DNA of 64,000 bases from Phytoseiulus persimilis. Taxonomy: Eukaryota > Arthropoda > Arachnida > Mesostigmata > Phytoseiidae. Positions within the stretch are counted from its first letter, which is position 1. Each line of letters opens with the position of its first letter. Positions 1-64,000 of the stretch are shown here, piece by piece. Both the position numbers and the translations under genes were made by a program. Below the pieces are notes generated by a model that was not told where the DNA came from, made no database searches, and saw only the letters and a list, made by a program, of their open reading frames with translations. The stretch spans positions 4,712,001 to 4,776,000 of the forward strand of contig CM075103.1 of NCBI GenBank assembly GCA_037576195.1, in the 5' to 3' direction.

Positions 1-2
1 CG

Positions 3-2864
3 ACTCTGCGCTTCTTCTGGTCGGTCACTCCTTTCCTCGTGAGTCTCTTCGCTTTCGTCACCTACGTCCTCGTCAACGACCTCACCACGATCGACACCAA
101 CGTGGCATTCGTCTCGCTGGGTCTCTTCAACGGCATGCGATTTCCGTTGGCCGTTATTCCGGACGTGATCTCGAACGGCGTCCAAACCCTGGTGTCCGTT
201 CGCCGGATCCAAAGCTTCCTCCAGGCGAAAGACCTGGAAGAGAACGTGGTCGGGAACTCGCCGGGCGACGGGAATGCCGCGCGATGGGAGGACGTGTCAT
301 CGAGCTGGACGGACCAGGAATCCGAGCTGACTCTGGACAGCATCGACCTTTCCGTGAAAACCGGAGAACTGGTTGCCATCGTGGGCAAAGTCGGTTCCGG
401 CAAATCTTCGCTGCTCAACTCACTTCTGGGCGACATCAAACTCATGCGGGGCAGGGTCGATCTGGCTGGGAGTGTGGCCTACGTGCCTCAGCAGGCCTGG
501 ATCCAGAACGCGACGATCAAACAGAACATCATCTTCACGAAGCAGTTCAGCAAGTTCCTCTACAAACGGGTGATCGACAAGTGTTGCCTGACGACAGATC
601 TGAAAATCCTCCCCGGGGGAGATCAGACCGAGATCGGGGAGAAGGGGGTCAACCTGAGCGGCGGCCAGAAACAACGCGTATCGCTGGCCCGTGCCGTTTA
701 CATGGATCGGGACGTTTACCTCCTCGACGACCCACTCAGCGCCGTCGACGCCCACGTGGGTTCGGCGATCTTCCAAGACGTCATCGGAAACACGGGCGTT
801 TTGAGAGGCAAGACCCGAATTTTCGTTACCAACATGCTCTCCGTTCTGCCGAAAGTCGACCGCATCGTCGTCTTGAAAGACGGGAAAATCGTCGAGCAAG
901 GAACCTATGACGAGCTGCTGAACACCGTCGGCGAATTCGCGGAGTTCCTCAAAGAGCACGCAAAGAGCACCCCGAAGGAGGCCGAACCCGAGCCCGAACC
1001 CTTGATGACGAGAGACTCGCATCCGCGATCGATGAGCATCGTCTCCAACGACAGTACTCTAATCCTCGGCGACCAGCTCGGTCATATTCTCACATCGGAG
1101 GAATACATGCAGTCAGGCTCTGTGAAACTCTCGGTCTACACGAAGTACCTCTCGAAAATCGGGCTTCCCTTCTGTCTGCTGATCCTGATCGGCTTCGCGG
1201 GGGCTCGGTCGTTCGACGTCTGGAGTGGAATTTGGTTGAGCGAGTGGTCGAGCGACTCGCCCGAGAGAGCCGCCGAGAACTACTCGCAGAGAACGTTCAG
1301 GATCCTCGTCTACGCGGCTCTCGGCCTCTCCTACGGCGTCCTGTCTTTCATCGGGACAGCTTGTCTCGCCAACGGGACCCTGAGTGCGGCTAGGAAGCTT
1401 CACAACGACATGATGAGGGCGGTCATCAGGGCACCGATGAGCTTCTTCGACACAACGCCCATCGGTCGGCTCCTCAATCGCTTCGGCAAAGACGTCGATC
1501 AGCTGGACGTGACCCTGCCAGTGGCGGCGAACGTTTTCCTCGACATGCTTTTCCAGCTGATGGGTGTCATCGTCCTGATTTCGGTCAACATCCCGATCTT
1601 CCTCGTCATATCGGCGCCCCTGCTCGTCCTGTACATGCTCTTCCAACGGGTCTTCATGCAGACCATCCGCCAGATTAAGCGGATGGAGGCCGTCACGCGC
1701 TCCCCGGTGTACAACCACTTCGCCGAGACCTTGAACGGGCTGAGCAGCATTCGAGCCTACGGTGCGGAGGAACATTTCATTTCCACCTCGGACGTCAACG
1801 TCGACCTGACTCAGAACTGTACATATCTCCTGTTCGTCGGGAAGATGTGGCTCGGCACCAGGCTCGATATCATCGCAAACTTCCTCATCGCCATCTCCAA
1901 CATCCTGGTCGTTCAGCAGAAAGGAGTCATGGATCCCGCAGTGGCCGGATTCGTGGTGTCGTATTCGTTGGGAACAGCGTTCGCGTTCAACCTCATCGTC
2001 CACTTCGCCTCAGAGGTCGAAGCCGCGATCGTGGCCTCGGAGCGAATCGAAGAATACTCAAACATCGAAGCAGAACCACCGTGGAAAACAGACTTTGAAC
2101 CAGAGGAGTCCTGGCCCGCCGACGGGTCCATCGTCTTCGAGAAATACTCGACCAGGTACCGCAGAGGTCTGGAGCTCGTCCTGAAGGAGGTGGACCTCCA
2201 CATCCGACCTCGAGAGAAAATCGGGGTGGTCGGCCGCACCGGAGCGGGGAAGTCCTCGCTCACGCTTTCGCTTTTCCGAATCATCGAAGCGGCAGAGGGC
2301 CGCTTGGTGATAGACGGGATCAATATCGCCAACCTCGGTCTACACGATCTGCGACCCCGACTCACGATCATTCCGCAAGATCCGGTGATATTCTCAGGAA
2401 GCCTCAGAGTCAATCTGGACCCGAACGATGTGCACACCGACGAGCAGCTTTGGGATGCGTTGGAGAAAGCTCACGTCAAGAAACAGTTCGAGGGCGAAGG
2501 TCTGCAAACCGCGATCGCTGAGGGCGGGGCCAACCTGTCGGTGGGCCAGAGACAACTGATCTGCTTGGCTAGAGCTATTCTACAGAAGAAACGAATTCTA
2601 GTCATGGACGAAGCCACTGCCGCTGTGGACGTTGAAACAGACGCCCTCATTCAGAAAACTATCCGCGCCGATTTCTCGGATTGCACAATTTTGACTATAG
2701 CCCACAGACTCAACACGATCCTCGACTCGGACCGAGTTATCGTGATGGACGCCGGCAAAGTGGTTGAAGAAGGCTCGCCGCGAGCCTTGCTTGAGAATCC
2801 TTCGTCTCGATTTTATGACATGGCACTCGAAGCGGGTCTCGTACAAACTCCGGAGACAACTTAA
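3..2864 (+). CDS. ABCC/MRP-type ABC transporter, 5'-truncated by window edge
   Basis: Carboxy-terminal 953 residues of an ATP-driven export pump of the ABCC (multidrug resistance-associated protein) subfamily, which moves organic anions and conjugates across a membrane. The frame is open from base 3, so the start and the TMD0/TMD1 region lie to the left. Order seen: end of TMD1, NBD1 (Walker A GKVGSGKSS at about residue 128, signature LSGGQ, Walker B VYLLDDP), an acidic linker with a serine-rich SMSIVSND stretch, TMD2, then NBD2 (Walker A GRTGAGKSS, signature LSVGQ, Walker B LVMDEA). NBD1 has Asp where the catalytic Glu usually is and NBD2 keeps the Glu, the asymmetry known for MRP1-type pumps. 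There are no introns. It is closely similar to the copy at 8263-12624. The stop is TAA with an AATAAA signal about 107 bases later. Confidence 0.95.
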   Translation, partial: TLRFFWSVTPFLVSLFAFVTYVLVNDLTTIDTNVAFVSLGLFNGMRFPLAVIPDVISNGVQTLVSVRRIQSFLQAKDLEENVVGNSPGDGNAARWEDVSSSWTDQESELTLDSIDLSVKTGELVAIVGKVGSGKSSLLNSLLGDIKLMRGRVDLAGSVAYVPQQAWIQNATIKQNIIFTKQFSKFLYKRVIDKCCLTTDLKILPGGDQTEIGEKGVNLSGGQKQRVSLARAVYMDRDVYLLDDPLSAVDAHVGSAIFQDVIGNTGVLRGKTRIFVTNMLSVLPKVDRIVVLKDGKIVEQGTYDELLNTVGEFAEFLKEHAKSTPKEAEPEPEPLMTRDSHPRSMSIVSNDSTLILGDQLGHILTSEEYMQSGSVKLSVYTKYLSKIGLPFCLLILIGFAGARSFDVWSGIWLSEWSSDSPERAAENYSQRTFRILVYAALGLSYGVLSFIGTACLANGTLSAARKLHNDMMRAVIRAPMSFFDTTPIGRLLNRFGKDVDQLDVTLPVAANVFLDMLFQLMGVIVLISVNIPIFLVISAPLLVLYMLFQRVFMQTIRQIKRMEAVTRSPVYNHFAETLNGLSSIRAYGAEEHFISTSDVNVDLTQNCTYLLFVGKMWLGTRLDIIANFLIAISNILVVQQKGVMDPAVAGFVVSYSLGTAFAFNLIVHFASEVEAAIVASERIEEYSNIEAEPPWKTDFEPEESWPADGSIVFEKYSTRYRRGLELVLKEVDLHIRPREKIGVVGRTGAGKSSLTLSLFRIIEAAEGRLVIDGINIANLGLHDLRPRLTIIPQDPVIFSGSLRVNLDPNDVHTDEQLWDALEKAHVKKQFEGEGLQTAIAEGGANLSVGQRQLICLARAILQKKRILVMDEATAAVDVETDALIQKTIRADFSDCTILTIAHRLNTILDSDRVIVMDAGKVVEEGSPRALLENPSSRFYDMALEAGLVQTPETT

Positions 2865-2970
2865 TTTTTTTATCCAAACTTAGTTTTTAATCGAAGCTGA
2901 ACTGGAAACATCGACGATTTCCAACCTCCTTTATTAGGCGTTCCTTAAGATAACACATGACAAAAGCCGA

Positions 2971-2976
2971 AATAAA
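2971..2976 (+). terminator. Poly(A) signal of first ABCC copy
   Basis: AATAAA lies 107 bases after the TAA of the upstream ABCC gene and is the first canonical signal on that strand. Confidence 0.5.
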
Positions 2977-5069
2977 GAGAAACGTTCCATGGAAGATTGC
3001 GAACTCAATCAGCTCCTAGGACTGTTCCAGGATAACTCAGCAGGCGGTCGGGTGCTCCGTGATTTCACTGGAGATTCATGGTGGCGAAAGCTGTTGCAGG
3101 ACGTTTTCCAACTGGAAAACCGAGCCAATCGTACCATCGCGCTGGAGAGGAAATTCGAGAACACGGATCGAACGTGTTTGCTCGGGGCTGGTTCCCTCGA
3201 TAACGTGGAGTGGGTATCAAAAATAAATATTGGAGAGCATGACAAGGATTAAGTGAGCGGCGACACTTGAGCATTCAATAGGACCGATTCCGAAAGTCCT
3301 CGAGCACTTGGATTCGAAACATTCTCCTATCCACACGTTCCATGACTTTCGAAATCATTCCCCAAGATCTCAGGAGGCTATTGCGTAAGGCTATCAGTTG
3401 TCCCGTGGAGTGGGGCCTCCGAATCGAAGAACGGAGCGAGCGCTTAGAGTGAACGAACGATTTATAGAGTGAGATTCAGAGTTCCGGGCTATTTACGACG
3501 AAACAACGCGTTGTCGATGGGAGACTAGACTCCTCGGCGCTGCTGGTGATGGGACCAGAGAGGTCAAGAGTCGCTGCTAAGAGGGCATTTCCGACACTAG
3601 TGCTCGAGGAAACAGTGGAGCAAAGTGTCTGGCGGTCTACAATGGTTTAAACTAGGATTTGCGAAAGCCCGCATTTTCAGGACCGCAAGCCTGCAGGCGC
3701 CCGCAAATGCCGCGTCGGGGCCCCGGGAGCAAAAACCCACAGGCTCTGACCGCAAAAGCCCGCGTATTAACTGTCATCACGATAACTCCTACAAAACTCC
3801 GCCAATTATTAGTGATAGTCAAGGTTTCGGAGGCGAGCTCCATGGAGCCCGCAGAAAAGCTCCATCTGCGAGCTCTCTGTTGCGGTTAGCCGTGAAAATC
3901 ATAGAATCGAAAATTTCGTTCTTTCGCTACAATATGACCCGCTCATGGGTGCGCGCAGCCATTGTCGTCCCAACTTACCGGCTTTTGAGAACGACCGAAA
4001 AAAATTGAACTTCCGCGAATTCCGGAGTCGATTTCTTCCTATCAAGGCCTTCCTCTCTCGAGAATCCGCATCGGCCAGCTCTCTACTCCGTCTACAAGAT
4101 TCTTTTGTTCTAACATCGCCACCCGAGACGATTTCAAGAGAGCTATGGATAGCTCAAATAGAGCTCCGCTATTCGAGAGTGAGTCCATTCCATAGACCAA
4201 CACTGTACAAATGTCATGGACACCAAAAACATTTCTCGAAGTTTCAGCTCCAGCCGACGGCCTTCGTTTACAGCGCGTTGTCAATCGGCTAAGCGAGCGT
4301 GCATCCACTTCGTTGAGTTATCCTTGACCTATGGATGATCTCGGCGTCCACTAGTTACGATATCGATCAATGTTCGTTCGAAAATCGGGCCGAGGTCCAG
4401 CGAATCTTACGGAAAACCTGATCGGCGGTGAGTAGGTTGATTCTACCTGTACAGCCCTCAGCAACGTTCTGTAAGGAGCTCGCCAATCACAACCCTTTGC
4501 ATAGCGGAGCTACTCGCTTCCGGTGCCGATATGCGCGTCTCCCACCAAGATAACTACCGCGTTTTGTCGTGTCCTTCATCAATCACGTAATACGTAGTCT
4601 CCTATCTCTAGCGGATAATCAACTCCCTCGACGACTCAAAGTTTCTCTTGGCATCCAAGGCATTCCCGGCTCGGGCCGGAACGATTGCGAGACAGAGCCC
4701 TTCTGTAATGCTTTCGTGGGCAAAAGTCAAGGGAAATAACGAGTTTGGAACGATTTGGAGGCCGACAGAGCGGAAGGCTTCCAAATTTGGCGGAACTACC
4801 ACAAGTGGACCAGAGAAGTGGAGGCAACAAAGAACACAGCAAGCGATGGCAAAAAAACGCTCAGAAAGCGGAGAAAAGCTTCCGAGTAGCCAAAAAAAAA
4901 AATCAAAATATGAATTTTATCCATCTGACTCGCTGAATTGATTGCACGTTGGGACGATTGGATATTCGACGTTCTCGTTCGAGAAAGAGCACCTCCGATG
5001 CGATTTTAAAGCTCTTGTATCATGGAAATGACCTTTCGACGCCCACGCTGATCATCGGGATTAAGATGT
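2977..5069. other. Intergenic, no gene seen
   Basis: No open frame here looks like a known protein. A stretch at about 3660-3770 is rich in short repeats of the type GCCCGCAAA and is strongly skewed in composition. There is an A-run near 4891-4901. Nothing else was recognised. Confidence 0.5.
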
Positions 5070-5077
5070 GTCTTCAC
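5070..5077. repeat. Target-site duplication, left copy
   Basis: GTCTTCAC immediately precedes the left terminal repeat TAGGCATCGCA. The identical 8-mer follows the right end at 6292-6299. Eight-base duplications are the hallmark of hAT superfamily insertion. Confidence 0.85.
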
Positions 5078-5281
5078 TAGGCATCGCAAGGAACCGCAAA
5101 TTTTCGGAACCGCGGTTCTCGGTCCTCTGAGAACCTCAAGTAAGAGCCGCGGTCCCAGAACCGCAAGTGAGGACCGCGAAGAACCGCGACCAACGGCCGA
5201 AATGATAAGGGCTCGCTCAGAATTTGTCGCTCGATCCGTCGATAATGAGTCACGAGTCGGCATTGGACTGTTTTCGTTCAA

Positions 5282-5320
5282 TCCATGCTGTGTCCTCAAA
5301 TGTTTGCTCAAAGCGCTCGT
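5282..5320 (-). pseudogene. BED zinc-finger remnant of a hAT transposase
   Basis: The minus-strand frame reads TSALSKHLRTQHG, matching the S-x-L-x-x-H-L-x-x-x-H pattern of BED fingers. The Cys pair expected upstream is not visible and a stop codon interrupts the frame a few codons before. It lies inside the hAT element, near its left end. Confidence 0.5.
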
Positions 5321-5636
5321 CGATCTTCCTGTATTTCATTCCTGAGTTTCGAGATACGAAAATAATTACTTACTGGGTTCGGAACTCCGAACGCAAATGC
5401 AGCTACGGTCAGAGCTATATTTTCCGTTTCCCCCAGCTGCTGAGAGTCAGTTATCTTTGTTTTTCCGGCTGAACCTCTCAGCCAGCCCTCAGAAGTGTCC
5501 CGGAATCACCTTTCGGGATTGCTTCAGGAACACTACCTATCGCCCCGCAAATCCCATTGCGGGCGGTGGGCTTGGGTCTTGAGATGGTTCAGATTTAATT
5601 CTGATATAAATTGAATCCTCTTTTTACCACTCAAGA

Positions 5637-5651
5637 AAGAGAGAGAGAGAG
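5637..5651. repeat. (GA)n simple repeat
   Basis: Short uninterrupted GA run inside the hAT-like element. Confidence 0.8.
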
Positions 5652-6291
5652 TCAGTTATCTGGAGCATCCTATCGTGCGAAAACGTGTGAAATGTCTCGA
5701 ACATTCTAGCTCCATCAAAATTTGCACGCTGGAACAGACTGTGCATTTGGCTTGTGAGCCACATTTCAAAAACCATTTCCAGACCTAACTTTTTGGGTTC
5801 ATCACTTTAGCAAAACCACTCATCGTTGCGTCCCGTAGAGTGGAAAAGATTCCTCGTGATAGAAAACGGGATTCTCTCGGACAGAACCGGAGTATAAGAG
5901 CGAGCTCAGAGAGATATTTTTGACGATTCGTGCAACTATCCGTACCATGCGACTTGCGCAGCGCGACGGTGCGACGTGAGACGGAGCAGAGAGCATGGTG
6001 ATTTTGAAACTTTGGCGCTCTCGTTCCTTCGAGGCATGGCCCTGGTGTGCAATGGAGGAGCATCGCCATCGTGGCAAGCTCCTCAGGGAAAAGGTGTCGG
6101 CCTGGTGGTGGCTTCGAATGACACTTCTGAACTTTCACTGAAATTTCGGCTCCCAGTCTATTCGAACTGAGATCTAACAAGGCAGAGCACGGTGAAGGTC
6201 TCGGCTCGCTGATAAGGGCCCCAGATGAAAGCTTCTTCCGCGCGGCTTCTTGCGGTTCCGGAACCGCGGTTCGGAACCGCTGCGATGCCTA

Positions 6292-6299
6292 GTCTTCAC
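6292..6299. repeat. Target-site duplication, right copy
   Basis: GTCTTCAC immediately follows the right terminal repeat, identical to 5070-5077. Confidence 0.85.
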
Positions 6300-8262
6300 G
6301 AGTCTTCCACCTGATAGAGCGGACGAGATTGTCACGAGACCGCGATGTCCTGGATTGGGCTCAAAACACAGTCCATCTCCTTTTTATGGGAGCGCCTCTT
6401 GGCCCGAACACGGCACCAACGTAATGCTCGACTTCGTCCACGATGGCCGTGGTGACATCCACTGATTGAATTTCACACTTGAGTTTAAGCATTCTTTCAA
6501 ATAATTCGCTTCGAGAAATAGCACAGCGTCCTCAGCATCGAAATACCCAGAGTTCTTTGGATTCCCGCACCGTTTGTGGGAAAATGAAAGACAGTTTACA
6601 GCCACGTTACCCATCGATTCGCGATCAGCTGTGATGGGAATGGCAGGTCTGGAGGAAGCTCTTTGAAAATTATATATTAGACTTATTTCGGTCTCCTGGA
6701 TCAAGAGAATCCCATGGAGTGAGGTTCAGATATCCGCTCTAAGTCTCGACATATCGAGATTCACCATCGCCTGGCCATGTCATTGAAATTGATCTTGGAA
6801 GAGCCATCCCACCGATTGGGAAGATACAGAACCGCTTGTGGTCAGCCGTCAAACAAAACACGATAGCATTCTCGTTGTGACACTGTTATGAATCTGTCGG
6901 AAATTCGTACAAACGAGCCCTCTTGCTCCTTCTCGGGCTCCATTGACGAGCAAAGTTCTTCATTTCTTGTTCGACAACCCCTGGAATCAAGTCAATCGAA
7001 CGCATTCTTCGTCGGGGAGTTGGCTTCCCATCGGAGATTCGAATAATATAATCTGGTAAATGTCTGGAACTCCTTCACTAGACCCACAACCCTGGGGAGC
7101 GGTAAGTCGAGGAATTTCCAGTCGACAGTTAAGACAAGCGCATCACTACTTCATACCGATGAGATGAGAACACCGATCTCCAAGTTTTTTTTTGTCGGAG
7201 AAGCGAAAAAGATTACTGTTGGCGGGAATCGAACTCTCCGACGGATTCCATTCAATCGTACTGAGGTGATCGCCCTTATCAGGCATCTGGATTAGGTTGG
7301 CAAAGTTTGTGACCTTTGACAGTCAGGTGTTCCCCGCATATTTCCGGGATATGGGTTCAAGGAACCTGGAAACACAACGATGCCCGAGGTCGGCAGCGAT
7401 TTCAGGCGTTTTCAGAATATAGATCCGGCCTTCTTGCGAATCCAACTGGAAATCATAGAATCAACGCGGAGGTTCTCGGGCGAGCCGAGCGCGCTTCGCC
7501 CATTCGAATTAGGAAATTGGTCTCCGATGGAGAATATGGGTGTGAGATACCGTTCAAACTGAGACCGGTATGCAAGCTCCTGGGGTGACCACGCGGGAAT
7601 CGCGCTTAGAGTTTCCGAGCTAGAAACTTCGCTGAGTACTGTGGCTCGCCCACGCCCAACAGTCGCATGAATGATGAACAGGAAGAAGGGGTTGAAAACC
7701 GGCAAAATGAAATGAAAGGATATCAATGAAGGAAAGCGAAGATTCTGAGTTCGTTGCTCGGATAGTACTTCACGAAGAAGTCCAGGCGACCATGAAGACA
7801 CGAACTCCTGCGGCTCAGGTCTTCTCCAAGAACTCGGGTGAGTAGGGATGTTGTGCTCCTCTAGCAGACGGCAATAGCTGCAGAGCGAGAGAGGAAGCAT
7901 CGGAGTAAGTAATTGTGAGAGACAGGCTCTAGCGGTCTTGAAACAAGCACTGGACGATTCGATGCAACCGTCCCAGAGCAGCAATCTTGATGCAGACACG
8001 CTACTCTTTCCCAGTGGGCGTCACGGAATTACCTCTAAAGCTATTTGAATTCGATGACACTGTTTCAACAACAACGGAGCTGAATGTGCTTCCTGCGCTA
8101 GATTTCCGTGTGCCGGTGTGTTTTGTCTGCAGACGTTATGATCAACACGGAGAGTCGGGCACTTTTTTCGCTCGCTTGATCGGACGACTTCTGCTTCCGT
8201 TGACACCATCATCGAAACACATCCAGTGGTCAGCGTTTCCTCCACCCACCACCGACTGAACG
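6300..8262. other. Intergenic, upstream of complete ABCC gene
   Basis: No supported gene. A minus-strand sequence at about 7218-7245 contains a B-box-like GTTCGATTCC, but it does not fold as a tRNA. The 5' leader and promoter of the ABCC gene must lie in the last few hundred bases; no clear TATA box was found. Confidence 0.5.
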
Positions 8263-11200
8263 ATGAGTGGGGCTTACTGCGAAGGTCCGTTATGGGATCC
8301 GAGCTTCTGGAGCGACGAACCGCCAGTACTGACGGAGTGCTTCGAAAATACAGTGCTCGTCTTCGTTCCGAGTTTCTTCATCCTCATCGGCGGCGCGTTC
8401 TATCTGTACGGCCGGAGGACATGGCCCGGGAAGGGTTTGCCGCTCACGATCCTCCATTGCGCGAAACTTTGCACAACCGGCGCTCAGATGGTGCTGCATT
8501 CGTACGGCATCTACTACGCTCTGACGAGTGCTCTTTCAAGCACGTCGGACTTCGTCACCGATCTGCTGCGGACAGTGAACTTCCTCATGGTGTTCATCCT
8601 CCTAGTCACCGATCGCAACCGGGGAATCTTCAGCTCGGCGTTTCTGACGATCTTCTGGCTGCTGGAAGTGCTGTGCGAGCTCCCGGTCTACTATCGCCAC
8701 TTGCTGACGGCCTTCGCGCCGGGAGTCGTTCATGTCGAACCAGTGCACGACACCGACTTCATAATCGAGATGATCAGCTTCCCGTTGCTGCTCGTGCAGT
8801 TCGCGCTTGCGGCCTTCGCCGATGACATCCCGACTTTGCGCAAAGGCCAACCGAAACGACATCCCATCTATACGGTGTCCCCTCTGTCCAAGCTCTTCTT
8901 CAACTTCTTCTCGGAGCTTGTCTACAAGGGCTACAGGAATCCGCTCTCCATGACCGACCTCCCGCCCATCATCGATTCGATGCAGTCAGCCAACTGTTAC
9001 CGAGAATGGAAGAACACCGAAGACTCGTACAGAGCCTCCGGTCAGAAACTCACACTGATCAAATCGATCTTCTTGACGTATTGGCCAGTCCTGTCGTTCG
9101 TTTGGATGCTGGAGATCCTGTTCGTCCTGACCCGCGTCAGCTCTTTCCTGGCGCTGAATGAGCTCATCCTCTACCTGAGCTCCCCCAGCGAACCCGACTG
9201 GAAGGGTTACGTGTACGCGATCCTGATCTTCCTCGTGTACAACATTTCGGCAACGCTGCTGCGCTGGGGGGACTACATCCTCATTTCGCTCGGTATCAAG
9301 ATCAAGTCCCTCCTGATCGCCGCGATCGTCCGCAAGTCGTTCCGCGTCGATGGGAACCATCTGGGGAAGTTCACCGTCGGCGAGCTCGTCAATCTCCTCT
9401 CGGTGGACGCGGACAAGATTTACCAATTCTCGAACTATGTCGGCATCATGATAGGCTGCCCGTTCTACGTGGGACTCTGCACCTACCTCCTCTGGAACTT
9501 CCTCGGGCCCTCCTGCCTCGCGGGCATCGCGATAATCGTCGTCATGTCGCCCATAACCGCCATCGTCGCCAACGTCAGTCGGAAGATGCAGGGCGCGCAG
9601 ATGACTCTGAAGGACACGAGGCTGAAGTACATCGGGGAAATCCTCGCCAGCATAAAAATTGTGAAATTTTACGGCTGGGAGCCGCCCTTTGTCGATCGAG
9701 TCCAGAAAGTTCGTAAGGAAGAGAACGTTTATTTGACCAAATTCGCCTACCTCACGGCCACGCTGCGTTTCTTCTGGTCGGTGACGCCCTTCCTCGTGAG
9801 TCTCTTCGCTTTCGTCACCTACGTCCTCGTCAACGACCTCACCACGATCGACACCAACGTCGCTTTCGTCTCGCTCGGCCTCTTCAACAGCATGCGCTTC
9901 TCGCTAGCGGTCATCCCCGACGTGATCTCGAACGGCGTCCAAACTCTGGTGTCCGTCCGCCGAATCGAGAACTTCCTCACCGCGAAGGACCTGGAGGAGA
10001 ACGTTGTCGGCAACTCGCCCGGATCCGGCAACGCTGCCAAATGGCAGAACGTGTCGTCCAGCTGGACGGACAAAGAGTCCGAGCTCTCTCTGCAAGATAT
10101 CGACCTCACGATCAAGACCGGCGAGCTCGTCGCTATCGTGGGCAAAGTCGGCTCTGGCAAATCGTCGATACTCAACACGCTGCTCGGCGACATCAAACTC
10201 ATGCGCGGCAAGGTCGATCTGGCCGGGACAGTTTCCTACGTGCCTCAACAAGCCTGGATCCAGAACGCGACCATCAAACAGAACATCATCTTCACCAAAC
10301 AGTTCAACAGGATGGCCTACAAGCGCGTGCTCGACAAGTGCTGTCTGACAACGGATCTGAAGATCCTTCCCGGGGGCGATCAGACCGAGATCGGAGAGAA
10401 GGGCGTCAACTTGAGCGGCGGCCAGAAGCAGCGGGTATCGCTTGCGCGCGCCGTTTACATGGACCGGGACGTTTATCTCCTCGACGACCCGCTCAGCGCC
10501 GTCGATGCGCACGTGGGCTCGGCGATCTTCCACAACGTGATCGGGAACAGCGGCATTCTGAAGGGCAAGACCCGCATTTTCGTCACCAACATGCTCTCCG
10601 TCCTGCCAAAAGTCGACCGCATCGTCTTCCTGAAGGACGGGAAGATCTTCGAACAAGGAACGTACGACGAGCTGCTGAACGCTGTCGGGGAGTTCGCGGA
10701 TTTCCTCAAAGAGCACGCGGCGAAAGGCAACAAGAGCGTGGAGGAAGCGGAGCCAGAACCCTTCGTCATAAAAGAGAAATACCAGCGGTCGATGAGCATC
10801 GTCTCCAACGACAGCGTGACGTTCTTCGGGGATCAGCACAATCAGACCCTCATCTCGGATGAAGCGATGCAGTCGGGCTCCGTCAAGCTATCGGTCTACA
10901 CGAACTATTGCTCCAAAGTGGGCTTCACCTTCTGTTTCTTCGTGCTCGCCGGTTTTGCCGGCGCGCGTGCTTTCGACGTGTACAGCGGTGTTTGGCTCAG
11001 CGAGTGGTCCAGCGACTCGCCGGAGAAAACACCCGAGAACTACGCCCAACGGACCCGCCGGATCCTCGTCTACGCCGCTCTGGGGCTCGCCTACGGAGTT
11101 TTCTCGTTCGTCGGGACCGCGTTCCTCGCCACCGGAACACTCAGGGCCGCGAGAAAGCTGCACAACGGAATGTTGCGGGCGATCGTCAGGGCGCCCATGA

Positions 11201-12624
11201 GCTTCTTCGACACGACGCCTCTTGGTCGGCTCCTGAACCGCTTTGGCAAAGACGTCGATCAGCTGGACATCCAGCTGCCCGTGGCGGCGAACGTTTTCTT
11301 CGACATGTTCTTCCAGCTGCTCGGCGTGATCGTGCTGATCTCGATCAACATCCCAATTTATCTTGCAGCCGCGGGCCCCCTCCTCTTCCTGTACATGGTC
11401 TTCCAGAGGATCTACATGAGGACCATACGGCAACTGAAACGGATGGAGGGCGTGACTCGCTCGCCGGTCTACAACCACTTCGCCGAGGCCCTCGACGGCC
11501 TGAGCAGCATCAGGGCCTACTGCGCGGAGGACCACTTCGTCTCCAGATCGGACGAAAAAGCGGACGCGACCCAGAACTGCACCTACCTCCTGTTCGTCGG
11601 GAGGATGTGGCTCGGAACCCGTCTGGATTTCATCGCGAATCTCCTCATCGCTGCATCCGGAATCCTGGTCGTGCAGCAGAAGGGGATCATGGATCCCGCG
11701 GTCGCTGGCTTCCTGGTCTCGTACTCGATGGGAACCGCGTTCGCCTTCACTCTCATCGTCCACTTCGCGTCGGAGGTCGAGGCGGCCATTGTTGCCTCGG
11801 AACGCTTGGAGGAGTACACCGACGTCGAGTCGGAGGCGCCGTTGAAAACCGACTTCGAGCCGGAAGACTCCTGGCCTGACGACGGCGCCATTGTCTTCGA
11901 TAAGTACTCGACCCGTTACCGTAAAGGACTGGAGCTGGTTCTCAAAGAGGTCGACCTCCAGATCCAACCTCGCGAGAAGATCGGGGTGGTCGGCCGCACC
12001 GGAGCCGGCAAGTCGTCGCTCACGCTCTCGCTCTTCCGGATCATCGAAGCGGCCGAGGGCCGTTTGATGATCGACGGAATCAACATCGCAAACCTCGGCT
12101 TGCATGATCTACGTCCCCGCCTCACGATCATTCCACAAGATCCTGTGATATTTTCGGGAACACTCAGAGTCAATCTGGACCCCAACGACGTTCACACCGA
12201 TGAGCAGCTTTGGCACGCGCTCGAAAAAGCTCACGTCAAGAAACAGTTTTCAGCGGAAGGTCTGCAGACCGAGATCGCCGAAGGCGGTGCGAACCTGTCC
12301 GTTGGCCAGAGGCAGCTGATCTGTCTGGCTCGAGCCATTTTACAAAAGAAACGAATTCTAGTCATGGACGAGGCGACCGCCGCTGTGGACGTTGAAACAG
12401 ACGCACTCATCCAGAAAACGATTCGCGCCGATTTCTCCGATTGCACAATACTCACCATTGCTCACAGACTGAACACAATTCTTGATTCGGACCGAGTGAT
12501 AGTGATGGATGCCGGCAAAGTTGTCGAAGAAGGCTCTCCGCGAGCATTGTTAGAAGATCCGTCGTCTCGGTTCTACGATATGGCGCTCGAAGCCGGTTTG
12601 GTGGAAACACCGAAAAAATCTTAG
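8263..12624 (+). CDS. Full-length ABCC/MRP-type ABC transporter, intronless
   Basis: 1453-residue ATP-driven membrane exporter of the ABCC subfamily (MRP1-like 'long' architecture). TMD0 with five predicted hydrophobic segments covers about residues 1-200 and includes the family-typical F.NTVLV..P segment. It is followed by the L0 linker, TMD1 about 270-560, NBD1 (Walker A GKVGSGKSS near 627, signature LSGGQ near 717, Walker B VYLLDDP near 737), TMD2 about 870-1180, and NBD2 (Walker A GRTGAGKSS near 1244, signature LSVGQ near 1345, Walker B LVMDEA near 1367). NBD1 carries Asp in the catalytic Glu position; NBD2 is canonical. The ATG was chosen because it begins directly before the conserved TMD0. 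The length is normal for the family. The absence of any intron in a gene that usually has many is notable. It is flanked by a truncated-by-window copy upstream and a decayed copy downstream. The transported substrate cannot be told from sequence. Confidence 0.97.
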   Translation: MSGAYCEGPLWDPSFWSDEPPVLTECFENTVLVFVPSFFILIGGAFYLYGRRTWPGKGLPLTILHCAKLCTTGAQMVLHSYGIYYALTSALSSTSDFVTDLLRTVNFLMVFILLVTDRNRGIFSSAFLTIFWLLEVLCELPVYYRHLLTAFAPGVVHVEPVHDTDFIIEMISFPLLLVQFALAAFADDIPTLRKGQPKRHPIYTVSPLSKLFFNFFSELVYKGYRNPLSMTDLPPIIDSMQSANCYREWKNTEDSYRASGQKLTLIKSIFLTYWPVLSFVWMLEILFVLTRVSSFLALNELILYLSSPSEPDWKGYVYAILIFLVYNISATLLRWGDYILISLGIKIKSLLIAAIVRKSFRVDGNHLGKFTVGELVNLLSVDADKIYQFSNYVGIMIGCPFYVGLCTYLLWNFLGPSCLAGIAIIVVMSPITAIVANVSRKMQGAQMTLKDTRLKYIGEILASIKIVKFYGWEPPFVDRVQKVRKEENVYLTKFAYLTATLRFFWSVTPFLVSLFAFVTYVLVNDLTTIDTNVAFVSLGLFNSMRFSLAVIPDVISNGVQTLVSVRRIENFLTAKDLEENVVGNSPGSGNAAKWQNVSSSWTDKESELSLQDIDLTIKTGELVAIVGKVGSGKSSILNTLLGDIKLMRGKVDLAGTVSYVPQQAWIQNATIKQNIIFTKQFNRMAYKRVLDKCCLTTDLKILPGGDQTEIGEKGVNLSGGQKQRVSLARAVYMDRDVYLLDDPLSAVDAHVGSAIFHNVIGNSGILKGKTRIFVTNMLSVLPKVDRIVFLKDGKIFEQGTYDELLNAVGEFADFLKEHAAKGNKSVEEAEPEPFVIKEKYQRSMSIVSNDSVTFFGDQHNQTLISDEAMQSGSVKLSVYTNYCSKVGFTFCFFVLAGFAGARAFDVYSGVWLSEWSSDSPEKTPENYAQRTRRILVYAALGLAYGVFSFVGTAFLATGTLRAARKLHNGMLRAIVRAPMSFFDTTPLGRLLNRFGKDVDQLDIQLPVAANVFFDMFFQLLGVIVLISINIPIYLAAAGPLLFLYMVFQRIYMRTIRQLKRMEGVTRSPVYNHFAEALDGLSSIRAYCAEDHFVSRSDEKADATQNCTYLLFVGRMWLGTRLDFIANLLIAASGILVVQQKGIMDPAVAGFLVSYSMGTAFAFTLIVHFASEVEAAIVASERLEEYTDVESEAPLKTDFEPEDSWPDDGAIVFDKYSTRYRKGLELVLKEVDLQIQPREKIGVVGRTGAGKSSLTLSLFRIIEAAEGRLMIDGINIANLGLHDLRPRLTIIPQDPVIFSGTLRVNLDPNDVHTDEQLWHALEKAHVKKQFSAEGLQTEIAEGGANLSVGQRQLICLARAILQKKRILVMDEATAAVDVETDALIQKTIRADFSDCTILTIAHRLNTILDSDRVIVMDAGKVVEEGSPRALLEDPSSRFYDMALEAGLVETPKKS
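9790..9860 (+). repeat. 71-bp block identical to bases 33-103
   Basis: This stretch of the complete ABCC gene is base-for-base identical to bases 33-103 of the first copy, while surrounding codons differ at many third positions. It encodes the end of TMD1. Confidence 0.85.
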
Positions 12625-12735
12625 AACTCCATTATACCAAAAAATAGATGTTGTACGCACAGCGCAGTCGAGATGATCAAATGTCGAGCGAGTTGGGAAT
12701 ATGGAATGATGCTGAAGCTGTATGAGAAATGTGGG

Positions 12736-12741
12736 ATTAAA
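12736..12741 (+). terminator. Poly(A) signal variant ATTAAA of ABCC gene
   Basis: ATTAAA lies about 112 bases after the TAG stop. No AATAAA occurs nearer. Confidence 0.4.
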
Positions 12742-15700
12742 AAAAATGGACAAAGCTCAACCTGCTCCATCCTTCGGCCCGCAACCTGATTTCATCGAGT
12801 CTGATCGTTATCATCTTGCTTTCCGAGTTTTCCGTGAGACTACATTGTTTCGGGCAGCGTCCTGAAAGGCTCTCCATTGTGGGACTCCTGAGCTTTCTGA
12901 CCTCCAAGCTTGATAAGATGAAAGTATGTTTGTTTAGAAAGCTTCGGCCTCCCTTTCGAAGAGTAGTTTCAAGTATCAACGATCCCCAACAATCGCCTCA
13001 CAGACATTGTCGGCTGCCGGCCGGAACTCATCACCTCCGGTATCTTCTAGCTCATGATCGGATTGTTTGAATTTGCCGAATGTATCGTCAAGGCTTTACG
13101 ATCGATACCTGAGTCGACGTCCCGCAAGAAACGCAGAAGTGGTCAACTTGCTAACGATTAAGCGTGGAGGGAGTGCCAAGTTATGTGGCACAAACCAGTC
13201 ATGTCAGTTACCACCTTCTAGGGTCTCGCGTAGTTTTGAGTGCTCATTGGTGAAAGATTGACTCCGATAACTGAAAAGTTCGGTCCCCGCGTCCGCCTTC
13301 CGGTGCAGGCCGTAGAACTTCGTCCCGTTCACAGACTCAGCTTTCGCAACAGATTATGCTTGACACAGCAAACCTCGCCTCAGGGCTGATGAAATTCTGA
13401 ACGAAGTTTCGAATGTTTGTCGGGCCTCAGCTGTGAACCATATGCGATATGGTCTTGTTATTTCCTCTTGTGATGATCCGGCTGAGGCTGACCCCTCCAT
13501 GGCCGCCTCCCGCCGAAACACCGGGCGGTCCAAAACTGGTACGCTTCGCGCGATAGCTCGCCCAGTCCAGGTCCGCCCCGCAAGGAATTTCACGGAGAAA
13601 GCCGAGTTATTGGATACCGAGTGACAGACAGAGCTGGGTGAACCACTTGATTATCCTCTCAGCTCCAGGTTTTCGTTCCTACTATGATCATCACCCTCCA
13701 TAGGTTCAGAAATCCAGCTGTTTCGGTGAATGCAGTTTGATTCGTTGGGGCCACTAGGGAAAACGGGAACAAACGGAAGAAGTTTTCCCACGACGCTGTC
13801 CTCGCATATCAATACGGATCCTTCTTCTCGGAGAGCTGTCCATATCTTATCCTAACCCCTGGCCTGAACTGGTGACAGTGGTTCTTAGGGAGTCTACTTG
13901 AGATGCGACATGGAAAAAGCTTGAGCTGGAAATCCAGCATGCTCAGAGAAGCGTTTGAAAGCATTTCAGGAACACGTTTCTCGCAACAAAGACAAGATCG
14001 TTCTCTGATTGCACTGGCCTGGCGATAGCGAGTAAACAATAGAAAAGAAGATTGTTCCCATTGTCCAAGCGACCAGATGGCGGAAAAATCGGCACTTTCG
14101 CGAGACAGGCCCGAAATCCACGTGGCGTACCTGGACGGTGAACTTCCATGACACTCCATATCTTCGAAAAGGATTCCGCTATTGGAATGAGGGAAATTAT
14201 CGAATGAGAGGTAGACTCGAGTTCATCATCCAGCTACATTCGGGTAACCGAGACATGCAGCGCGAAGAGAATGAATCTCTTCGCCTATGCCTACGTTACG
14301 GATTCCCTCTGAAATGTTCGCGCGAGAGTCTTCTCGTGTATCGCTTCGAGTTTCTGTGGACGCTGACGGAAAGCACCAAGCTCGGAAAATCTCTGTTGAG
14401 CCATGTTCAGTCAAAGAACACTTGAGCTATCTCGAGCCGAATCTCCAAAAACTACGAAGACGACCTCGGTTCCGCTTTGTTCTCTGTTCGCCGGCTCTCC
14501 ACAAATTCCAGTTGACGACTTCACCTCACCTCAACGTTCCGTCATGCCGGCCTCCTCCCGCTTGGTCATATCGAGTTACGAGCCCGCAGTTTTCAGAAGA
14601 CTGCTCCAGATCGTGAAGGCCGCTCATCTTCATCGGATCAGTCAGTACGCCGATTTTTCGTACACTTCGAGAGCACCAGTGCAAGGAGATACCAATTCCG
14701 CCTGTGGGGTTCTTCCACAGTTTCATGGTTATGCTATACCTTTCCTCGAGCCATTGCATGAGCACGAGCTGCCGGGAGTCCAACCTCCAGCTTCGAGTAC
14801 GTGCTTTCAGGCGGTTTTTGAAATGCGATAGCGGATTATCATCTGAAATACCGAACCCGTGCTTGCACTGCCTCAACCCATGGGTATATGCTGAAATGAG
14901 TTGCGATGTACCACAAATGAATTGAACTCCGCTCCCGAGACGATCGATGTAGTTATTCGAGAAGCTCGACAGGTACTACCACTCTCTGGAACAGGAGCCG
15001 ATATTGTTAACGTAGGAGCCCTCTCGTGAGCTCTTCTGGTCAGCGAGACCACTGTCAAGAGAAGGAGGCCTTGCTGAATCACACGCTCCTCCAGCCTCCT
15101 CTCGAGATGGAAGAAAAGGCCGGATTGAATGAACCAGAGAGGTTCTCTGCTTGAATCGAACGAGAATCCGGTCGGCGTTCCCGGTTTTTTGCCAGGGTAG
15201 CCGATCCGGATTCTTGGATCCGATATCAGCCTGAACTCGGCACCCTGATCGGTGGCGTAAGCTCCCCCCTTTAGGGTCAGGCGAGAAGAATATCGACACC
15301 TGGCTTCCTGGCTGGGCGGTTAGGCGGTCTGATCTGAGCCTCCGTGGGCCTCGTTTCGCGTTTTCCTCCGCGTTCCAATTCAGCGGAATGCTCCGGAATC
15401 AGTTTGCGATGTACCTAGCGCCCTTGCTGTGTCACATATTTTGGAAGCACATCTAATCTGCTCACCACGAATCAACGTCTAGGAATCTCCCGCGGCATTC
15501 TTCCCTTTATGGAGCATCCCTGACTGAGAAATGCGTTCACCGATTCTATATCCGGACCGCCGGGCTGCCATTCAAATGATCTTGGATTTCGAGAGGACAC
15601 AAGGGAAAAATCCATCGATCTGCGGAGGAATGAACGTGTGAATGGTGGATGGACTACACAGACCCCGCGAATTCCTGAGATTAGCGTATGAAGCAAACGA

Positions 15701-16633
15701 AGACGGAGTTAAGCCTAAATTCTTCGATTGGAGAACCTCAGCGATGCCGTGACTCTCACGGAGCCGATCCGAGTACCATGGTGACGATTTCTCGTGAAAC
15801 CCATTACGCGAGCTTCCCACCTCAGATACCGCGGAACATATGGATACAGTCTGCTGATCCCTGTTGGGCTGAACTACTGTCGGCGAATCTCAACGCATCA
15901 TCGGTCACGTCCACGCGTTCTTCTTTTGAAGGTCAACATTTATCACATAGTCATTGATCTTCCTCTCACCCTCGTGAGCTCAAGATGCCCCTGAGCAGAT
16001 TTTGTGCTCTCGTGTCGCCAGCGATTGAGCTCTGGGCGTAATCACCTCAAGAAGTCCCGTTTGACCGCCCATCGGGTCCGATCTCATCCCACATCTCTCA
16101 TTGGTTTCTCGATAGTTGTTCGAGCCACAAGCTGCGGCAAACGAATTTCCACAGCAACATTTTCGTCCATTTTCGGCTCCTCGAGAAAGTCTGTGATCTG
16201 ACCTCATTGTCATCATGATCGGTTATCAACAGGTTCGCATGCGGTCCAGCCTGGACGCGGTCACTGAGGAGCTGCCTGTGCTCTGGACAGACCTAAGGAG
16301 AGATAAGCCCTTTTACTCAGCTTCTTCCATTTTCAAACAGTTTTTCGAGTGAGCAGCGGAGACCGGCGGGTTCCATCGTTTCGGCTCCGCTCACGATTTC
16401 CATGGATTACTCTTCGAGATACAATGAGTGGGAAAACAATGACAACGCGAGCAATGCTCAAGGCCGAGAACTCGTGCTCGTCGGCACGCTTTCAAGGACT
16501 TTTCGGCCACATCGGCTCGTCGTTGAGTTTCTGGAGTCCTGCTCATGATACGATCTACTTGAAGAGATTATTCGCGCGTCTTTTCCATCATCGCCGCCTT
16601 CAGCAAGTCGCGGACTCGTGGACTTCGATTGAA
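12742..16633. other. Intergenic, no gene seen
   Basis: Only short, unconvincing open frames on both strands. The N-terminal part of the decayed ABCC copy downstream would be expected near 15.5-16.6 kb, but I see no convincing TMD0 homology there. Confidence 0.45.
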
Positions 16634-18455
16634 TGGGCGGATTTCACTCTGCTCCCTTTCGTAGTCAAATTCAAATCCCTGCTGATCGCCGAAATCGTCC
16701 GTAAATCCCTCTAAGTGAACGGGAGTCATCTGGAAAATCACACCATTGGATATCTTGCGAACCTCCCATTGGTGGATGCGGACAAGATCCATCGGCTTCC
16801 GGGCACGTGGGCGACTTGATGGGCTGCCCATTCCACGTTGCTCTTTGCACATTGGTGATTTGAAATTCCACTTGGGCGTTTGATCTACAGGGGTTTCGAT
16901 AATTTCGCTCATGACGGCAGCCATCGCTGCGGTGGCGAGTCAGAGTCGAACGACCTTCGAATACATCGCTGAACTGTCAATCCGCACGATGATTTTCAAG
17001 TTCTACGCGTGGGAGTCGCCTTTCGTTTCGTATATGGTCGGAGTGCGCGAGGACGAGAACGCTGGACCGCCGCACTTCGATCTTTCTGGTCTGTTCATCC
17101 CTCCCTGGCCTCCTTGTTTGCTGTGCTGCATTTCCTATTCCCACATCAACGATCTGGCGGAAATCGATGCTCAGCCTCGCTTTCGTTCGGGCTCCTCGAC
17201 AGCATGCGCTTCCCCCTGACATTGATGCCGGACGTGATCTCAAACGGTGTGCAAAGCTTAGTGTCTGTTCATCGGATTGAGAGCTTTTTAAACGTTGAAG
17301 ACTCGGACGGTAATGTGATCGGTAAGCGACCCGGATCTCGAGATGCGGCGCGTCAGCGGAATGCATCGCTAAGCCGGCCCAAGAAGCTGACCGGAACGGT
17401 TCTGACCGACGTTGATCTTGCGATCGAGAGTGCCGGTTTGGTTGCGATCACGAGCGGAGTGGGATGCGGAAAAATGTCTCTGCTGAGCCCACTATCGAGT
17501 GGAAGAGCACTCTCGGAGGGGACAATTGATCTCGAAGGATCAATCGCTGCGTTCCTAAGGAGGCTTTGATGCAAAACGCGACCATTTTTTTACACATTTC
17601 ACACCCGGAGAATTTTTATTAGCGGAATCGCCCAATGAACATCGCTATTGTGTTATGTTTCACGAGTACTACTTGACACGAGACGCCCGCTCCCATACTC
17701 AGGACACGATCCAGGATTCGGGAACGCTGACGAATGGAGCCCAGATTTTTTTCAAGAAAGCCATGCATGCCGAATGGACGGGTGGTGAGTTCTGGATGCC
17801 ATTGTTCCGATATCACGGTTCTTTTTCTCACTTATATTTGAATGATTGGGCGCCTTGAGTTGCATCGTTTATCTAACGCAAACAACCGACAAGGAATGTA
17901 GGAGCAGCAATCTTGGAGATTCGCGAGAAGATCGCAAAAGCTCGAGTTTTAAAACAAATGCCGAAGGTTGATCACAACTGACACGACGTGGAAGGGACAA
18001 TGCGGTCTATATCTGTGAAGCTGTTTGTAGACAACACGTACTTCTCCAAGGTCGGAATCCCTTCCTGCCTCATCACCCTGTTTGGATTCACGATGACGCG
18101 CATTCGACATCAAGACCAGCAGCTGACCGAGGGACTGGTCGAACGATGACTCCGGAAACGACTTCGAAAACTTGAAATGCTCAAGGCACTAGCCGGGTCA
18201 TCTGATGAGTTCCAACTTGTCGGTGCCGCCGAACAGCCGGCAGTTACCCGATCATCGGTCTAGAATAATCTCGCAGAGCTGCTGAATGGCCTGGAGAGTA
18301 TCGGAGCGTACGGCACCGAACACGTGTTTATTCCGAAAGAAGACTCCTCATAAAGGGCCTCTCATTGATCGAAGACCTTGACGGGCCTGAAGATTTCGCT
18401 GGAACTCTAAGAGTGAACTTTGACGGGGTTTCATTACCCTCTGTTGGGCACACTC
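16634..18455 (+). pseudogene. Decayed third ABCC/MRP copy
   Basis: Pieces in order match the complete ABCC at 8263-12624, but in shifting frames with stops. WADF..VVKFKSLLIAEIVRKSL and a following DADKIH piece match TMD1 (about 16634-16800). FKFYAWESPF (about 16995) comes next, then a 186-codon frame at 17009-17569 containing MRFPLTLMPDVISNGVQSLV and an eroded Walker A, SGVGCGKMS in place of GKVGSGKSS. After that come MQNATI at 17570, ISVKLFVDNTYFSKVGIPS (about 18010, start of TMD2), NNLAELLNGLESIGAYG (about 18268), and FAGTLRVNFD (about 18393, NBD2). Parts of NBD1, TMD2 and NBD2 are missing. It cannot make a functional pump. The orientation is the same as the two upstream copies, so this is a tandem duplicate that has decayed. 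Confidence 0.9.
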
Positions 18456-19462
18456 ATATACACGGCGGTCTACGTGAGTCGGGGATTTTCTCACCCTCCC
18501 TTCTTTTGCTCATTGCTCGGTCAAGAATCTACCATTTCCAGTTTGTCGCCCTGGAAGGGAAATCTAGATAAACTCGATCCACAGACGGAGAAAACGTGGT
18601 TGGGTCGATCCAGCTAGTCCACATCTGGATGGGTGAGATGCATCGGGAACGATATTCTGTCGTGAAATCCGCGATTCTCGCGAGCCTGATAAGATCGGTC
18701 GCCAGTTTTGAGCTTTCAACGGATTCACGCCATTTCTAATAGCAAGTTAATGGTATGATTCCGCGCATCCGATGCAACCAGTACGAAATCGAACCCTTGG
18801 CTTCAGATGTTTCTCGGTCAGTTTTGTGAAACAAGTCAAAAAATTATTATTGTGTCCTTTTCTGTCTATGTGCAGCGCGAGCCATGATGCGAAAAAAAGA
18901 AGATTACCGCCACTGTTCGCCACGATTTACCCGGTCACAGAATCATGAAAATCGCTCCCAGTCTCGACCTTGTGGACTCGGAAATTCTGAGGAATAGGGA
19001 GAGGGGTGGAGTTGTTGGGCAAGGCTCGCCCGGAATTCTGCCAAGGGATCCCGGCTCCCGATTTCGTGGCACGATAGTCGAGGCGGGACTCCCCGCCGAT
19101 CGGGAGAACTCAGTCATGAAGAGATGAGGAAACCTACGAGAGAATAATTAGATCTTCGGCAGAACAAGTTCCTTGAGCGAATGAACTCCACGGATTTCGG
19201 GCTTCCGGGGACGCTCTGCTGATCTCGAATGGATGGGTTCGAGGATCCTGTAATTCAATCCATTCGACGTTCGTGGTCGAACCTCCAGCGATACCGAACC
19301 TCTTCGATTGCGAAACCGCGACATCAGCCCATATGGCTCGCTCCCGTAATCCAAGATCCCGACCCAAATGTAATTCGTTCCAGCAGAAAATCGACCGAGA
19401 ACGTGCAGAGTTTCCAGCCCTGTCCTGGCTGAGTCTTCCGGTTGGCATCACTGGAGCCCGAT

Positions 19463-19484
19463 CCCCCCCCCCCCCCCCCCCCCC
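19463..19484. repeat. Poly(C) tract, 22 bases
   Basis: Uninterrupted run of C. Confidence 0.9.
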
Positions 19485-19749
19485 GTCTCGAGCGGGGCAT
19501 TCCAGTTTCAATTTGGATCGAAAAGGCTCGGGGTGAGAGTCTCTTGACTCTTTCGAGGAAATGAGCACGCTTGAAAATGCAAAGCTAAGAACACTCTCGA
19601 TTGCATCTCTGGTTGAGCTCCAGAGGCTAGCCGTGAGATGTATTTCAATTTCGCCCGTGATTCAATGTGTACAGACGAACGAAGCGCTGTGCGGGACCGT
19701 ATGAGAGGGAGAGAGAGAATGCGCGCGGCTTAAGGAGATCAGTTTCCTC

Positions 19750-19796
19750 CTGCTAGGGACTCCTTTGTCGCTCACTCAGAGGGGAGTCCCTAGCAG
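19750..19796. repeat. Perfect 14-bp inverted repeat, hairpin
   Basis: CTGCTAGGGACTCC (19750-19763) and its exact reverse complement GGAGTCCCTAGCAG (19783-19796) are separated by 19 bases. No similar pair was noticed elsewhere in the window. Function is unknown. Confidence 0.85.
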
Positions 19797-22273
19797 ATCC
19801 GTACGCATGGCATTCGACGACTACGACGAATGAGCCTGTTATTTACATAAACATTTGGACACCAGGGGGTTTGTATGTGAATGTGGATGAAGATAAAGAC
19901 GCGAACACAGAAGGAACTCTCCCGACTCTGTTAGATCCCTCAGCGAAGGAATGAGAACAACTCAAGGGCTCCGTGCGATTTTCTCGAGGTGTCTGATGTT
20001 TCTCCCTAGACCAGCCTACGCTGTTGCGGAGATCAACTCCAATCCGGAGACGAAAATACTTTCCCGTTCCGTCGAATGACATTCTGGTGATTCTTCCCGA
20101 AAGAGTTATCGCTGCGGCAAGTCCCATGCCTGACCTCTTATGACGTCTTGGCGGGGACAACTCGGGTTGGCGCTCCTGAAAAACTGACTCCCCCTCCCTC
20201 GGGGACATTTGAAGGGTTCACGGGCTCTTCTAATGAATCTTGCTGCTGACCTATTAAGGGGAATGTGGAGATCGCCTGTAAAACTGTCGTCGAACGCAAC
20301 ATGGTCGTCGCTGCTAATAAACATCGTTCGAATTGCCAACGTCCCCGAACGGTGATGATGAAGAGCTCGCTCTAATAAGCGTCATATTTCGCCGAACGAA
20401 AACTCGCAGTGAACTCTGAAAACATCTGCACCAGTTAATGAGGTCCATTGAGGCGTTCGTCGCTGAGGGTGAAGGAGGAGAGGCGGAGGTACAAAGGAGA
20501 CGGGAGAGACTGGTCATGGCACAACGCGGCATAGCATGCCTCATCTGTAGCGTCTTCACAGTGGTCAATGCAGCCATGATTGGTCCCTGGGAGACTATGG
20601 GTCGCTACCGCGATTCGTCCCAGGCCGGTAAACACGAACCAGCGGGAAGCGAGGCACCCTTCACAGGAAAAGAACCGCTGCAGTTGAATAGCTACTTGAT
20701 AGTGACACGAGGAGCGATTATACTCCACTTGTCAACGAGTCCGGGAATCCTAAAGAGCGTTTGACTCTTTCAGACCGCCAAGAAAGGTGACCGAGTTCTC
20801 TCGTGGCCATGCTCCCGGGAATCTTGCCCGTTTCGCAGTCTCCACGAATAGATTCTCCTCTCTGAGTTGAGCTGCCTCGATCCAGTGATAAGGACCTCAT
20901 TGGAGAGGTCCATCCGAAGGAGCGACGAAGCTCATCGGCGGCTGTTGGTTCGGTCCTCCGTTCTGCGTGACCTGTGAGGACCACGTTCATCACTCCCACA
21001 ATGGTTGACGCCCGGACTTGGAGCTTCGAAGTCCGGTCCCCTTGAAGTCTCCCCTTCCCTCCTGATGTCGATCGAAAAAGCTCGATCTTGCCGCTCTCAT
21101 GGCTCTATTCTGACCTAGTGTATAGTTTCCGTCCACCATCGTGCGGAGAAGAAGATGTTCGACACGAAGAAAAGAGAAACCGGACTTTTTTATCGCTTCA
21201 GTTAGATCTCAGGTCGGCGCCATCACCTGGATTGTTGCATTTTTCTTGACGGGAGGGAGAAGCCACGTTCTCGTGGAGTGAGTCCTGCCGCGAAGCCTAC
21301 AGCACCGGATTTCCTTTGAGCCAGGGATCTCAGAATGGTTGATTTCCAAACCCTCCGGATCGGCTGACAATGTATGGGATCACTGGAGATTCGACGTCGG
21401 ATTTCTTTTTGACAACGTGGAATACGGCACTCCATCAGCCACTGAAAATGCTTCTTTTGCCCGAGTCCAAGATATTGAGTGCCATCAGAACGAACAAGTC
21501 GACAATATCAGGAATCCTCGGGTACCCCGTCACGTGGGAATGATCATCTCGAGGTTTCTATTGGAATTCATGTTGTTGAGAATACCAGAACCAAACAGCG
21601 GCTCAACAATAGGCTAACGAGCTGAATCTCTCGGGAACTCTCCTCGCTCTTGTACTCAAAGCTAGAACTGTGAAGTTAGGATGGCCCAGATCCCTGCGAA
21701 TCCGTATTACCTCAATCTCGAACATGTTTTCACCCGAGGTTTTCCGTTGGAAGATTGGTATTCATCACAAGATGATCTCCTGAGTATGTATGACTCCCTT
21801 CACGCACATCGTATGTAATGGGTGAAAATCTCCGTTGCCCCCAGATATTATCTAAAACTCACCCGCAACTCGTTCCGAAGATTACTGATTCAAGCCTCAG
21901 ATTGATGGTGAAGTTGTACGGGAAACGAGTGCTTCAAGTCAAGATGGATTCGAAACAACTCACGTGGAAGCACGAAAAGTCGCTCGGAAAGCCGTTGACG
22001 TTCTAACGAAATAGTTGGATTTTCGCTCCGCCCCCGGGGCGCGAAATATTAGCTGGATGAGCGATCCCAAACGATAACAAACATCACCGTTCCTCTCTTT
22101 CGATTGTTGATAACGTGACCTGTTGATCTGGACATATTGATGGAGCAACGCTCTCTCCCCGTTTCCCGGAATTTTCCGACAGCAGGAAACGCGTGTCGAA
22201 CACTTCCAAGCGTTACTCATTCGCCCGGATCCGACATTATTTCTCTCTATCGACCCGGACCCCTACTACAAGC

Positions 22274-22582
22274 ATGTCCGGGGCTTACCTCCTACAACTC
22301 AGCCTCCTGCACGTTTCTCTTCCACATGTACATTATTACGGCGAAGGCGATAAAGGCGGAATCGCCCTATCGGCGGCGATTGTTGTAGCGCACGCTGGCG
22401 CCGGCGGTTTAATAAGTGGTTATCTTATGGGACACCGAGATAGCCATCACGGCCATAAAACCGCGAAAATTGTTCTCAAGAAGGAGCCCGAAGTGAAAAA
22501 GGCTCTGATACAGGCAATTTATCACCACGCGCCGCCAGGTCACGGCTTCTCCAGCTGCGGGTACCGAGGTCTTCTCAAATGA
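22274..22582 (+). CDS. Gly/His-rich small protein, family copy 1
   Basis: 102-residue open frame from ATG. The N-terminus is moderately hydrophobic (MSGAYLLQLSLLHVSLPHVH) and could be a weak signal peptide. The core GAGGLISGYLMGHRDSHHG is plainly homologous to GAGAVASGYLMGHGGHHG in the gene at 29223-29480. It then extends into a lysine/glutamate-rich tail (KKEPEVKK) and a histidine-rich end (YHHAPPGHG) that the other copies lack. The poly(C) run at 22595-22610 begins 12 bases after the stop. The frame is intact, but the start region does not match the well-formed signal peptides of the other copies. It may be an older divergent copy or a fragment whose first exon has been lost. Function unknown. 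Confidence 0.55.
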   Translation: MSGAYLLQLSLLHVSLPHVHYYGEGDKGGIALSAAIVVAHAGAGGLISGYLMGHRDSHHGHKTAKIVLKKEPEVKKALIQAIYHHAPPGHGFSSCGYRGLLK

Positions 22583-22594
22583 GAGTTTACCGAG

Positions 22595-22610
22595 CCCCCC
22601 CCCCCCCCCC
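22595..22610. repeat. Poly(C) tract, 16 bases
   Basis: Uninterrupted run of C just after the stop codon of the preceding open frame. Confidence 0.9.
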
Positions 22611-23575
22611 AAGAATGCTCCGAGGGTACCTGTGATCAGTTGCTGGGATATTCCGTGTTCCCCAGCGATGTCAGCGAAGATCATACTGTATCATGAACGA
22701 TTTTAAGCGATTATAATGAACTCCATACTCCTGGATGGAACATCCGGGTCGTTACCTGAAACCGCACCTGAACCTACGCATCCACGCCCCGCAACCTATA
22801 TCAGACCAATTGATCTTCATCGTAAAAGCTCAATGCACATCAGACATTGACACTGCGAGCGCAGGAGCCCTGTGTGGGTGGGGTGTTTCATCTCATAGAG
22901 GTTCATTCCGATGGACGGACACCTTTTTGGGAATGGACGGCGACTGCATACACCATAGCTCCTTATCCGTGGCAGCCCATTCAGAGGAAATCAACTGTTG
23001 ATGAATCCGATATATTCGACAATATGCCAAATGCGAGGGCTCATGATTGGGAGACGCTTCGGTCGAGCTCGACACTCGAACAGACTACGTTTTGTGCAAC
23101 AGAAGTGAGATTCCGTGGGAAGCTCACTATTTATCTCAGATATGCATCTGAACCACAAGCTCACTCATCTTCGACCTCTACCGTTGAAGGCTTGAAATTG
23201 GCGGCGCCCGCGCAACAGATTCCACAGTGCGACCAAACACGAGCGTCCTTCTCCACCTCAAGCGTGGCAGAAGATTAGCGGGGTCGCAAATCGGGGAGTA
23301 AGATGGATCAATCAATCGAGCGATTCCTCGACGGACGAGTGATTGGTTTGGTGAATACGACAAGCACGATTCGCGCAGGATTGCGGCGTCGATGCGCTCA
23401 TCCTAGAAAAACTGTCCGGTTGCATTACACGGAGTCGCGACCGAGGCGAGATGGATTGGTGTCAACATATTTTCAGTTCACGCATCCCTCAGAAGGAAAA
23501 CTCGCATCGATGTTCCTTTTTACGATCGGATTCAAAACTGGAGATCATCCTCGTCTGGACACGGTTCGGAAAACG

Positions 23576-23802
23576 ATGCGTCTGGCCGTCGGGAGATTTG
23601 GGGCAACAGGAATCCTTCTCATGGTTGCAGCAAGGCCGGTGAGTGCTCGCACACGACCAGCCTCCTCGACGAATGATGAACGCAGGAAGCTGCGCTAAAA
23701 GGTGGATACCTCGGAGTAACTGCAACGCTTGGAGGGTATCTGCTCGGCCGATGTGCGATGCAGCATGGCTCGCATGATGGAGATCATCGTGAACGCGAGT
23801 GA
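23576..23802 (+). CDS. Gly/His-rich small protein, family copy 2, two exons
   Basis: Proposed spliced gene: exon 23576-23638, intron 23639-23685 (47 bp, GTGAGT...CGCAG), exon 23686-23802, phase 0, 59 residues. Exon 1 gives MRLAVGRFGATGILLMVAA, which resembles either a short signal peptide or the GAGILLAAL segment of the relative at 29223. Exon 2 gives GVTATLGGYLLGRCAMQHG followed by a His/Asp/Arg tail. The GGYLLG and HGSHDG motifs align with SGYLMGHGGHHG of the other copies. Each half is cut off by a stop in its own frame, so the join depends on the intron. It could also be a decaying pseudogene. Function unknown. Confidence 0.45.
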
Positions 23803-24669
23803 TTTCAACTTCAGGCCCCTCTCTGCGTGTCAGTCCAAAATTGATCCTCTTTCCCTATCACCTCGAGTTCTGTAGGTCGAGACTGGTTTCACTGCATCTA
23901 TCCCCATCTCGTTCATGTGTATGAAACGCTCATTTGCCAACAGCTTAAAGCCGTCTCCCGGCCAATGATGACCGATGAAAGCTGAGCGGATCCGCAGAGC
24001 CTGCTCTAGAGCTTCGAACGCTACGATGTAGTCAGATAAATCATTCTCATGAAAAACGGGAAACGTGGATTGTTTGGGTGAAAATTACGTGCGTTCTTCG
24101 CCTCTCAACGTCTCCTAAGACGGTCATTACCCTGTTCGGGTTCAGCTTCCAGCTTGCTCTTCAACATGTCAGGGAATTAAGATCAGGGCATGGCGCTCCA
24201 TGATTTCCAGGAAGCTGACGATCCTTGAAGACTCTGGAGTCAGCCTTCCAGACCCGCGGAATCGCTACAACGTGTCGGAAGTAGTCCCGAAGTGCTCCTG
24301 ACGTAGGAGTTGACCGAGTCGTTATTTCCCCTCTCATAAGGAGGGGAGCTGAATTCTGGAGCTAGAATCGGGGAGCGAAGACCGGATCCATTCCTTGATT
24401 CGCTTTCACTCTCGCTCAAGCAGCGTCGAGTTGCTCGCCTCGAGTTTTCAGCGAAGCTTTTGGTCAATCAGAAGTATGAATGCGTAGCGGATAGAACTCG
24501 AGCTACGTCAGAGGCTTCATGGTATCGAACATCGATTGAAGGCAATGACCGTATAGAAAACTATGCGAAGTTCATACTGGGAGTTCACTTCCGAAGAGCA
24601 GTTCTGAATCACTGCGGTGCATCACGCGATCGTCCACGCGAGCTTCGGCTGCTCGAGTCCCATCTCTCC

Positions 24670-24710
24670 ACACAATATATATATTATTATATTATATACA
24701 CAATATATAA
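24670..24710. repeat. AT-rich simple-sequence tract
   Basis: ACACAATATATATATT and related AT repeats. No gene overlaps it. Confidence 0.7.
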
Positions 24711-25243
24711 CCCGATACCGGAAAAAAACCGAATACCTAATATCGATAGGAGTTGGGAGCCCCTAGAAACACTCGGCGGGGCGTCTCGCACCAGTTGCCG
24801 CTTCACAAGGACTCCTACAACGAGTGCGGCGCACTTCGATGTAAAGTTTATGCGAAATGCCACTCGGAGCGAGATATCAAAAGCTTGTTACTCGACCGAG
24901 ATTTCAGATGTTCTTGCTGATCTAGTACTCTGTAGAACTATCTTGAACCAATTCGCCTTGAGTCCCACCCATAGCACCTAGTTTCTCCGGCGTTTCTGAA
25001 ACTGCGTCTCGGAACTCTTGCTATTTGAACGGAAGCGAAACTCATCGATTCCCCACACTCCCAGGCGACCGGAGTATCCGCCTAGTCGGCAGAAAGACCT
25101 CCGCTCTCTGTGGTTTCCGGCAACGCGTTTTTTTTCTGACAGATCCAGAGAACTCGAAGCTGGTACTCAGTATTGTGGTCGCTTCTCGTTTCACCATTGC
25201 TCATCTCAGTCCGGGGAGCCCGCGGGAAAATTGGCAGCGACAG

Positions 25244-25378
25244 AAAGGCAAAGGTGGTGAAGTGATGCTCCTAGCGACGGAAGAGGCCCACCCGGGAGCC
25301 AATGCGCTCATTGGAAGTCACTTCCTGGGCAATCATGGCCACCATAAGGAGCACCATGAAACCATCGTTTCTGGGTGA
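25244..25378 (+). pseudogene. Gly/His-rich family copy 3, partial or decayed
   Basis: An exon-like piece begins right after a CAG acceptor-like triplet. It encodes KGKGGEVMLLATEEAHPGAN and then GSHFLGNHGHHKEHHE, matching KGGGAELLIAGLSGAGAG and the GFMLG..RNHGNHG core of the gene at 30939-31330. It ends at a GG|GTGAGT splice-donor-like site in the same place and phase as the intron of that gene. No signal peptide exon and no terminal exon were found, and several conserved glycines are replaced. It is most likely a relic, though an unrecognised spliced gene is possible. Confidence 0.5.
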
Positions 25379-26735
25379 GTGTAAAAGGAAGACACTTGAA
25401 ACTTGTAACGAAAGCGTGTCCAAGTGCCGGCGTGTGCGCGCGAGTGAATCCTTCCCATTGTGATGCCCGCTCTTATCGATTTTAACGACCTCCGTCGATT
25501 GCAAACGCGGCGGCTATCATCATTTTCATGACGACTCCTAACGTTGATAAGATCCGAGGGGCTGTCCAATGAGTAGAAAAGCCGCAGCAACATTTCGATT
25601 GGAAAACTCGTCGGGAACGGACGAAATAAGCTTGTGTGCCCACATGTCTGAGGAATTGTCGTTTTGGCGTGGAGCCTTCACACTTGCAGACGACACGATC
25701 ACGAAACGACAATCCATGAAATAGAGGTCTGAATGGTATTCGCTCAGCGATCGTTTCCGTAAATTGGCGAGCAACCAGCGTCGAGTTCCGTGGCTGTTCC
25801 ACCCTAACGGTAGCTGTGCCGTGGAATAACAGATTTTCGTTCCCCTGCCTCGCGAGGAATGAGATCTTCCGAATCGCTTGGACAATTGAGAAATCATGAG
25901 AAAGCATCGTAAGGCTCGATGAGCGTGGTCCCCTGAGTCGTCGGAGATTTGTTTCCGACCCGATGATCGACTCACCCACGCGAAACGTCGGAACCATGGT
26001 CAACTTCGCATATTGCTCCGAACGGCCGATACATCATAGACTCTCTGCGCTGGATGAGCCCGAGTTTCATCCAGAGATTCCCGTACAACGGCGTCACTGA
26101 TTAGGAGGCTGCGGAACTTCATCCGGCGTGTCATATCCTCAACTGAAGTTTGCGACCTTCGCACTCCATGTTTTGATGCGCGCTGAAACTTGCGTGACCT
26201 TCGACATCGACGAGTCCTCCGGAGGAGGTTCCGGAGTTTGTGCTCCCGAAATCCGAGTATTCTCCTCCATAGACTCAGTGAAACACTCGTAGACTCATAT
26301 TCGGAGGCGATATCCATTCATCGCTCATTCAGCACATTCTGGCGTTACATTCGTCTCGAAAAAGTCGATAGATGGCAGCCGAATAGTCATGTCTCGACTT
26401 CTTGTGGCGGATTGATATTGTTTCACCCGAATCACAGCTGAGCGTCTCTTCTGAATTACGGTCGCTCCGCAGTGCATCACTAAGATACGTTCTCGTTGAC
26501 AATAATTAGCTTTTTCCATATTTCGAGGGGACTCTGAACAGACGCGACGCTCCGCGCGTCATATGTTCTCGAGTCTCCTCCTCCTTCCCCAGCATCGAGC
26601 CCACCGACCGTGTTTACTAACTGAGCAGACGATAGCCGGCGCTGCGAACTCGTAACAGCTGAGTGCCGACCGCTTCGAAATTACCGCTTGGAAATTGTTC
26701 TCCGAGGTTATAGCGCGTGCAAGACAGGGCTCACG
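25379..26735. other. Intergenic, upstream of GLE1
   Basis: No supported gene. A TACTAAC branch-point-like sequence followed by an AG lies about 26615-26630, so a 5' leader intron of GLE1 is possible. No TATA box was noticed. Confidence 0.4.
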
Positions 26736-28694
26736 ATGTGGGAGAGCCCAGTGATGGCTCCGGCACCGAATGCTCCATTCGAGGAAGCTTTGAAGCGAGC
26801 AAGCGATTTCTTCGCCGCCAAAGAATCACAGAATCCCAGTTCGGATAAGGACGTACAATCCGGTGACAGTGAAGGAACGTCTCCAGCCGAGGAATTTTCG
26901 TCATCCTCCCGAAGTTTCGGAGCTCACGAAAGCGTTAGTACGCCGGAAGAATACAAGCGACTGCTGCAGCGAAAACGCCTGTCTGACATAATGCTCAGCT
27001 CTCCGCCCGGCCGAATAGAATGGCCCTCACAGCCCCTCGTTTCCGATGAGGAGCCGGAGTCGGTTCGAAGAAGGGAGACTCCGGACGTCAGTGAAGACCG
27101 GAGAACGACGCAGGAGAGCACCGCGAAGAGTCTAAGTCCGGAAGCTGCCGAAGAAAAACTCCGCACAGAAGCCGCCAGAATGCGGGCCATCGAAGAGCGT
27201 GAAATCCTTTCGTTGTACGAGAACGCGGATCGGCAGGCCCAGAAGGAGCATGAAAAGTTCCTGAAACGGTACACTGAGCTTCAAGAGGCTCTTGAGGCTC
27301 AGTACAGGCGGGATGAGGAACGAATCATCTTGGAAATCACGGAGAGGAAGCAAGCGCTGCTCGTGAAAGCTAGACGCGATAGCGGGCTACTTGTTCAACT
27401 TCACAAGACACTGTCGGAGAAATCCGCTGAGTCCGCCGACGCCTTCGCCGCCAAAGCGAAGGAAATCGTCGAATTGGCCGAGAGAGCCAAACAAGAGGAA
27501 GATAAAATCCTTGTGCAGAGAAAGCTGCAAATTCTGAGGGCTGAAAACAAGAGGAAGTTTGAGGACGCCGTGTCCAGTATCGAGAAATCCATCGATACGT
27601 TGCAACACGATCTACCCGAGTCTCAGACTGCGAAGGAGCAACTGATCAGGATTAAAGCGTCGCTCAAGGATCCGGCGAACCTCGAGAAAACGTCGATATT
27701 GGAGGAAGCGCTGGCGGAGATTAAAAATATTCTCGACAAATACGCTGCAGCTCTTGTGGAACGCGAGGAAAAAAAAGCGGAGGAGACGAAAACGCAGCCT
27801 AAACCCAGGCCGCAAGAGAATCGTTACCTTCAAGCGGTAGAGAAGCTGAAGAGAAACGCTGAAAGTTACTCCAAGGTCGTCGGGGACAACAAGAATCTCC
27901 GGAGGGGCATCCTGTGTTTTATACAGCTGACGGTGAACAAGATCCAGAACCAAACCAATAATGCAGAGCACGCGCTTTCCTTCGTGAAGCTGTTCAGCAA
28001 CGAGACCGTGCCCATCGGCGTTGGCAACGAAACGGTCTGTCTCGCCGGGCACAAAGACGCGGCGAAGTACTCCATGGATTTGACGGCGAAGAAGATCCTG
28101 GATAACGTAGAGAAACTGCCATCAGATCCAGTACATAACTGGATACCTTACGCGACAGTTGTTGCAACTCTCTGGTCGATGTCGCCCACATTCGGAGAAA
28201 TTTTCTACGACAATCTCGTGTCTCGGTGTCCGTTCCTGGTTCCGTTGTATTTCGGGGACCTTTCCGAAGAGGAATCTCTGGCATACGTCACGAATTTCGT
28301 CCACTACAAGAACGAGAACTGGCCGACATTCATCAAGCGCATGGGGTACTACTCGAGGTTGCTCGGGGTGGTTTGCACGATGAGACCGCGTTGGGGTCCA
28401 CCTTTTCCGCCAGGCAAGATGTGGGCGCTCATGGCCGGCACTGTGAAATGCGAAGTGAAAACAAAAGAACTGGGTGAGGTGGCTGCTATGGTGATGAAGT
28501 CGCTCCTGGAAACGAGCGGTCACATGATGAAGGCCTCCTACGGGAAGCAATTCAGCAAATTCACCCATCTCCTATGTACGGAGTACTTCGAAAAACTCCG
28601 AAAAATCGCCAAGAACGCACCAACCGTTGTCAATCTGGAAAGTTTCATGAAGGAAGTGATTACTGCGGGTGGGAACTTCGCTCCGATAAGTTGA
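26736..28694 (+). CDS. GLE1: GLE1 mRNA export factor (nucleoporin)
   Basis: 652-residue protein. GLE1 sits on the cytoplasmic face of the nuclear pore, where with inositol hexakisphosphate it activates the DEAD-box helicase DDX19/Dbp5 to release exported mRNPs. Residues 1-140 are serine/acid-rich and presumably disordered. Residues about 140-355 are strongly charged and heptad-like (AEEKLRTEAARMRAIEERE onward), the coiled coil typical of the family. Residues about 360-645 form the conserved GLE1 C-terminal helical domain, with hallmark stretches VVATLWSMSPTFGEIFYDNL, RMGYYSRLLGVV and TSGHMMKASYGKQFSKF. The ATG at MWESPVMAP was chosen; the frame extends upstream only through a non-ATG codon. 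Length is close to the human protein (about 700). The gene is intronless. It is the one clearly conserved housekeeping gene here and sits inside the glycine/histidine-rich gene array. Confidence 0.93.
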   Translation: MWESPVMAPAPNAPFEEALKRASDFFAAKESQNPSSDKDVQSGDSEGTSPAEEFSSSSRSFGAHESVSTPEEYKRLLQRKRLSDIMLSSPPGRIEWPSQPLVSDEEPESVRRRETPDVSEDRRTTQESTAKSLSPEAAEEKLRTEAARMRAIEEREILSLYENADRQAQKEHEKFLKRYTELQEALEAQYRRDEERIILEITERKQALLVKARRDSGLLVQLHKTLSEKSAESADAFAAKAKEIVELAERAKQEEDKILVQRKLQILRAENKRKFEDAVSSIEKSIDTLQHDLPESQTAKEQLIRIKASLKDPANLEKTSILEEALAEIKNILDKYAAALVEREEKKAEETKTQPKPRPQENRYLQAVEKLKRNAESYSKVVGDNKNLRRGILCFIQLTVNKIQNQTNNAEHALSFVKLFSNETVPIGVGNETVCLAGHKDAAKYSMDLTAKKILDNVEKLPSDPVHNWIPYATVVATLWSMSPTFGEIFYDNLVSRCPFLVPLYFGDLSEEESLAYVTNFVHYKNENWPTFIKRMGYYSRLLGVVCTMRPRWGPPFPPGKMWALMAGTVKCEVKTKELGEVAAMVMKSLLETSGHMMKASYGKQFSKFTHLLCTEYFEKLRKIAKNAPTVVNLESFMKEVITAGGNFAPIS

Positions 28695-29113
28695 GAGCGA
28701 AAATCTCTGTAAAAACAATGTTGTGTAAAAAGTCTTTGAATTTCAAGCCATTGACGAATTGTAATGCTGTTTATAAACAATTTGCTTAGGCGGCGGAGCG
28801 ATGTTGAATTTTCTGCTGGGATAAGGGACAAGTCGTTCGGGTATAATTGATTGATATTTGCCCACTCAAAGATTGGGCTTTGTGTTCATGAGGGTTTGCG
28901 AGGTGGCTTGTTCCGGTGAGTTCTCGGCGGGATTTCGTCCCTTCGGCGGTCAAGCAGTTTCAGAAGAGCGCTCGCACAAGGTCTTGTTTACGAAGCGGGC
29001 AAGGGTTCCATTGAAAAGTTCACTCCGGAAAAGCACGCATTCGGATTACATAAGCCGTCACGCCCCTTGGACCTGGAAAGTTTTGGAAAGAGCGGACGGG
29101 GTTTGGGACTCGC
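28695..29113. other. Intergenic between GLE1 and a small secreted-protein gene
   Basis: Holds the GLE1 3' region, with no canonical poly(A) signal nearby, and the promoter side of the next gene. No additional gene was seen. Confidence 0.4.
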
Positions 29114-29121
29114 GATAAATA
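29114..29121 (+). promoter_or_regulatory. TATA-like element GATAAATA
   Basis: Lies about 100 bases before the ATG of the secreted glycine/histidine-rich gene at 29223, at a plausible distance for a short 5' leader. The match to TATA is weak. Confidence 0.3.
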
Positions 29122-29222
29122 CACCGCCCGGCGTGACTGTCGGGATATTCTGGAGCAGCAGCCGCTTGTTTCAGGTTAGCTGAGCGATCCCCCGTCCGAG
29201 TGTAGAGTCAGCTGAGTCCAAC

Positions 29223-29480
29223 ATGTACTTTCCTCGAGTCACGTGTCTGTCATTTGTTCTACTATTGGTTCTGTTCCTGAGTTTCCGACCGTCTGATGCG
29301 GGATCAAAGCTGTTTGGCGGTAAAAAAGGCGGAGGCGCTGGCATCCTGCTCGCAGCTCTCGGAGGAGTCGGCGCCGGAGCCGGAGCCGTGGCTTCAGGCT
29401 ATCTCATGGGTCACGGAGGTCATCATGGCTACGGTCACGGCCATGGCCACGGTGGAGGCTATGGAGGCTACAGACGATAA
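29223..29480 (+). CDS. Secreted Gly/His-rich protein, family copy 4
   Basis: 85-residue single-exon gene. Residues 1-26 are a classical signal peptide (Arg near the start, then SFVLLLVLFLSF, with cleavage probably after PSDA). The mature part has three blocks: a basic glycine block (KLFGGKKGGG), a small-residue hydrophobic segment GAGILLAALGGVGAGAGAVA with GxxxG spacing that could cross or insert into a membrane, and a His/Gly/Tyr tail (GHGGHHGYGHGHGHGGGYGG). The layout recalls secreted glycine-rich antimicrobial or cuticular peptides of arachnids and metal-binding His tails, but I do not recognise a named family. An AATAAA lies 52 bases after the stop. This is the best-preserved copy, together with 30939-31330. 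Confidence 0.85.
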   Translation: MYFPRVTCLSFVLLLVLFLSFRPSDAGSKLFGGKKGGGAGILLAALGGVGAGAGAVASGYLMGHGGHHGYGHGHGHGGGYGGYRR

Positions 29481-29531
29481 TCGCAGCCGAATAAGAAAAG
29501 ATAGTTTACGGATGTAAAGCCAAATTCGAAA

Positions 29532-29537
29532 AATAAA
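29532..29537 (+). terminator. Poly(A) signal of Gly/His-rich copy 4
   Basis: AATAAA 52 bases after the TAA stop. Confidence 0.6.
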
Positions 29538-30852
29538 AATTACATCGACTCAAGAAGCCTACTTTTCTCTCATTGTAGTCCGAAATCAAATTCACGAGAA
29601 CCAACTCAGAGCTCCTCGAACTCGACGATCGCTCCGAGAAATCCCCGGCCGGATGAAATGGTCAGGAAACCATGAAGAGGCTCGTGGCGCAAGGAGACTC
29701 CGTCCTGCGTCTTCGTGGTCTCAATGAATCCTTCCATTCGCAGCGACTCGACGATTGGAAGCCCCTGAGAAGTTCAATTGGATCCAATTCGGCCTTTTCA
29801 CCCAAGTTACTGAAATTTCTCGAAACCAATCGGTTATGATTATCCCCTGCCCAGTTGAACCCAATAACCGTGTATCGAAGAAACATCATTAGATTGAGTT
29901 AGGGTTTGTAAGTAAGAATGATTGGAAGCTCAGATTAACAAAAAAATGTCTCTTTCGAATGTTCTCGCACGAATGCGAATGTTCTCTCGAATGTGTTCGA
30001 ATGTTGCGACTTTGAGGGTATCAACGACAAGAAGTCCATGTTCTTCGAAACGAATACTAAATTATCTCGAGCGTGAGCAATGCTCCATGCTCAGGGAATC
30101 GAGTCACTTCAACAGTGATCGGTTACGAGGAATATCATCCGTCGATGAAAACTATGAAACTGAACGATACAGCGCCAGTGTCTGGGAAGGGCGGACCCCA
30201 TCCTCATATAACTCGCTTGTTGTCAATATCTGACGAACAGTGCTCCCTCCTCACAACTGCTAATTTCGAATCATCTCTCTTGACTCAACGTGTGTGTCTC
30301 AAATCGATAACCCGCTTCCGGGGAGAGACAGGGGTCCGCTAATTCAGATTCTGCGATTCCGGGTCTGTCCTTTGGACTGAAGAGGGCCGAAAATGAGGCG
30401 AGACTAATTTAGGGGATGAAACACGGATCGTATGGAATCTCCGTTGAACTTTGGCATTCGCCCGAGCTCAGTTGCATGACATAACGTCGTTCCAGACCTA
30501 CGAACCCAGATACGGCCATCAGAATCAGTCATCGTGAGGCCGGACGCAGCCATCGACAGCTCAGCGTCGGAGCAAATCAACGAGCATTTGCATGGGTCAC
30601 GCCTGAAACCGAGAAAACCACTCAGACCCTTATCGTTCCATGAGACCGAGCCGTCATCGGAGCGTTTTCACGGGGGGCGACGATCAGAAATCACCATTCT
30701 GTGAAAAAGCGTTCAAGTCATTATTCTGTTTGGAAACAACCGCAGAGACCCGAGACGGCTTCGAGTCGAAAGTCCGATTGAATTCAGTGGCATTGGAAAA
30801 TCAACAAATTACGTAACCCCTCATGGGGTGAGGACCTCAGGCGGAGACCCGA
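29538..30852. other. Intergenic, no gene seen
   Basis: No supported coding sequence between the two well-preserved glycine/histidine-rich genes. Confidence 0.5.
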
Positions 30853-30857
30853 TATAA
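30853..30857 (+). promoter_or_regulatory. TATA box of Gly/His-rich copy 5
   Basis: TATAA (in GATATAAG), 86 bases before the ATG. A TCAG initiator-like sequence follows about 38 bases downstream. Confidence 0.5.
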
Positions 30858-30938
30858 GTCCATAAACAAGCAACACTTCTCACAGACACCTCAGCATTCG
30901 ATAAACGGAATAAGCGAGCACCGAGGAGAAAGTTCCCA

Positions 30939-31330
30939 ATGCATTTCTCGAAAGTTAGTTGCCTCGCCCTCCTAGGTATCTTGCTCCTCTGTTGGCAATC
31001 TGTCGATGCTGGAAAAGGAATGTTCGGAGGTAAGAAGAAAGGTGGAGGTGCCGAGCTCCTCATCGCCGGACTCAGCGGGGCGGGAGCTGGCGCCACGGCT
31101 CTGATGGCGGGATTCATGCTCGGGCAGCATCGAAACCATGGAAATCATGGTGGAGGCCATAAAGTCGAGCACGTTTACCTGGGGTAAGAGACAGCTTCCA
31201 TAATTTTCGAGAGGTTCCCGCGTCGAGACTGTTCTGGGTTTGCTTTCGACTTGATCAGGTTTCCCAGGATTGGAAATCACAGACTTCTTGATGTTCCAGC
31301 GATCACTACGGAAAAGGCCACAGTTGGTAA
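30939..31330 (+). CDS. Secreted Gly/His-rich protein, family copy 5, two exons
   Basis: Proposed exons 30939-31183 and 31300-31330, with intron 31184-31299 (116 bp, GTAAGA...TTCCAG, phase 2); 91 residues. The signal peptide MHFSKVSCLALLGILLLCWQ leads to cleavage after SVDA. The mature protein has FGGKKKGGG, then a small-residue hydrophobic segment (ELLIAGLSGAGAGATALMAG), then a His/Gly tail (GQHRNHGNHGGGHK). Splicing replaces an immediate in-frame stop with a tail GDHYGKGHSW, which continues the His/Gly composition and ends at TAA; this is the main argument for the intron. Unspliced, the product would be 82 residues ending VYLG. An AATAAA lies at 31593. It is the sister of the 29223 gene. Function unknown; an antimicrobial, cuticular or metal-binding role is only a guess. 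Confidence 0.8.
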
Positions 31331-31592
31331 GACTCGATGAGTTTCACGCACAAGAAACCGACCAAGCCAAGCTCCCATCTTCAACAACGAGCTGTAACCC
31401 CCATACTCATCTGGAAATGTTTGATGCTAACGTGAAGTGCTACGATCTCGTACCCCCACGCGACATTATCGTGATCATGTGTTGTCTGTCGTGCTGTTCC
31501 TGCGTGTCTTGCGTCATCCCCATCTGTGTCACCTACATCCGTGTCGTGTCGCTGAATGTTGTGTAAAATCGAAATGAGTTCCGCTAGCCGTG

Positions 31593-31598
31593 AATAAA
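31593..31598 (+). terminator. Poly(A) signal of Gly/His-rich copy 5
   Basis: AATAAA about 263 bases after the proposed spliced stop codon. No other gene on this strand needs it. Confidence 0.5.
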
Positions 31599-33654
31599 TG
31601 GTTTCTGTAAGCCCGAAATAAGGATGTTTGAGTGAGTCTATGGGGCGAATCGCTCGCACGTCGTACGGGGATCACTTGCCTGGAAATCATCTTATTGAGG
31701 AGAACCCACGAGACTTCCTGGATTCATCTGGACAGTCAGTTGTCGTCACGAGGCCACGCTCTCCACTCTCGAGAGCGAGAACGATTCTGGTGGGTCGCCT
31801 GCCCATTCGAGATCCTCACATATATCGGGTCCGCATGAAAGCATTGCAGTGCGTGACTCGATCCCCTGGGCTCGTAAATCGGACCCTGGCCCAACCGACC
31901 CCGTGCTCTCAGAACAGAATTCTCGAAGGATAAGGTCTCGATTGTGAGGAAATCTTTCGATAAATCATCATTCTAGGGAAAGCACAAAACACGTAATATT
32001 CGCGTCGAGAGTGAGAAGACAGAAACGACATGCAAAGAGTTCCAAGGCAGTGAAGACTCCTCGTATGGCTCAGAAAGGGGCGAGGGCGCGGAACAGAAGA
32101 TTCGGGATACAATTTCACAATGCTCCCTGAGCGGCTGCTACGAGAAATCCTCTCGAAACTGATCGTTCCAAGTTTCCACAGGAAAACTTCCCTCTCGGTA
32201 GGCTCCGAGGCCTCAGACATCGCTCCTTGGCCAACGGAAAACGCCCGCTCGTACAGGCTCACAACGGTCGCCCCCCCCCCCCAGTCGGGGATCCCCTTCA
32301 ATATGTCATAGAATCAGACGGGTGCTGCAAAATATGGAAAATGGAACTCTTGGAAGAACTTCCGACCATTATGACGGATTCGAAGTCGAATGAGTGTTAC
32401 AAGCAACTAACAAGGAGTGGGCACTGACTGTGTGAAATGCTGCCTCGTGGATTGTCATTAACACTCAGGTTTTGCTTGATCCGGAACTCTCACGGGATCC
32501 ATCCACGAAGCTCTTTTCGCTCCACCTTACATCATCTGTTCCGTCAGTCAGGCAGTAACTAGGGGGATACTAAATCGGTACTATTTTTTCCCCAAATGAC
32601 TTCTCCTGACGTGACGCATAAGACGTGAATGTATTGTCTCACTTCCGATTCTCACCCGTTTCGACATCGAAAAAGCATGAGAATCCAGCTCTAAAGTGGG
32701 GCAAAGGGATGTGATGATGATGATTTCACGAATTTCATCTTCGATTCTTGAGACCCCAGGGCCGTATGGGGAAAAGTCCCATATGCTTCTATGTTATCCC
32801 CGACGCACCCTACATGCCCATCAATGTATCAAGAGAATCCGCGTTAGACAGTTCTTGCACACTCTTCGTAAGATGTAACCAATGGGGCGAGAGACTGAAC
32901 AATGATGAAATCAGTAACCGGAGCTGAAATTCGAGCACATCTTATGATGATTCCATCTAGTGACAGGGCTGATCGCATAAAACTGGATTCATGAGTACCA
33001 CGAGACACCCAACAGATTGCGTCGAATACTCCACGCTCCGGGGTTGCTAGAATCTCCCGGAGGAATGAGACTCATTCGGTAGCGTAGTCAACGTGTTTTG
33101 TGTGAACGTTCCGAGGCCGCCCTTTAGAATCTCGATCCTGTGTTGAGATCGAGCGACATTTGTTTCTCGGGAAATTGAACGAATCTGCTCTGCGCGGCGC
33201 GAACTAGGCAGCTGATTTAGACTTGAGTAACCACTTGTGTTTCGATGGAGCTTCCGTTAGGTTGAGCGATACGCGACAGTGATCGAAGATCCATTTCCGT
33301 CGAGGGAGTTGCTGGTCGACATTCAATCATGAATTCTGGAGCCCCTGATACGAATCAAAACTAGGCTCCTATGACGAATCGAGCATCGGTGATGAACGTG
33401 CGTGATACGAGAATGAGAACGCCGACTGTGCTGCGCTGGAACATTCTCCTCATGAAAGAACGAAGACTCCAAGCGATGAGGTGATCTGAGCATTCTCTTC
33501 TCTGAGTATTTATGTTTCATCAAACGATGACATCACAAGCATCAGTATCTAACTGAACCGATTTGAACACGGGTTTGCGGGAATGACCTGCGCACCATTG
33601 GCGTTGTTTCCACATGCGACCCGAGAAGCCCGGAAGTTTCGTCAGAGTTTCGGC
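31599..33654. other. Intergenic, no gene seen
   Basis: A C-run of 12 at 32271-32282 and short uninformative open frames only. Confidence 0.5.
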
Positions 33655-34347
33655 TCAACGAGTCATTGAACGCTTCCTGTTCAGCCCTGGAATGTTTTCG
33701 TAGCTCCTGTCGTGCGCAGAACTCCTCGAGATGAAGATGTTGATCGCCAGTGACGCCAAGATCAAGGGATAGGTAATGGTGTGCAGAAGGATCGATTTCG
33801 GCGACAGCTGCGGCACGACTGCGGGACTGAATAAGTCCATCCACGTCCTGTAGTAGGCGGGGAGCTCGCAGATAGACACCAGGGCCCAGTAGGAGATGAT
33901 CAGCGGGGAAGTTTGTTTCTGAACATCGCGGTGCAGGTAATGCAGCACGTGCATGAGGATGCACGAAAGCCAATGGACGACGTCGTACACGATCGAGGCC
34001 AAGGGCACGAAATGCGTTGGCTCACCCCGCTGCTCTGCGTACAGTGCTGAGTAGAAGAGGATTTCCCCGAATACAGAGGCGAGGAAGAATGTGATCATTT
34101 GCAGACAAACCAGAGCGGAACGGGAGAACTGCAGCGGCGTCCATAAGGAGAGCGGTCGTTTCGGACGGAGAACGCAACTATACCGAAAGTATCTCATGTA
34201 GATCCAGTAACAGCTGCCTATGCTGGCGTACAGGAACGGACCATAGCACAGAACGGTCCATTCGAAGCACCTACTGAAAGGCGAGAACCACGACTCGAAG
34301 AAAAACCACGGATCACTGTCTTCACAAAATTCCAACTGGTGTCCCAT
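33655..34347 (-). CDS. Orphan ABCC TMD0-like membrane protein (truncated MRP)
   Basis: 230-residue intact frame from ATG. The start (FCEDSDPWFF...CFEWTVLCYGPF) matches the N-terminus of MRP-type transporters, in which an acidic/tryptophan lead precedes a CF.NTVL..P first membrane segment. Four further hydrophobic segments follow. The fifth region, ALVSICELPAYYRTWMDLFS, aligns with EVLCELPVYYRHLLTAFA of the complete ABCC at 8263. The frame stops after a short basic tail (RKRSMTR) just where the L0 linker and TMD1 should begin. No NBD or TMD1 sequence is seen downstream on this strand. In MRP1 TMD0 acts in trafficking and is not itself the transport core. This is therefore either a TMD0-only protein under selection or a 5' fragment of a broken duplicate whose frame has not yet decayed. 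Confidence 0.75.
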   Translation of the reverse strand: MGHQLEFCEDSDPWFFFESWFSPFSRCFEWTVLCYGPFLYASIGSCYWIYMRYFRYSCVLRPKRPLSLWTPLQFSRSALVCLQMITFFLASVFGEILFYSALYAEQRGEPTHFVPLASIVYDVVHWLSCILMHVLHYLHRDVQKQTSPLIISYWALVSICELPAYYRTWMDLFSPAVVPQLSPKSILLHTITYPLILASLAINIFISRSSAHDRSYENIPGLNRKRSMTR

Positions 34348-34684
34348 ACTGGATGGCGAATTTCACGCTATTCCACTCTAGCACGGGGGAAAGCAACTGT
34401 CATTGCCATCTACCGCATGGTAAAGACCGACACTGACGCGAGAGGCGCAAACAACGGAGTAAAATAACGGCAGATAAGGCTGGATATTGGACTCGCTCCC
34501 AGCCGTGCTCGAAGCGTGAAACCGAGCGACGCAGCCAATCCAGTGACAGTTCTTTTAAGTACTCAACAGTGTTTTCCCAAGCTGCTCCTTCCAAAAGCAT
34601 AGTTGGGACCACGGGATCAGGAACACGAGTGCATCCTCAAAACATTCTGCGAGTCATCTCAACGCGCTCTACTAGATATCTCAC

Positions 34685-34690
34685 TTTATT
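34685..34690 (-). terminator. Poly(A) signal of mucin-like gene
   Basis: AATAAA on the minus strand, 68 bases past the stop of the mucin-like gene. Confidence 0.6.
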
Positions 34691-34757
34691 GTTCCCATCC
34701 CAGAGCGAAGCGTCGATCGAGTCACTGTTTTTTTTTCTGGCATCCTGACCCGCTCTT

Positions 34758-35455
34758 CTACCCGCTCATTTTAGCGATTTCTCTGCTCAGTCGATCGTAT
34801 TCTCGTTTGTGCTCCATCATTTCCTGTGGGTCCTTGGATTTATAAACCTGCTGTCTGGCCTCGTCTTGTTGCTTCTTGAGTTCTTCCATCTTGCTCCCTG
34901 AAGAAGCACTTGTCGTAGCGTCGGATGCACCACCGGTCGTACTCTGCGCCGCGGTGGTTGTTTCGGCAGCGGTCGTCGTTTCCGCGGCCATTGTCGTCTC
35001 TGCGGCGGTTGTCGTTTCTGCGGCCGTTGTCGTTTCTGCGGCCGTTGTCGTCTCTGCGGCCGTTGTCCTTTCTGCGGCCGTTGTCGTCTCTGCGGCCGTT
35101 GTCGTTTCTGCGGCCGTTGTCCTTTCTGCGGCCGTTGTCGTCTCTGCGGCCGTTGTCGTTTCCGCGGCGGTTGTCGTTTCTGCGGCGGTTGTCGTCTCTG
35201 CGGCGGTTGTCGTTTCTGCGGCGGTTGTCGTTTCTGCGGCGGTTGTCGTTTCTACGGTGGTAGAATCCTGGGCTGCAACTATGCGAAGAAATATTTCAAA
35301 CTTCACTCCGGAGTATCGGGTCGTTTAAGTGAGCATACGTTGACCACCCTCCGTCTTTCCATTGATGCATTCCTTGGGCGCGAGAGGGAGAAACTCCCAG
35401 GACACTTACCGAAAGCAAGCGTGGTGAGCAGAACAGTCGCGACGAAGTACCTCAT
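34758..35455 (-). CDS. Secreted Thr-rich mucin-like protein, two exons
   Basis: Proposed exon 1 is 35410-35455 and exon 2 is 34758-35278, with intron 35279-35409 (131 bp, GTAAGT...GCATAG, phase 1); 188 residues. Exon 1 encodes the signal peptide MRYFVATVLLTTLAF, completed as VAAQ by exon 2. The mature protein consists mostly of about 17 tandem copies of the hexapeptide TTTAAE (variants RTTAAE, TTMAAE), an 18-bp repeat array. This threonine density predicts heavy O-glycosylation. The tail is charged and helical (KKQQDEARQQVYKSKDPQEM). It looks like an extracellular mucin-type coat or gut-lining/salivary protein; this is inference from composition. Third-position differences are few among repeat units, so the array is young or homogenised. 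TATA at 35635-35640 and AATAAA at 34685-34690 bracket the gene. Confidence 0.8.
34945..35262. repeat. 18-bp tandem repeat array in mucin-like gene
   Basis: About 17 near-identical units of GCGGCGGTTGTCGTTTCT (plus-strand sense), with GCGGCC variants. Each encodes one TTTAAE unit on the minus strand. Confidence 0.9.
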
Positions 35456-35634
35456 GCTGATTCTCTACGGGTTGCGGGGAGCCCTTGGAGCGAGGCCCGG
35501 GGAATTCGAAGTTGTTTGGCGTGGGGGACGCGAGTTTGTTGAGCGTCGACCTAAGCCACCAGCACTGTTCAAGGATGTAGAACTATGAGCGTTTCTAGCG
35601 CGAGTTAAACGCTTCCGAGTCGCCCGACCTCGCC

Positions 35635-35640
35635 TATATA
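35635..35640 (-). promoter_or_regulatory. TATA box, mucin-like gene
   Basis: TATATA (in CTATATAGGCG on the minus strand), 180 bases before the ATG of the mucin-like gene. Because it is palindromic it could also serve the plus strand, but no plus-strand gene follows. Confidence 0.4.
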
Positions 35641-38600
35641 GTCGAGTCGGATAGAGTCGAATCCCGCGGACGCTTCTAGGAGCGACTTTTCCCGCAACCA
35701 GTGGGCGTTCTCATTAGCGGAGTTCTGACGTTCGTCAAAGAGTCGTCCATCATAATGAGCGGATGATGTGATTGGGGCGTCGTGAAACAAGCTGGGTGGT
35801 GACCATCGGACTCTGCGGAATACGCAATCACCTTTCGGAACAAAAGGATGAGATTCTGCAGTCTTGAATCAGCCGCCATTTTCTGCCGCCGCGTTCTCTC
35901 CACGCGAGTGTGTCTGATCTGAATGTTAACAGCCCCAATCAAACAACTGAAGCTCAATCGTGCGCGCATGGAAACAGTGATACAACCCTTTAGTCTTATG
36001 CTGAGGGCGTATGTTTCAAAACGGGTCACAATACTATGGGAGCTGCAAGATGGTATCACAGTAGACAGATCGTCTAAGGAAGTTATCTCGACTCGAATTC
36101 GGGAAGAGAGAAGAGGAACGTGCAGAGAGCGAGTTCAGTCATTATGGGGGTTCCCTGATTTGAAGATCAGGTGGCACCCAAGGGTGTCGGAGCCGGATAC
36201 GTTCGATTTGCTAAGGGAGTTTCGAGATCGGAAGTCTTGCCAGAAAGCCATTAAAGTTTGCAGTTCCTCTTCTCATGATTCGCTGGGACCGGCTAGATAA
36301 CCTGGAAGAAGTTGTTCCAGTTCTGCTCCCATGATCCCAGGACGAACGAGCCGGGGAGTTTCGACGCTCGTCGATCCGGAATTTCTTTATAGATCCTGGA
36401 AACATTGTCGAAGCCTCGGAAAGTGCACTGAGCGAACTCGATGTCTATGAAACCCGTGCAAGGCGTACCGTCTGCGATGAACAAGCCCCAATGTGTAGTG
36501 CGTAACGCTTGTTCCGAGTCGTTCTTCTGTTCTCGAGCACGCACGAGACTTGACGCTGACCGTTCCCCCCTCTTCGGATCTTCCGTATTTGCAGTCGTTT
36601 CCGAGCTTGGGCGCTGACTGGGTTCAGTCGGCAAGTTGTGCTCTCAAGTATTCGTACTGCCGCGCTTCGGACGAATCCAGGCCGTTTCGTTACGTAGCCT
36701 GGAAGGAGTGGTGACGGTGGCTTGGGTCGGTCACGTTGGTTTTGTAGAAAATGTGAGAAGGAAGAATGTGGATTTTGGCAGTGTGAAGGGGAACTGGAAG
36801 CGACTGCAAGAAGAAACTTTTTCCAATCAGTTCTGATGGATGAATCGCCGATTCTTTCATTTTTATCACCACGACTACTTCGAGCTTCCACCCTCGAGCA
36901 CAATCGCGACGAGGGTGCGCATGACAAGGTCTCTGTTGACAATCTGGCCGTTAGAAAACATCAGATCTTCACTTTGTTCGTTCTTGGGGAGATCGTTAGT
37001 TTCGTCCTGAACGGGGAAGCTCCAGCTACACTGGACTTTTGGTCGCAAAGGAGGACGCATATTACCGTTCGGTCAGTTGAGTGGTCTGCCTCAGATACGT
37101 CCCGGTCAACTTGTATAGTCGAGCGGATCGAAGGGCACATCCCGCGGCTGTGTTCGGATGCGAGCCAGAAGAAGGCTCCGAGTTGCTCCGACCAGTTTAG
37201 TTGAGCAACTCCTCGACGACCTCCAGATTTTGGCTCAGCGACGACAGACAGCGATCTCCAATCGATGTTGACATGGATGTGGGCTAATTATCTCGCCCAG
37301 CGCCACTCGCAGTTAGCCGCCACCGAGAAACGTTTGACTAGTTCTTGCCATTTCCGAAGTGAGCTAGGACGACGGCGGGAAACCCGTCGATCGGAGAGCT
37401 CGTTTGGTGTCTCTGATCTTAGCGGCAGATACATTAGTGTCGTAGATGGAGCGAGGAGCGAAACTGGGGCGAGTACGGGAGGCAAGCGATCGCCGTCTTC
37501 CGACGGGATGGGAGACGAGCTGAGAGGAACAAGAAAGAGAACGGACGGCTTTTATGTTCTTCTCGTAGTCGGTGTTTGATCCACGGGATTTGCACTAAAG
37601 CACGTTTTGCTACATCCGGACGGTGCAGTTCCTAGCCCGCTCGCTTGCTTTCTTGCTCGTCTTCCCGCGAAACGATTTGGGAGCATCACATCGCACAAAT
37701 TTTACTAACTTCGCGTCCTCTCTCGCTGATCCGGCAGAGCTCTTCGAATCGGAGCTTCTCTCTTCGTCGAATTAGTCTTTAACTCACCACGAAGTGCCGT
37801 CTCACGCAGGAAATGAAGGACATTGGAGACCGTGTGGAGGTCCAGAACAGGATGGAGAGAGCGGGAAGAAGACGAGAGATGCAGATCGTCAGGGTTATTG
37901 CAGGCGGAAAATTGATCTATGACTGCTTCGGATCCTGTCAAACAATCACGGCGGCATCCGGCGGGCGTCACGATTCACGATTTCGTTACCCACAGTCAGA
38001 CATGGATGAATGGATTGCATGCAGAATCTAGTCTAGAGTATTGGGACGGTTGACTCTGGAAATTACTGCTAGTATCGCCAGAAAGCTGGGCGGTTACTTG
38101 TCTGCAAGTTTATACTTTGGGATTATAGGCAGCCTTCGTTGATAAACAAGACATGAAATTCCCCGTCGGCGGTGCTCTGCAGATTTCGTTTCTCCAATGA
38201 TCCATTTTCCCTCATTTCAGCCAAGTCTGGCTCCTCTCTCCGATTGTTCCGTTCGACCTCCGCAATGGAAGCCCCCCTCTCTCAGATTTGGCGTTCCCGG
38301 GCGCCAACTCCGAGTGAATTCTGGAATCGATGACGTTTTCCGGGTCAACTCCTCATGCGAGAATCCAAACGAATCGGTTGCATTCTGCCAAGGGCTTCCT
38401 TCGACCGTAAACATCGCCGGTAAAGATGCTCGGAGCTCTTCGGCAGGTCCCTCCATTCAGGCTCCTCTAAAATAATGTCTCTCAGATACCTTATCTGCGC
38501 CTGCTTTCCAATCCTGAAAGTTCTCAAGCATGATGTCGATGATGCTGTCGGGCGTTGGTGTGCGCTGCCAAGAGCTCTCTTCCTCGACCCGGAACGATGG

Positions 38601-39298
38601 GTCTGGTAATAGATCGGACCCTGGCTGAATTGAAAAGATCGTTGCAAACATCGAGAGCGTGTGGCGGTTTCATAATGTTCGGATCCCGCACCGTGAATCC
38701 TCCTAAGAAAGAGGGGGAGGAGTCGATCCCGGTTCGAGATTGAATTCCGAGCAGTGAAAACCTTCTTGCAAGAAGTGCAAGGCTATGACGGGGTCCTGAT
38801 GACAAGCTGTTTCATCGGTGGGGATGATGGATACTCTCTACGCGGCGGATTTGCCACAAAGTGGGTAATTATCTGAATTGTTCGTTTCGTTGACAGGCAT
38901 GATGTCGAAGCTATGTCGAAGTATCAAGATCGTGTCAGCCACCGAACCTGCCCATTCATGCCGACTCCAGCTGTGAATATGGGGGAGCCCATATTGCTCT
39001 CCGATTGGTGATGAGAACTCGTTTGATCAGTTTTGCTCACCCGTCAGTCGTGAGATTCCAAAGATGATCTGAAATCTACGCTAAATATCTGTCGCCAATA
39101 ACGACAATGAACGAACGCATGCGTTGTTGAGCGCTGGGAGTTCAATCAAGCCTCCAGTGGAAACTCTCATAATCTTCAGCGAATCGACCTGCAAAACCAT
39201 CAGTCTCGCATGCGTTCACTAGACCTCGAACATCTAGATCATTCGAGGTGCTGCTGACGGATCGAGGAAGAACTCAGAGTTATTAGGAACCTTATCGA
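35641..39298. other. Intergenic, one weak exon candidate
   Basis: No gene I can support. On the minus strand at 36293-36490 a frame reads THWGLFIADGTPCTGFIDIE, continues with cysteines and aromatics, and ends NWNNFFQVI. This has protein-like composition and could be a terminal exon, but I do not recognise it and found no partner exons. Confidence 0.3.
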
Positions 39299-39304
39299 TT
39301 TATT
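39299..39304 (-). terminator. Poly(A) signal of Trp/Gly-rich gene 1
   Basis: AATAAA on the minus strand, 32 bases after the TGA stop. Confidence 0.6.
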
Positions 39305-39335
39305 CAAACTCAAATTCTTCCACGCATTCAGACAT

Positions 39336-40030
39336 TCACCACCATCCAGCCGAGGGCCATCCGCCGTAGGACACAACTTTTGGGCTCCATCCAGAGTGGG
39401 ACCATCCGGCTGCGGGGAACAGAAGAACCGTCAGGGCGTCCCCGAACAAGGAACCGAGCAAAGTACGGTCCGTGCGAGAGCAGCTCATTGGGAAGAAGAA
39501 CTCCCTGATATTTTGCACATCATGAATACATAATTTTTCCGGGGAAACTTACACGAGGGCCATCCAGCCTTCCATCCTGAAGAAGAGGGCCATCCAGCCT
39601 TCCATCCTGAAGAAGAGGGCCACCCAGCTTTCCAGCCTGAGGAAGAGGGCCACCCACCTTTCCATCCAGAGGAAGGCCACCCTCCGTAGCTCGAGGGCCA
39701 ACCGGTAGAAACGACTTTGTATCCTCCGGAGGGCCATCCAGCCGACCAGCCGCTGGACGGCCATACGGCACCGGCAGAAACTGCCGCAACAAAGGCACCG
39801 AGGAGAGTGATGGCCAACTGTGAAATATGGAGTTAAGTCATCATAATTAGCTCGCAGTGTTATGAAGCCAAGGGCCTCCCGGCCGGGCGGGGCAGCCTAG
39901 CTCTGAGCGCGTCAGGATAACAAACGGCGCAAAAAACACTTTCATGAGTCCCAGAGGAGACGAATCCACCCGGTGAACTCCGAGAGCGTCAGGCGGCTTC
40001 GAATGTGAGCCAACTCACCAAGATTTTCAT
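39336..40030 (-). CDS. Secreted Trp/Gly/Ser-rich repeat protein 1, three exons
   Basis: Proposed exons 40019-40030, 39553-39817 and 39336-39409. Introns are 39818-40018 (201 bp, GTGAGT...TTCACAG, phase 0) and 39410-39552 (143 bp, GTAAGT...CCCGCAG, phase 1); 116 residues. Exon 1 encodes only MKIL. Exon 2 supplies the rest of a signal peptide (LAITLLGAFVAAVSA) and then a repeat domain with GWPSSGW motifs and four 10-residue units near GWKAGWPSSS. Exon 3 continues the same theme (GWSPKVVSYGGWPSAGWW) before TGA, strong support for both joins. Trp every four to ten residues with Gly, Pro and Ser suggests an extracellular structural material such as cuticle, silk-like or egg-coat protein; this is inference. 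No known family was recognised. It is probably a paralogue of the gene at 43739-44856. Confidence 0.8.
39555..39674. repeat. Four 30-bp tandem repeats inside Trp/Gly-rich gene 1
   Basis: Units beginning GAGGGCCATCCAGCCTTCCA; the first two are identical and the third and fourth diverged. Each encodes ten residues of the GWKAGWPSSS type on the minus strand. Confidence 0.9.
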
Positions 40031-40080
40031 GTTGGATGCGGTTTCTGGTGTATTCTGGTTGTGAGCCGGGAGCGTGTGTG

Positions 40081-40088
40081 TATTTAAA
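40081..40088 (-). promoter_or_regulatory. TATA-like element of Trp/Gly-rich gene 1
   Basis: TTTAAATA on the minus strand, about 50 bases before the ATG. It predicts a leader of only about 20-30 bases, the same geometry as the paralogue's promoter at 44896-44904. Confidence 0.5.
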
Positions 40089-41663
40089 CCATGGCGAGAC
40101 CTTCACCTTGCTTCTTCTCTCGTCTTCGGTGGACCTCACTCAGTAAATTAACGTCACACGCTTCATCTCACTGACGTTATTACCAGGGATTGCCAGTCAA
40201 TGAGTTTGTTTAGTTCTTCCCGCTTTCTCTTGGATCGTGTGCCTGAGGGCGACAGATAGACACTGATATAGATTCTGAGCATCCTTCGAAAGCTTCGATT
40301 AGTGCCCCGTGTCGTCGAGTCGATTCGCGTACAGAAGTTCAGATATTGCGAGTAGAATTTCAGTGATCCTGGACTGATCTATTTTTTGTTTCGATCTCAA
40401 GGCAAGATACAATCCTCGACTAAATGTCACGGCGTAGGTTCGGCGACGAAGACGTAAACAGCGTCGTGCTTCTAATTTTGGAGCAAAGTGTCTCGCACTT
40501 CAACTTTTCTCGTGGCAGCAAGCAACGCATCGGATTTATAACCGGCGCGAGATTTCTCGAGGGATTCTCAGTCTTTTCGCGTTTCGAGAAAATCATTGGT
40601 CATCTGTTCGCGCTGCGTCACTCGGACGATCCGCGTGTGACGGATCGCGTCAGTTTCTGTGGACTCGAGTATCGCCCAGAAAGTGAGAAGTGAAAACCAT
40701 GCGGAAGATAAATCCCAGTGTTATAGATCTTCCCGGAATTCTGAAAACCAAAGGTCTTCAAGGAAATAGGGAACCGTCAGATGATTTCGCATTCATTACC
40801 AATGGATGTTTCTTCTGCTCCGGAGTCGTTTCTCAACGTGGGTACCCGCGCTCTTGCGTGTAACGAGTGCTGAAATCGTGTTCTGGCTGCTACGCTGGTC
40901 AGACTTCCCCTAATTCTTGTGGGGTTCTGCAGAGCTTGATGGCTTCGAATAATGCGGGTACATCCGAAAATCAGATTCGTTCGCACATCTTTCGGACCGT
41001 CTCGGTGGGATTGCAGGTCGACAAACAGGTTTTTCGAAGAAGCTTCAGCCCAGTGAGGATCGTTGACTTGAGTTCATCTGGTGAATAAAAACTGGGAATT
41101 CACCGCCTGACACAGAGTTTTGCAATCGGAATGATCAGTGCTCTTCATCGACGGCGAAATTCTTCAATTATGGATCAAAATTCATCTTCTCCATTCTGAG
41201 TTCATTCCCACTAGAGTATAATTTTCTCATGATAGAATCGGAATACGGAATAGAATAACAATAATGTATTATGTGTTGAAGATTATGGGGAAAACGGCAA
41301 TAATCTGAAAATATCAATCAATGTTTAGGAGCCTTGAAGTTTCCGGTTGTCCAGGATTCCTCGAAGAGGCTCGAGTATTTGAGCATGTGCTCCAGAGCTG
41401 GGCGTTCGTAGAGAACGAATTTGGTGAACAAGATTCACCTCCCACAACACATTTCGCGGAGTTCTTCAACCGGTGTTCCCGTCGAAGGCACCTCGAGACT
41501 CATCGGTAGAGCTTCCAATCACCTGGCCATGTCCTCTCCTTGTCCTTTTGTTCGGTTCCGGGCCCTGCGCGCGGAATCTCCGGTTCAGAGATCTTCCAAT
41601 TTTTCGTCTTCCGTTCCGACAGTACCCAACGGTCACTCCATTTCCCGTAAACTTGGCGGTCGC
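40089..41663. other. Intergenic, no gene seen
   Basis: A plus-strand 89-codon ATG frame at 40424-40693 has no recognisable features and is not supported. AT-rich around 41200-41310. Confidence 0.4.
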
Positions 41664-41860
41664 ATGGAATTCCAAGTGGATCGAAAACTCAAGCTCCGAG
41701 TGAAGTCTTGGTTGGGAGCGGAAGAAAATACGTGCTTCCTACTCGATGGTGACACGGTTATGTGCAAGAAATGTTCCGTTCCTGTGGAAATCGAGGTGCA
41801 TAGTGGCTCGAAGACGATCTCTGAGCAGCTCAATCCAACTGTTCGGTTTACCCCAATAAT
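41664..41860 (+). pseudogene. Possible CGGBP1/hAT-type zinc-finger relic
   Basis: From ATG the frame reads MEFQVDRKLKLRVKSWLGAE and then FLLDGDTVMCKKCSVPVEIE, ending near SEQLNPTVRF. The order is basic lead, aromatic, DG, CxxC, then about 20 residues with a hydrophobic helix. This fits the BED-like finger of CGGBP1-like proteins, which derive from hAT transposons. The histidines expected in the second half (Q-H-L...H) are replaced by other residues, so the finger is broken. There is no transposase domain around it. This is a tentative match from memory of the family pattern. Confidence 0.3.
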
Positions 41861-43738
41861 CGTCCGGTTGTCATCCGATTTTCGAAGAGGAAATGTCTGA
41901 ATGATCGGAAGCTCTAGATACTCATCGGGCTAAGGTCTGGAGCACGGAGTGGCAGCAGAGAAAGTGTCGCAGCTCAACTCAATCAGATTCTCAGTCTGGT
42001 TGATGCACAGCATAGAGAATTCGATGATGAGAAAGGAAGATTTCCCGATGCACTTGAAGGTATCCGAAAATGTTTCGCGCTGCATGGTTATTGAGCAGGG
42101 AGGGTTCGAAAATATCGGATTCTCTGCGGGTTAGCTGGCCCGCTTTGGCCACTCCTGAGGTCGGAAATATCGGATTCTCCGAGATGGTTTTCCTATGAGA
42201 ATGCAGTTAGCTTGTCAGGCGTGGATCCTAACTTATTCACGACGACTCTCTGAAATATGCATGGACGAGGGTTTTTTGTGATTGCGGGCAACAAAAGTTT
42301 ACAGCTCCTCTACGCCTCATTCCCGCAGAATCCGTCTGATGCTACGTTGATTTCCCCTCGTTGAGAATCGCGGGGTGTGCCAAGTCTGTCTACTGCCGTA
42401 CTGTCGCGAGCATCACAGCTAGTGGTCACCTCAAGGGGGCGGGATGCGTTCCGCACAACGGAATCCGACCAGGCGGAACGGGAAATTCCGTCAGTCACGT
42501 TTCCGCCTGATCGTCTGCTTTCGTCGTTTATTTTTCACGATCGAGTTCATTTCCGGCGCTCTTTGACGTGTACTCTGGTTGCCCGGGCGATTGATTTGCG
42601 AGTTCTATGACCTCTTGAGGAATTTGAATGATTTCGTTGGGGAACATTTAGACGCTCTGGAACAGAGCTTCCGATTGCATCGAAACAGAACCGCTCCAAC
42701 GATATGAACACGAAGTTATCGATCGAAAGCTTCGGGGCCCATCTCCCAGAAACAGGTTGGTGGACGCGTCTTCATCGGCGCAGCGGAAGCCTCTGAACAG
42801 CTTTCCATGAACAACTGCTGCTATTTCGTGACTCCCACAAAGATAAAGAACTGAAAGCGTCGGTGTGTCGTTCAAACCGCTGAAGAATGCTACCCGAGGG
42901 GTTGAAAGTGTCTTTGTCGTTGGGTTCCCTCTGTCGATACGGCCGGCGTCATAACATGCTTATTACGTTCGGGATCGACCTCGATCTCTGATAATTACAC
43001 TGCTCGACTGGCGAAAGTGGTCGCGTTCCCAGCCCCGAAACGATAGATCCGCAATGATCGACGAAATTTCACGAACGTTGCGGATGAGATTTATCGCGTG
43101 ACCCGGAGGGTTCGAGCCTGCATTCGGCTTTCTGGTTCTGAGTATCTATACTACAGGGCCGAACACCTCCCATTCGCTAAAAGGTTCCTTTGTGGTCTTG
43201 ACAATCTCTCCGTTCTTCGGCGCTTTATTTGTTTTTTCTCTTCAGGGTGTTAGCTCCGGGCGATACTGTCGGCCTGATTAGCTTTTCAGTGTTTCCTAAG
43301 CGCGAGAATTAAGCCACCAGAAATTCTGCCGCGACCGAAGTTCGTGATGCCTGCCATGCTTCATTGTGCTTCTTGTCGTGATGTGTTCTTCCCCTTGTTT
43401 TCTGTGGTCGCGGATGCGTTTCCGAGCGATTCGCCAAGTGCCAAGATGAGAGCAGAAAATAAGAGTCTTGAAGCGCTTTCACTTCCTTAGCATTCCGAAT
43501 GCAGTGGTCTGCGCACGGAATCCGCGATTCGGAGCAGCTTCCATTCCACGGATCATGGACTTATTTGGGGAAACGGCACATGTTTGCGTGCTTCGTGTGC
43601 TGATTCACGACTCACGACATTCGTTCCAACGAGGGTTGAATTATAGGACAGTTGAAAGCAATAAATCCGAGCACGGATCCTTTCGCTGGAGATCTCTCGT
43701 GGGAGGCTCTCGGGTATTCATTCTGGCACATATGAGTT
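41861..43738. other. Intergenic, no gene seen
   Basis: A short imperfect direct duplication at about 42107-42175 repeats AAATATCGGATTCTC. No supported coding sequence. Confidence 0.4.
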
Positions 43739-44856
43739 TCAGTTCAGAAGATCTCTCCCTTTCCGGCTCCAGCTCCACGAGACGGCGTGACCTCTCAGGG
43801 GATCGAACTCGAATGCGCTGTTCTTTTGATCTTCCTCGGGCTGCCACTGCCGGAGAAGCGATTTTGCCGTAAGCGATGCAGCTGCCGGTGTTTGCAGCTC
43901 TTTCGTTTCCCAAACGAGATGTCCATCTTCCTGAACCCAGCGGCCATTGCGCGACAGTTGAGGTCCGAGTCCTGGAAAAAGAGAGAGAGAGAGGGAGCGC
44001 CATGAATGGTCGACGAATTTGCCGTGATTCTTCGAGCTGGGTTCCTCGATCCCACCAAAAACTGTTCGAACGTCAGATCGGGGAGGATGTTCTCAACTAC
44101 AGAAATCGTTGGAGAAAACTGTCGGTCGGACTCACCACTCCTCATAACAGCTGCCATCGGAAGCCAAACTCCTCCTCCGACGGGCACCATCCGCCAAGCA
44201 GGATCCTGGCCGCCATATGTGAGCGGAGCCGGCAGAGCTGGACTCGATGGAGCCACCCAAGTCACCGAGTACCCGCCGCTGCCCCCTGTTGACGGATCCT
44301 GAATAGGAGCGGAGCGGCTCTGCCATCCACCGCCACGTGGAGTAGATTGAGATGAACTTTTCCAGCCGCTCGCCGACGGACTCCCTGAAGACACAATTTT
44401 CCAACCGTCGCTTTTGAGCTCCACGGTTGGGGCCCAGCCGGGCTTCGGTGAATTTGAAACCTGAGAACTCGAGGCCGGCACACCTTTCCAACCCCCAGCG
44501 CCTGCCGACTGCCAAGCAGCACAAGCTACAAACGTCAAAGAGCATCCGAAATAGACGGCAATCTGTAAATACATTTTCGTCACGAAGTTTCGCAAGATCG
44601 ATTATGGCCGAAGCAGCTTACCAGCGGATTTCGGGGGCATAGATTGACAGCTTGGACGCTTGATCTTGGCAATCTTTCGCACTCGGTACGCAGGGAGGTT
44701 TTTGCCGCGGATGATGTTGCGAGACAGAACACAGCACGCTTCCGCAAATAACGTGTTGAGATTGGCGACCACAAGGTTCTGTCGAGTTCCTCTGATCCGA
44801 CCTTCGAGTATGGGACGCCAAACGCTTGGTATCAAATCTCAACTCACCAAGTTCAT
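43739..44856 (-). CDS. Secreted Trp/Gly/Ser-rich protein 2, three exons
   Basis: Proposed exons 44848-44856, 44136-44562 and 43739-43971. Introns are 44563-44847 (285 bp, GTGAGT...TTTACAG, phase 0) and 43972-44135 (164 bp, GTGAGT...CTTTTTCCAG with a long CT tract, phase 1); 222 residues. Exon 1 encodes only MNL. Exon 2 completes the signal peptide (IAVYFGCSLTFVACAA) and continues into Trp/Gly/Ser-rich sequence with GWKIVSSGSPSASGWKSSS and later DPAWRMVPVGGGVWLP. Exon 3 lies in a different frame from the longest open frame and reads GLGPQLSRNGRWVQEDGHLV, ending SWSWSRKGRDLLN before TGA. The tryptophan content and clean phase support it. TATAAAAAG at 44896-44904 gives a very short leader. Exon plan and sequence theme match 39336-40030. 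An extracellular structural role is inferred from composition; no family recognised. Confidence 0.72.
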
Positions 44857-44895
44857 GGTGCAGCTCGTTCTCAGCACGGAAACGTCTCTCCAGCG

Positions 44896-44904
44896 CTTTT
44901 TATA
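44896..44904 (-). promoter_or_regulatory. TATA box of Trp/Gly-rich gene 2
   Basis: TATAAAAAG on the minus strand, ending 40 bases before the ATG. Predicted transcription start is near 44873, leaving a 5' leader of roughly 15-20 bases. Confidence 0.7.
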
Positions 44905-44957
44905 CGCAAAGGGCAAGTGCATTGAGTTTGTGCCAGGAGACGAAGAAACTCCAGATA

Positions 44958-45244
44958 TCACCATTCAGTTGGGTCATCAGAATTCAATAAGCCGGAGACA
45001 TCGGGCGCCGTCAAGTGTCTTCTGCCGAGGGTGGGTTTCTGAAGCACTCTCACTGTTTTCATTGTTCGACTCAATTTCGCTCGACAAATTGTGAGACGAA
45101 TTCTTTTCTTACCGCTGCGCCGCTTTCGTATCGATGCCCACGTGAGTGCGATCGCTGCTGCGGCTCGGGAAGTCCCACCATCAGAGACTGAACGCCGCTG
45201 AAAATGGGCAGATAGGCTTCGGCCGGAGCTGATGTTGCGTTCAT
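44958..45244 (-). CDS. Candidate 70-residue protein, two exons
   Basis: Possible gene: exon 1 45113-45244, intron 45039-45112 (74 bp, GTAAGA...GCTTCAG, phase 0), exon 2 44958-45038 ending TGA. The product starts MNATSAPAEAYLPIFSGVQS, continues SLMVGLPEPQQ and RSHSRGHRYESGAA, and ends GLLNSDDPTEW. There is no signal peptide and no known domain. The exon-intron boundaries are good and the phase is kept, but nothing else supports it. It lies just upstream of the TATA box of Trp/Gly-rich gene 2 on the same strand. Confidence 0.3.
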
Positions 45245-45299
45245 TCCGTGGGCATGGGTTCAAGCTTCTGTACTTCGCTCCCGCGTTACCTGTCGCGAC

Positions 45300-48200
45300 A
45301 GTTCGACTCCCGCCAAGAGCGTTAGTCTCAACAACACATTCTTTCTGGAGTCAGTTCGAGTAATGAATCGCTTGGTCTGCAACATTCCTGAACTTGTCGT
45401 TCGGGACGGAGAGTGGGCGTGCCCCTATTCGAATAGTCGACTCCGATTGTTTCAGCCGGAGGATCTCCGTCCTAGTGACTGGTCGCTTGCATACAAGAGG
45501 TATTGAGCATGGAATCCGAGACGTCCACATTCTGGTTTCCGGTGAAGATCAGAAGCAGCGAAACTAAGACGCGGAGGAGAGTCGATCTGATGTGACGTTA
45601 CGAATCTCTCGGGGCTGGAGAGTAAGGCCCAGATCTCAAAGAGTGTTTCCTCTTCTCCACCGCATCGGCGTTTATGTGTCGGTTATGTACCATGGTTTTC
45701 GTGTCAAGGGTGATTTCGGGCTTTCTTGCGAAGCCGAAAACCCACCTGGCGCGCCCGGCCTAAATGAATTCACGGTCCTTGTCTTTGATCGCGAAGCTCA
45801 ATTCTCACTCCGCGAAACTTATGGATTGGTCCTCCCCCCACTCTGCTTTCTGTTGGCACGTTGAACGCGGGAGAGCAATTGAGACCAGCCATACCGTGGA
45901 ATTTTTTTGAGGCCTAATCGGCAGTGCGGTTCAACCGGCGCGAACACGTTCGTTGTTACGAGCTTTCGCCGTGAGAAGAATTGAAAACATTCATCGAGCC
46001 GAAGCGAACAGAACAGAGATATAGAACGCATCCAAACGCGCCTCGATGATTTCTGTGATCCATTATTTTCCGGATGAGCATAAATCAGAATAACAGTTCA
46101 CTTCTGTGCATGATCGTTCTTGCCGGACCGATGAGATGCCCTTCACGGGCCGCGCGAGATGGGAATATTTCGTGAAATCAGAATTGCACCGTGACGATCT
46201 CGCCCTTGTTCTGCACAGGGATGAACTCTTTCTGTTTTTCAGCTACTCATCTAATTCGCGATGGACCAAATTGCCGATCTATCCCGTGATTTGACCGGAC
46301 GATCGATGGGTCGATCGAGCTCGGATTCAGCGCAGAATCGCTTCCGGGACGGGAATATTGCGTGTCGGAAAGCATCTGAACGAGTCGAGTGATCCGCTGC
46401 GACGCCGTTCCCTACATCAAAGAAGCGGCGGTGTGACCGGCATAGGGTTTCGAATAGAGCGTCTGAGAATGAGTTTAGGTCGGCTCTTCGTGAATGGCTC
46501 AGGAAGATTTCCCCGGCTTGCGTCGAGTTCTGGCCGCCGTCCCGTCCGGTCAGGAAGTCGGCGGGCTGCTCATCTCACGGCCTCATACTTGAATCGATCG
46601 GATCCGAAAGAAATACAGCGTCCATCTACACTGGCGCAACTCAATGAGGGACGGACTGACAGATGGACACAAGGACCGACAGACGGACCGAGGGACGCAA
46701 GGACCGACGCACGAAGCGACGTCGAAGGAACCCGGGAAGCGACTGGAAGTCCTTCGGCGGTGGAGACAGCGGCGGCGGCAACAGTCCAGTAGTTTGATTA
46801 TGCCGGCGCCCCAAAGTCCGCGCCACTGTGGCTCCTGAAGGCTTCTCAGGAGAGTCCACAGGAGGCGCCACTGAGGCCGTGTCAACATATGGCCGTTCCG
46901 TCGATCCCAGAGGAGACGACGAAGGCAGCGACCGTAGGGGATATGGGGTTTGCCAACATCCACGCACGCACGTCCCATACCACACCAGACACATATTGGG
47001 TCAGAGGAAACCGGGCGCCGACCGCCAGTCGGCCAGCCAACCGCCAGCTTCTTTCGAAAACAGCGAAAGCGAGCGCGTTATCAAACCACGAAAATAGCAT
47101 TACCGACCGAGCAACCAAACAAACGACCTCAGATCACCGAACGTCTTTGTGATAAAGCCTCAATCGCAAAGAAAACACCAATAACCACGACGCACCGAGT
47201 CAACGGGAACTGGGACAAACGAAAAAGCTTCTGGGCTTTCAATTGGCCGCCTCAAGTGTCTGCGCTTGAGAGCTCCAGGAAGCTTCCCTGGCTCGAAAGG
47301 AAGATACGAATTATCCGCTGGGAACGCCGCTGGAGTTTGAGTGCTTCCGAACGGATCGGAATGTTCCGTCGGGTAGTATTTTGATCATGAAACAAGAAAT
47401 TTGGAGGAGCTTGGTGCACAGACAACCTCTGCGGTCGTTGCCGTTCTTGAGCCGCGGCTGCTGATCAATTTACATCAGTTCCAAGTTTCTCGTTCTCTTT
47501 TGGAGTTCTCGTTTCCGTTCCGTCGATGAAGAATTCCTGGCATAGCCGGCGGCACATCCTCCAGTAAATTCACCGCGTTCTGCATCTGCGGGATTCCAAT
47601 CGATTCGGGTTCTCGTCTTACCGTCAGTACGACTGTGGCTGGGAGACTTCCTCGGTAGGGAGTGTCTGGTTCTGGTTCGTCCACCAATCAACGGTTTTCA
47701 GAAGGAGGTGAAAAATGCTGCAACTCGACTCCCTGTTTACATTTGCCATGGGAATTCCGTGCGAATGAGTGCGAACTATCCCTCAAAAACTGGAAAATTC
47801 GTAAACATGATATCTATCGGAGCTGCACCTTCATCCGATTATTCATCCCACCGGAGCATCCTAGCACTTCACCATGTGGTCTGACCCTTCTCGATAGAGC
47901 GGTTCACGAAACAAGACAGTATGATTCTGGAGATACGGCATTGAAGTTAGAGGAACGCAGTGAGTGCTAAACAAAGTTTGGGTTCGCACTGCCGGAATAT
48001 TAAATTCGCCGGCTTGACAGCCCCGTACAGAATATCGTTGATGTGAAGATACCCGATTCTACACGCGATTTGTAGAAAAACAGTGCATTTCCATGGTTGA
48101 CCACAGAGATGGCTCCTGAATCAGCATCGAAGTCGGAATTTTCAGGATGGCTTCTGCGGTGCTCAAGTCGGTGAACAAGCAAACTGGAACACGAGAAGTT

Positions 48201-51200
48201 ACGTCTCTCAAGGCCCTGACTTCAGCTCGGAATTCCATGAAGCATGGTTCATCGTAGTTCGTCGCAGCTTTCCCTGTACTGTGAGACTCCTTGTCCCAGG
48301 ACTGCTGGCGGATAGGATATCTTCCCTCTGCGAGGAATCGTAAATCTATGTAAGGACGGAGAATCGGTGAGCTCCGGCACGTGCAATCTCTCATGACCTT
48401 CCCTCTCTTTTGAACTCCGGTCATCGATACAGATCTGCACTACTTGGTCAAAAAACTTGAATTCTCTCAGATCCAGCTCGAAGTCCTTCCCATCTGAAGC
48501 TCATCGAGGCGGCGACTGGGTCGAGAAATTTCCCTAGAACATTTTCCAGCGCTAGCTGCCTCCCTCATTCCACTCCCACCGCATCGTTTAGCGCTCTCGA
48601 TTGTATCGCTATCCATTGCGAAGATGCGAAATCGAGGAAGCACCAAGAGAGGTTTGAGAGGAGAAGCAACAAGCAGGGAGGAAGTCCATCTTGCACTTCA
48701 CCTCGTTGTGATCTCGTTGGCGGTCCTCCTTTGAGTCGGATGTTTGTGTATGAAATAGGTGCTTGTTGTTGTCTGCAGGTTCCCCGCCCGCCTGCCTGCC
48801 TGCCCAAGTACCTCGCAAGTGATGTCCCACGAGACCGAGAAAGTGTCGAGAGAGAGAGAGAGACAGCTCCATGGAAAGAATCGAGCCATTCGAATCGCCA
48901 ATCGTCGAGTACGACGTACAAATAGAGACTTTCGCTCTTGCTTCCGTCCACTCCGCTCTCGCCGGCTTCCTGTCGTTTCGGCTGAAAGTCTGTCCACCTG
49001 TCAACACGCCGAGCGTGTAGATGGTTTTGAGCCGACGGGCAAGCGCGCGAGAAACATTTGACGCCGCTCGGGAGGAGAGACCTTGTTGTCCGGAGTCCTC
49101 GTGCTCTCAGACCGAGTGGACGGTCCGCCCAGCGACCCTCCGAGCATTCCGGGTGAGCAGTTGTCGTAAAGCCAGCGGACTTGAGCATGGAACGGGCGGA
49201 TTAGTAAGGATTCATATTGCTATCATATATTGCTCCAATATACGACCAGCTCGACCATGACTATGGATATGGCTGTTGGCGGGCTTTTACAACTTTCGCT
49301 ATAACCGCAAGCAGAGGCCCAGCATTGGTACGGCGGTGACAGGCCACGGACCTGGGACTTCGAAAGAGGTTCGAACCGACCAAGGGCGAGGGGACGACGA
49401 TCCCTCGTTGTCGTAGGCTGCGGGTGAACTGCTGGAGCAGCTTTGCCTGCAGCCGTCGAGGAGGATTCGATGACTTTCTTTCGGTTGTAACCCCGCGACC
49501 CCGGATCGTGGCGCTGCTGGTGGTGGTTTCACAGTAGATTAATTCGATGAGAGACATAAAGCAGCCTTTGCCCGCAGTCAACAAGCGGGAAAGCGGGACA
49601 CTTCACTCAGTAACTCCTGGACCCAATGAGCTGCGTTTGGCTTTGTTGGGTACGGGGGACGACAACGAGCAGAGAGGAAAAGTAAGGACTTGTGTTTCCT
49701 GTCTGTCAGGAGTTTTCGATCCTCCACCATGACCCGCGCGAATTCGGCTCGCTCTGCAGAGCTACCTGACGCTGAGGAAGTTATCACTAACAGCGCCGGA
49801 TGCCATTCATCCGGGACAGTTCTCGGTCCGTGGTTGGGATCGGGCGCTGAGGATGGGTGCCGTCGTGGGTGTTCATAACCGAGCAGTTGTTTTCGCTTCC
49901 AATGACGTCCCGGTTTTCGATTCCTCCCGTACACAACATCGATAGATGGAAAATATTCAATTCGTCGTTTCGACCAGCTCGAGCCGGACGGACTCTCAGG
50001 AGTACGAGAATTCTCCCAATGAGTCGAGGACCCCGCCCATGAAGACATCACGGGACAGATTTCCGTCTGCTCCTGTCGAACCTCGTGAAAACACTGAAAT
50101 TCTAGAAGGGGGCCACCCGACCTTCTGCTGATCCTTCATGGACCCAAACAGTCAAGTCGAACGGCCAATTTCCCATTCGGAGGCGATCGTGGGAGTTGAC
50201 TCGGCCTCGCATCGTTCTGGTGTGGCTTGGACTTTCCCATCCATCACGGCACCGAAGGGCAGGAGGAAGGTTTTCAATAGTTTGACGCGATATGAGACCA
50301 GAATGGATGCTGAAAGGTTTGTGACCATCGTATTCGGTTTTCATCGAACTTCGTTGCTCGGATCGGGCCACCGGGCTCCAGAGTCCTTGCTCTCTTGGCT
50401 GATATCAGAAATCAGGGAGTTCGAGACACGCACGACTCTGTCTTAGAACATGGCACACTGGAACTGTGGTATCACAGTCTCAAGCGGCGGGTCGAGGTTC
50501 CGATGCTCGGGTGATTTCGAGTCCGCTCAGGTGAGCGTCGAAAAAGCTTCTCTCTGACACGAGAGGCCATCCGACTTCTAGCACCCGGGTCCCGGAGCCC
50601 AAGCCCGAGAGGCCAGTCGAAGTCAGAGCAAGGAACAAAGAGGAGGAATGAGTGGGGCCCAGGGGTGCCATGTAGCTCTCCTTCGAAAAAGCGGTCGTGA
50701 CCCAGAAAAGAGAAGTGAGCGGCGGATCGTATAGAGGACACCACTGTCACGGTTACGAGAAACGCCGCTTGGTCGAGTTAGGGTGATCGTGTGAGTGATA
50801 AAGATATGAATGTGATTCTTGTTCATTGAAGTGGCGGGAGGCTGGTTGGTAGTGATGTTTGGAGCGATATCTTGAGGGGGAGCGATGAGAATTGGTGACT
50901 CATCTCTCTTGAAAACAATTTATGGCCGCTTCAAGTTTGATCTTATCGGATCCGATTAGGATTTTGAGTCGCAATCGATGTCATTCGAGCACGTCTCGAT
51001 AGTTACGTAATTTGCCGGTTTGGCATGAGCGTCGTTGCACGTCGTTCGTGCTGGTCGCGTGCACGATTGTCTCGGCTCAACGGAAGGAACATTCAAGTGG
51101 CATCAATAGGTTAATGGGGAGTGTAGAGACGGCATTGATGCTCGCCTCTTTTTTTGAGAGTTAAAATGTGTGTATGTGCCGATTTCAACGAATTTTCACG

Positions 51201-53218
51201 TCAAAACTGCTTCGAAACCATTCTTCATCTGGGTTTTTCCTCGAGGTCGTCCTCTCGAATCAAGCAATAGATATGCAAGATATGCGGAAAGGTCGCCCGA
51301 GATTCGGTTCTCGACACGATGAGTTTCGGCACGATGATCAGATGGACCCTGCGCTCGGAATTCCCGTATCAACTGTAGTATTCTGGTCATGAAGATATTG
51401 ATGGAGGAAATAAGTGGATCTGAAGAGATTCGTAGCAGAGTTCACGGGCCTCTGGAGTCTGCAACCAAACTGCGGGAGCAGGAATACGTTGCTCGAAGAA
51501 CGAGGACCTTGGTGAAATCGAGCCATCCCATCAATCCGGTTGTGAATCGGTTCCAACTCGCAGCGTCTCAGCTTCACTCCTTGAGCAATCCATTTCGGAG
51601 AGACATTTCATACATGAACGGGATACGATGGCAGCCCAGACTCCGCGATCAGCCCTAATCCGCTGTCCGGTGTACCAACTGGTTGCCTGTTTCGTACGCA
51701 TTCTATTCTCTGCTCCAACACAATCACGGAGAATCTCCGGGGGCGATTCTGTCCGAGCTGAGAGCAGTGGTCAGCTACCTATATCATCATGTATGAAAGA
51801 GTTCGCGCCTGCACTCTCGGGCGATTGTAAGTTTTCGCCCAGCTTCCGCGCGCAGCAAAGCGCCCTGATGTTGATGATCAATGAGATCAGACTCTAATAA
51901 GGATTGAGGTGGTGCTGATAACGTTGTTGTTCGTGACAAAGAGTTGGCCTTTTGATTCGGCCCGCAGGAGCCGCCTGGGTTGGAGCGCGCCACACCCCTG
52001 TTGGCTCCTTTGATCTAGCACGGGCGATGACAGCCATCACATCTGTTCTGTGGTCACTCTACGTCTTCTTTCGTTATTTTTCTTCCTCTCTTCCTCTGAG
52101 AGCTAAAGTGAGGAAACACAGACAAAGGGGCAAACACGCTCCCGGTCGTCCTGGTGGGTGTCTTGGGGGCGAAGCTTTGAGACCTCTCCTCGGAAGCATT
52201 AGCCGCTGGCTAGACGGCGCTCGGATCTACGCTTCCACCCGAGTGGTCAGCCAGTCAGTCAGTAAGAGCATCTGGATTAGCGACGAGAAAAATATACGAC
52301 GGCACACACGTCCGTCACCGATTTCGTCTTTGTTCGCGGGGGTGGTGAGGGAAAAGTGCGGGAAAAGGGAGGAGGGAGTCGAAGCAACAAGATGACCATC
52401 ATGGAGAGGAGGAAATGCGTTCGCCGAGCTTTGCTGACAGGTTTGTTCTTGATCCAATCTCCGAGCTTCCCCCTTTTCGGTTCCGAAGTCTGTTGCAACC
52501 GACGCCAATGAGCTCAGCTCGAGGGAGCTTTGTTTCCGGTGTTCGTGTAACCTCCGCGTGTATGACTGTACTCGCGAACGGCTACGATGTGACTCGATAG
52601 TAACTCGCCGCAGCCAACAGAGACGACTCCTAGGGGTGGTAAGACTTCGGAAAGCGCTTCCATGGTGTGATTTTGGCTAAGCTGATCCCATGAGATTTCA
52701 GATTCCACGCGTGCGAGTTCGTGTTCATGCTAGAATGGACATCATGCATCTATCGTTCCATGAACTATGAGAGTCTTCATTTCGCTCTAAAACAATAACA
52801 AAAGTGATACTCCACGAGCCTTCTTACTTTATCTTCGATCGGAGACCTGAACAATGGGGATTCAGGGTGAGGATAGTGCTCCTCCGCTTGTGATGCAGCC
52901 GCATTCCCGATTCGAACACATTCGAGAGCCTGGAACTGTAACGTATATACACAACTTGGACCTCAAAATACTTCCAGCGGCAGCTCTGATCGGAGCCTCA
53001 GTGCGGGAAACCACGATCACTGCGAAGACATGATGTGGGTATTGGTGAATTCATAATTTCAGCTTCCGAAATTATATGACATGACTATACTCCTCTCGCA
53101 TCAGGGGCGCATTCTCAGCAGATCGTTTGGGTATTCCCTCCGCTGTATTTCGTCACGATCTGGATCTCCTTGAAGCTTCAAGCTTCGTCTTCATCGAGGT
53201 TCTTCTTCTTGTTTGAGG
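45300..53218. other. Gene-poor stretch
   Basis: No gene I can support. It contains a degenerate GGACNGAC-type repeat at about 46650-46710, a (GA)n run at 48848-48863 and many long but compositionally random open frames. It may be upstream regulatory or intronic sequence of a gene outside the window. Confidence 0.4.
48848..48863. repeat. (GA)n simple repeat
   Basis: Uninterrupted GA dinucleotides. Confidence 0.8.
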
Positions 53219-53361
53219 TTAGGTGGCGTACATTTCATCAGCATTCACTGAATCGTCCTGCTTGTTGCCCCATCCTATGCTACCGTCATTGATGACAGCC
53301 ACGTATTTGCTGATTCCTCGGTGGAATTCCTGCAGTAAGTCCTGGTCAAATGAAGCCACTC
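53219..53361 (-). other. Possible terminal coding exon, unknown gene
   Basis: After an acceptor-like CGATTGCAG the minus-strand frame reads VASFDQDLLQEFHRGISKYV, then AVINDGSIGWGNKQDDSVNA, ending DEMYAT and a TAA stop. The composition is protein-like (few Ser/Arg shadows, mixed hydrophobic and acidic residues). No domain was recognised, no partner exon found and no poly(A) signal nearby. Weak. Confidence 0.2.
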
Positions 53362-56300
53362 TGCAATCGAACGTCCCACTGGAACAACTATCAAGGAACC
53401 AAGCGGCCGCCGTGCGTTGCGTTCGACGCGTATCTGTGAGTGCTACGTCGCTCGGTGCAGCCCGGACTCTGTGGCACTTCTTCAACATAGTCGGTGAGAT
53501 TCGGTGGGGAAGTGGAAAGCAAGGTTGAGTGGCCGCGGAGAGTGGATCCAGATTCGACGACGGAACTCGTAAGCTTGCACCTCGCAAAGAGCGATGCGAG
53601 GCTGTTGCTTCGGCTCGAGCGAGGGGAAGGGACCAGATCCCGACAAGAAAGACCAAATCGATGGTATACCGGCACGTGAGGCTATGGCGTCGGGACATGG
53701 ATCCTCTCACCATTTGTGAAGCGTCGATTGAAGTCATCTTGATTGAAACCGGCGTTATGCTTGCAGATCATGGTTGGGAACTCTTTCAATCCTCCAGGAT
53801 CAAAGGAATTCCACATTCCTGCCTGAGCGACACATTCCCCGGCTTAAACCGATGAATTTCAATCAACGCACATCAGTGCGATGATAAATCCGTGGATCAA
53901 CGCGATCGTCATCCTGACTCAGGATTCGTGAGGCGGTAAGCAGCAGGACTCAACTTCACGAGTCTTGATAGTTTCGACCGGTGTAACCGTCCTCTTTCAC
54001 CTCTGAGCCTCCCAAGCGTTTTCCGCGTGGCTACTTTTGGGAGGTACTCACGAGGCGGCGTTTCGGCGTCTCGCAGGCCTCCGTCAGTATTGATCCGGTC
54101 GGCTTGGTTTGAGGGAGCAGCGTTTCCTGCACACAGCCTGTCTCGTCCCGCCTGGAACTAGCTCGCCACAGCTCGTTTTTCCGAAAGAGTCTAAGCCGTA
54201 CGTCGTCGAGAAACGCAGTTCCGGCCGCATTTTAGGCTCCTCGGCCGGGTATCAGCGTCTTCTGCTCGATGTGATGACGTTTCTCGTACCGCGCCGGACG
54301 TTATAGATCCCAGCCATTCAGGTCTCGAAACCATCGCTGATAAACCACATGCCGGAGCAAACCTCCACTGCTCTGACGTGCCTTGCGCGCTCGGCTGAAA
54401 CGCTCCTGTTCATACTCCTTCCGCCCCTGAATAACAATCACTGACGATGATGATCGGGAACAATGAAGCTCCAGTGTAGTCTGAGGCAGTTTCTGCGTTC
54501 TCTCTCTCGGGAGCGCGACAGTTGACATCCGAATGACCACAGATTGACTCTTATGAAAGCTTTTCCCTCCTCCTACAGACGGAACTGAGTTAAAATTGGA
54601 CCAAAATCCCGCAGATAACGTACGGATTTTCATCTGAAATAAAACGCATCTCATAACGAACTTATCGGATACTGAAGCAATAGGACAACTAACTCGTCAG
54701 AAAACGAGCTCATCAGACGCGGTTTTTCGAGAGGAAAACGAGAGAAAAAAGGTTCGTTATCTGCGGGACTTCAGGGTACTTCGAACTCACGGGAGCGGGA
54801 GTCGTTCTCTCTCCCTCATGTGTGCGTGGTCAAGTGATGTGTGTGTGTGGTGAACATGATGAGTTCAGAAACTGTCATAGCGAATCGTTATGTCGACCCT
54901 ACGACTCTTCCGATAGGTCCTACAGAGGTCAGTTCCCTTCGGGAATTCTTCGCACGGAGCTGTATGCTCCGGTGGACACAAAACCCGCTGGGCTGATGGT
55001 CGAGTCCCATTTAGTCGAAAACCACCCCCCACGTTTGACGCTCCCATCCCTTTCGCCGAGCAGACCGCGTCGAGCACTGCGGATTCCGAGGTCTTCCAGT
55101 CAACGAATTCTCAGAGAAAGCGTCGAATGTCGAGCGTTGATTCCCGCATCGGAATGAGGGGGATTGCTGGTCGAAAATTGGAGTGGATTTCAGCGATGCG
55201 CAGCGAAAACGAACCATTCACAAAGAACCAGGAAGCTCGAAGAACCAGCCGCTCTGCGAGCGCTCCCGCCCGACTCGCGGATCGCCCGCCGTGCTCAAAA
55301 GCTGTTAGTGACCTGACTCCAGCGCAGCGTGGCTCTATGCCCAAAAGGAACGCTTGTTGTTATTCTAATCAATAATTCACCTCTCAGAGCAGGCCCTTGC
55401 CTTGCCCCGGCCGGCCGACTACCGGTAGACTCAGTTATAAATCATCATCCTCCCCCTCGTCGTCGTCGTCATCATCACCACCAGCCGTTCTGCGGAGCCG
55501 TTCGTAGTGACGACGGTTCAGAAGGTGGCGGGCGGAGGCAAAAGCAACAGGAGCTGCAACAGCCATCGGAGCAGCCGCCAATGACGTCACCATTCATTTC
55601 CGGAGCAAGTTTCAGGAACTCCTTCTGACATTGTGGGGCTCGAAGTAGATAAACTGGTCCAACTAAAGTGCGCCGCGCCGATTGCTCCCTCGCTCGCTCG
55701 CTTGATGATAGACTCCTGTCCGAGTTCGGTCTCTGTTCCACACTCTACCGTTCCCTCCTCGGAACACTCTCGGGCTTCGGATTAGTCCAAAATTCCAGCA
55801 CTGGTTCCAGGATGAGTTATTATTTCCCACTTCCTGAACTGTGTCTTCTCGCGGCTTCTCCGGGCGAGAGTCAGTGAGGTCCTGAAGCGTCCGTAAGTCC
55901 ACGACAGTTCGCTCCGGATTCATTACCAGACGGTTGCGCGAGGACTGTGGCCCAGGACGCTGCGTTCGCCCTCTTTCTGCTGCTGCAATGTTTGATGTGA
56001 GTTCGGTTGTTGCAATTCTCCAAGATTCAACAGGGACGACGTTGCGAGCTCAAACAACTTGTGATTCAATTTACCTTTCCCACCGCTGCCGTCGGCAGCA
56101 GCGCTGGGAGTAGCCGCACAGAAACAGCAACAGGACAGCCCTAGTGAGAGAAACGCTGAGTAGCGCAACGGGGTCGATGGAGATACAGCACCGACATCTC
56201 GGGAAAAAAAAAACACAGGTAGCCCCCGTCTGAGTAATTCGAGAGAATAGAAGCGGCAACAGATCGTTGCTCACGAGACCGGAGTCCACCCCAGAGCATC

Positions 56301-59300
56301 ATTCGGCACGAGCCCCTCCGAGTTGGGCGAATTATTGCGTTGTCATAGTTCGGGACGGACAGCGCGTCTCCTGGTTATGACATCGATTATTTTCAGCGAT
56401 GAGCCAGCCGTTCTCTCAACGTTCGAGTCCCACCGTCAGCTGTGTTGGACCGGGCCAGTCAGGAGAAGCGGGCGGCCCAGGATGTCGTCGGAGTAGACAT
56501 TATTTGATGAAACAACGGAAATAAGCGGAAGGAACTTCCGTTTGTTCCAACGAGCGGGTGAACTCGTGTAGGCCAACCTTTTTGCCAATTGTTTTGTTGC
56601 GTCTCTGCAGCCGGGACGATTCGATTGCCGTCCCTCCACCTGACATGGCGAACGAGAGCGAGGCGAGGTCCGAATCTCTTGTTCGGCGCTGAGCGGAGTC
56701 GATGGGGATTTCTCATCGCTTCGCGTTGTTGAATACATCGACATCATCAAACGGGATCTCAGAATTTCAGTGGACCTCCTGTCTCGTGATCTTTCCGCTC
56801 TGGTTTCGTTATCGTGCGCCTAGCGATGGAGACTGCTCTACTTTCTGCGTAGATCACCAGGTCCTTCGAGGCCGGATGCGTTCGCATATGAGGGGCGCTC
56901 CCAAATTTTAGTCCCCGTTTTCTCGGAAAACGCGCGCTAAAGGACAGGAACTGTCATGGATCGCCCCTTGGGGAGTCGAGAAGACGCAGGCTCGATCTGG
57001 ACCTTGTGAATTCAACAGGCGCTCATGGTCATCGTACTCAGAATTTGTGAGACACTTCAGTCAATGGGGATCACTCTGATGGGAATCATCATTTTGGAAG
57101 GGGATGGGGCTCGGGAAGCACGAGTTTTGGGAGACGAATCGTTCACGTGTTTTTCTGTGACCGTTCTATCCCGAGAGTGCCCGGATCCTAGGGGGGAGGA
57201 GGGGGGGGGGGGATATTCATGCTTCAAATAGAGCCTGTCATGTGTCATTACAAATATCCAGAGCGGCTTCCTCCGAACGTTTTGCCGCGATAGCTTCGTA
57301 ATGGAACATTCTCTCTCTCTTCTATTCTGATTGTTTGATCTATAATTTCTCTGCCAACGGTTCGAGGCGTCGGTAACCATATTCACGAGTTGGATAGACT
57401 CGGAAGAGCCTGGTAGGGGCCCCTTTGCAGCTCCCCCCACCCTTCCCCCGGGACGCATCGTTTGCGGCGAGAAAGGGTCCGGGAACGGTCTTCGATCGTT
57501 CGCGACGAATCCCACGCCTGGAACCTTGGGTAGCTCAACAGCGGCTCGCGCGAGGCATATTCGACTTGGCGCAAGCCCTCCACGAGCATTTGCCCGGGCA
57601 CGCTTGCACCGCTGTTGGGGCATCACCAACGTTGTTTGTTCGGAGCCAGCCAAGCCAGTGTACATTACACGGGGAGTTGTCTCTCTCAGGGGTATTACTT
57701 CCACTCGGAGAAATCAGCTCGACAATTGCTCTAAATCGAGGAGGTACACAGGCGAGCGCGCGAGCGCTCACACACATGCACACATACAAGGGCGGAGGAT
57801 CTCTGTGTGTGCCTCACGATTGAGAGCACTCGAGGCTAATGGAGTCGAAATTTCAAACTCTCGATTTCACAAATACATGCATGGTTATGAATTCGAGCGT
57901 TCGAATCTCCGACCCCTCTCCTCGGGACTCAAAATGGGAGTTGGAGTCTCCCTGAGGTTTTGGAGCAGCTCTACGACACATATGAGTCAATACCATGCGA
58001 TTAGCTGCCTGCAGGTTGCTCCTCGGTGAAATGTTCTCTCAAAGCCGCGAACCTCAAGCTTCTCGCCGTATCTGAGGAGTGTCGTCATCGTGACCTCCTA
58101 AGGATTCGTTGAACTGTGATTCTCCTCTTGAAGCCCTGCATCTCGCTCCGGATCGATCTCATCCTACTTGACACCTATCTCGAAAAACTCAGTGGCCGCG
58201 ATTGATAACTTCTAGATCCTCGATTCGCAGCTCTCTTGCGGGAACGCAGCTTCCACGTTCGTTTCGGCCACCTTGTTCCGGCGATGATCATTGAGGCCAC
58301 CAGGAGCTCATCCTTGAGCTGCTGCTTGTGAATCGGTTGCGGTGAATAAGCTCAACTTGTCATTCGCAGCACGTGTCCTCTGTTCCGATTCGCCTCGATG
58401 CCGTGGAGCGCAGCTCGCATCCAGTTAGGTTTCGAATCGAGCTGAGACCTCTCGGCGGCATTTCCGCCGAAAACTCAGGGTGATGTGTTCGACGTCTTCC
58501 ACAACAAATCAAGGCGGCTTAAACGCTCCAGAACCCTCCAAATGGGGGGGGGGGGGGGGGGGCTAAATTCGTGGATAGATTACAATAGATTGTCGGGACA
58601 ACCTCTGTGAGGGAGGCAACAAGTATTCATGTTAAATCTCAACCGAACTTCTAATCTTGCTGCCAGAGGAGGGTCGATGTCTTTCGGTTCAAGATCTCAC
58701 ACCCTCCCTGCTATGACTCGGAATTGTGAAACTCGGGACAATAATTGTCGTTCAGAAGAAGGCACTCACTTATGTTGCTGCTCGAGATTCGATTCGGCCC
58801 CGTGTTTTGATCGTCAGTTACGGACTAACTGGGAGCCCAACCTAGTTGCGAAAATACATATTGCTTTGCTCGGGAGCCATTCAACTGAGATCCACGTCAC
58901 TGATTTGCACTCTCCCGTCGGAATCAGAAAATGCACAATCAGAAAAATTTCATTTGCGAAGGCGCGCAAATAGCCAGCCGGGGAGAGTCAAGTGAGAATA
59001 GTTCGCGATAGAATTGGTAAGAACCCTCGGCTCCCAGCCCTGGTCATTAGCCGTGGAACCAGGTTCAGACTTTCAAGAAGTCTAGACTGGCTCAGTAACC
59101 TGCTTCGTTTCAAAAAGTTTTGATCCGGTCGCTGAGCCTCCCGGTTTCACATGCTCGAGCTCCACGAGAATTTGTCGACTGAAGCTTTGGCCTCCGGGCG
59201 ACTGGACCTGGATTCTGGTTCGATCGTGTCCAGGCAGGATTGACATGTTCCCCGCGGAAACTCAACGCATTACTCGAGTCAATTCAGTCTTGATCGCGGA

Positions 59301-62300
59301 GAGACATCGGTGACAGATGTAGCAATCTTTATCGAACGCTCATATCCGACATCCTCCGAGCTCTTCCTCAGTTCTTTCGCTCGGAACTGAGATTACTCAG
59401 AGAAATATGCTCCAAACTTCCGAAGACTGAGTCGGTTCACGATGAGACGAGTTACTGCCTGCGGGATGAGGTGCGGATAAGATAAAGTGCATCGAGAGTG
59501 AACAGTGAAATTTTACTTTTCAGATCGAAAGGACCAATTCCCAAAACGACTCCGATGTCAATTCTGGACATGGTCTTTGCTCGGCAATCGATGGACAGCT
59601 TCATGAGAAACCTGGTGCAGAGCAGTCATTCCACAGCACGTTGACTCAGTTACTTGAGAGCGATTCTCGCTGAAGTTTAACTCCGAAGTGGATCCTTGAG
59701 CGCTGAAGCTCTGAGTGCTGTGAAAACAGCGAGCGGAGAATCGGAAATCATTCTTCCTCGGAAAGATCGTTCCGAGGTCCGCAGCCAGGGCTCTCAAAAC
59801 CCGCTCGTGGATCCGTCGGAGTGTCCCCGAATTTAGAGGAAGAAATTACAAACTGGCCGTCCGAGCTCGAGTTCTATCCGAATATCTTCCGTTAACTTCC
59901 CGACACCGCCACCGCACTCGATTTCGTTCTGATATCAAATGCAGGAAAGATGATTCAAGATGACTCCGACGGAAGCTCGGAGGAGCCCCCTCAACCCATG
60001 GCACGAACGATGAGTGGGACCGACGCGACGCAACTCCTAACCGAGACCCTGCTCAGGAGGTGTGATAGCCTGATCTAAAAGATTGAGAGGAGATTTAAGC
60101 ACTCCGAGCGCCTCCCCTTCACTCAGCGCTTGCGAAACAAGCGCTCGCTCCGAAGGGTTACTTAGATGGCTCGTTGGCTGGTGGAATCGCTGGACCTGGC
60201 CGTTAGAGGCGATTTCTTTGCCTCGCAGCAGCTTCTCAAGAAGTGAGTTGCGACCCCGAGAAGTGTAGCAATGTGGCTCACGTCCCTCTCGTTAAGACCG
60301 AGACTGCCGAGGTTAAGACCCCAAAGATCCGAGCGGAGAGTCCAAGTGCAGACCGGCAGCCGAGCAACCAACCAGTCCTGTCAGCTCCATGTTGCGTTCG
60401 TCTTTAGGTGCGCTCCTGAGCGGCCTCAGCTCTAGCTATCAGGTTGCCAATGATTAGTCTGTGACTCCTCGGCGGCCCCCTTGCATTGCTCCTGTTGACT
60501 GCGGGTCTGACAAACCGAGAAGCCAACGAAGCGGCCGCTCACCCGTTGCTCCACGAAACCCACCGATCCAGCTCATCTCTGGCAAATCGCCGGCGTTGCT
60601 CGCTATTGTTGAGAATGCCAGCCGAAAAGGAAGGGATCGCAAGATTTATAGCATACCCAATCGACATTGTGTTCAGTGGTGGACATTGACCACTCCCTAA
60701 ATTCAATTCACTTTGTCCAGCAGGTCCCAGGTGATGTCCATGGGGGAGTAGAATAGCTTCCACAATTGCTGCTGCTGGCGGTCCTGTCCTGTGTCATTTG
60801 CTCATCAACTGTCCTATTGGGCAACAGGCAACAGCGTTTCGCCCGATTCTCTCATTAGCTTCCCATTGCCTCCGGTTGTCACAGTGCGAGTTCGCTATCC
60901 AACCAGCACTGTGTATAATGGAATACACGCTCGATCACATCGTTGAGACCGATAGCATGGGGGATGAAAACCGCTCCCCTCGAATTTCTCCGTTTAGAGG
61001 AAAATAGAGGATTTTCGAGAACTGTTTCGCGACTGAACGGCTCCCGGAGCATTTCAGAATTCGACGGGCGTGAGACCCAGAAGTGAGGGAAACTGTCTGG
61101 ATTCGGGAGCGGTGGAATTTTCGAGAGGTTACCATCTAAGAAATTCAGGCTTTGGGAGGAATTACCTTCCATGCGATAAATTTCTGTGGACAGGATGCAC
61201 AGTTTGTACATTGAAGATATGATGAGTGCAGATGATCAGCATGGATGAAACAGCAAGGCACATGTGTAGTGATATTCGTCGAGATTATCAGGTTGCCAAG
61301 GGATCGCATCGACCGGAGGTCCAACACAACTCCTTCGCTGTTGGCTCCTTGAAGATTCTTTCCTTGAGAATCGGGGATGGGTACGTCGAGGAGTCCGAGA
61401 GCTCCCTGACCATGATAGGGTTGCCAGAGTCGAGAGTCATTCCTCAGCAAATGATTACGTCATCTCAGCGGACTTGGCTCATCCGGGCTCGCTTGGCTCT
61501 CGTTCCGGGAGCAAGTCCAACCAGGTATAAGATGGATCGCAGGAGATAAAAATGACGAATGCTGCTGGAGAAGGGTGCATCCTCTGTGCATCCATTCCTG
61601 AACCGCTGGCTGATAACGAACGAGCCCCCACCAGTGGTGGAATGAATTCTTTGTCGACATCCGTTCCCACCAGCAGCTGAAATCTGGGAGCACACTATGA
61701 AACTCATCCGCTCGCGACACCGATTCATCCACTCTCACTTCGGAACTCACCTTTGTTCGGTCGCTCGCCTATGAACGATGCGGGTATCCCTCTGGAGCTG
61801 TCGTCGTGGTTGAACCAATGTTGATAGTTAACCGGCAAACGTGTATTCTCAAGCAATAACAAATTTACTCTGAATGTTATTCACTTGGGAACACACATAC
61901 GGAACGGTCTCATCTCTGGTCATGGTGGGGCCTGAAAACGCTGCAAATAAAAGACCCCGAAGCAAAGCGCTGATTAAGTGAGTAGAAATCAAAACGAACA
62001 ACCGGCTCGAGCGCTTTTGGCGGAGCCATCGACGAGAGAGGGCCGCGAGAAGCGCTTGAGTGCCATGGTTGCAAGTGACGTGAACCCGGGAGTGTCGCAG
62101 CATGGCTTCCGCACTGAGGTTTAAGTCGCCGTCGTCGTCATTCTCCTCCTCTGCTCTTGTTCCCTCCTACCAGTTGCCGGTGCCCTCCGCCAGCTCCCCG
62201 GCCACTCGCTTCTCCCGGTTCTCCTCCAGCTCAGAGCCGTAGTCGCTCCCCTGGTTGGAAAACTTAGTTACTCGTTCTCCTGTAGGCGGCGATGGTAGCG

Positions 62301-64000
62301 GCAGTTTCCTTCCTGGCAGCGCTCTTTCTCAGCATGCTAAGTTTCGTTCATCGTTTAGCCAAAAGTTGTTTAAAGTGATTTTATGGCATCGTAGCCTGCT
62401 GGGGAGTGGTCTGTCGCTGCACATTTCACGTGCAGGGAACCATATGCTTCTTCGTTAGATGCTGCAGACATAGCATTCCGGTCTTGTGACCGACGGAAAC
62501 TGAGTCATCAGGACAAAGCAGGGCCAATGATCTGTGACCAGGAATAACTGAGCCCTGGTCGGGTTCTTCCCACCGCTCAGCCAGAATCATGTTCATCGTA
62601 GAAAATCGCCTACCTTCGGCTGTCTTTCCGAACCAGGCGCTCACGCGTTGTCCACTGCCCATGGAAGGCCTCATTGGCAAGCCGGAGTCCGTTTCAGGTC
62701 AACGACTGCAGTGGCTGAAGAGCCGCGTCTGGGAAATCTCTAATTGTAAGACGATCGGTTTGACCAGGGGTAAACTCTTTTGTTGTTACTGTGGGAGCCG
62801 TTGTCGAAGCGATAAAGACAGAGGGATACAACTTGTACAAAATTCTCTATCGCACTCACTCAGCAACAATGGGACAAGGGGCCAAGGAGGAAAGGCTGAT
62901 TGCTCTTGAAGGTTAATGAGCGATTCGGGAGATAAAGTTACGTTTCTCGGCGTGCCTCGTTCAGCCCTCGTTGCCTGCGACCCACTGGCCCGCTCGAAAC
63001 CCACACGGCCTGAGCGGGCTGGGTCGGACGGAGGAACAAGCGACCCACCGGCCGGACGGTCTGAGCTGACTGGTTGGTCTGAACCAAGATGGCATATCCC
63101 GTGGGTAATCAGTTTATACTCCTCATTATCACAAATTACTCTGGCTGGACTCTCCCACGCCCAAGTTCTACTTTCTCTCGCCGTTCGGGCATTCTCTGCG
63201 CTATCTCTCTCTCATGAATAGCTGAGGCGGCGGCGGCTGCGGCGGTAGCAGAAGCAAGAGGAGTACAATAGCAAGCGGATACATGTCCTCCGAGGATCCA
63301 CTTGATTCCGCCGTATCGCAACTAATTGGCAGATATTTACGATGTGCGCTGACACCGTGTTCCTGAGCGAGAAATGGTTGCGCAACAGGATCTTCGAGCG
63401 ACTGTCCGGCCAGCGGGAAACAGTCAGACCTCTTCCGAGACGAGGCTCGGAATCGGGAGGAGTCAATCCCCTCGATCCAGCCCATGGGAAGAGCTGAATC
63501 CGGCGTTGCAGAGGCCCGGGCAACGGGCAGAAACGCTGCTGAAAGAAAACATGGAATGTGGCTAATGTCTCGAGATTCGGGCTCGTGGGAATAGAATCGC
63601 CGAGGAAAATGGCCAAAGGCAATTCCTCGCTCCACCGGTTTTTTCTGTCGCTCCCCCATCGGTTTGCTTGCTTTGGCCGTCCCGCTTTCGTTGGGGCTGA
63701 AGCGGCGGACGAAAGACCTGTTTAGCACTTGAACGAGACCGCCTCGAGGAGAAGCTGCTCGGAATTCAACGCGAATCTTGTTTGAACAAGATGTCCGCAA
63801 CCAAAACCGATAAGACATGGCCAACCATTGAGCTGAGCACACGGCCACGGTTCTCCAACCGGCATTCCCGTCCGCTCCAGAGCGCTCGTTGACGGCGGAC
63901 CCCGCCCCGGGTTCAGGAGTCGGGGGGAGACCTGTTCGATTCCGCTCCAACGTCAAGAAGAGCTCGAGCGCCGTCCTCGGTGTCACCATCGATGCAAACG
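53362..64000. other. Gene-poor stretch
   Basis: No gene I can support. It holds a (CGT)n/(CAT)n tract at 55457-55480, G-runs at 57201-57212 and 58544-58562, and CA- and GA-rich patches. Long open frames at 57057-57704 and 63201-63989 (minus) look compositionally random. A 43-codon serine-rich ATG frame at 62102 (plus) has no splice donor. Confidence 0.4.
58544..58562. repeat. Poly(G) tract, 19 bases
   Basis: Uninterrupted run of G. Confidence 0.9.

Follow-up and report, generated by a model that had tools for sequence, protein, structure and literature searches.

A tandem array of small glycine- and histidine-rich, putatively secreted peptides around GLE1 in Phytoseiulus persimilis

Introduction

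According to the passages of PMC5031766 that list them, glycine-rich antimicrobial peptides of arthropods include the ctenidins (109–120 aa, 70.6–71.6% Gly), the acanthoscurrins (130–132 aa, 72.3–72.7% Gly) and the armadillidins (53 aa, 47.2% Gly). Ctenidin-like genes are reported in mites in the relevant parts of PMC12027997 and PMC8028124, and the former, in its account of BLASTp searches, records no canonical insect antimicrobial peptides in Varroa or in the further Acarina that this one study covered, so that an unnamed secreted family of mites could be a component of defence, cuticle or gland. The histidine-rich cuticular proteins of lepidopteran scales provide a second point of comparison; in PMC8062583 they are cross-linkable structural proteins with 6–45% His, and the one that its abstract names is a CPR protein.

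Here we describe five copies, c1 to c5, of a small glycine- and histidine-rich peptide in a 64,000-nucleotide stretch of P. persimilis DNA (contig CM075103.1, positions 4,712,001 to 4,776,000; hereafter the window). Like the antimicrobial peptides above, these would be small secreted glycine-rich arthropod peptides, and like the scale proteins they would be secreted and are rich in His. As far as the descriptions in PMC5031766 extend, the copies are set apart from ctenidins, acanthoscurrins and armadillidins by 15–42% Gly, a separate hydrophobic zipper block and a His tail, and their mature parts of 38–80 aa (8–13% His) fall short of the roughly 70% Gly over 100–130 residues of ctenidins and acanthoscurrins. 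They differ from the scale proteins in that none of the five matches a cuticular-protein Pfam family (E up to 10).

Vertebrate PrP and Shadoo combine a signal peptide, a basic/Gly region, a small-residue hydrophobic tract with zipper-like spacing, and metal-binding His, a plan that the copies call to mind. Both are described as restricted to vertebrates in the part of PMC3203146 concerned.

Results

The five copies lie on the plus strand between 22.3 and 31.3 kb of the window, with GLE1 between c3 and c4. The features are as follows, both introns being drawn from sequence only.

22274–22582, plus strand: c1, single-exon ORF of 102 aa; the leader is weak, and GLISGYLMGH as zipper core precedes a His patch and an extra Lys-rich tail (ORF; profile E 2e-7)
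23576–23638, plus strand: c2 exon 1, signal-peptide-like MRLAVGRFGATGILLMVAARP
23639–23685, plus strand: c2 putative intron, 47 bp, GTGAGT..CGCAG, phase 0
23686–23802, plus strand: c2 exon 2, zipper core (TLGGYLLGR), His tail, stop TGA (profile E 7e-5)
25143–25374, plus strand: c3, an open frame that follows a T8-CTGACAG acceptor-like site and carries an altered core (GSHFLGN) and a His tail (profile E 2e-5)
26688–28694, plus strand: GLE1 ORF, first ATG 26736, outside the family (Pfam PF07817, E 4.5e-24)
29114–29120, plus strand: TATA-like GATAAAT, 109 nt upstream of the c4 ATG (motif scan)
29223–29480, plus strand: c4, single-exon gene of 85 aa with putative signal peptide, the lead FGGKKGGGA, SGYLMGH as zipper core and a GH-rich tail
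29532–29537, plus strand: AATAAA downstream of c4 (motif scan)
30853–30858, plus strand: TATA-like TATAAG, 86 nt upstream of the c5 ATG (motif scan)
30939–31183, plus strand: c5 exon 1, with putative signal peptide, the lead FGGKKKGGGA, AGFMLGQ as zipper core and a His tail
31184–31299, plus strand: c5 putative intron, 116 bp, GTAAGA..TTCCAG, phase 2
31300–31330, plus strand: c5 predicted exon 2, DHYGKGHSW, stop TAA
31593–31598, plus strand: AATAAA downstream of c5 (motif scan)

The coordinates and common strand that a sequence-only reading had given for the five copies were borne out by the ORF list and by tblastn. Their common core is a glycine-zipper-like [GAS]xxx[GS][YFH] followed by two apolar residues and G, and then by a His-rich tail; zipper positions -8/-4/0 are GGG in c1, ASG in c3, and AGG in c2, c4 and c5. 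The same reading had ascribed to every copy a plan of three blocks (basic/glycine lead, small-residue hydrophobic segment, motif with His tail), which is complete in c1, c4 and c5 only: c2 is almost without the basic/glycine lead, and c3 has SxxxG with a non-hydrophobic segment. Its literal motif, [SG]GYL[ML]G[HR], does not fit c3 and c5.

Judged by sequence comparison the array is real, and c1–c5 very probably constitute one related family. A held-out profile built from c4 and c5 only was run against 1750 six-frame pieces of the window and ranked c1, c3 and c2 directly under c4 and c5 (E 2e-7 to 7e-5; next piece 0.95), with 28.1, 21.8 and, for c2 exon 2 only, 20.0 bits, or 21.6, 20.6 and 18.5 bits after HMMER composition correction. 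The best non-copy piece in the window scored 6.8 bits (6.4 corrected); across 100 order-3 Markov windows the top match was 12.3 bits, none of the 100 reaching 18. By tblastn c1 also matches c4 (E 1e-6). Composition-preserving shuffles reached six of the ten copy pairs in 0 of 2000 cases, and the other four in 1, 1, 5 and 6 of 2000. A pattern composed after the copies had been seen, [GAS]...[GS][YFHW][LMFIV][LMFIV]G with at least three His in the next 17 residues, finds exactly the five copies in the window (simulated windows: mean 0.02 per window, maximum 1, n = 100); if the His requirement is dropped, the count in the window rises to nine. These results should be interpreted with caution: SEG masking with default composition statistics removes nearly all cross-copy tblastn matches, and the relatedness signal therefore resides largely in low-complexity sequence. 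No c2–c3 link was found by tblastn in either direction, even unmasked. The copies are probably five tandem descendants of a single small-secreted-peptide gene.

Both c4 and c5 have the appearance of complete small-secreted-peptide genes, as each has a putative signal peptide, an AATAAA, differences mostly at third codon positions, and a TATA-like box from a pattern list compiled after the sequence had been read. Small residues occupy -3/-1 of the putative cleavage sites (SDA/G in c4, VDA/G in c5), and the unspliced frame of c5 also closes, at 31187, giving 82 aa. The two differ at codon positions 1/2/3 in 29/20/54 of 76 codons, with dN = 0.43, and dS is not computable because synonymous sites are saturated; the third-position excess, this dN and the saturation fit an old pair of duplicates under purifying selection, and they give no support to an earlier description of the family as fast-evolving. 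Both are probably working genes. The best 19-residue hydropathy of the leader, a hydropathy measure only, is 2.14 in c4, 1.81 in c5, 1.43 in c2, 1.40 in c3 (which has no start) and 1.02 in c1, and the proposal that the peptides are secreted is supported for c4 and c5 and plausible for c2 and c1.

Removal of the putative 47-bp GT-AG intron leaves c2 encoding a 59-residue putative secreted peptide; the ORF of c1 is open, with a weaker leader. One may postulate that c4 and c5 are the sole genes and that c1–c3 are pseudogenes whose frames are open by chance, a scenario that we consider improbable. It would account for c3 lacking a start and for the result that no TATA-like box or AATAAA was found around c1–c3 in the stretches scanned, and the weak third-position bias between c3 and c4 (21/15/22 of 39 codons differing at positions 1/2/3; c3–c5, 19/13/28 of 39) is also in its favor. 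Third-position bias is nevertheless present in c1 and c2 (c1–c4, 10/11/20 of 32; c1–c5, 12/13/23 of 32; c2–c5, 5/10/18 of 21), in counts that leave out two of the seven codon blocks, c1–c3 and c2–c4, which were aligned out of register and showed no such bias, and a single putative intron restores c2. We also simulated neutral evolution without indels in 400 runs, scoring whether the frame was open at the observed identity. At 0.3–0.5 substitutions per site the c3 frame stayed open in 35–59% of runs, and that of c1 in 41.5% at 0.3 and 2.5% at 0.5, as chance survival would have it; at 1.0, however, frames were open in 0/400 (c1) and 0.3–1% (c3) of runs and at 1.5 or 2.0 in none, and the synonymous sites of c4–c5 are already saturated. 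On balance c2 and probably c1 appear to be coding. The terms "relics" and "decayed" used in the sequence-only reading would not apply to c2 if its one small intron is real, are unproven for c1, and could hold at most for c3.

The c3 copy may be drifting, or may have a 5′ exon that escaped detection. No in-frame ATG precedes its core, and a scan of 1.5 kb for a 5′ exon that combines an ATG with a strong donor found none. Its frame ends at a phase-2 donor-like GG/GTGAGT; 3′ exon candidates are many and none is convincing, the one at 25690 (GRHDHETTIHEIEV) being a guess. The phase-2 donor that c3 has in common with c5 is suggestive only, because 12 of the 721 open stretches of at least 50 codons end in such a context, c3 and c5 included.

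The net charge of the mature part (K+R-D-E) is +5 in c1 and c4, +4 in c5, and -1 in c2 and c3, and the 19-residue segments of c1, c4 and c5 have Kyte-Doolittle values of 1.16–1.41. The charge and hydrophobicity of c1, c4 and c5 are in keeping with membrane-active host-defence peptides, the main rival to the reading we prefer, in which the cationic lead would bind microbial membranes, the Gly/Ala helix would insert and oligomerise via the zipper, and the His tail would add metal- or pH-dependent activity. Precedents include the arthropod peptides listed in PMC5031766 and the ctenidin-like putative homologues that PMC12027997, in its relevant part, reports for G. occidentalis. We regard this function as possible but somewhat unlikely, given the negative charge of c2 and c3 and a Gly content well below the ctenidin figures quoted above from PMC5031766. 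The segment, moreover, looks evenly hydrophobic and not amphipathic when judged by eye.

Packed transmembrane helices typically show zipper spacing, and the copies could instead be small cell-surface proteins that span the membrane once or as a hairpin, with the zipper segment as the transmembrane helix and the His tail as a metal or pH sensor. The spacing and length of the segment are consistent with this, as is a c4 structure model of low confidence (mean pLDDT 55.5) with a helix over residues 38–64 and an unstructured tail; a fold search with that model gave 0 matches. For a membrane span the hydrophobicity is marginal, with Kyte-Doolittle values of 0.87–1.41 for c1, c2, c4 and c5 and 0.05 for c3, and we consider a membrane protein unlikely.

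The earlier statement that the copies belong to no named family agrees with our searches, in which Pfam, NCBIfam and PHROGs gave no family match; at E up to 10, Pfam returned only ATP-grasp_2 and DUF456 for the five copies, far below cut-off (E 0.12–0.17). Matches to PDB sequences numbered five for c4 (E 0.29–4.6) and three for the five-copy profile (E 1.4–6.8), none looking related, and none for the 28-residue c4 core at E up to 10. With c4 as the sole query, 600 pattern matches in viral genome contigs and 591 in prokaryote genome contigs yielded 0 confirmed. A literature search with motif strings of the peptides gave no match, which we do not take as absence from print. Pfam holds prion models, and neither it nor the PDB sequences returned prion families or chains at E up to 10. 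A C-terminal hydrophobic GPI-anchor signal is a defining feature of PrP and Shadoo; by eye the copies have none and end in Gly/His or charged tails (the end of c3 is uncertain), and a literature search for an invertebrate Shadoo homolog with the hydrophobic domain found no match. It is very improbable, in our estimation, that an arthropod family independently arrived at the functional plan seen in the N-terminal half of prion/Shadoo proteins of vertebrates, with metal ions gating membrane insertion or ordered self-assembly.

Discussion

The most likely explanation of our results, to which we assign a probability of roughly 0.4, is that the copies encode secreted, self-associating Gly/His peptides whose tails are metal-binding or cross-linked and which form part of a matrix, the cuticle or a gland secretion. 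The precursor would enter the secretory pathway via a signal peptide, for which c4 and c5 are the clear cases, c2 a plausible one and c1 a weak one. The mature peptide would then consist of a short Lys/Gly lead, a small-residue segment that is probably helical, as in the low-confidence c4 model, and ends in a zipper-like register, and a Gly/His tail. Packing of helices through the zipper faces would lead to self-association, and the flexible His tails would bind metal ions or become cross-linked, the end product being a component of matrix, cuticle or gland secretion. If expressed, the copies would represent a small tandem family outside all profile libraries searched, with a design in which a zipper-patterned segment is joined to a His tail, and could be of interest to mite biology and biocontrol.

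We considered and rejected an origin of the array from a mobile or repeat element, as the 20–34 kb region contains four short, chance-like repeat families and no inverted pair. Further along the window, two minus-strand genes look secreted and of low complexity, one a mucin-like gene with TTAAET repeats at 34758–35455 and the other a gene with GWPSSSGWKA repeats near 39340–39820; we counted this proximity toward the matrix- or gland-type secretion reading.

Relatedness of the five peptide-gene copies

Five related small Gly/His peptide genes or gene remnants around GLE1 (c1-c5) form a real orphan cluster of neat, testable design, ordinary in kind and, as far as the searched libraries tell, new in detail. 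All splicing in the models is inferred from sequence.

22274-22582, plus: c1, an ORF of 102 residues with a weaker leader
23576-23638 and 23686-23802, plus: c2, two exons
25143-25374, plus: c3, a frame open between a T8-CTGACAG acceptor-like site (25143) and a donor-like GG|GTGAGT (25374)
29223-29480, plus: c4, 85 aa, convincing putative signal peptide at the start
30939-31183 and inferred exon 31300-31330, plus: c5, convincing putative signal peptide at the start

All five copies share the element [GAS]xxx[GS][YFH], two apolar residues and G, and after it comes a tail with 3 to 7 His; the core segment before the tail resembles a glycine zipper. Mean hydropathy over the 19 residues up to the element's end is 1.41, 0.87, 0.05, 1.16 and 1.22 in c1 to c5. 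AlphaFold2, given the five-row alignment, predicted at low confidence (mean pLDDT 55.5, pTM 0.26) a helix at c4 residues 38-64 and an unstructured tail.

When each copy was compared with the 64 kb on both strands by tblastn, with SEG and composition statistics off, nine of the ten pairs were linked, at E values from 5e-19 (c4-c5) to 0.10-0.35 (c1-c2); c2-c3 gave no link. Turning on SEG and default composition statistics removed nearly all cross-matches among copies, that of c1-c3 surviving at E 0.014, and generic low complexity, which the sequence-only reading had named as evidence against its view, therefore needed testing as an explanation. We built a profile solely from mature c4 and c5 and ran it over 1750 six-frame pieces, none shorter than 25 residues. 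It scored c1, c3 and c2 at 28.1, 21.8 and 20.0 bits versus 6.8 for the next window piece (21.6, 20.6 and 18.5 versus 6.4 with HMMER composition correction), and its top match in 100 equally long order-3 Markov windows (181,622 pieces) reached 12.3 bits. Among 2000 composition-preserving residue shuffles per pair, none reached the pair score in six of ten pairs; the counts were 1 for c1-c3, 1 for c2-c4, 5 for c2-c3 and 6 for c1-c2. Because of the profile search, Markov windows and shuffles, the kinship, judged at the level of sequence, is one of residue order and not of composition alone.

No family in Pfam, NCBIfam or PHROGs matched c1-c5, PDB sequences gave nothing beyond chance, and a fold search with the low-confidence c4 model returned no match; within these searches the claim that no named family applies was upheld. 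Viral and prokaryote contigs held no confirmed relative of c4. This scope of profile libraries, PDB and viral/prokaryote contigs is not informative on mites and ticks. Within the literature library searched, six motif strings from the peptides matched no paper.

Gene models and constraint

A TATA-like box lies 109 nt (c4) and 86 nt (c5) ahead of the ATG, by a pattern list drawn up after the sequence had been read, and both genes have AATAAA downstream of the stop. In c1, c2 and c3 neither a TATA-like box (200-257 nt upstream scanned) nor AATAAA (about 700-920 nt downstream scanned) was found. The sequence-only reading took c2 to be altered; removal of one inferred 47-bp phase-0 intron (GTGAGT..CGCAG, 23639-23685) instead joins signal peptide to core in 59 residues. 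For c3, we found neither an in-frame ATG ahead of the core nor, within 1.5 kb, an upstream exon with a strong donor. Both c3 and c5 end at a phase-2 donor-like site, as do 12 of the window's 721 open stretches, these two included.

The c4-c5 alignment covers 76 codons, with differences at 29 first, 20 second and 54 third positions; of the 38 residues that are identical, 27 are spelled by different codons. dN comes to 0.43, with dS saturated. Changes are concentrated at third positions, and the fast evolution once proposed was not borne out. The third-position lean recurs in in-register blocks of c1-c4, c1-c5, c2-c5 and c3-c5 (positions 1 and 2 uneven in the last two) and is hardly present in c3-c4 (22 versus 21 and 15); two further blocks, out of register, are left out of the counts. 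On this evidence the set looks like an old, constrained family. In neutral simulations without indels (400 runs, scored for an open frame at the observed identity), the c3 frame stayed open in 35-59% of runs at 0.3-0.5 substitutions per site and in 0.3-1% at 1.0, and the c1 frame in 41.5% at 0.3, 2.5% at 0.5 and none at 0.75 or above.

Possible function and neighbouring genes

These results show related, partly constrained predicted precursors, two of which look clearly of secreted type; of the proposed secreted peptide family, relatedness stands, and secretion is supported for c4 and c5. We suggest, with a probability of roughly 0.4, that the mature peptide would self-associate through its zipper segment while the His tail would bind metal or be cross-linked, the site of action being matrix, cuticle or gland secretion. 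The neighbourhood lends this mild support: two minus-strand repeat genes, the first two listed here, look secreted and structural.

34758-35455, minus: mucin-like TTAAET-repeat gene, gene model, 188 aa spliced
about 39340-39820, minus: GWPSSSGWKA-repeat gene, 30-bp unit, 4 copies
43795-44595, minus: Gly/Ser/Trp-rich ORF with a signal-peptide-like start

The first, whose product looks like a secreted mucin-like protein, comprises a signal-peptide exon, an inferred 131-bp phase-1 intron, a long repeat built as an 18-bp minisatellite with 16.6 copies, and finally a charged stretch. The second has a signal segment directly after an acceptor-like site, and a second exon past an inferred intron. The third had no Pfam match at 0.01.

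The main alternative, a membrane-active defence peptide, seems somewhat less likely than this. One study reports ctenidin-like putative homologues in its Acarina and canonical insect antimicrobial peptides as not found there (PMC12027997), but ctenidins contain far more Gly than c1-c5, and c2 and c3 carry a net charge of -1.

Gene setting

The window is eukaryotic by its sequence content, given ABCC/MRP-type transporters (one intact, of 1453 residues, and part of a second), GLE1 (Pfam PF07817, E 4.5e-24), short GT-AG introns and a G+C of about 0.52.

3-2861 and 8263-12621, plus: two tandem ABCC/MRP-type transporters, closely similar by eye
33655-34347, minus: ORF that looks, by eye, like the N-terminal membrane region of an additional (third) ABCC-type protein

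The ABCC label is a putative assignment from Pfam domains; the minus-strand ORF gave no Pfam match at 0.01. The second transporter (8263-12621) is one single exon of 1453 codons, which may reflect intron loss or a processed copy.
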